Part shown: positions 1 through 36,255 of the stretch, piece by piece
Layout of the letters: each line of letters starts with the position of its first letter
Position numbering within the stretch: position 1 is the stretch's first letter
Assembly: GCA_015233785.1 (NCBI GenBank)
Contig: JADFWT010000018.1
Span: 1 to 36,255, forward strand
Reading direction: 5' to 3'
DNA length: 36,255 bases
From: Magnetococcales bacterium
Lineage (GTDB): Bacteria; Pseudomonadota; Magnetococcia; Magnetococcales; JADFWT01
Translations under genes and position numbers: made by a program
The notes under the pieces: generated by a model
Told to the model about the DNA's origin: nothing
The model's input: the letters and a program-made list of their open reading frames with translations, nothing else
Databases searched by the model: none

Positions 1-2
1 TC

Positions 3-284
3 CCCATGGTGGAGCGCCATCTGGAACGCCAAAAAGAGCGCCTTACCCCCCAACAGCGCCACGCCCATCTTTGCGAGAGCGTTTTCTATTTTGCCGGGGT
101 ACTCTTCTCGGAGGGGTATTACCGGGAGAGTCTGCCGCTCTTTGTTCGTTCGCTACGGCTGGGGCATCGCCCGGTTAAGTGCCTGCTCCACCTCATCCGC
201 GCCCTGCTGCGCGCCCCCATGCAACAACTTGGCGGTCCACCTGTTGATCCGGGCCGGGGCAAACGCGCCCCATCTGCCCCATAA
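3..284 (+). CDS. C-terminal part of an unidentified protein truncated by the window edge (possibly part of the polysaccharide cluster)
   Basis: Open frame runs from the window start to a stop at 284, immediately upstream of the flippase gene; product is not recognisable from this fragment. Confidence 0.45.
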   Translation, partial: PMVERHLERQKERLTPQQRHAHLCESVFYFAGVLFSEGYYRESLPLFVRSLRLGHRPVKCLLHLIRALLRAPMQQLGGPPVDPGRGKRAPSAP

Positions 285-298
285 GGACGCCATTATCC

Positions 299-1795
299 AT
301 GGCCAAACCGGAGCGACCCGTCAGATCCAACCCTTCCGCACTGCTGAAACCCATCGCCATTTATGGGGTCAGCCTGGCGTTGACCAAAGCGGTTGGATTT
401 TTGTTGCTGCCGTTCTATACCCGCTTTCTCTCCCCCACCGACTTTGGCGTGTTGGCCCTGCTGGATATGGTAGGCACCTATTTCGGCATCGTGGTGGAGG
501 CAGGATTTGTCTACACCTTCACCAAGTTCTATCACGAACAGTCCGATGAGCGTTGGCGAAAACGGGTCTTCTCCACCTCGCTATGGACCACGCTGCTGAT
601 TGGTGCAGGCTGCTTTATCGTGGTGACGCCGCTAGCCCACCGCATCATCGATATGCTGTTTGTGGAGGATGCCAACCCCGACTACATCTTCTACCTGGTG
701 ATGATTCTCGGCACGGTGTGGATCGATGTGCTCAACGTACTGGGGTTGACGCTGTTCCGACTGCGAGAGGAGCCCATCTCCTATCTCAAGGTGACCGCCG
801 GACGCACGATCATCGCTGTGGGATTGAACGTCTACTTCATCGGCGTCATGAAGATCGGTATTCTCGGCTTTCTCATTGCCAACCTGATAACCGCCACCCT
901 GATGGCACTACTGCTGGGCTTGCTGCTGCTACGTCGTCACTGGCAGAGACCGGATCGGGCTTTGGCCTGGCAGATGGTGAAGTTCTCCCTTCCCTTTATT
1001 CCCACCGGTTTTGTGGAGGCGTTTATCAATGCCATGGGGGTGGTGGCACTCTCCATGATGGGCCACCTGGAAGCAGCCGGGGTCTACGCCATCGGCTGGA
1101 AGATCGGCGGCGTAATCATGCTGCTCTCGGTACCGGTGAACAACTGGTGGAACCCCCGCATGTTCAAAATTGCCGGAACGCCCGAAGCACCCGAAATCTA
1201 CGCCAAGGGGCTCAGTTACTTTTTTCTCTTCATGTGCAGCGGCGCGCTGGCCCTGGGTATCCTGGCCGAAGAGATCATCACCCTGATGACCACCCCCAAG
1301 TTTCATGGGGCGATCCACACCATTTTTCCATTGGCGTTGGGACTGGCGTTCTTTCTGCTGCGCTCCGACCTGCGTATCGGGCTGGCGCTGGCCAAGCGCA
1401 CCTGGCTCTTTCCGCTCCTTACCGGAACGCCGATTCTGTTGGGATTCCCCCTGGCCATGCGCCTGGGAGAGAGCCACGGCCCCGAGGGAGCCGCCTGGGG
1501 CGTTATGACCGCCATGATGCTGGCACCCATTCTCACCGGCCTTGCCTCCCGGCGCTATCTCAAGGTGCCCTATCAACTGTTCCGGCTACTGCGCATCCTG
1601 ATGGCTATTGGGATCTGCATGGCAGCAGCGCGGCTCCATCCCGAGATTGGACTCATGGGACGACTGGCGCTGTTGATGATGGGCTATCCACTGCTTCTGC
1701 TACTACTGCGGGTTATCACCTGGGGCATGGTCAGGGAGGCGTGGGGATGGCTGCAACAGAGTCTGAAACGCCGCCTCTCCCCGTCTGAGGCATAA
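299..1795 (+). CDS. Polysaccharide/O-antigen flippase (Wzx/RfbX-like, MATE/MVF superfamily)
   Basis: 498 aa multi-TM protein; N-terminal 'YGVSLALTKAVGFLLLPFYTRFLSPTDFGVLALLD' is typical of polysaccharide biosynthesis flippases. Confidence 0.87.
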   Translation: MAKPERPVRSNPSALLKPIAIYGVSLALTKAVGFLLLPFYTRFLSPTDFGVLALLDMVGTYFGIVVEAGFVYTFTKFYHEQSDERWRKRVFSTSLWTTLLIGAGCFIVVTPLAHRIIDMLFVEDANPDYIFYLVMILGTVWIDVLNVLGLTLFRLREEPISYLKVTAGRTIIAVGLNVYFIGVMKIGILGFLIANLITATLMALLLGLLLLRRHWQRPDRALAWQMVKFSLPFIPTGFVEAFINAMGVVALSMMGHLEAAGVYAIGWKIGGVIMLLSVPVNNWWNPRMFKIAGTPEAPEIYAKGLSYFFLFMCSGALALGILAEEIITLMTTPKFHGAIHTIFPLALGLAFFLLRSDLRIGLALAKRTWLFPLLTGTPILLGFPLAMRLGESHGPEGAAWGVMTAMMLAPILTGLASRRYLKVPYQLFRLLRILMAIGICMAAARLHPEIGLMGRLALLMMGYPLLLLLLRVITWGMVREAWGWLQQSLKRRLSPSEA

Positions 1796-1801
1796 GTCAC
1801 C

Positions 1802-2992
1802 ATGCGCGATCCACTACGTGTCCTAACCTTTTCGACGCTGTTTCCTAACAGTATTCGTCCCCATCACGGCATCTTCGTGGAACAGCGCCTGCGCCATCTT
1901 CTGGCCTCGGGGGAGGTGGATGTTCGGGTGGTGGCACCGGTGCCGTGGTTTCCCTCCAGCCACCCCCGCTTCGGCAGCTACGCCGACTTTTCCCGTATCC
2001 CAGCAGAAGAGACATTGGACGGACTACCCCGCCTCCACCCCCGCTACCCGCTGATTCCAAAGGTGGGCATGCGGGTCGCCCCACTGCTGTTGGCGGCAAC
2101 CATGGAGCCGGTGATTCGCCGGATACTCCGTGAGGGGTGGGATTTTGACCTGATCGACGCCCACTATCTGTACCCCGATGGAGTGGCAGCGGTGATGCTG
2201 GCCAAACGTTTCGGAAAGCCGGTGGTGATGACCGCCCGCGGCAGCGATGTCACCGAAATTCCCAACTTCACCCTGCCCCGGCGCATGATCCGCTGGGCAG
2301 TGCAAAAATCGGATGGGGTGATTACCGTCTGTCAGGCGCTCAAGGATGCCCTGATTGAGCTGGACCTGCCCCCCGATAAGATCACCCCCTTACGTAACGG
2401 CGTGGATCTGGAGCGATTCCACCCGGTAGATCGGGCCACCATGCGCCGTGAGTTGGGGATGACGGATGGACGAATAGTGCTTCTTTCGGTGGGCCACCTG
2501 ATTGATCGCAAGGGACACGATCTCATCATCCGGGCGCTACCAAAGCTACCGAATCATGTAGAACTCTGGATCATCGGTGATGGGCCTCGGCGAGAGGCAC
2601 TGGAGGCGCTGGCCATTGAGTTGAACATGATGGATCGGGTTCGGTTTGTCGGCCTGGTTCCCCAGAAAAAACTGAAAGCATTTTACGGCTCGGTGGATGC
2701 CCTGGTACTGGCCTCCAGCCGTGAGGGGTGGGCTAACGTGCTGCTGGAGGCCATGGCCTGCGATACGCCGGTGATCGCCAGCAATGTCTGGGGTGCCCCG
2801 GAAATTGTCACCGCCCCCGAAGCCGGACAGTTGATGCCGGAACGGTCGCCAGAGGGGATTGTGGCGGCGTTTGATGCGCTATTCAGGGATCGGCCCCAAG
2901 CCGGGAAGACCCGACGTTATGCGGAGGGGTTCTCCTGGGAGGCCACCACGCGGGGACAGTTGGGGCTTTTTCGAGGGATTATCGGTAAGTAA
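1802..2992 (+). CDS. GT4-family glycosyltransferase
   Basis: GT-B features: 'HGIFVEQRLRHL', 'ARGSDV', 'GVDLERFHPVDR', 'ASSREGWANVLLEAMACDTPVIASNVWGAPEIV'. Starts 7 bp after the flippase stop. Confidence 0.92.
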   Translation: MRDPLRVLTFSTLFPNSIRPHHGIFVEQRLRHLLASGEVDVRVVAPVPWFPSSHPRFGSYADFSRIPAEETLDGLPRLHPRYPLIPKVGMRVAPLLLAATMEPVIRRILREGWDFDLIDAHYLYPDGVAAVMLAKRFGKPVVMTARGSDVTEIPNFTLPRRMIRWAVQKSDGVITVCQALKDALIELDLPPDKITPLRNGVDLERFHPVDRATMRRELGMTDGRIVLLSVGHLIDRKGHDLIIRALPKLPNHVELWIIGDGPRREALEALAIELNMMDRVRFVGLVPQKKLKAFYGSVDALVLASSREGWANVLLEAMACDTPVIASNVWGAPEIVTAPEAGQLMPERSPEGIVAAFDALFRDRPQAGKTRRYAEGFSWEATTRGQLGLFRGIIGK

Positions 2993-3043
2993 CTTCTATA
3001 GATCAATATCAACTTGGTTTGTTTGTTGGCGAAAGCCCGTGCA

Positions 3044-4564
3044 TCACGTTCGAACAGTCTCCACTTTTCCCATCGCATCCATTTTACCCGCCACCACGTC
3101 CCAAAAATGAGGGTTCAGGGTCTCCGTTCCATTCATTCCAGTATCTTTGGAAGGCCCCATCTGCCGACCGCACCTCATCCGAATCAACTGCAACCGACGC
3201 TCCACCTCAGCCCCGTGATAGGGATACTGCACCAACGCCCCGAGCAGCGCCTCATCATGGGTACCGCTATAGTAGCTGGAGTGGGCATTGATCTTCTGCA
3301 TGGTCTCCAGCAGCCCCACCAGCCGCCAAGCCATGGGATCATCCTGGGGAGAGATCTCTTCAAAGCGCTGTGAAACCGGCAATAACGGCTCATCCAACGC
3401 GCCTTGCCCCTGCTCGGTCCCCAATATCGCCTGAATCTTCGGCAAGGTCTCCCGTGCCAAGCGCGCCTCTCCCAGCGCTATGGCACAACGGGCCAGACTG
3501 GAGAGGCGGGAGAAGCTGGGACGTTGGGCGGCCGTTTGACGGAATCCTGCCAGCGCCTCCCGCAACCAGGCGAGCCGCTGCACCGGGGGCTGCTGATCCT
3601 CTTGAGCAGCCATGTAATGGTGAAGTGCCAGGGCATATCGGATGCCATCCTGGGTTTTAGGCTCCACCCAATCGGAACGCAGCGGCTGGGAAAAGGGGCG
3701 GGTTAGAAGCGCCTTGGGCCATTGATTGTGAAGCCGGCATGTCGCCAGGGGAGCCGCCTTGCTGTGATGAGACACCAGATGTCCTTCCAGCTCAAGACGA
3801 CGAGCCCTCTCGTCGGTGCATAGAAAGAGATTCAGTGGCGGGTTCTCCATCTCCGGCGAGGGGTCGCAGGGGGCCAAAATATTGAGGCCGGGAATCAGTC
3901 GATAAACCCGATACCCCTGCTCCACCAATCGAAACACCGGCACCAGGTGGAGCTGCCCGCCATGACGAACCTCCATCTGTATCAACGGCTGACTGCTGGT
4001 TAGGGTCTCACCTCCCCCTTCAAGAACCCGCAACTCCTCCCCCTCGGCATCCAACTTGATAAAATCCACCCGATCCCAGCCGCACGCCGCCAAGCAACCA
4101 TCCAGCGTCATCAGGGGAACCTTCTGAGGCACTAGACCCGGACGCGCCTGGAGTGAGTTGAGTTCACTGTGGGGAGAGCAGAAGATCTCCACCTCCCCCT
4201 CACGATTGGAGAGGGCGACGCGCATCAACCGAATATTATTCAGACCATTGAGGAGGATGCTTTTTTGAAGATAATCCGCCGTCTGGGGGGTGGGCTCCAC
4301 AGCACAAACCGCCCCATCTGAACCGGCCAGTTGAGCCATGGTCAGGGCGTAGACCCCATAGTTGGCCCCAATATCCAGCAGGTGCATCCCAGGGCGCACC
4401 AGACCGCGGACAAAGGCGATCTCCGGCTCAAACCAATCCTCCTGCTCCAGCAGAATATAGGGGGTGGCCAACGTGAGATCATGAGGAACCGCAACTGTAA
4501 CGCTCCCCTTGATTCGAACCTCCAAGACGCTCTGTTCACCGCTCACCAGACGCTCCAGCCTCAA
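3044..4564 (-). CDS. FkbM-family methyltransferase with a long C-terminal extension
   Basis: 'RPGMHLLDIGANYGVYALTMAQLAG' SAM motif, 'VPLMTLDGCLAACGWDRVDFIKLDAEGEELRVLEGG' FkbM motif. Start overlaps the metF stop by 4 bp. Confidence 0.83.
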   Translation of the reverse strand: MRLERLVSGEQSVLEVRIKGSVTVAVPHDLTLATPYILLEQEDWFEPEIAFVRGLVRPGMHLLDIGANYGVYALTMAQLAGSDGAVCAVEPTPQTADYLQKSILLNGLNNIRLMRVALSNREGEVEIFCSPHSELNSLQARPGLVPQKVPLMTLDGCLAACGWDRVDFIKLDAEGEELRVLEGGGETLTSSQPLIQMEVRHGGQLHLVPVFRLVEQGYRVYRLIPGLNILAPCDPSPEMENPPLNLFLCTDERARRLELEGHLVSHHSKAAPLATCRLHNQWPKALLTRPFSQPLRSDWVEPKTQDGIRYALALHHYMAAQEDQQPPVQRLAWLREALAGFRQTAAQRPSFSRLSSLARCAIALGEARLARETLPKIQAILGTEQGQGALDEPLLPVSQRFEEISPQDDPMAWRLVGLLETMQKINAHSSYYSGTHDEALLGALVQYPYHGAEVERRLQLIRMRCGRQMGPSKDTGMNGTETLNPHFWDVVAGKMDAMGKVETVRT

Positions 4565-5430
4565 CCGATCCCCTTTAACCCCGCCAGGATGCGATTCACC
4601 ACCTCCGACTTATTGAGGGTAAAGAAGTGCAGTCCAGGGACACCACGATCCAACAGATCCTGACAGAGCTCAATGGCTGTGGCGACCCCCACCTCGACCA
4701 TCGCATCCGGGTCATCCTTCACCTTCTCCATGCGCTCTGTCAGCCAAACAGGCAATACCGACCCGCAAAGGGCGGCAAATCGCTGAATCTGATTGTAGTC
4801 GGTAAAGGGCAAAATACCGGGAATGATGGGCAGATCCATCCCCTTGTCAACGCAGCGCTTGACGAACTCAAAGTAGGCATCGTTGTCGTAGAAAAACTGC
4901 GTAATGGCAAAATCGGCACCAGCCTGGACCTTCTTCTCAAAGTTGGCCAGATCGCTCTCGGCATCCGGGGCTTCCGGGTGTTTTTCAGGGTAGGCGGCCA
5001 CGCCGATGGAGAACTCCGGAAACTCCCGAGTAATCATCTCGACAAACTCATTGGCATACCCAAACGGCCCTGACTGCCAGTCGTCCGGGATCTCCTTGGG
5101 CCGATCACCCCGCAGTGCCAACACATGGGTGGCACCACGCGCCTTATAACTGGCCAGGATAGTGCGCAACTCCTCCTCGGTATGGCCCAGGCAGGTGATG
5201 TGCGGCATGGCCACCAACTTCAGCTTCTCATGAGCACGGTTGACCAGCCGCTCCGTGGCCGACGTCACGCCACCGGCCGCCCCATAGGTCACCGAAACGA
5301 AATCGGGATTGTGCCGAGCCAAAGAGCCCAGGGCGATCCAAAAATTCTCTTCACCCTTGGGGGTCTTGGGTGGGAAAAACTCAAACGAGAGCGTCGGTGT
5401 GTTGCTGCTTCCAATGCGTGGTGCGGTCAT
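4561..5430 (-). CDS. metF: Methylenetetrahydrofolate reductase
   Basis: 'SFEFFPPKTPKGEENFW', 'VSVTYGAAGG', 'HITCLGHTEEEL', 'LALRGDRP', 'GADFAITQFFYDNDAYFEFV', 'PGILPFTDYNQIQRFAALCG', 'GVPGLHFFTLNKS'. Confidence 0.97.
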   Translation of the reverse strand: MTAPRIGSSNTPTLSFEFFPPKTPKGEENFWIALGSLARHNPDFVSVTYGAAGGVTSATERLVNRAHEKLKLVAMPHITCLGHTEEELRTILASYKARGATHVLALRGDRPKEIPDDWQSGPFGYANEFVEMITREFPEFSIGVAAYPEKHPEAPDAESDLANFEKKVQAGADFAITQFFYDNDAYFEFVKRCVDKGMDLPIIPGILPFTDYNQIQRFAALCGSVLPVWLTERMEKVKDDPDAMVEVGVATAIELCQDLLDRGVPGLHFFTLNKSEVVNRILAGLKGIG

Positions 5431-5445
5431 GGTCGATCCGTGGCG

Positions 5446-7683
5446 TCAGTTAAAGTTGCGAGAGCGGGAAGGTGTGGACTCAGGGGCTTCGGGGATCAAG
5501 CCATCCGGCGCTTCTTCAGAGTCGGATGCATAGGCTTCGAAACCCTTCTTACCCACCGTGTAAAGCTTATAGTGACGCAGGGAGCGACCCTGCTCCGTAA
5601 AACGCACCCGCCCGCCGGAGCCGCGAAACCCCTCGGGACGATGCCACGCGGTATGCCATGTGGGACCACCAAGACGTTGGTCCCGGAGCAGTTGCCCCAA
5701 AACCGCTACACCATCATAAGTGAGCATGGCCAGTGTGGTGGGCTTTTTCCGCCACACTTCGTGAAACATCCCCTGAAAACGCAGCTTTTTCTGGTCGGAG
5801 AGATCGCAAAATACAGCCCCTTGAAGATAGTCCGTTCCCTCCTGAAGCAGCGCCTGCCGATTCCAGAGCGGAATACCCAACATGGTGATCTCATGGGCAT
5901 GAAAGTTGAAAAAGCTGGCCTGGGGCGCAATAAGGCGCGCGGTGGGGGCTGTCGTGGGCACAAACAGCACATCGAAGTCAGTCCAGGGCGGTAGTTTACT
6001 GGCTCGGGCCGGGGTGGGGCTGTCCGCCGGATCAAGAATCTTGATGTTACGGGAGTTTTTAGCCCGTCGCGTCAACGAGTCCGGGTCCAGATGCACCAAC
6101 GTCTTGAGCCACTTGGAAAAATCCAAAGAGCCCTTCTCAAACAACACCGTGCGAGCCACATGTCCCCCTAGCTTGCGCATCTCCTCCCCAAAAGCCTGAC
6201 TGATCACCCGACCATACTTAGTGTCCGGAGCCATAATCGCCACATGGCGACGACGGGCTTCCAGCACCGAGAAGCGGGCCATCTTCTGGGCCTGATGCTC
6301 AGGATGAAAGGCGTTGAGCAGCACCAGAGAACGCACTTCCGGACTCCCATCAGTCCGCTCCGAACGGATGGAGAAGGTTTTCTCCTGGGGTGCCTGGGGA
6401 GCGGGTACCGATTGGGCATCGCCAGCCGCTACGTGGGGCGATGTCAAGGCGATAGGGTCCTCTCCGCCCTCCTCCTCGGTGGAGACGGTCACCTGCGAGG
6501 CACCGCGCATGGTCTGATAGGCGGTTTGAATAATATCCTGATTGGGATTAAGCGGCAGAATCGGCACACCATGTACCGCTGCCAGTGCCGAGGCGGTCAT
6601 GGCAGCATCGTGAAATACCGGCCCCAGAATGACATTTACATTGCGGCTCAGAAGCCTCCGTGTGGGGCCTTCGACATCCCCTTTATCAATACTGTCCTCC
6701 ACCACCAGCGTCATGTTGGCATCCCGATAATCCAGGAGCGCCTTTTGGGCCGCTTGCAGAAGGTTTTCCCCAAGCGGTGCGAATTTGCCGTGCAAAGGGA
6801 GCAGCAATCCGATACGAAAGGAGGCGCTGGGAGCCACTTTCTGGAGTCGATGCGCTGCTTCGGAGGCTACCACATCGGGGGCACCCACCGACGGATTCCC
6901 CTTGCGGGCCAGATCGGCCGCAGTACGCCACGCCTTGCGGGCCTTCCGCTGCTGGTTGTTCTCTGCCAGTCGGTCGCCAATGGCAAGACTCAGATAGGGG
7001 GAGAGCAGCGAACCGGCCGGCTGCATGCCAAGCAGCCTAACCAGACGATTTCGATTGGGAATAGTCAACACATCCAGCAACGTACGGGCCTGAACTGCTG
7101 AAAAAGGCTGGCTGGAGAGCGCCGAGAGAATCTGGCCGGTGGTGCGTTTCTTGCCCTGTTCCACATAGCTGGTGACGATGTTGCGCCAAGCCCGCAGGGC
7201 CTCTGGACCTCCACCCTCCACCAGCATCAGCCAGGTTTTCCAGGAAGAGGCGGTATCCCCCTTGGCCATACGCGCTTCCGCCAGCCGGTCTAAGAGCGGA
7301 TAGACGGAAGAGGGTGGGGGACGCATGGAGAGAGCACGGGTCAACACCTCCTGAGCGGCGGTCAGCTTCTCGTCGTCGAGAAACATGCGACCAATCTCTA
7401 CCAGCGCCTCACCACTCCAATCAGCATGGGGGGTGCGGGCCAGGGCATCCTGAAGATAGCGGATGGCAGCAGCACGATTGTCCTGCGCCTCCATCTGCCG
7501 GGCATGGCCGATAGGCCCTAACGCCGAGAGCGGCTTGGATTCTTCGGCCTGTGATGAACCGTAGGTGGGCGTATAGGCTCTGGGCGATCCACCGCAAGCG
7601 GCAAGCCCCAGGGCAGTAACAGCCAGTATAAGGGCCGGAAGCTTTCGTCCGGCAACGGGGCGTATCATGGATAAGAGTCTCAT
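5446..7683 (-). CDS. LpoA-like penicillin-binding protein activator / periplasmic-binding-fold lipoprotein
   Basis: N-terminal lipoprotein-like signal 'LPALILAVTALGLAACGGS', TPR-like region, then 'RIGLLLPLHGKFAPLGENLLQAAQKALLDY' and 'VNVILGPVFHDAAMTASALAAVHGVPILPLNPN' (LpoA/YraM-type). Adjacent to rsmI and yraN. The start may be the internal ATG at 7668. Confidence 0.82.
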   Translation of the reverse strand: MRLLSMIRPVAGRKLPALILAVTALGLAACGGSPRAYTPTYGSSQAEESKPLSALGPIGHARQMEAQDNRAAAIRYLQDALARTPHADWSGEALVEIGRMFLDDEKLTAAQEVLTRALSMRPPPSSVYPLLDRLAEARMAKGDTASSWKTWLMLVEGGGPEALRAWRNIVTSYVEQGKKRTTGQILSALSSQPFSAVQARTLLDVLTIPNRNRLVRLLGMQPAGSLLSPYLSLAIGDRLAENNQQRKARKAWRTAADLARKGNPSVGAPDVVASEAAHRLQKVAPSASFRIGLLLPLHGKFAPLGENLLQAAQKALLDYRDANMTLVVEDSIDKGDVEGPTRRLLSRNVNVILGPVFHDAAMTASALAAVHGVPILPLNPNQDIIQTAYQTMRGASQVTVSTEEEGGEDPIALTSPHVAAGDAQSVPAPQAPQEKTFSIRSERTDGSPEVRSLVLLNAFHPEHQAQKMARFSVLEARRRHVAIMAPDTKYGRVISQAFGEEMRKLGGHVARTVLFEKGSLDFSKWLKTLVHLDPDSLTRRAKNSRNIKILDPADSPTPARASKLPPWTDFDVLFVPTTAPTARLIAPQASFFNFHAHEITMLGIPLWNRQALLQEGTDYLQGAVFCDLSDQKKLRFQGMFHEVWRKKPTTLAMLTYDGVAVLGQLLRDQRLGGPTWHTAWHRPEGFRGSGGRVRFTEQGRSLRHYKLYTVGKKGFEAYASDSEEAPDGLIPEAPESTPSRSRNFN

Positions 7684-8560
7684 TGAATTCGGTGTTGAAA
7701 CAAAAATCCCTACCGGGCGACTCTACATTGTTCCGACGCCCATCGGCAACCTGGAGGATATGACCTATCGCGCGGTGGCGACACTACAACAGGTAGATCG
7801 CATCCTGGCAGAGGACACCCGCCATACCCGGCGACTCTGCCACCACTTTGAAATCGACACCCCACTACGCAGCTTTACCGATCATAACGCCCCACGCCGA
7901 TTGCCCGAAGCTCTGGCAGAGTTAGAGGCCGGAAAGCAACTGGCGCTGGCCTCGGATGCCGGCATGCCGGGGGTGAGCGATCCTGGTATACCGCTGGTGC
8001 GTGCCTGCATTGAGGCGGGCGTTGAGGTGGAGGTTTTGCCGGGCGCATCGGCTCTGCTCCCTGCGCTGGTGGGTTCTGGGCTCTCCGAGGATGGCTCGTT
8101 TTTATTTGGCGGCTTTCTGCCCCGCAAGTCGGGCCAGCGACAAAAGCGCTTCACCCATCTGGCAGGCTGCGGCATCACCATGCTCTTTTTCGAATCTCCC
8201 CGCCGCATCATCGCCGCCCTGAATGATCTGGCAACGGCCCTGGGGCCGGAACGAAAAGTGGTGGTGGCCCGAGAGCTGACCAAAATCTATGAGAGCTTCC
8301 ATCGAGGCACCGCGTTGACGTTGGTTGAATGGTTTAAACAACACAGCCCACGAGGAGAAATGGTTCTGGTGGTAGAGGGAGGCTCTATGGCGCTTCCCGA
8401 ACTGGATGCCGGGGCCATTAAGAGACTCATCAATCAGGTGATCGATCAAGGGGGACGCCCGCGTGAGATGGCCCGAAAACTGGCCACTGCCGCCAACCTG
8501 TCCCGCTCGGAGGCGTATGCCATGATTCAGGATCGGCGGGATGCCCAGCAGGAGAATTGA
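7667..8560 (+). CDS. rsmI: 16S rRNA (cytidine(1402)-2'-O)-methyltransferase
   Basis: 'GRLYIVPTPIGNLEDMTYRAVATLQQVDRILAEDTRHTRRL', 'LASDAGMPGVSDPG', 'GFLPRKSGQRQKR', 'FFESPRRI', 'VVVARELTKIYE'. Confidence 0.96.
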   Translation: MDKSLIEFGVETKIPTGRLYIVPTPIGNLEDMTYRAVATLQQVDRILAEDTRHTRRLCHHFEIDTPLRSFTDHNAPRRLPEALAELEAGKQLALASDAGMPGVSDPGIPLVRACIEAGVEVEVLPGASALLPALVGSGLSEDGSFLFGGFLPRKSGQRQKRFTHLAGCGITMLFFESPRRIIAALNDLATALGPERKVVVARELTKIYESFHRGTALTLVEWFKQHSPRGEMVLVVEGGSMALPELDAGAIKRLINQVIDQGGRPREMARKLATAANLSRSEAYAMIQDRRDAQQEN

Positions 8561-8564
8561 GACC

Positions 8565-8939
8565 ATGCATGCCGACCCAAGACGACGTTTTGGCAATGCC
8601 GCAGAGGGCCAAGCCGCTCAATTCATGGAGTCCCAGGGCTACCGGATCATTGGTCGAAACGTCCGTACGCGCTACGGTGAATTGGATCTGGTAGCGACTC
8701 AGGGTGGGATTTTGGTATTTTGTGAGGTGAAGGCGCGCCTCAGTGAGGGGGCCGGAAGCCCAGAAGAGGCCATAAGCCCCGCCAAACAGAAAAAATTGGC
8801 CAAGTTGGCCGCAGCCTTTTTATGGCAGCATCAAGAGTGGTCCGAGGCACCCTGTCGATTTGATGCAGTATTTGTCCGCCGGGATCGGCAGGGGTGGCAG
8901 ATCAAGCTGCTGGAAGATGCATTCCGTCCAGGATGGTAG
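8565..8939 (+). CDS. yraN: YraN family (UPF0102) endonuclease-like protein
   Basis: 'GYRIIGRNVRTRYGELDLVATQGGILVFCEVKAR' is the UPF0102 signature; RBS-like GGAG upstream of the ATG at 8565. Confidence 0.93.
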   Translation: MHADPRRRFGNAAEGQAAQFMESQGYRIIGRNVRTRYGELDLVATQGGILVFCEVKARLSEGAGSPEEAISPAKQKKLAKLAAAFLWQHQEWSEAPCRFDAVFVRRDRQGWQIKLLEDAFRPGW

Positions 8940-8995
8940 AGGTCCGAAACAGCCCGCTTTTTTATACATTTAATGGTAAGCAGGAGAGTGAGAAC

Positions 8996-9706
8996 ATGCA
9001 GAATTGGAAAAAAGTGATCGCTGGCATAACCACAGCCGCCATGTTGAGCGGTTGCGCCGCCATGATGGGAGGACAGGGGGCCACTCCACAACAGGCCCAA
9101 CCCGAACAATCCACGGGAAACGGTGGTATCAGCCGCTTTAAGTCCTATATGGATGATGGCCTGATCGCCACCATGATCCGCATGGCCTACCTGCGCAGCA
9201 AAGAGATTCGGGTGGCCAACGTCAATGTTGAGGTGAGCCGGGGCCGCGTGCTGCTCACCGGCTCCTCTGCTTCCAGTCGAGAGATTGAAGAGGCGATTCG
9301 GGTGGCCAAAGGGGTCAACGGCGTGCGCAACGTCACCTCCGAGCTGAAGGTGCAACACACCAGTGCCGCAGAGCTGGCCGAAGATGCGGTGATCTCCTCC
9401 AAAGTGAAGGTCAAGCTGCTGGCCGATACGATTGTGCGTGGCCTCTCCATTGAAGTGGAAACCACCAAGGGCGTGGTCTATCTGATCGGCATGGCCAACA
9501 CCGTAGCAGAGCGGGATCAGGCAGTGGCCGTGGCCAGCAGGGTTGGCGGCGTTCGTGAAGTGGTTTCGTATATTGAAGTCGATGTCAACGCCCAGGCCCC
9601 GGCTCCGGCCCGCATGGAACAGATTCCGCCACAGCAGTTGGCCCCTGTCATCCAGGAAGGGGAAGGCGAAATCATGCAGGATGTCGGAGTTCCAGCGGAT
9701 GGCTAA
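8996..9706 (+). CDS. BON-domain lipoprotein with two BON domains (DolP/YraP-like)
   Basis: Lipobox 'AAMLSGCAAMMGG'; two BON-like segments, 'NVNVEVSRGRVLLTGSSASSREIEEAIRVAKGVNGVRNVTSEL' and 'GLSIEVETTKGVVYLIGMANTVAERDQAVAVASRVGGVREVVSYIEV'. Confidence 0.88.
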   Translation: MQNWKKVIAGITTAAMLSGCAAMMGGQGATPQQAQPEQSTGNGGISRFKSYMDDGLIATMIRMAYLRSKEIRVANVNVEVSRGRVLLTGSSASSREIEEAIRVAKGVNGVRNVTSELKVQHTSAAELAEDAVISSKVKVKLLADTIVRGLSIEVETTKGVVYLIGMANTVAERDQAVAVASRVGGVREVVSYIEVDVNAQAPAPARMEQIPPQQLAPVIQEGEGEIMQDVGVPADG

Positions 9707-11111
9707 CCCCCCTGTCAATCTTCTGGCTCAGCTTGCACAAAGCGTGGGTACTGAAAACCTGCTCACCGACCCTACCGAGCTGGAGGCGTATGCCTGGGAT
9801 AATACCGGCATTCGGGCACGCCCCGACGCAGTGGTACTGGCCGCCTGCCAAGACCATGTTATCGCCACCCTTAAGGCGTGCAGCAGGGTGGGCGTTCCAG
9901 TGATTGCCAGAGGGGCCGGCACCGGCAATGTCGGCGGCGCTCTGGCGGCTCATGGCGGGGTGATTCTCTCCACCCAACGCATGAATCGCATCATGGAGAT
10001 CTCTCTGGATGATCGACTGGCCGTGGTGGAGCCGGGCGTGGTGAATGGGGACCTCCAGCATGCCCTGGCCGAAAAGGGGCTCTTCTGGCCACCGGACCCC
10101 TCCTCTTCCCAGAGCTGTAGCATCGGCGGCAACATTGCCATGTGCGCCGCAGGCCCCAACGCCATCCGCTATGGGGTCACCCGCGATTGGGTATTGGGCC
10201 TGACGGCAGTTCTGGCTGATGGCTCAGTGATTCGTACCGGCGGGCGAGTCACCAAAGGGGTGGTGGGATATGACCTCACCCGGCTGCTGGTCGGCTCCGA
10301 AGGGAGCCTGGCGGTGGTGACACAAGCCGTGTTGAAGCTGGCCCCAAAACCCCAGGCCAGGCGCCTTCTAAGCGCGGCGTTTGCCTCGGTGGCCGAAGCG
10401 GCCCAAGCCACCTCCATGCTGATGTCCCAAGGCACCCCCCCATCGGCCATTGAGTTTCTCGACCCCTCGGCACTGGATCTACTACGCCGGGAAGAGGTGG
10501 TGGAACTTCCCGACGCCGCCAGAGCCCTGTTGCTACTGGAGGTGTCGGGAGACCATGACGATGTAGAGCGTCAGGCCGATGCCGTGGTGGCACGCCTGGA
10601 GCCTGTGCAACCAGTAGAGCTGGCACGGGCCAACAACAACAGCGAGGCCAAACGCATCTGGGCCGCCCGCAACGCCCTCTCCCCGGCTCTTAAGCGCCTT
10701 TCACCCAAGCGGGTCAACGAAGATGTGGTGGTGCCGGTATCACGCCTGGCGGCCCTCATCGACGGCTGTGAGGTCATATCCGCTGAACTGGACCTACCCA
10801 TGGTCAACTTCGGCCATGCCGGAAATGGCAATATTCACGTCAATTTTCTGGTAGATCCTTCCGATGACACCTCCATGGAGAAGATTAAACCAGCCCTGGA
10901 CCAACTATTCAGGCTGGTTCTCGATCTAGGCGGCACCCTTTCCGGCGAGCATGGCGTGGGCACCCAGAAACGCCCCTATGTCGGCTGGGAATTGGATGAA
11001 ACGACGCTGGATCTACAACGTCGTCTAAAGCTGCTTTTTGATCCCACAAACACCCTAAATCCTGGTAAAATCTTTCCCGAGCAGGGTGCCGATTTTCTCA
11101 GACCCGGGTGA
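9699..11111 (+). CDS. FAD-binding oxidase, glycolate/D-lactate dehydrogenase GlcD type
   Basis: 'VIARGAGTGNVGGALAAHGGVILS', 'PDPSSSQSCSIGGNIAMCAAGPNAIRYGVTRDWVLGL', 'NFGHAGNGNIHVNFLVD', 'GGTLSGEHGVGTQKRPYV'. ATG overlaps the upstream stop by 8 bp (ATGGCTAA). Confidence 0.94.
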   Translation: MANPPVNLLAQLAQSVGTENLLTDPTELEAYAWDNTGIRARPDAVVLAACQDHVIATLKACSRVGVPVIARGAGTGNVGGALAAHGGVILSTQRMNRIMEISLDDRLAVVEPGVVNGDLQHALAEKGLFWPPDPSSSQSCSIGGNIAMCAAGPNAIRYGVTRDWVLGLTAVLADGSVIRTGGRVTKGVVGYDLTRLLVGSEGSLAVVTQAVLKLAPKPQARRLLSAAFASVAEAAQATSMLMSQGTPPSAIEFLDPSALDLLRREEVVELPDAARALLLLEVSGDHDDVERQADAVVARLEPVQPVELARANNNSEAKRIWAARNALSPALKRLSPKRVNEDVVVPVSRLAALIDGCEVISAELDLPMVNFGHAGNGNIHVNFLVDPSDDTSMEKIKPALDQLFRLVLDLGGTLSGEHGVGTQKRPYVGWELDETTLDLQRRLKLLFDPTNTLNPGKIFPEQGADFLRPG

Positions 11112-11251
11112 GCCTCATGGATTGGCTTGGTTACTTATGCACCACACCTATGAAAAATTTGCGTCCTGACATCAATTAAACTAATATAGTCGGATTTTAA
11201 TTCGTCCATGGTGGCGGATCCTGAAAGAGGTCAACCGCTATACGAAAAACA

Positions 11252-11270
11252 GGTATCCGGGGGGGATACC
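11252..11270. promoter_or_regulatory. Small inverted repeat in the dksA upstream region
   Basis: GGTATCC-GGGGG-GGATACC (7 bp perfect arms, 5-nt loop), 54 bp before the dksA ATG. Function unknown. Confidence 0.4.
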
Positions 11271-11324
11271 AACCATTGTTGCAGGCATATGGTTGCCAAA
11301 CGCAGCCAGCAGGGAGAATAGGCC

Positions 11325-11777
11325 ATGAGCAGCGATCTTAAGGGCATTGAGATTCCAGATAATTACAAGCCGTCTGATGAAGAGGAGTATATGAATCCTC
11401 CTCAGCGGATCTTTTTTCGCAATCTTCTGAATGAGTGGAAGCTTCAGCTCCTGGAGGATGCGGAGCGAACCGTCTCCGGCATGATTGAGGAGAAAGCGGT
11501 GTTTGCCGACCCAGCCGACCGCGCCACGCTGGAGACCGACCGCAATTTTGAACTCCGCACCCGTGACCGGGGCCGTAAGCTGATAAGCAAGATTGACAAA
11601 ACCATCCACGCCATCAACGAAGATGAGTACGGCTTCTGCGAGGATTGTGGCGTTGAGATTGGCTTGAAGCGCTTGCAGGCTCGGCCGGTCACCGACCTCT
11701 GTATCGACTGCAAAACCAAGTCGGAACAGAAAGAGCGGGTCCATCGGGACGATCAGCCGGCCCCCGCTCAGAAATAG
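11325..11777 (+). CDS. dksA: DksA-type RNA polymerase-binding zinc-finger protein
   Basis: Canonical C-x2-C-x17-C-x2-C: 'CEDCGVEIGLKRLQARPVTDLCIDC'; AGGGAG RBS upstream. Confidence 0.94.
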   Translation: MSSDLKGIEIPDNYKPSDEEEYMNPPQRIFFRNLLNEWKLQLLEDAERTVSGMIEEKAVFADPADRATLETDRNFELRTRDRGRKLISKIDKTIHAINEDEYGFCEDCGVEIGLKRLQARPVTDLCIDCKTKSEQKERVHRDDQPAPAQK

Positions 11778-13034
11778 TTATCCGCGTTGCAGGCACGCCT
11801 CCGCAAAAGCGCGAGCGGCGTGCCTCCAGCCAAATTTCCGCTCTACCAGCGTCCGGGCCTCCCGAGATAGCGCCAAGGTCCGGTTGCGATCTTCAAACAG
11901 AATCGATATGCGCTGGGAAAATGCTTCTGGATCATTCCCTTGCAGATAGTGCTTCCCCGGTTTTAGTGCCAGCCCCTCGGCTCCTACCTGGGTGGAGACC
12001 ACCGGCAAGCCCATGGCCATCGCTTCATAGATTTTAATGCGGGTACCGCCGCCGACCCTCAACGGCACGATAAACAGTGCGCCCACCCGACTCTCCAAGG
12101 CCGGATCCTCCACCCAGCCGGTGAAGGTCACCGATGAATCGGCAGCATAGCGTTGCCTGAACCCCTCTGGGGGATAACGCCCGATGACACGCAGTTGCGC
12201 TTCGGGCGTGCGCTGTTTGACCAGAGGCCAGATCTCCTCTAGAAACCATCCCACCCCCTCAATGTTTTGATGGGCATCCATGGAGCCGACAAACACCGCC
12301 ACCGGTTCGCTCCCGGGTGGCTGGTAGGCGATTTGATCGGTATCGACCCCTGTGGGAATCACCCGAATCGTGCGCTCCGGTGCCAGCCGCTGGAAAAAGG
12401 CTGCATCCCGCTCTGAAACCGCCAAAATGGTCTCAAAACACCCCAACACACTATCCTCAAAACGCTGCATCTTCCGGTACTGATTGCGCCACAACATCTC
12501 CGAAAACCGCCCACGAGCCACCTCCGCACGCCGTTTAAAGATCTCCTGTTCCACGTTATGGGTAAACAGCAGCGCCGGGACCCCTTTGGGAGGCGGATCA
12601 TAATTTATCGCCATGTGGGTGAAGTCATAGACCACCGCCTGCCAACGGCCCTCTTGCATTAGTCGGCGCAAGCACTGTTTCAGATGAGAGGCACGATCAC
12701 TGGCCACTGAGACCGGCCAGGCACTCAAGAGCGACATGGCCCGCCCCAAAGCGCGCATGGTGGAATGCTGCCATCGGGTGCGATAAGGGATCAGACGGCT
12801 ACAGATGGTACTCAGATCGCCTGCATGTTCCTGCTGCTGCTGTAATGTGGCGGGTGAAAGAAGGGTGATATCCAACCAGCGTCCGTGGGCATGACGCAAC
12901 ACCTGAGCGGTACGAATCTGGCCACCGGTATCGGTGGGAAAAAGAAAACGCGGCGATATGAACAGTACGCGGGGCAATGCACCATCACCCTGCCCACGAC
13001 AACTCTCTTGCATCATGACACCCATGGCACACAC
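11778..13034 (-). CDS. GT4-family glycosyltransferase
   Basis: 'RVLFISPRFLFPTDTGGQIRTAQVLRHA', 'VIPTGVDTDQIAYQP', 'VAVFVGSMDAHQNIEGVGWFLEEIWPLVK', 'VPLRVGGGTRIKIYEAMAMGLPVVSTQVGAEGL'. Its stop abuts the dksA stop. Confidence 0.9.
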   Translation of the reverse strand: MCAMGVMMQESCRGQGDGALPRVLFISPRFLFPTDTGGQIRTAQVLRHAHGRWLDITLLSPATLQQQQEHAGDLSTICSRLIPYRTRWQHSTMRALGRAMSLLSAWPVSVASDRASHLKQCLRRLMQEGRWQAVVYDFTHMAINYDPPPKGVPALLFTHNVEQEIFKRRAEVARGRFSEMLWRNQYRKMQRFEDSVLGCFETILAVSERDAAFFQRLAPERTIRVIPTGVDTDQIAYQPPGSEPVAVFVGSMDAHQNIEGVGWFLEEIWPLVKQRTPEAQLRVIGRYPPEGFRQRYAADSSVTFTGWVEDPALESRVGALFIVPLRVGGGTRIKIYEAMAMGLPVVSTQVGAEGLALKPGKHYLQGNDPEAFSQRISILFEDRNRTLALSREARTLVERKFGWRHAARAFAEACLQRG

Positions 13035-13048
13035 ATTATATACCGCTG

Positions 13049-13490
13049 TTAAGACAGATGATGATTACCACGCTCGGTCCAATGCATCACGTAGAGCGAA
13101 GCCACTCCCATACAGGCAAAGCCGCCAATCAACGGCATGACGGTTCCATCGTAAGCCTGCCCGATCAGAGTTCCTATCATCATGGAGATGAAGCTGGAAG
13201 CCGCACCAACCACAGCCAAGACCCCAAAATAGAACGGAAATTGCGCGCCAAGAGCATAGTACTCCTGAAATATCTGCTGGGCGGACGTGAGGTAACCAAC
13301 AAAGGCCCCAAAGGAGAATCCCGCCGCCATGGTGTAACCAGTGGTGTGACGATGAGCGCACGCCTCCCGAACACCTGCCATGACCTTCCGAAATGAAAAA
13401 GGCAATCGATAACGCGATCAGAGAGGTAAGCAGCGCCATTAATGAGATAAATTCACCCAGAGGTAACCTCTCATGGTCCTTCTTATGGCC
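13049..13490 (-). pseudogene. Remnant of a Bcr/CflA-type MFS drug-efflux transporter
   Basis: Minus-strand frames hold an N-terminal TM1 piece ('ERLPLGEFISLMALLTSLIALSI') joined with a frameshift to a mid-protein piece ('PFSFRKVMAGVREACAHRHTTGYTMAAGFSFGAFVGYLTSAQQIFQEYYALGAQFPFYFGVLAVVGAASSF'), which runs directly into a C-terminal piece ('GTLIGQAYDGTVMPLIGGFACMGVASLYVMHWTERG'). About 140 aa of a family of about 400 aa. Confidence 0.75.
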
Positions 13491-13589
13491 TGGATGCGTA
13501 TCGCACGAAGAGAGACTGGGCGTATGGTTTATCATGTACAATAGGATGAGACGCCGTGGAAGGGAAAGCAACGCCCCGTTCCATCTAGC

Positions 13590-13612
13590 GTGGAACAATT
13601 CTGTTGTTCCAC
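13590..13612. promoter_or_regulatory. Hairpin upstream of msrA
   Basis: GTGGAACAA-TTCTG-TTGTTCCAC: 9 bp perfect stem, 5-nt loop, no T-tract on either side. Confidence 0.5.
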
Positions 13613-13692
13613 AGTCCAATTGGGAGGAGCTCCTATCAGAACAGCTTTCTTCGATGATGCCCTTTTCGACACAACAACCATGCGAGAACAGA

Positions 13693-14325
13693 ATGACATC
13701 TCGATACAGAATCATACTTTTCGCCTGCCTCTGTCTCTGGACGCTCCCCGCTCAGAGTGCAGACCATAAGCAGGAAGCCGCCACCTTTGCCGGGGGCTGC
13801 TTCTGGTGTGTGGAGCACCTTTTTGATGAAATTCCAGGCGTCCTCTCCACCACCTCCGGCTATATCGACGGCCAGAAGAATAACCCCACCTATAAACAGG
13901 TCTCTTCCGGCGTTACCGGCCATACCGAGGCGGTTCGGGTGGTGTTTGATCCCACCAAAGTGAGCTATGGCGAACTACTCAGCCACTTCTGGGTCAATAT
14001 CGACCCCACAGTCAACCATCGACAATTTTGTGACCGCGGCTCCCAGTACCGACCCGGCCTCTACTACGAAACCAAGGCCCAGGGAGAGACGGCACGCGCC
14101 TCCAAACGCATTGTGGCACAAACCAAGCCTTTCCCCCAGCCGCTACTCACAGAAATCAAACAGGCCGGCACCTTCTATCCCGCCGAGGAGTATCACCAGG
14201 ATTACCACCACAAAAACCCAATCCGCTACACCTTCTACCGACGGGGCTGTGGGCGCGATAACCGACTGAAAGAGCTATGGAATGGCTATGATGCGACCCA
14301 AATCAAGAAAGGATTGACACCATGA
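13693..14325 (+). CDS. msrA: Peptide methionine sulfoxide reductase MsrA with N-terminal signal peptide
   Basis: 'TFAGGCFWCVEHLFDEIPGVLSTTSGYIDGQKNNPTYKQVSSGVTGHTEAVRVVFDP'; N-terminus 'MTSRYRIILFACLCLWTLPAQSA' looks like a Sec signal peptide. Confidence 0.95.
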   Translation: MTSRYRIILFACLCLWTLPAQSADHKQEAATFAGGCFWCVEHLFDEIPGVLSTTSGYIDGQKNNPTYKQVSSGVTGHTEAVRVVFDPTKVSYGELLSHFWVNIDPTVNHRQFCDRGSQYRPGLYYETKAQGETARASKRIVAQTKPFPQPLLTEIKQAGTFYPAEEYHQDYHHKNPIRYTFYRRGCGRDNRLKELWNGYDATQIKKGLTP

Positions 14326-14819
14326 ATCGACGCACATTCCTACTCGGAGCCCTGGCTCTGGGGGGATTATCAAGTCTGGTCTCACGGCTTCAGGCAGCGG
14401 AAAATCTGCCCAGTGATGTGATTAAGAAGATTGTCAAATCGGATGCCGAGTGGAAAGCGCTACTACCACTTGATCGCTATAAAATCCTACGTAAAGAGGC
14501 CACTGAACCACGTTTCTCCAGCCCACTCAACCATGAAAAAAGGGCGGGCACCTTCGCTTGTGCCGGCTGCGACCTGGGGCTCTTCTCATCCAAGACCAAG
14601 TACGACAGCGGTACCGGATGGCCCAGCTTCTATCGCGCCTTGCCAGGACGTGTTGGAACCAAGGTGGATACCTTTCTCTGGCGACCTCGCACCGAATACC
14701 ACTGCATCCGCTGCGGGGGGCATCAGGGGCATATCTTTGACGATGGACCGCCCCCTACCGGGAAACGGTACTGTAATAATGGGTTGGCGCTTCGGTTTCA
14801 TGCTGGGGTGGCCCCTTAG
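14322..14819 (+). CDS. msrB: Peptide methionine sulfoxide reductase MsrB with Tat-like signal
   Basis: 'RAGTFACAGCDLGLFSSKTKYDSGTGWPSFY', 'EYHCIRCGGHQGHIFDDGPPPTGKRYCNNGLALRF'; N-terminus 'MNRRTFLLGALALGGLSSLVSRLQA'. 4 bp overlap with msrA. Confidence 0.95.
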   Translation: MNRRTFLLGALALGGLSSLVSRLQAAENLPSDVIKKIVKSDAEWKALLPLDRYKILRKEATEPRFSSPLNHEKRAGTFACAGCDLGLFSSKTKYDSGTGWPSFYRALPGRVGTKVDTFLWRPRTEYHCIRCGGHQGHIFDDGPPPTGKRYCNNGLALRFHAGVAP

Positions 14820-14840
14820 AGGGATTCCTTTTTGGCTGCT

Positions 14841-14962
14841 TGGCTGGCCTTCGGCTGCGCCTGCTTTTCTTCTGGCTGGCCTTCGGCTGCGCCTGTTTTT
14901 CTTCTGGCTGGCCTTCGGCTGCGCCTGTTTTTCTTCTGGCTGGCCTTCGGCTGCGCCTTTTT
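14841..14962 (+). repeat. 32-bp tandem repeat, about 3.8 copies (tail of repeat element copy A)
   Basis: Units start at 14841, 14873, 14905 and 14937 (partial): TGGCTGGCCTTCGGCTGCGCCTG(C/T)TTTTCTTC, exact 32-bp period. Confidence 0.95.
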
Positions 14963-15038
14963 CTGGGGCTCTGCCCCAGACCCCTGCCAGGGCTCTGCCC
15001 TGGACCCGCCAGAAGGCCTGAGGCCCTCTGGACTCCCC
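14963..15038 (+). repeat. Three-hairpin core of repeat element, copy A
   Basis: H1 CTGGGGC-TCT-GCCCCAG 14963-14979; H2 CCAGGGC-TCT-GCCCTGG 14987-15003; H3 CCAGAAGGCC-TGA-GGCCCTCTGG 15009-15031; ends ACTCCCC. A near-identical inverted copy lies at 16393-16467. Confidence 0.93.
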
Positions 15039-15046
15039 AAAAATGT

Positions 15047-16366
15047 TTATTCCCAACACAATCCCTGATACTCAATATTGGATTTCTGAGCCAAATCAGC
15101 ATAACCGGCCAGATCCAATAACTTCACCGGACCCGGCATGGCAAACAACTGTTGTCGCATGGCCGCATCCGCATGCGCCATAACCACCAACTCCGCCCCC
15201 AGCAACGCTTTGGCCGGATCGTCCGTTAAACGTTCCGACAGATCCGGCATCTTCTTCTTCAAAAAGGCCAAATTAGCCCCCACCAACTGCTCCATGCGTA
15301 CCCTGGGATCATAGATGGAGAGCTCAACTCCCGCCTCTACCAAACGATTGGCCAGCGGTATGGAGGGACTTTCGCGCAGATCGTCGGTACCCGGTTTAAA
15401 GGAAAGCCCCGAAAGTGCCACCCGCTTGGCCCCACTGGCCAAGACAGCTTCAATCGCCCGCTCCATGTGGGCCTGATTACTGGCCAGAATTCCATTAATA
15501 AGCGGCACATCTACCCCACCCTTGTCTGCCACGGCACTCAATGCACGCAGATCCTTGGGCAGACAGGAGCCGCCAAAGGCAAACCCAGGACGCAAATAAG
15601 CCGTGGAAATATTAAGCTTATCATCTTGAAGAAACAGCTCCACCGCCTGCCTGGGATCGGCACCGGCTTTATGCAACACTGCAGCGGTCTCGTTGGCAAA
15701 AGCGATCTTCAATGCATGAAAGGCGTTACACATATACTTCACCGACTCAGCAGTGGCGATGGATGTGTGGTGCGTCGGACCATTCACCCCAAGATAGAGC
15801 CTGGCGACCTGCTGAAAAGTCTCGGTCCGATCTGCACCAATCAGCGTAAAGGGAGGATTGAAAAAATCATCGACACTGGAGCCTTCTCGAAGAAACTCTG
15901 GATTGTTACAGAGATCCACCCCATTTTCCGGCGTACGCCCGGAACTTTCCGCCAGTAGCGGCTTGATAATATTATTCAGCGTACCAGGCAGCATGGTGCT
16001 TCGGTAGACCAGGATATGCGGCTTGGTAGAGCCCTGAAGTGCTTCACCTATTTGCCGTGTCACAGACTCCAGATAGCGCACCATAAGCGACCCATCCGGT
16101 TCGGATGGTGTTCCTACGGCAATCAGACTAAGTTCGGTTTCGGCGATGGCCCGCTTGTGATCTTGCGTCGCTTTCAGCTTGCCGGAATCTACTGCGATAC
16201 GCAGCATCTCCGGCAGTTTGGTTTCTGAGACCGGCGATTCACCTCGATTGATCTGATCGACCTTTTTAGCAACCGGATCCACGCCAATGACTTGATGACC
16301 TGCATCCGCCAGACAAGCGGCTGAGACACAGCCCACATAACCCATACCAAACACACTGATTTTCAT
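15047..16366 (-). CDS. algD: Nucleotide-sugar dehydrogenase, most like GDP-mannose 6-dehydrogenase (AlgD); UDP-glucose 6-dehydrogenase is the alternative
   Basis: 'MKISVFGMGYVGCVSAACLADAGHQVIGVD', 'YRSTMLPGTLNNIIKPLL', 'NPEFLREGSSVDDFFNPPFTLIG', 'DDKLNISTAYLRPGFAFGGSCLPKDLRALS', 'LSGLSFKPGTDDLRESPSIPLANRL', C-terminus '...YQGLCWE' resembling AlgD '...EGICW'. Confidence 0.8.
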   Translation of the reverse strand: MKISVFGMGYVGCVSAACLADAGHQVIGVDPVAKKVDQINRGESPVSETKLPEMLRIAVDSGKLKATQDHKRAIAETELSLIAVGTPSEPDGSLMVRYLESVTRQIGEALQGSTKPHILVYRSTMLPGTLNNIIKPLLAESSGRTPENGVDLCNNPEFLREGSSVDDFFNPPFTLIGADRTETFQQVARLYLGVNGPTHHTSIATAESVKYMCNAFHALKIAFANETAAVLHKAGADPRQAVELFLQDDKLNISTAYLRPGFAFGGSCLPKDLRALSAVADKGGVDVPLINGILASNQAHMERAIEAVLASGAKRVALSGLSFKPGTDDLRESPSIPLANRLVEAGVELSIYDPRVRMEQLVGANLAFLKKKMPDLSERLTDDPAKALLGAELVVMAHADAAMRQQLFAMPGPVKLLDLAGYADLAQKSNIEYQGLCWE

Positions 16367-16392
16367 AAAAACCAGATCCTTTATTTTTTATT

Positions 16393-16467
16393 GGGGAGTC
16401 CAGAGGGCCTCAGGCCTTCTGGCGGGTGCAGGGCAGAGCCCTGCCGGAGTCTGGGGCAGAGCCCCAG
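16393..16467 (-). repeat. Three-hairpin core of repeat element, copy B (inverted relative to copy A)
   Basis: Plus strand: GGGGAGT + CCAGAGGGCC-TCA-GGCCTTCTGG (16400-16422), GCAGGGC-AGA-GCCCTGC (16428-16444), CTGGGGC-AGA-GCCCCAG (16451-16467); reverse complement of copy A with few substitutions. Confidence 0.93.
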
Positions 16468-16493
16468 TAAAAAGGCGAAGCCGAAGGCGAGCC

Positions 16494-16525
16494 AGACAAA
16501 GAGACAAAGAGACAAAGAGACAAAG
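16494..16525 (-). repeat. 8-bp tandem repeat, exactly 4 copies (tail of repeat element copy B)
   Basis: AGACAAAG x4, perfect, at the end of copy B equivalent to the 32-bp array of copy A. Confidence 0.95.
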
Positions 16526-16538
16526 CTATATGCAGGCC

Positions 16539-16576
16539 AAAAAAACGGAGCCCCATAAAAGAGGCCCCGCTTTTTT
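16539..16576 (-). terminator. Rho-independent terminator after ahcY (possibly bidirectional)
   Basis: Minus strand: GCGGGGCC-TCTTTTATGG-GGCTCCG-TTTTTTT; a T6 run follows on the plus strand. Lies 22 bp past the ahcY stop. Confidence 0.8.
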
Positions 16577-16598
16577 CCAACAACCAAACAGCAAGGCT

Positions 16599-18029
16599 CT
16601 AGTAACGGTAGTGATCCGGCTTATAAGGCCCTTCCACCGGCACGCCAATATAGTCGGCCTGCTCCTTCGAAAGGCTGGTAAGATTAACACCAATCTTTTT
16701 GAGATGCAGACGTGCGACCTTCTCATCCAGCGTCTTAGGCAGTACGTAGACCTTCTTACCGTATTCATCGCCCCGAAGGAACAGCTCAATCTGCGCCAAA
16801 GTTTGGTTGGCAAACGAGGCCGACATGACGAAACTTGGGTGCCCGGTAGCACAGCCCAGATTGACCAAACGCCCTTGAGCCAACACGATGATCTTCTTGC
16901 CGTCCGGGAAGATAACGTGATCCACCTGGGGCTTGATCTCCTCCCACTCGTACTGACGCAGGGAGGCAATATCGATCTCCGAATCGAAGTGGCCGATATT
17001 GCAGACGATGGCCTCGTTCTTCATACCCTTCATGTGATCGTGGTTGATGACGTTTAGGTTGCCGGTGGTGGTGACGAAGATGTCACCCTGATCGGCAATC
17101 TCATTCATATCCACCACGCGATACCCCTCCATGGCAGCCTGAAGAGCGCAGATAGGATCGATCTCGGTGACCCATACGGTGGCACCCATACCGCGGAATG
17201 CCTGAGCACAGCCTTTGCCTACATCGCCATACCCCAGCACCACGCAGATCTTACCTGCGATCATCACGTCGGTGGCGCGCTTGATGCCGTCCAGAAGCGA
17301 CTCACGGCAGCCGTAGAGGTTGTCAAACTTGGATTTGGTTACCGAGTCGTTGACATTCATGGCCGGGAAGAGCAGCTCGCCCGCCTTCTCCATGTGATAG
17401 AGACGATGGACACCAGTGGTGGTCTCTTCGGTGACACCGCGAATATCCTTGGCCATTTTTGTCCATTTCTGGCCATCTTCGCCGAGATTTTTACGCAGCA
17501 GGGTGAGAATCGCCGCCCACTCTTCATTGTCGTCATCTTTGCTCTCGGGGATCGCGCCAGCGGCCTCAAACTCAACGCCCTTATGCACCAGCAAGGTGGC
17601 GTCGCCGCCGTCGTCAAGAATCATGTTAGGACCGTCACTCTCCGGCCAGGCCAACGCCTGCTCGGTACACCACCAGTACTCGTCGATGGTCTCGCCCTTC
17701 CAGGCAAAAACCGGAATACCAGCAGCTGCAATAGCAGCCGCCGCATGATCCTGGGTGGAGAAAATATTGCATGAGGCCCAGCGCACATCGGCACCCAGGT
17801 CCACCAGCGTCTCAATGAGCACCGCAGTCTGAATCGTCATATGCAGGGATCCGGTAATACGGGCTCCCTTCAGCGGCTGGGATGCCCGGAACTCATCACG
17901 AATGGCCATCAGGCCCGGCATCTCGACTTCGGCGATGCTGATCTCCTTGCGACCCCACTCGGCCAGAGAGATGTCCGCCACCTTATAATCCTGAAACGAG
18001 GACTCGGCCAACTTCAGATTTCCAGACAC
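16599..18029 (-). CDS. ahcY: Adenosylhomocysteinase (S-adenosyl-L-homocysteine hydrolase)
   Basis: '[34 protein letters not shown]', '[21 protein letters not shown]', '[37 protein letters not shown]', '[12 protein letters not shown]'. GTG start at 18029 preceded by AGGAG is preferred over the track start. Confidence 0.97.
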
Positions 18030-18047
18030 TGGGCATGCTCCTATTAG

Positions 18048-18059
18048 ATTCAATTGAAT
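18048..18059. promoter_or_regulatory. 12-bp perfect palindrome upstream of ahcY
   Basis: ATTCAATTGAAT, just upstream of the AGGAG RBS of ahcY; candidate operator, function unproven. Confidence 0.35.
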
Positions 18060-18155
18060 GCGGGCGGCGATTTTGGGCCAGCACGCAAGGGTTTCAATCC
18101 ACTATAACATCAAAATATCGAATAAAAGAATTTTTTATGGGCTCGCTTAAGATAC

Positions 18156-18195
18156 AGACGGATCCATGCAGGGCTAAACCCACATGGATCCGTCT
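18156..18195. promoter_or_regulatory. Strong hairpin between metK and ahcY
   Basis: AGACGGATCCATG (18156-18168) / CATGGATCCGTCT (18183-18195): 13-bp perfect stem, 14-nt loop containing GGG...CCC; no clear T-tract on either strand. Confidence 0.7.
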
Positions 18196-18238
18196 TTCAT
18201 CTGCCGATCCAGACCCGTTTCAGGGTCGAGTGGCGACC

Positions 18239-19405
18239 TTACAGACCGGCGTCCGCCTTGAGGGCGTCGGCCTTGTCGGTCTTCTCCCAGTTGCAGTCGG
18301 CAATATCACGACCAAAGTGACCGTAAGCGGCCAGTTGGCGGTAGATAGGACGCAACAGGTCGAGATCTTCAATAATCGCCTTGGGGCGCAAATCAAAATG
18401 CTTGTGGACCAAGGCTTCGATTTTCTTGTCGGAGACCTTACCGGTACCGTAGGTGTCAATCATCATGGAGACCGGCTTGGCCACGCCGATGGCATAGGCC
18501 ATCTGCACCTGACAGCGATCCGCCAGACCTGCGGCGACGATATTCTTGGCCACATAACGACCCATATAGGCCGAGGAGCGATCCACCTTGGAGGGGTCCT
18601 TGCCAGAGAAGGCACCGCCACCATGACCACCCACACCACCGTAGGTGTCAACGATGATCTTACGACCGGTAACGCCGCAGTCCGCAGCCGGACCACCCAT
18701 CACAAAACGCCCGGTGGCATTGATGTGATACGCCGTGCCCTTCTTGAGCAGCTTTTTGGGGATGACCTGTTTGACCACCTCTTCCTGAATCACCTCCACC
18801 AGCTCTTTGTGGGTGACATCATCGCGATGCTGAACCGCCACAACCACGGCGTCAATAGCCTTGGCAATGCCGTTTTCGTAGCGGAAGGTGACCTGGGATT
18901 TGGCGTCGGGACGCATCCAGGGATAGTTGCCGGACTTCATCACTTCAGCCTGTTTCTCCATCAGCCGGTGGGCGTAGAAGATTGGGGCGGGCATCAGAAC
19001 CGGAGTCTCATTACAGGCATATCCAAACATCAGGCCCTGGTCGCCAGCACCCTGCTCACGATCCAGCCCTTCACCTTCATTAACGCCCTGAGCAATGTCG
19101 GGAGATTGAGCATGAATGGAGGTCAGAACCGAGCAAGAGCGGTAGTCGAAGCCCATGTCGGGATCGGCATAACCAATATCCTTGATCGCCTCACGCGCCA
19201 CGGCATCATAATCGATGCGGGCGTCGGTGGTGATCTCACCGGCCATCACCACCATACCGGTGGCCACCATGGTCTCACAGGCGACGCGCCCTCTTGGGTC
19301 CGCCGCGAAGACCGCATCCACAACACCGTCGGAAATTTGATCCGCTACTTTGTCGGGATGGCCCCCGGAAACGGACTCGGACGTAAACAGAAAACTCTTC
19401 GCCAT
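18239..19405 (-). CDS. metK: S-adenosylmethionine synthetase
   Basis: '[33 protein letters not shown]', '[32 protein letters not shown]', '[36 protein letters not shown]'. Confidence 0.98.
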
Positions 19406-19541
19406 GATTCATATTCTCCTGGTGGAAACCTGATTCTTTATAGATTTAATCAACCCTGACGACGCAGGGCGTCGAATTGGGGAATGAGCACCGTACGATG
19501 CCATGTCATAAGGGTGGATGCAAGGAGATAGTGATCGGCGT

Positions 19542-21353
19542 TCAATAGAGCCGATGCGCAGAGCCGAAGGCAGCCTTTAAGAAGCGATCCAGATGGTCGG
19601 TAATCTCTTCGGCACTCACCATCTCCATGGCGGTACGTGCCAAATCTACAGCCTGACGATATTCGACACCGCAGATGGTCTTACGAATCAACGGTAATCG
19701 CTCGGGCGTCACCGACAGCTCATCAATACCAAGTCCCATTAAAAGAACCGCATAACGAGGATCGCCGGCCATCTCGCCACAAACAGCTATGGGGGTGTGA
19801 TGCATATCGCCGGCCTGGATGGTCATGCGGATCAGGCGCAGCACCGAAGGGTCTACCGGGGAGTACAGTTCCGCCACCGACTCATCGCCGCGATCCACCG
19901 CCAGAGTAAACTGGGTCAGATCGTTGGCCCCGATACTGAAAAAGTCGGCGTAGGGTGCCAACTGATCGGCGCACAGCGCGGCAGAAGGCACCTCAATCAT
20001 AATCCCCACCTGAGGGTTATCGACAAAGGGAACCTCCTCCAGACGAAGCGATTTTTTCGCCTCATCCAGCAACAACAACGCCTCTTTAAGCTCTGCAAGA
20101 CGGGTCACCATGGGGAACATGATCTGCACGTCTCCCCCGGCTCCAGCCCGTAGAATGGCCCGAAGTTGGGTAAAAAAGGCGGCCCGCTCACTCTTCAAGC
20201 AGAGCCGCAAGCCACGCAATCCCAACGCCGGGTTGGAAGGGTTGTGGGAGAGACGCTGAAGAAAGATCTCCGACTGCTTGTCTCCGCCGATATCCAGTGT
20301 GCGGATGGTGACCGGCTTGCCCTCCATGGTTTCAACCAGGTTTGTAAACAGCTCCACCAACTCCTCTTCCGAAGGGAGTCGGGAGCGGTTCATATAGAGG
20401 TTCTCGGTACGAAACAGGCCGATGCCATCCACGCCCAACTCGGCCGCCCGCACTACGTCGGCCTGAAAATCTATGTTGGCCTTGAGACCGACACGACGCC
20501 CATCCGGGGTTTCAACCCCAGCGCCACCGATCTCCAACAGGGCGGCCCGTGAGGCGTGATACTGCTTGCGTCTGGCGTCAAATCCAGCCTGCTCCTCATC
20601 ATCTGGAGAGAGATGCAGCGTGCCGGATATGCCATCCAAGACAATCCGATCACCTGAACGAACCTGTTCCGTGACATGGGGAACCGCCACCACCGCCGGA
20701 ATCCCTAAAGCACGCGCCAGAATAGCCGTATGGGAGGTACTGCCCCCAGCTTCGGTGACAAACCCCAATACCGCCTCATGATCCATCAGCAAAGTATCCG
20801 CCGGGGTAAAGTCCTCCGCCACCAGAATCACCGGGTTGGGAAAGGCGGCAAAGGCGTTGTAGCGATTGCCCATCAGATTATGCAGAATGCGCTGACCTAT
20901 CTGTTCAATATCCCGGCGCTTCTCCCGCAGATAGGCATCTTCCATGTTCTGAAATACGGCAATCACCTCGCCCAGATAGCGTTTGACCGCCCACTCGGCG
21001 TTGCAGCGGTGCTCGCTTATATGACCCAGCACCCCTTTTTGAAACATGGCATCTTCAAGAATTAACCGATGGGCATCCAGGATATAGACCAGCTCCTGCT
21101 TATACTGGTGCGCGTCCTGATCCTTCTCAGCGGACTCTTTTAGATGGGCATGGACATGATCAAGCTGCTGACGGGACTGATCGATGGCGCGCAGAAAACG
21201 CAATCGCTCATCTTCCAGATAGGCTTCGGTGACGCAGTACTCTGGGGCATCGGGCATGCCGCGTTCAATGATGTGCGCCTCTCCTACGGCAATACCGGGT
21301 GAGACCGGCATACCGTTGAGCCGCCTGGCGATATCCATCTCCGCTGCATTCAT
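19542..21353 (-). CDS. ptsI: Phosphoenolpyruvate-protein phosphotransferase (PTS enzyme I)
   Basis: Phospho-His site 'GGSTSHTAILARALGIPAVV', 'DGIGLFRTENLYMNRSRLPSEEE', 'FPMVTRLAELKEA', 'FFSIGANDLTQFTLAVDR'. No N-terminal GAF. Confidence 0.95.
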   Translation of the reverse strand: MNAAEMDIARRLNGMPVSPGIAVGEAHIIERGMPDAPEYCVTEAYLEDERLRFLRAIDQSRQQLDHVHAHLKESAEKDQDAHQYKQELVYILDAHRLILEDAMFQKGVLGHISEHRCNAEWAVKRYLGEVIAVFQNMEDAYLREKRRDIEQIGQRILHNLMGNRYNAFAAFPNPVILVAEDFTPADTLLMDHEAVLGFVTEAGGSTSHTAILARALGIPAVVAVPHVTEQVRSGDRIVLDGISGTLHLSPDDEEQAGFDARRKQYHASRAALLEIGGAGVETPDGRRVGLKANIDFQADVVRAAELGVDGIGLFRTENLYMNRSRLPSEEELVELFTNLVETMEGKPVTIRTLDIGGDKQSEIFLQRLSHNPSNPALGLRGLRLCLKSERAAFFTQLRAILRAGAGGDVQIMFPMVTRLAELKEALLLLDEAKKSLRLEEVPFVDNPQVGIMIEVPSAALCADQLAPYADFFSIGANDLTQFTLAVDRGDESVAELYSPVDPSVLRLIRMTIQAGDMHHTPIAVCGEMAGDPRYAVLLMGLGIDELSVTPERLPLIRKTICGVEYRQAVDLARTAMEMVSAEEITDHLDRFLKAAFGSAHRLY

Positions 21354-21631
21354 GGCGCTTTTCGCCCTTCATTGAAGCGCGCCTCTACCAGTTTGCACAA
21401 GGTCTCCAGCGCCTCCTTGGCATCACCCCCCTCGGCGCTGATGGTGACCGTATCACCCTTGGCCGCCGCCAGCATCATCACATCCATGATGCTCTTTCCG
21501 TCTGCTTTTACTTTCCCCTTGCGGATGCCAATCTTTGACTCAAAACGGGACGACGCCATGGCAAACATCGACGCCGCTCGGGTATGCATGCCCAGGCGGT
21601 TACAGATAACGGCCTTTCGTTTGACTTTCAT
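21350..21631 (-). CDS. ptsH: HPr family phosphocarrier protein
   Basis: 'NRLGMHTRAASMFA' (His site) and 'ADGKSIMDVMMLAA' (Ser46-type site); ATGA overlap with ptsI. Confidence 0.94.
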   Translation of the reverse strand: MKVKRKAVICNRLGMHTRAASMFAMASSRFESKIGIRKGKVKADGKSIMDVMMLAAAKGDTVTISAEGGDAKEALETLCKLVEARFNEGRKAP

Positions 21632-21657
21632 GACCGATCTCTCCATGACCATGGTGT

Positions 21658-22542
21658 TTATCCGCTATGGGAAGCGACCTCACGCTCCATATCCCGATGG
21701 CGAACATGCGTGCTAAGACCTGACTCGTTAAGCTTCTCACACAGTCGATCCACCATATAGACCGAACGGTGACAACCGCCAGTACAGCCGATGTCTACGG
21801 TGAGATAACGCTTCTTCTCGTTACGATACTGAGGAATAAGATACTCCATCAGCGAGACAATGCGCGCCAAAAATACCTCGGCCTCGCCGTCATGCTCCAA
21901 AAAGTCCCGCACCGGCTGATCCATGCCGGTAAGCGTACGCAAGGAGAGATCGTAGTAGGGATTGGTGAGGAAACGGGCATCCAGCACAATATCGGCGTCG
22001 GTACTGGCCCCGTATTTAAAGCCGAATGAACGTAAAAATACTTTCAGGCCCGATGCGGCCTTTTCACTGAAGAGTTGATCCAGATGATCCTTGAGCATCG
22101 GTACCGTCATGGCCGATGTGTCGATGGTGTGATCGGCCACCGCCCGTACATCGTTCAGCAACGATGACTCCAGCGCCACCGCCTCACGGATGGTGTGATC
22201 CCGAGCCACCGGATGGCGTCGCCGAGTGGCCCGGTAGCGCGTCACCAACGCATCATGAGAGGCATCCACAAAGATCAGATCAAACCGCGCTGCCGAACCC
22301 CGTAGCGAATGGAGCGATTGGGCCAGTACATCCAGACACGAAGCGTCGCGGATATGGCCCCCCACCGCCACCCGACTAGGACCTTCTTCCTGGGTCTCAA
22401 AATGGTCGAGGAAGGTGGGAATCAGGGTCAATGGCAGGTTATCCACCCAAAAGAAACCCAAATCCTCCAGGTAGTGCAACACGCTGGACTTTCCGGCACC
22501 AGACATTCCGGTCACCAGCACCAGTTGTCGAATGATACTCAC
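21658..22542 (-). CDS. rapZ: RNase adapter / nucleotide-binding protein RapZ (YvcJ family)
   Basis: 'LVTGMSGAGKSSVLHYLEDLGFFWVDNLPLTLIP', 'RYRATRRRHP', 'FLRSFGFKYGASTDADIVLDARFLTNPYYD', 'LTVDIGCTGGCHRSVYM'. Confidence 0.97.
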   Translation of the reverse strand: MSIIRQLVLVTGMSGAGKSSVLHYLEDLGFFWVDNLPLTLIPTFLDHFETQEEGPSRVAVGGHIRDASCLDVLAQSLHSLRGSAARFDLIFVDASHDALVTRYRATRRRHPVARDHTIREAVALESSLLNDVRAVADHTIDTSAMTVPMLKDHLDQLFSEKAASGLKVFLRSFGFKYGASTDADIVLDARFLTNPYYDLSLRTLTGMDQPVRDFLEHDGEAEVFLARIVSLMEYLIPQYRNEKKRYLTVDIGCTGGCHRSVYMVDRLCEKLNESGLSTHVRHRDMEREVASHSG

Positions 22543-22591
22543 AACGCCTCCTGCCAGAGCCCCCTCTGAAGCATCTGATGCGAATGGTCGA

Positions 22592-23065
22592 TCACGTCTT
22601 GCTTACCATCGCCTGATAGAGCGCCTTGGGACTATCCGCCGCCATAAGCTGCTCCTGACACGTCTTGGATCGCAACTGACGCGAAATGGTGGCCAGTGCC
22701 TGCAAGTGGGCTCTATTGTCATGAATGGGGGAGAAGAGCGCGACAATGAAATGGACAGGCCGACCGTCCATGGATTCAAAGTCCATGCCGCTGGGAATCC
22801 GCCCTAATGCGGCAATGGGACAAGCACGCTTGGCATTGGCAAACATCTCTTCGGAGAGCTTGCCGTGAGGGATGGCAATACCTTGACCGATACCGGTGGT
22901 ACTGACCCGTTCACGTTCCATCAGAGCGGCAAAAAGATCGTCGGATGAGACATCCTTCATATCTTCAGCCACAACTGTGGAGAGACGGCTCAATGCCATC
23001 TCTTTATCCTTCGCCGCCAAATCCGGTACCAGCCGGGATTTAGAGATCAGCTTCGCCATCTCCAT
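22592..23065 (-). CDS. ptsN: Nitrogen PTS EIIA component
   Basis: 'VSTTGIGQGIAIPHGKL' active-site His motif, 'RPVHFIVALFSP'; between rpoN and rapZ. Confidence 0.93.
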   Translation of the reverse strand: MEMAKLISKSRLVPDLAAKDKEMALSRLSTVVAEDMKDVSSDDLFAALMERERVSTTGIGQGIAIPHGKLSEEMFANAKRACPIAALGRIPSGMDFESMDGRPVHFIVALFSPIHDNRAHLQALATISRQLRSKTCQEQLMAADSPKALYQAMVSKT

Positions 23066-23197
23066 GGATCAATCACGCACTATATTGGAATGGATGGATA
23101 GGCCAGTCGCGCCCAATGTCTCTTTTACCGTATAAAAACACACGCTTGATTTCTCGGCAAATAATAGTTCAATCTTTACCTCTCCACCCTTCCTAAA

Positions 23198-24670
23198 TCA
23201 AGGCGAGAGTCGTTTACGCCGGGATGAAGAGGGAATCCCCATCGCCTCGCGATATTTGGCCACCGTACGTCGGGCCACGTTGACCCCCTGCTCCTTAAGC
23301 ATTTTGGCCAGCTTTTCATCCGAGAGAGGACGCCGTCTCGGCTCACTCTCTACCAGCTTGCGCACCTTGTGCTTCACCGCCTCGGAAGAGTGGGCAACGC
23401 CGGTGTTGGAGTTGAGAGACGAAGAGAAGAAATATTTCAACTCAAAAATGCCGCGTGGGGTGTGCATGTACTTGTTGCTGGTCACTCGGGAAGCCGTGGA
23501 TTCATGGACGCCGATATCATCCGCAACATCTTTTAAAATCAATGGCTTTAGATATTCAGGCCCCTTCTCGAAAAAGTCCTGCTGGAAGGTAACGATGCTC
23601 TCGGCAACCCGGTAGATGGTGCTGGAACGCTGCTCCAGGCTTTTGATCAGCCACTGGGCGGAGCGGGCATTCTCGGTGAGAAAACGCTTCTCCTGAGGAG
23701 AGACATCCCGTCCCATCACATCCTGGTAGTAACGGTTAAGACGCAGCTTGGGCACGGTGTCGGGATTCACCTCCACCACCCAGCGCCCTTCCAGCTTGCG
23801 GACAAACACATCCGGCACCACATAACCAGCCTGATCGCTACCAAATTGCAAGCCCGGCTTGGGGTTGAGACCCAATATGACCGAAACCGCCTCGCCAAGC
23901 TCCTTCTCGTTAAGCTTCATCACCCGGCTCAATTTGCGGAAATCCCGCCGGGCCAGATCATCCAAACGATCCAGCAGCAGCGTGTAAGGCGCATGATCCA
24001 GACCTTGGGCCTGAAGCTGAATCAGCAGACACTCGGCCAGATCCCGCGCAGCCACACCAGACGGCTCAAAGGATTGCAGCAGCCGCATCACCGCTTCTAC
24101 CTCTGCACGGGCGGCCCCGGACATCTCGGCGATGTTGTCCAGATCAGCGCGAAGATAGCCATTATCATCAATAGCATCGATAAGCATCAGCCCTAAAGCG
24201 CGCTGCCGATCATCTTCGACCGATGGGCCCAACTGAGCGATCAGATAATCGGAGAGGGTGTCGCCGCGAACCAGCGTGTTCTCCAGAGAGGGAAGATCCC
24301 CATCGGGGACGGCGTTGGTGGAAGAGGTGGTGACGTTTTCGGAGTAAATATCGGACCAGTCGGCATCCACCGGAAGATCATCGGAGAGACTCTCTTCGGC
24401 GGTGGGTTGATCGGGGGCCGCTTCCGCTTCAGGACTCGCCGCTTCCGCACTCTCCGTCTTGGCGGCCTGAGTCGCCGCTGCATCGGTCTCGGACGGAGCC
24501 GCTTCACTGCCCTCTTCCTGCTCCAAAAGCGGATTCTTCTCCAACTCCTCTTGCAGATACTCAGACAGATCCAGGCTGGACATCTGCAACAGGCGAATGG
24601 CCATCTGAAGCTGGGGCGTCATCACCAGCTGCATACCCATCCGTAATTTCAATTCCATTCCGAGAGCCAT
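23198..24670 (-). CDS. rpoN: RNA polymerase sigma-54 factor
   Basis: 'LRMGMQLVMTPQLQMAIRLLQMSSLDLSEYLQEELEKNPLLE', 'VHESTASRVTSNKYMHTPRGIFELKYFFSS', RpoN box 'VARRTVAKYREAMGIPSSSRRK'. Confidence 0.98.
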   Translation of the reverse strand: MALGMELKLRMGMQLVMTPQLQMAIRLLQMSSLDLSEYLQEELEKNPLLEQEEGSEAAPSETDAAATQAAKTESAEAASPEAEAAPDQPTAEESLSDDLPVDADWSDIYSENVTTSSTNAVPDGDLPSLENTLVRGDTLSDYLIAQLGPSVEDDRQRALGLMLIDAIDDNGYLRADLDNIAEMSGAARAEVEAVMRLLQSFEPSGVAARDLAECLLIQLQAQGLDHAPYTLLLDRLDDLARRDFRKLSRVMKLNEKELGEAVSVILGLNPKPGLQFGSDQAGYVVPDVFVRKLEGRWVVEVNPDTVPKLRLNRYYQDVMGRDVSPQEKRFLTENARSAQWLIKSLEQRSSTIYRVAESIVTFQQDFFEKGPEYLKPLILKDVADDIGVHESTASRVTSNKYMHTPRGIFELKYFFSSSLNSNTGVAHSSEAVKHKVRKLVESEPRRRPLSDEKLAKMLKEQGVNVARRTVAKYREAMGIPSSSRRKRLSP

Positions 24671-24733
24671 GAACTATCTTCCCTGTCTGTAAGTCGGTTT
24701 ATGGTTCAATCAGAGACACTTTGCAGTGCCGCT

Positions 24734-25489
24734 CTACAACTGAAAATCCTCGCCCAGATACATCTTCCGTACGCGGGCATTGCGCACAATCTGTTGGGGC
24801 GAACCCTTGGCCAAAATCGAACCGGCGGAGAGAATGTAAGAGCGATCGCAAATCCCCAACGTCTCACGAACGTTGTGGTCGGTAATCAGCACCCCGATAC
24901 CCCGCCGATTGAGATGGCGAATGATGCCCTGAATATCGCCCACTGCCAGGGGATCCACCCCGGCAAACGGCTCATCCAGCAATATGTAGCGCGGCTGAAT
25001 CGCCAATGCACGCGCTACCTCAACCCGTCGGCGCTCGCCGCCGGAGAGCGCGTAGCCCATGGCCCCGCTCAGATGGCTGACGCCCAGCTCTTCCATTAAT
25101 TCATCCAGACGCTGCATGCGCTCCCGCCGTGAAAGCGGCAACGTCTCCAAAACCGCCAGAATGTTGTCACGCACACTCAATTTGCGAAACACCGACGGCT
25201 CCTGCGGCAGATAGGAGATGCCCGCCCGGGCCCTGCGATACATAGGCTCTCGGGTGACGTTGACGCCATCGAGACGAATGATGCCGTCATCCGGGGCGAT
25301 AAGACCGACGAACATGTAAAAAGTCGTGGTCTTGCCCGCGCCGTTCGGACCAAGAAGGCCCACCACTTCGCCCGGTTGCACGGCAATGGTCACTTGGGAA
25401 ACCACCGTCCGGCCCCGAAATTCCTTCACCAGATTGCGGGCGATCAGACAGCCCGTTTCACACTGGTTCTCTTCCTTAGAGTCACTCAC
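24734..25489 (-). CDS. lptB: LPS export ABC transporter ATP-binding protein
   Basis: Walker A '[20 protein letters not shown]', '[23 protein letters not shown]', signature '[17 protein letters not shown]', '[20 protein letters not shown]'. Confidence 0.98.
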
Positions 25490-25511
25490 GCCGCTTCCGT
25501 TCCCGCGTCTA

Positions 25512-26150
25512 TTAGCGTTTGTCCGGGTTAGCGGACTTCGGCTTTACAGAGGTTTTAATATCTTTAATCTTCACCTTGGGCCGTCCATCCTTGCCCTTAC
25601 TGGTTTCCATAATGCCGGAGCCGGAGATGCTGACCTTGACCCGCCCGGTTGAACTGCCCACCACACGAACCTTTCTGATTCTCCGATCTGCACCCATCTC
25701 CATACGGATTTTGCGACCTTCCAGCCGATCATCACCAAACCTGAGCTTGGCGTTACCGCCTTTTTTGCGCTTTGGGCTGCCCTCCAACCAGAGCAGTTGA
25801 TTGCCCACGTCGTAACGAGCCACACGGGCCACACCGTGGTTTTTGCCCTGTACCAGCTTGACATGCCCTCTGGCACGGATCTCCCGCACCCGACCCATCT
25901 GCTGACCACCATGACCCCGCGCGTAGTACACCTCCATGCGGTCCGCATTCAGTTTCATCTGACCTTCAGCAACCCGCACACGGCCTATGAACACCGCCAC
26001 CTGGCGGGTATCATTCATCTCCAGCCGGTCGGAGGAGATCTCCAGCGACTTGTCGGCCACCGCACAATTGGGACTCACTGCCAAAACGGTGGCCAATAGT
26101 GTGCCGATTACTGTGGAATAAAGGGTTTGCTTCCTCATGAAGCCTGCCAT
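25512..26150 (-). CDS. lptA: LptA/OstA-like periplasmic LPS transport protein
   Basis: '[41 protein letters not shown]'; between lptB and lptC. Confidence 0.93.
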
Positions 26151-26157
26151 TTCAACC

Positions 26158-26748
26158 TCAAATATCGCCGGTGGAGCCTTCGGGCATGGTCAACTTGACC
26201 CGCTTGCGGACAGTGAGTTGGCGTAGATCCTGATCCAGGTTCATACCAACCCCTTCCAGCCGCCAGGAGCCGTCTTGCATCTTGAAGGCCTGATCGGTCG
26301 AGAGCATACGCTCCGCTGGATTAAAACGGAGCTGTTCGGTACTGAGACGCTGATTCGATCCAAAAACGTTCACCTCGCGGTTGAACAGCATGGTACGCGC
26401 ATGGCTGCCAATCTCACCTTCTTGGGCAGTGACTACCCAGCGCGGTCCCACTGAATCGCGGTAGATGTTGAGCTGCGGCTTTTTGACCACAATGAGACCG
26501 CTTTTCAGACGTTCGGCCCGAGGGGCGGTCATGGTCCATTTGGTCTTTTTGCCGTCGTACTGCACCAGGTGAACATCGGTGACCAACGAACTGTCGGCCC
26601 CAATCTGCTTGCGCATCTCCACCAGCTCCACATCCTCCTCTTCAAGTCCCCGGTCAAGATCCACCGCAGGCGATTGAAGATTGAGAAACAGCGCCACCAT
26701 TACAAACAGAGGGATCATCAAAAAGAAGTATTTCACATGACGACGCAT
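26158..26748 (-). CDS. lptC: LPS export protein LptC
   Basis: One N-terminal TM, beta-rich repeats ('WTMTAPRAERLKSGLIVVKKPQLNIY', 'WVVTAQEGEIGSHARTMLFNREVNVFG'); position next to lptA. Confidence 0.88.
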   Translation of the reverse strand: MRRHVKYFFLMIPLFVMVALFLNLQSPAVDLDRGLEEEDVELVEMRKQIGADSSLVTDVHLVQYDGKKTKWTMTAPRAERLKSGLIVVKKPQLNIYRDSVGPRWVVTAQEGEIGSHARTMLFNREVNVFGSNQRLSTEQLRFNPAERMLSTDQAFKMQDGSWRLEGVGMNLDQDLRQLTVRKRVKLTMPEGSTGDI

Positions 26749-26873
26749 GATTCTTGACGCTTCCTCTGTCGTTTTGGCACATATAGCCGTTTTCAGCGCT
26801 TTATGTTAAATAACTCGACCTGTTGATGAGAGTAAAGCAAATCTGATGCCAAATGAATTATAAATTAAAAAAA

Positions 26874-27437
26874 TCAATCGGCATAACGGGCTACGATGGC
26901 GTCCCAGTGGCCCTGGGTCTTAAGGACAAGTTCCGCCAGATCCCGTACAGCGCCCCGTCCACCCCCCTTCGGTGCCACCCAGTGGACCCGCTCACACACC
27001 TCAGGACTGGCGTCGGCCGGCGCTGTGGCCAGCCCCACCTGCGTCAATACCGGAAGATCCTGGAGGTCATCCCCCATAAAAGCGCAAGCGTCAAAAGTCA
27101 GACGCCCCCGCTGCAACTCCTCGGCCAGACAGGCGCGTTTGTCCCGTACCCCCTGATGAACAAAAGAGAGCTTCAACTCCCCAGCCCGGCGCGCCACCAA
27201 CTGGGAACAACGGGCCGTAATCAATCCCACCTTGATGCCCTGATCCAGCAGCAGGCGTAGCCCTAAACCATCCCGCACAAAGAAGCGTTTGCTCTCCATG
27301 GCACCGGCAGAGGCATCGGCGTGCACAATACCGCCGTCGGTGAGCACGCCATCCACATCCAGCGCCACCAGACGCACCTTGGCGGCCCGCCCTGCCACAT
27401 CAGACGACCAAGGCTGCTTAGAGGCAATCGACATCAC
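26874..27437 (-). CDS. kdsC: 3-deoxy-D-manno-octulosonate 8-phosphate phosphatase (HAD family)
   Basis: 'VRLVALDVDGVLTDGGI', 'FFVRDGLGLRLLLDQGIKVGLITAR', 'CAFMGDDLQDLPVLTQVGLATAPADA'. Confidence 0.95.
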   Translation of the reverse strand: MMSIASKQPWSSDVAGRAAKVRLVALDVDGVLTDGGIVHADASAGAMESKRFFVRDGLGLRLLLDQGIKVGLITARCSQLVARRAGELKLSFVHQGVRDKRACLAEELQRGRLTFDACAFMGDDLQDLPVLTQVGLATAPADASPEVCERVHWVAPKGGGRGAVRDLAELVLKTQGHWDAIVARYAD

Positions 27438-27540
27438 ATCGCTCCAATGAGGATTTTAAATGGTGTTCAAAACAAGAATACAACGCACACAGCCAAAGGC
27501 CAACCGACCAAGGGGTAAAAATGGGATATAAGGGCTGAAC

Positions 27541-28530
27541 CTAGAGCAGACCCGCCTCCAGCAGATCATGCAGATGGAGCACGCCGGCCAGCTCTCCCGC
27601 CTCGTTCACCACAAACAGGCAGGTAATCTTGCGTTTTTGCATACGCCGCACGCCAACAACGGCCAATTCGGTGGAAGAGATGACGATGGGATTGGGCGTC
27701 ATGATCTCACCGGCGGTTCGGGTCAACAGTTGATCGTTTCCCTGCTCCAGATTGCGCCGCAGATCGCCATCGGTGATCACCCCCACCAAGGCACCGGAAC
27801 CATCGGCAACGCCAGTCATGCCGAGACGCTTGTCGGTCATTACAAACAGGGCGTCACGGATAGAGTCCCAGGGGCGCACCAGAGGGATCGACTCCCCGGC
27901 ATGCATCACATCAGCGACCCGCAACAGCAAACGCTTTCCCAGGTTGCCGCCGGGATGGCAGAGGGCAAAATCATCCGGGCCGAAATTACGCCGGTTCAGC
28001 AGCGCCACCGCCAGAGCATCGCCCATGGCCAGCGCCGCCGTGGTGGAACAGGTGGGGGCCAGATTGAGAGGACACGCCTCCCGCTCTACCGTGACATTCA
28101 ACACGGCGTCACTCATACGGGCCAGCGTCGAAGCCAGACGCCCCACCACACCAATCAGCGGCGTGCCAAGACGCTTGATGACCGGCAGTAACCCCAATAG
28201 CTCTTCGGTCTCGCCGCTGTTGGAGAGCGCCACCACCACATCTTGACGGGTCACCATGCCCAGATCGCCATGGCCGCCCTCTGCCGGGTGGAGGAATAAC
28301 GACGGCGTGCCGGTGCTGGCCAGCGTAGCGGCGATCTTCTTGCCGATCAGTCCCGATTTCCCCATGCCAGTCACCACCACCCGTCCCCGGCAGTTGTACA
28401 TCAGGTCAACGGCGCGGACAAATCCATCATCCAACTGGTCGATCAGCGACCGAACAGCGTCAGCTTCCAGACGAATAATCTCCCGTGCCTCGTCCAGAAC
28501 CGTTTGTCCTGCCTTGTTTATCTGTTCCAT
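27541..28530 (-). CDS. kdsD: Arabinose-5-phosphate isomerase (SIS + 2 CBS)
   Basis: 'RVVVTGMGKSGLIGKKIAATLASTGTPSLFLHPAEGGHGDLGMVTRQDVVVALSNSGETEELL'; two C-terminal CBS motifs. Confidence 0.96.
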   Translation of the reverse strand: MEQINKAGQTVLDEAREIIRLEADAVRSLIDQLDDGFVRAVDLMYNCRGRVVVTGMGKSGLIGKKIAATLASTGTPSLFLHPAEGGHGDLGMVTRQDVVVALSNSGETEELLGLLPVIKRLGTPLIGVVGRLASTLARMSDAVLNVTVEREACPLNLAPTCSTTAALAMGDALAVALLNRRNFGPDDFALCHPGGNLGKRLLLRVADVMHAGESIPLVRPWDSIRDALFVMTDKRLGMTGVADGSGALVGVITDGDLRRNLEQGNDQLLTRTAGEIMTPNPIVISSTELAVVGVRRMQKRKITCLFVVNEAGELAGVLHLHDLLEAGLL

Positions 28531-28700
28531 GGGTCCTCATGCGTGAAAAAATGGGTTCATTGCCCGAAAAAAAAGAGCGACAAAGAGAGGCTGAATCGGC
28601 CATACTGGAGTCGACATCAGGCCCCTGATCAGGCTTCCATCCACCTGCCATCAGGAAACCATCGTCCAGGAAAAAACACAAGCCGCCGGATTACGCCGCC

Positions 28701-29837
28701 ATGCCCATTGTTCGCGACTGCATGCTTCGCAACATCGCCACCTTTGCTCCCTCCACCTCACTGATGGAGGCCATCCGACGCATGTTGCGCCAAGAGATCG
28801 GCCTTGCCGTAGTGCTGGATAACAGCATGGCCCTCACCGGCCTGTTTACCAGCTTCGACCTGATCAAATGGATGGTCCGAGGCAACAACCTGGAGAGCAC
28901 AACCCTGGCGGATGTCCGGGTCTCCGCACCGATTGTGGTCTACGAGAATATGAACTGTCAGGATTTCCTGAAGCTCTACAATCAACGTCGGGTGCGACGT
29001 TTTCCGGTTCTCAACGACGATGAACTGCTCTCCGGCGGTATTCTGGAACAGCAAATTCTCGCCTCCATGCCCCGATCCAATCTGCTGGCACACTATCGCA
29101 TCTCCGACATCATGCTGAAAAAGACCCCCATCATCCAGAAAAACATGGTGTTTTCGGATATGGCGAAAGAGATGGTCTCCACCCATAAGGGGTGCATGCT
29201 GATCTGCGAAGGCAAGAAACTACTAGGGGTGATCACCGAGGATGATCTGCTGCGCGAACGGATCAGCGAGTCCTGGGATCCAAAACGGCCAGCAGGGGAC
29301 TTTATGCAGACCGATCCGCGCACCATCGAAGAGGATCGCGATCTGCTCTACGCCATCGACTTTTTCCAGCGCACCGGATTGCGCCGGGTGGCGGTGGTCG
29401 ATCAGGATAATCAGGTGGTGGGCCTCCTCTCCCAAACTCTGCTACTGAGGCAGATGGCCGACTCGGCCCGCTCTCGTCAGGCGGTTCTTAATCCCGAGGA
29501 TATCACCGAGCCCGCCGTATGGTTTGAGCCGGAAAAGGAACAGACCATTCTGGCCCTTAATCAAGCAGGAGCCTCGCTGCTCAAAATCAATATCTCCGAA
29601 TGGGTAGGACGTCCCATCACCGAGCTGAGCGAAGATCCCAAAATTTGGAGCGCCATCTATACGCTGCTGCGCCACAGCGGCTCGCTGGAGAATATCAGCA
29701 TCAAAATTCGCACCGGCGACGGAAATCAACTCTGTATCTCCAGTCGCTTCAGTCTTATCGATACCCCCACCGGGGAGAGCCGTATTTTCTGGACCATCGA
29801 CAACGTTGACGGCAGCGGTGCCAGTTGCCGGATCTAG
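28701..29837 (+). CDS. Four-CBS-domain protein with C-terminal PAS-like domain
   Basis: Repeated CBS motifs ('MLRNIATFAPSTSLMEAIRRMLRQEIGLAVVLD', 'RRFPVLNDDELLSGGI', 'DIMLKKTPIIQKNMVFSDMAKEMV...GVITEDDLL', 'FMQTDPRTIEEDRDLLYAIDFFQRTGLRRVAVVDQDNQVVGLLSQTLLLR'); C-terminal 'ILALNQAGASLLKINISEWVGRPITELSED...IKIRTGDGNQLCISSRFSLIDTPTGESRIFWTI' is PAS-like. Confidence 0.8.
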   Translation: MPIVRDCMLRNIATFAPSTSLMEAIRRMLRQEIGLAVVLDNSMALTGLFTSFDLIKWMVRGNNLESTTLADVRVSAPIVVYENMNCQDFLKLYNQRRVRRFPVLNDDELLSGGILEQQILASMPRSNLLAHYRISDIMLKKTPIIQKNMVFSDMAKEMVSTHKGCMLICEGKKLLGVITEDDLLRERISESWDPKRPAGDFMQTDPRTIEEDRDLLYAIDFFQRTGLRRVAVVDQDNQVVGLLSQTLLLRQMADSARSRQAVLNPEDITEPAVWFEPEKEQTILALNQAGASLLKINISEWVGRPITELSEDPKIWSAIYTLLRHSGSLENISIKIRTGDGNQLCISSRFSLIDTPTGESRIFWTIDNVDGSGASCRI

Positions 29838-29882
29838 TTCGATCCCACCGCGCCGCTCTATGCCACAGGAGAACAGGACCCC

Positions 29883-30290
29883 ATGACCGATCAAGCCATG
29901 CTGACGCTACTTAAAGAGACTAAAACCATTGCGGTGGTGGGGCTCTCCCCCAAGCCGGATCGCGCCTCCCATCGGGTGGCAGCCTATATGCAGGCCCAAG
30001 GCTATAAGATTATCCCCATCCGACCCGCCGCTCAGGAGATTCTTGGCGAGACATGCTACGGCAGCCTCAAAGAGATTCCAGCGGATATCAAGGTGGATTT
30101 GGTGGATGTATTCCGCCGGGGAGAGCACACCCCGCCCATCGCCGAGGCCGCCACCAAGCTGGGTGCCAAGGCGTTCTGGCTTCAGAGCGGCATCGTCAAC
30201 GACGAGGCCATGCGCATCGTCCGTGAAGCCGGTATGGAGGGGTATCAGGATCTCTGCCTGATGGTGGAACACCGTCGTCTGTTGGGCTGA
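29883..30290 (+). CDS. CoA-binding domain protein (YccU-like)
   Basis: 'ETKTIAVVGLSPKPDRASHRVAAYMQAQGYKIIPIRPAAQEILGETCYGSLKEIPADIKVDLVDVFRR', 'AFWLQSGIVNDEAMRIVREAGMEGYQDLCLMVEHRRL'. Confidence 0.94.
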   Translation: MTDQAMLTLLKETKTIAVVGLSPKPDRASHRVAAYMQAQGYKIIPIRPAAQEILGETCYGSLKEIPADIKVDLVDVFRRGEHTPPIAEAATKLGAKAFWLQSGIVNDEAMRIVREAGMEGYQDLCLMVEHRRLLG

Positions 30291-30297
30291 TTCTGCC

Positions 30298-30768
30298 ATG
30301 AAACACCACAACGCGCCCCAGGAGCCCTCCCCGGCGCGTTGTCTCTATCCCTCCTGGTATCTTTTTCGCCTGCCCAACCATCAAACCCCTGGCGGATCCC
30401 CTCAGAACACCCCCCAAGGGGACCACCAGACCGAAGATGAACCGATTCACCCTATGCGCTGCACTGCATGCGGCCACGGTATCACCTTTGAGCACCATCG
30501 CATGGCTGTAGACGGCAAGCATGACCACACCTTTTTCAACCCCCACGGAGCGGTCTTTCATCTGGGCTGCTTTGATCAGGCGCACGGCTGCCAAGTGATT
30601 GGAACCCCCAGCAACGACTTCACCTGGTTTGCCGGATATGCCTGGTCTCTGGCCCTCTGCGGCGGCTGTCAGGCACACCTGGGGTGGCAGTTCGATGGGG
30701 TGAAAACCGGGAACGAAGGGCGTTTCTACGCGCTGATCCTGGGGAAGATCCGCCCCGGTCAGGATTGA
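30298..30768 (+). CDS. Cereblon-like CULT-domain protein (thalidomide-binding-domain fold)
   Basis: From Met53 (30454): CxxC (C55, C58) ... 'DFTWFAGYAWSLALCGGCQAHLGWQFDG' with W110, W116, W130 (spacing 6 and 14) and second CxxC (C121, C124). Same arrangement as the cereblon tri-Trp cage and zinc site. The N-terminal 52 aa are of uncertain translation. Confidence 0.88.
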   Translation: MKHHNAPQEPSPARCLYPSWYLFRLPNHQTPGGSPQNTPQGDHQTEDEPIHPMRCTACGHGITFEHHRMAVDGKHDHTFFNPHGAVFHLGCFDQAHGCQVIGTPSNDFTWFAGYAWSLALCGGCQAHLGWQFDGVKTGNEGRFYALILGKIRPGQD

Positions 30769-31553
30769 TCCGGCGACTTGGGTTTGGGAACCCCCCAAAG
30801 ATTGATATCCAGAATCTCCAGTAACCGGGCATCACCCCGCCGAACCATCACCAACATATTGTGCTGCTTTCCCTTCAGAGGAAACAGCATCACCTGCTGA
30901 GCCGTCACGCCAGCCCGCTTCAGCGCCTCATCCAGTAGCGGCTTAGCGCTGGGTATGACCTTGACGACCCGCTTGGGTGTTAGGGATCGCCTCTGCATCA
31001 TCGGGACATAAGGGGCACCGTAGGGACGATAGTAACGAGGCAGATACTCCATATCCTTACCACCACCCATCACCTGGGCCAGAAGCTTGGTACGCTCCGT
31101 CCTATCGCTGGGGGGCTCCACATAGACCCATTTAGGCCCCAGTCCCAAGCGATTCTTCAGCTCGGGATGGCGCATTGGAGCATCCTCATCCACCATGGCA
31201 GCAGGTATCACCACAAAGCGGTCGATGGCAAAGGCGATATAGAGCGGGCGCTCGGACACAATCAAGGACGCCCCATAGAGAAACGCCCCGGCTTGAAGCA
31301 GTACAATCACCGATAGATCAAACAGCAGGCTCTTCTTGCCGGGACGATAGACCACGCCGGTGAGCAGCGGCCCCAACACCACATCAATGCCCAGCAGCAA
31401 CCCCACCACCCACCAAGTACCCTCCAGCTTAAACAGCGGATCGGGATACCAGCCATAAAAGACCAGCAGAAAGAACACGCCTACCAACGCCAATGAGGCG
31501 GCCAGATGCAGCGCAAAGGCCCCTAGCTTCTGTCTCAACAGTGTCGTGTCCAT
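30759..31553 (-). CDS. TfpX/TfpZ-like type IV pilin accessory membrane protein
   Basis: 'LGVFFLLVFYGWYPDPLFKLEGTWWVVGLLLGIDVVLGPLLTGVVYRPGKKSLLFDLSVIVLLQAGAFLYGASLIVSERPLYIAFAIDRFVVI' is the TfpZ-type arrangement. Confidence 0.82.
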   Translation of the reverse strand: MDTTLLRQKLGAFALHLAASLALVGVFFLLVFYGWYPDPLFKLEGTWWVVGLLLGIDVVLGPLLTGVVYRPGKKSLLFDLSVIVLLQAGAFLYGASLIVSERPLYIAFAIDRFVVIPAAMVDEDAPMRHPELKNRLGLGPKWVYVEPPSDRTERTKLLAQVMGGGKDMEYLPRYYRPYGAPYVPMMQRRSLTPKRVVKVIPSAKPLLDEALKRAGVTAQQVMLFPLKGKQHNMLVMVRRGDARLLEILDINLWGVPKPKSPDQS

Positions 31554-31565
31554 GGCGCTGACGGC

Positions 31566-31970
31566 TCAGGCATTGGCCAGCTTGCTCAACACGGCGCGCA
31601 ACTTCTCATCGCCCTCTTTGGCCACGGCGGCAATCTCGGGATTATCCATCAACCGGGTAAGAATGGAGAAGTCCAGGGCGGCCACTTCGACGCTTCCGTC
31701 GGCCGCTTCGCGCACCACCACATTGCAGGGCACCAGAGTGGCGACGGCCGCTTCGGCGCTCAGAGCACGATGGGCCAACTTGGGATTGCAGGCCCCAAGA
31801 ACCTGGGTACGGGGATAGTCCACATCCAGCTTGGTCTTAAAAACGCCGCTTACATTGATCTCTGTAAGAACACCAAAGCCCTGCTCCATGAGAGCCGCCT
31901 TGGCCTGTTCGACGGCGTTATCAAAATCACCAGAGAAGGTAACGGTGGTGGAAAATGGCGGTTTACTCAT
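31566..31970 (-). CDS. DUF302 domain protein
   Basis: 'AKAALMEQGFGVLTEINVSGVFKTKLDVDYPRTQVLGACNPKLAHRALSAEAAVATLVPCNVVVRE' matches the DUF302 pattern. Confidence 0.9.
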   Translation of the reverse strand: MSKPPFSTTVTFSGDFDNAVEQAKAALMEQGFGVLTEINVSGVFKTKLDVDYPRTQVLGACNPKLAHRALSAEAAVATLVPCNVVVREAADGSVEVAALDFSILTRLMDNPEIAAVAKEGDEKLRAVLSKLANA

Positions 31971-32028
31971 AAGAGTTACTCCTGAAAGTGGTTGGGGGAG
32001 CGTTTGCGGCGGAGCCCCATCTTAGGCT

Positions 32029-32505
32029 CTACCTATGATACGGAATCCCCTTCTGAATGGTCATGGCACGATAGAGCTGCTCCAACAATACCACCCGTAC
32101 CAGCATATGCGGCAACGTCATTGGTCCAAATGAGAGCGTGATCCGCCCCATCTTTAGAATCGAATCATCCAGCCCATCCGGCCCGCCGATCATAAAGGTC
32201 GCCTGGGGCTCTCCGGCATCCTGCCAACGACTCAACTGCCCGCTAAACGCCTCGGAGGTAAACACCTTGCCACCGGAAAAGAGCGGCACCAGCAACCCAC
32301 GCCCCGGCAACTTGGCCTTGATGCGCCCAGCCTCTTTCTGCAAAGCCATACGACGATTGGCATCCCCATCGCCTCGTCGCCGCTCCTCGGCAATCTCTAT
32401 CAACTTAACCCCACCGCTACGGCGCATACGCCCGCGATAATCCTCTACCAGCTCGGCCACCGGCTTCGGCATGCCGCGCCCCACCGCAACAATATTCAGC
32501 TTCAC
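32029..32505 (-). CDS. rlmH: 23S rRNA (pseudouridine(1915)-N(3))-methyltransferase
   Basis: 'MKLNIVAVGRGMPKPVAELVEDYRGRM', 'TFMIGGPDGLDDSI', 'LSFGPMTLPHMLVRVVLLEQLYRAMTIQKGIPYHR'. Confidence 0.97.
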   Translation of the reverse strand: MKLNIVAVGRGMPKPVAELVEDYRGRMRRSGGVKLIEIAEERRRGDGDANRRMALQKEAGRIKAKLPGRGLLVPLFSGGKVFTSEAFSGQLSRWQDAGEPQATFMIGGPDGLDDSILKMGRITLSFGPMTLPHMLVRVVLLEQLYRAMTIQKGIPYHR

Positions 32506-32912
32506 GCCTCGGGCTCCGACGCCTCCGCCGTGGCCAACACCGGCGACTGAGCTTTGTCCAGCACCTGAGAGGCTTCCCCCCAGAGTCGATCCAGATCGTA
32601 CTGCTTGCGAATCTCACGCTGAAATAGATGAGCCACCACATCCCCCAAATCCACCAACACCCACCCACCCTCTCCACGCCCTTCAACACCTTGGGCATGG
32701 ATACCATGTTCATGGGCAAAACGGTCCACTTCATCGGCCAACGAGCCCACATGGGTGGAGGAACGACCGGTGGCAATGATGAAAAAATCGGTAAAGGCCG
32801 AACGCCCCCGCAGGTCGATCACCTGCACCTCCTCGCCTTTTCTGTCGTCCAGATGGTTCTTCAGAAGCTCGACAAACTGTTCACTGTTGATGGCATCGCG
32901 GCTGTTGGTCAT
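32502..32912 (-). CDS. rsfS: Ribosomal silencing factor
   Basis: 'VQVIDLRGRSAFTDFFIIATGRSSTHVGSLADEV', 'GWVLVDLGDVVAHLFQREIRKQYDLDRLWGEA'. Confidence 0.96.
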   Translation of the reverse strand: MTNSRDAINSEQFVELLKNHLDDRKGEEVQVIDLRGRSAFTDFFIIATGRSSTHVGSLADEVDRFAHEHGIHAQGVEGRGEGGWVLVDLGDVVAHLFQREIRKQYDLDRLWGEASQVLDKAQSPVLATAEASEPEA

Positions 32913-33589
32913 GTGGATTCCGTTTTCTGTTCGGGTTTGGAAGTAGTTGCAGGCTGATAGAGCCCATGTTCGGTGAGATAGTCGATCACGGTATCGGGCG
33001 TCAGATAACGGATGGAGCCCCCTTGGGCCAAACGCCGTCGCAGAGCTCTGGATTGCGCCTCCATGGGCGTTACCTCCAGCACATGGTAGCCAGACCCATC
33101 AGCCGCCGGACTCTCTCCACCCCGCACCCGGTAAGGCTCCAAAAAAGTCGCCGCTTCGGTGCCCTGAATCAACGACTCAAAGCCAGGACGCATCATCACA
33201 CAGAGGTGGGCCAGCTCAATGAGCGACTGCCAGCGCCGCCAGAGATGCAGCTCCTGAAACAGATCCACCCCCAGCAAAAAGAAGATCTCCGCATCCGCAT
33301 AAACACGGCGTAACTCCGCCAACGTCTCCACCGTATAGGAGGTCTCCGTACGTTTGGCCTCCAGATCGCAAAGCATAAAACGGGGCTCACCGACGATGGC
33401 CAGACGGGTCATCTCCAACCGATGGCGAGCCGGGGCCAACAGATCGACGCCCTTGAAGGGGTGACCGCCGGAGGGGAGAAACAGCACCTGCTGAAGATCC
33501 AGCTGCTCCAGCGCCTCCAAGGCAGGCCGAAGATGGCCATAGTGCGGCGGATTGAACGCCCCACCCAGCACCCCAATGCGCCGACTCAT
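32909..33589 (-). CDS. nadD: Nicotinate-nucleotide adenylyltransferase
   Basis: 'RIGVLGGAFNPPHYGHLRPALEALEQLDLQQVLFLPSGGHPFKG', 'FFLLGVDLFQELHLWRRW', 'GSIRYLTPDTVIDYLTEHGLY'. Confidence 0.96.
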   Translation of the reverse strand: MSRRIGVLGGAFNPPHYGHLRPALEALEQLDLQQVLFLPSGGHPFKGVDLLAPARHRLEMTRLAIVGEPRFMLCDLEAKRTETSYTVETLAELRRVYADAEIFFLLGVDLFQELHLWRRWQSLIELAHLCVMMRPGFESLIQGTEAATFLEPYRVRGGESPAADGSGYHVLEVTPMEAQSRALRRRLAQGGSIRYLTPDTVIDYLTEHGLYQPATTSKPEQKTEST

Positions 33590-34845
33590 GTCCGAAGCTG
33601 CCCCTCGCCAAACACCACATATTTCTGACAGGTCAGCCCCTCCAACCCTACTGGGCCGCGCACATGCAGCTTGTCGGTGGAGATGCCCATCTCCGCCCCC
33701 AGACCAAACTGGAAACCATCATTAAAGCGGCTCGATGCATTCACCATCACCGCCGAAGAGTCCACCTCGCGCAGAAAACGCATGGCCCGGCTGTGGTCGG
33801 TGGTGACGATCACCTCGGTGTGGCGGGAGGTGTACCGGTCGATGTGATCCATGGCCGCATCCAGGCTCTCAACCACCCGAATAGAGAGGGTGGCACAGAG
33901 ATACTCGGTACCCCAATCCTCTTCGGTGGCAGCGATGACCCCTTCGGCCAGCGCCTGCGTGCGAGCACAGCCGCGCACTTCACAACCGGCTTTCTGGAGG
34001 CGGGCCACATGGCCGGGCAGAAACGCCTTTGCCACAGCCTGATGCACCAACAGCGTCTCGGTGGCGTTGCAGACGCCGGTGCGCTGCATCTTGCCATTAA
34101 AGCTCAACGCGTCGGCCATGGCCAGATCGGCCTTGCTGTCCACATAGGTGTGGCAGATACCGTCCAGATGCTTGATGATGGGAATCAGCGACTCCTCCAT
34201 GATGCGCTTGATCAGCCCCTTGCCCCCCCGTGGAATGATGATGTCCACATATTGATCCATCTTCAGCAACGCCCCCACAGCGGCCCGGTCGGTGGTATCG
34301 ATAAAGCACACCGCATCACCGGTCAATCCCGCTCTGTCCAAGCCTGCGGCCAGAACCGCTGCAATGGCACGGTTGGAGTGGTACGCCTCGGAACCACCGC
34401 GCAAAATCACCGCGTTGCCCGATTTAATGCAGAGAGCCGCCGCATCAGCCGTAACGTTGGGCCGGGATTCGTAGATGATGCCGATCACCCCCAGAGGAAC
34501 CCGCATACGTCCCACCTGCATGCCGTTGGGGCGGCGTCGAAGGTCACTCATCTCCCCCACCGGATCCGGCAGGGCTACCACTTGCCGAATCCCCTCGGCC
34601 ATGCCATCAATCACCGCATCGGTGAGTCGGAGACGGTCGATCATGGCCGGACTCAAGCCGCGGGCTTCAGCCGCCGCCAGATCCTTGGCATTGGCCTCCT
34701 GGAGCGAACCGCGTGCAGACTCCAGCCCTTCGGCCATGGCCAGCAGCGCTTGATCTTTGACATCTCCATCAGCCCAGGCCAGCACGCGTGCCCCTTTTTG
34801 CGCCTTGCGACCAATCTCTTCTACCATTGCTACGATGTCCGACAT
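33586..34845 (-). CDS. proA: Glutamate-5-semialdehyde dehydrogenase
   Basis: 'GVIGIIYESRPNVTADAAALCIKSGNAVILRGGSEA', 'DIIIPRGGKGLIKRI', 'VNASSRFNDGFQFGLGAEMGISTDKLHVRGPVGLEGLT'. Confidence 0.98.
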   Translation of the reverse strand: MSDIVAMVEEIGRKAQKGARVLAWADGDVKDQALLAMAEGLESARGSLQEANAKDLAAAEARGLSPAMIDRLRLTDAVIDGMAEGIRQVVALPDPVGEMSDLRRRPNGMQVGRMRVPLGVIGIIYESRPNVTADAAALCIKSGNAVILRGGSEAYHSNRAIAAVLAAGLDRAGLTGDAVCFIDTTDRAAVGALLKMDQYVDIIIPRGGKGLIKRIMEESLIPIIKHLDGICHTYVDSKADLAMADALSFNGKMQRTGVCNATETLLVHQAVAKAFLPGHVARLQKAGCEVRGCARTQALAEGVIAATEEDWGTEYLCATLSIRVVESLDAAMDHIDRYTSRHTEVIVTTDHSRAMRFLREVDSSAVMVNASSRFNDGFQFGLGAEMGISTDKLHVRGPVGLEGLTCQKYVVFGEGQLRT

Positions 34846-34862
34846 CTCAATCCACCTCGTAC

Positions 34863-36080
34863 CTATGCGCTCAACGTCGCTTCAAGATCCAACGCCCCTC
34901 TCAGACGCGATCTATCCGCCCCTTCCTCTACCCTGGTGTGCAGCATCACCATGTGGTCCCGATGGATCACCTCCTCGGAACTGACAAAACCAAGAATATC
35001 CGCAAACTCACGACTATGCCTACCCAAAATAGCCTTTAGATGGGGCTCGCTGTAGTTTGCCAGCCCCTGGGCAATCTTCTCGCCATGGCGATTTTCACAC
35101 ACCACCGCCGCGCCGCGATCAAACGTACCCTGGATATCCAGAATGCCGGTGGCCAGCAAGCTTTTGCCTTTCAACAGCGCCTGCACCGCACCATCATCCA
35201 ATACCAATACACCTTCGATGGCCAACCCATTGACAATCCAACGCCGTCGGCTGCTGATGGGATCCCCCTGGGCCAAGAACAACGTGCCAAGCCCGCCCCC
35301 CCCCATCACCTGGGTGATAGCGCCCTCCTGAAAGCCGCTGGTCAATACCGTTATGCAGCCACAGCGAGCAGCGGCCCGGGCGGCACGCAACTTGGTCACC
35401 ATGCCGCCACTGCCCATCTTGGAACCAGTGCCGCCGGCCAACCCCTCCATCTCTTCGGTGACCTCGCCCACAAATGGAATCAGACGCGCCTCCGGGTTGT
35501 TGCGGGGATCGCCATCAAAAAGACCCTCCACATCCGAAAGCAAAATCAACACCTCAGCATCCACCACCGAAGCCACCAACGCCCCAAGGGTGTCATTATC
35601 CCCAAAGCGAAGCTCCTCGGTCATCACCGTATCGTTCTCGTTGACCACCGGCACCAGGCCCGCTTCCAACAGCGTCTCCAAGGTGTTGCGGGCATTGAGA
35701 TAGCGCCGCCGATTGGCCATGTCATCACGGGTCAGAAGAATCTGCGCCGAAGCGAGGCCATGCTCGGCCAGAGCCTCTTCATAGCAGCGCATCAAAACCC
35801 CCTGCCCAGCAGCCGCCGCCGCCTGCTTCTCCCCCAGCGTCACCGGATAGCGCCCTTCTCCCAGCTTAAGACGGGGCGCACCAGCGGCCACCGCACCAGA
35901 GGTGACAATCACCACCTGCGTGCCCGCTTTAATGAGCTGCACCATCTCCGCTACACGGCGGTGAATCCAATCGCACCGCAGCCCCTGCCCGGCATCCATC
36001 AACAGGTTAGAGCCGATCTTCACCACCACCCGCCGGGCCGAATGGACCCGTTGCCACTGTTCTCTCCAAAGCTTCTTCAT
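34863..36080 (-). CDS. proB: Glutamate 5-kinase with C-terminal PUA domain
   Basis: 'RRVVVKIGSNLLMD', 'VTSGAVAAGAPRL', 'EKQAAAAAGQGVLMRCYEEAL', 'VNENDTV', 'GTGSKMGSGGMVTKLRAA'; PUA-like C-terminus. ATG at 36080 preferred over the track start 36242. Confidence 0.97.
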   Translation of the reverse strand: MKKLWREQWQRVHSARRVVVKIGSNLLMDAGQGLRCDWIHRRVAEMVQLIKAGTQVVIVTSGAVAAGAPRLKLGEGRYPVTLGEKQAAAAAGQGVLMRCYEEALAEHGLASAQILLTRDDMANRRRYLNARNTLETLLEAGLVPVVNENDTVMTEELRFGDNDTLGALVASVVDAEVLILLSDVEGLFDGDPRNNPEARLIPFVGEVTEEMEGLAGGTGSKMGSGGMVTKLRAARAAARCGCITVLTSGFQEGAITQVMGGGGLGTLFLAQGDPISSRRRWIVNGLAIEGVLVLDDGAVQALLKGKSLLATGILDIQGTFDRGAAVVCENRHGEKIAQGLANYSEPHLKAILGRHSREFADILGFVSSEEVIHRDHMVMLHTRVEEGADRSRLRGALDLEATLSA

Positions 36081-36087
36081 GATCGTA

Positions 36088-36255
36088 CTACTGCCCCACC
36101 CAGATGCACTCAACCTCTTCCTCGGGCTCCCCTTCCGGCTTTGGTTCCCGGATCGGCTTTTTGCCTGCCTTGGTGGGGGCATCCTCCAGAGCGGCTCCAA
36201 CCTCCTCTCCAGCCTCGGCACGCGTCTTCGCCACCCAGGCACCCAGACCGTGCAG
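36088..36255 (-). CDS. C-terminal 55 aa of an upstream gene, probably obgE (truncated by window edge)
   Basis: Minus-strand frame '...LHGLGAWVAKTRAEAGEEVGAALEDAPTKAGKKPIREPKPEGEPEEEVECIWVGQ*' ends 7 bp before proB; obgE-proB-proA-nadD-rsfS-rlmH is a common gene order, and an acidic tail suits Obg. Not in the ORF track because no start codon lies in the window. Confidence 0.5.
   Translation of the reverse strand: MHGLGAWVAKTRAEAGEEVGAALEDAPTKAGKKPIREPKPEGEPEEEVECIWVGQ

Follow-up and report, generated by a model that had tools for sequence, protein, structure and literature searches.

What use a bacterium may have for a stand-alone version of the domain through which cereblon binds thalidomide is the question raised by a small gene in the window, i.e. 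the whole stretch of 36,255 nucleotides analyzed here (contig JADFWT010000018.1 of the Magnetococcales assembly GCA_015233785.1; source genome 3.36 Mb, 364 contigs, 72% complete). The first-pass annotation, made from the sequence alone, had proposed that the gene encodes a bacterial cereblon homologue with a complete CULT-domain signature, and had called the natural role of such proteins in bacteria unresolved, which is consistent with the literature (PMC4287342, PMC4449219). The occurrence of CULT proteins in bacteria has been on record since 2015, and the protein described here (the query) adds a member to a known family. What goes beyond this knowledge is a conserved N-terminal motif in most bacterial CULT proteins and the presence of clpS-clpA downstream of the CULT gene in two lineages.

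Identification of the CULT domain

The ORF begins with an ATG located 7 nt past the stop codon of an upstream gene for a CoA-binding-domain protein (PF13380, 29883-30290). This ATG is the sole start codon 5' of the N-terminal motif within the open frame, and the motif lends further support to it as the true start. The interval first assigned to the protein, 30454-30768, does cover residue 53 to the stop codon, but the ORF itself starts at ATG 30298 (Table 1). The Cys and Trp residues singled out in the first-pass annotation (C55-x2-C58, C121-x2-C124, W110, W116 and W130) were all recovered by translating 30298-30768 on the + strand, as was the quoted string FTWFAGYAWSLALCGGCQAHLGWQF, whose first residue is F108. 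The Trp spacings of 6 and 14 and the 55 residues separating C55 from W110 were likewise correct, and an ungapped alignment with MsCI4 (MGR_0879, the "cereblon isoform 4" of Magnetospirillum gryphiswaldense, PDB 4V2Y) showed equal spacing.

Table 1. Features of the CULT gene and its product, with positions in the window.
Feature	Position	Strand	Basis
CULT-domain protein gene, 156 aa	30298..30768	+	translated ORF, ATG start
N-terminal motif W20-Y-L-F-R-L-P26	30355..30375	+	PSSM tests across lineages
Variable linker, residues 27-52	30376..30453	+	AF2: no secondary structure, block pLDDT 62-72
CULT (beta-tent, thalidomide-binding) domain, residues 53-153	30454..30756	+	phmmer, AF2, Foldseek
First zinc-ligand pair C55-x2-C58	30460..30471	+	invariant in 124/124 sequences
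Aromatic cage W110/W116/W130	30625..30687	+	codons 30625-30627, 30643-30645, 30685-30687; invariant in 124/124 sequences (W110 partly by construction)
Second zinc-ligand pair C121-x2-C124	30658..30669	+	invariant in 124/124 sequences

When compared to all PDB chains using phmmer, the query matched MsCI4 over residues 53-153 (E=5.5e-26), followed by animal cereblons at 1.4e-13 or weaker (human cereblon, CRBN, about 1e-13), and no significant match was found outside CULT proteins; the similarity lies well outside what chance would produce. An AF2 model built with a 67-row alignment reached a mean pLDDT of 85. Within the CULT domain the majority of blocks exceeded 90, and no secondary structure was assigned to residues 1-50; a single-sequence AlphaFold model was uninformative (mean pLDDT 37), and the alignment-based run was used instead. 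The model superposed on MsCI4 (4v2y) with a TM of about 0.9 and an rmsd of about 1.6 A, and the leading Foldseek matches in the PDB were all MsCI4 structures (TM about 0.9), followed by cereblon. The CULT fold that had been proposed was thus borne out by homology search, structure prediction and structural comparison alike. In Pfam, the only sensible match was to Yippee-Mis18 (PF03226; residues 112-135), a related beta-tent family, the tryptophan cage being a CULT feature; at 17.1 it stayed below the cut-off of 26.6, no other Pfam model reached its cut-off, and NCBIfam gave no match above cut-off for the 156-aa protein. The gene is therefore easily missed, and its description as unannotated-looking was apt.

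The pocket residue N81 was, like the zinc ligands and the cage, invariant in 124/124 bacterial relatives; a part of this sequence set was gathered by a pattern containing W110, so that the invariance of W110 is partly built in, and sequence or profile search supplied the members from Magnetococcales, Myxococcota and Spirochaetota. Judged by sequence and model, the query is almost certainly a bacterial cereblon-family protein with a single CULT domain, a predicted zinc-pinned beta-tent with the family's fold and pocket.

MsCI4, like the query, consists of one CULT domain, and the two are alike in zinc pairs, Trp spacings and the pocket Asn-Pro, with about 40% identity over the domain. In contrast to the query, MsCI4 is short at its N-terminus, where both the conserved motif and the linker are missing, it carries Leu in place of C98 while C91 is present, and it has Tyr at the position of Phe132, a residue which we take to be shared between the query and human cereblon. 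A further Cys pair, not part of the zinc site, is formed by C91 and C98, and 97 aligned sequences had both residues; the pair is presumably missing from human cereblon and might have a redox or metal-related role close to the ligand-folding hairpin. The CULT domain of CRBN has the same fold and aromatic cage as the query, but CRBN also possesses a LON domain and binds DDB1, whereas the 156-aa ORF gave no LON match in Pfam and contained no DDB1-binding region. We know of no ubiquitin ligase of the CRBN kind in bacteria.

A conserved motif ahead of the domain

The first-pass annotation had regarded the query as a single-domain protein, which holds in so far as there is one CULT domain, but 52 residues precede it and are partly conserved across phyla. 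Bacterial CULT proteins have been described as made up wholly of the CULT domain (PMC4287342); the partly conserved 52-residue extension corrects this published group description more than it challenges membership. Most N-termini compared extended 30-60 residues upstream of the first zinc Cys, and in most relatives a motif with the consensus hydrophobic-x-hydrophobic-[F/L/C]-[R/K]-x-[P/D] was located about 34 residues ahead of this Cys. It was seen in Magnetococcales, Desulfobacterota, Myxococcota and Spirochaetota. The median distance to the Cys was 34-35 residues, and in two groups the 10-90% range of the motif-to-domain spacing was about 32-37 residues.

A regular expression for the motif matched at the expected distance in 62/82 non-redundant N-termini compared to 12.6 in shuffles (maximum 24 in 1000 shuffles); the expression was picked after inspection of the data, and the fair tests are those on held-out phyla. 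Motif searches run unsupervised on half-splits gave no stable result (z 0.7 to 7.8), so the later tests begin from this expression. With Desulfobacterota and Magnetococcales as its training set, a PSSM recognized the held-out Myxococcota (z=4.7) and Spirochaetota (z=6.9); in the first Myxococcota test a PSSM had likewise shown enrichment, but the plain regular expression had not (4/29). The one cross-test to fail, with the hemD-overlapping loci left out, was training on Spirochaetota and scoring Magnetococcales: z was only 1.5, a value that 19/300 shuffles reach. Overall, 83/110 sequences scored above the 95% shuffle threshold, and the best match in the query beat 99.6% of its shuffled N-termini. 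In Desulfobulbales, where the hemD stop codon overlaps this region, the F-R of the motif was also considered as a by-product of that overlap, and this origin was rejected, since the signal persists without those loci: a PSSM from Desulfobacterota minus the hemD-linked loci gave z=3.9 to 8.7 elsewhere (0/300 shuffles each). In close-pair comparisons pooled over the relatives, dN/dS was lowest in the CULT domain (0.15) and came to about 0.36 in the motif window and 0.44 in the linker, and the extension is therefore translated and moderately constrained.

Distribution and genomic context

CULT was found in 22/48 Magnetococcales genomes examined, and all 22 CULT matches in a 399-genome Pseudomonadota sample fall in this order. 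The domain is also found in Magnetospirillum and one other Rhodospirillales genome, in 24/284 genomes of a phylum sample that includes Myxococcota, in 33/298 genomes of a Spirochaetota sample, and in many Desulfobacterota and one Holophagae genome. A CULT protein near-identical to MsCI4, N-terminus included, is encoded on a contig labelled Stygiobacter (VBWB01000004.1, locus L089), which probably derives from Magnetospirillum and was misbinned. Mobile spread was considered and set aside, CULT being absent from plasmid and phage collections and from viral contigs at the sensitivity used.

In the window, a TfpZ-like gene faces the CULT gene and no protease gene lies near it; upstream of the CoA-binding gene, 28701-29837 encodes a protein in which four CBS domains and a weak match to PAS were found. 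Desulfobulbales carry adk and cobA-hemD upstream of CULT. In several of them (L023, L025, L026, L029 and others) the region around the CULT start runs into, or directly adjoins, the 3' end of cobA-hemD, and in 12 Desulfobulbales loci the CULT domain begins 89-113 nt past the hemD stop. A well-conserved rhodanese gene lies directly 3' of CULT in six Magnetococcales genomes from three families (loci L015/L108, L016/L109, L018/L110, L019/L111, L020/L112 and L114), and in two Magnetococcales genomes a conserved 124-aa protein is encoded after CULT (L106:453-827 and L107:5320-5694). Neighbour clustering and Pfam tallies revealed no operon partner conserved across phyla.

In loci L052 and L070, the next gene downstream of CULT on the same strand is clpS, at a distance of 12 bp and 23 bp, respectively, and clpA then follows; the identities of both genes were confirmed with NCBIfam. 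The two loci belong to Myxococcota-type lineages of different orders, and in a CULT tree of poor resolution they fall into separate supported clades. No clpS was found alongside CULT in the other Myxococcota-type or the Spirochaetota loci examined. Overall, clpS adjoins CULT in only 2 of roughly 145 loci, the other neighbours varying by lineage. By a rough estimate, two such neighbours are unlikely to arise by chance if clpS alone is counted, and carry modest weight if a dozen protease genes are counted. The adaptor idea discussed below came from the architecture of the tail and predates the discovery of the clpS neighbours.

At the genome level, ClpS was present in 31/33 Spirochaetota genomes with CULT versus 136/265 without (Fisher p=6e-7, ignoring phylogeny and genome size). 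On the other side, both ClpS and PIMT are near-universal in Magnetococcales, many CULT-negative genomes included. PIMT turned up in 61/61 relatives searched, and its co-occurrence with CULT therefore carries no information. Two CULT-positive but ClpS-negative Magnetococcales genomes (G006 and G016) were dropped as counter-evidence to a ClpS link: the contig of G016 ends inside clpA, making an assembly gap the likely cause, and G006 gave no full-length ClpA match either.

Proposed function and alternative explanations

The three-Trp cage is predicted to bind a small cyclic imide. The first-pass annotation had proposed binding of glutarimide, uridine or cyclic-imide-like ligands, which would follow from MsCI4. 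Its structures in the PDB include, by their titles, complexes with thalidomide, with deoxyuridine and with many glutarimides, and since MsCI4 and cereblon bind such ligands through an identical pocket, a glutarimide or related cyclic imide is the likely ligand class of the query. The endogenous degron of cereblon is a C-terminal cyclic imide, which PCMT1 (PIMT) can generate (PMC13001092). By analogy, the natural ligand in bacteria would most likely be a cyclic imide, either aspartimide or glutarimide, at the C-terminus of a protein that has been damaged or cleaved; the CULT protein would then serve as a reader of damaged C-termini, and its N-terminal motif, carried on a flexible linker, may pass the captured protein to an AAA+ protease, most plausibly of the Clp type. 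This proposal as a whole, reading of C-terminal cyclic imides with hand-over to a Clp-type protease, is the account we slightly favour. A link of bacterial CULT to any protease is speculative and of low probability at present, and we think it rather unlikely that CULT is a Clp-protease adaptor in the strict sense, a C-terminal counterpart of ClpS with ClpA or ClpX as the docking site of its motif. In the open-access literature, no earlier proposal that bacterial CULT acts with a protease was found.

The adaptors ClpS and SspB comprise a globular degron-binding domain, a flexible tail and a short peptide contacting the protease. They are likened to the CULT protein by function only, as a degron-reading domain combined with a flexible tail bearing a short peptide, and no sequence or fold relation to CULT was found for either. 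The tail motif of the query resembles the tail of SspB, which harbors the XB peptide (PMC3983244), only loosely. Moreover, not every family member can depend on the motif, as it is lacking in MsCI4.

An alternative use of the extension would keep it within the chain, the motif acting as a lid that folds over the ligand pocket upon binding rather than as a tag for docking a partner. The narrow spacing between motif and domain is what docking within the chain would lead one to expect, and would suit such a lid equally well; in full-length human cereblon an N-terminal extension runs along the pocket (PMC4449219). The AF2 model obtained with the 67-row alignment does not position the motif on the domain, but it represents a ligand-free chain, and we regard the lid as a serious possibility, if not the probable one. 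The domain could also act without any protein partner, by sensing or buffering a free small molecule such as uridine, another nucleoside or an imide of similar kind, with the tail relaying its binding. MsCI4 binds deoxyuridine (4v31), ligand binding is needed for one third of the domain to fold (PMC4449219), as would fit a sensor, and the adjacent genes are often metabolic or signalling ones. Against this, no metabolic or regulatory partner gene recurs consistently across phyla, and the endogenous ligand demonstrated for cereblon is a protein C-terminus (PMC13001092), making a pure small-molecule role improbable in our assessment.

The clpS neighbourhood itself might be a product of chance, with the actual partners being lineage-specific, such as the downstream rhodanese of several Magnetococcales. 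The recurrence of that gene in six genomes of three families would agree with this, as would the adk and cobA-hemD genes that Desulfobulbales keep upstream instead. However, the rhodanese link is found neither in the window nor in other phyla, and synteny within an order can reflect plain inheritance; we consider a chance origin plausible but doubtful. Returning to the imide reader with hand-over to a protease, the motif shared at the front end and the protease-gene neighbours in two lineages suggest a testable job for the CULT protein.

Implications for the cereblon family

Drug research commonly relies on MsCI4 as a surrogate for human cereblon. As MsCI4 lacks the motif that most of the family has, studies based on it could not reveal the role of this motif. 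If the motif contacts a protease, a degradation pathway for C-terminal cyclic imides would exist in bacteria, and the purpose of CULT would be testable in ordinary laboratory strains. Should the bacterial CULT proteins indeed be Clp adaptors, the role of cereblon as a degradation receptor would predate the ubiquitin system.
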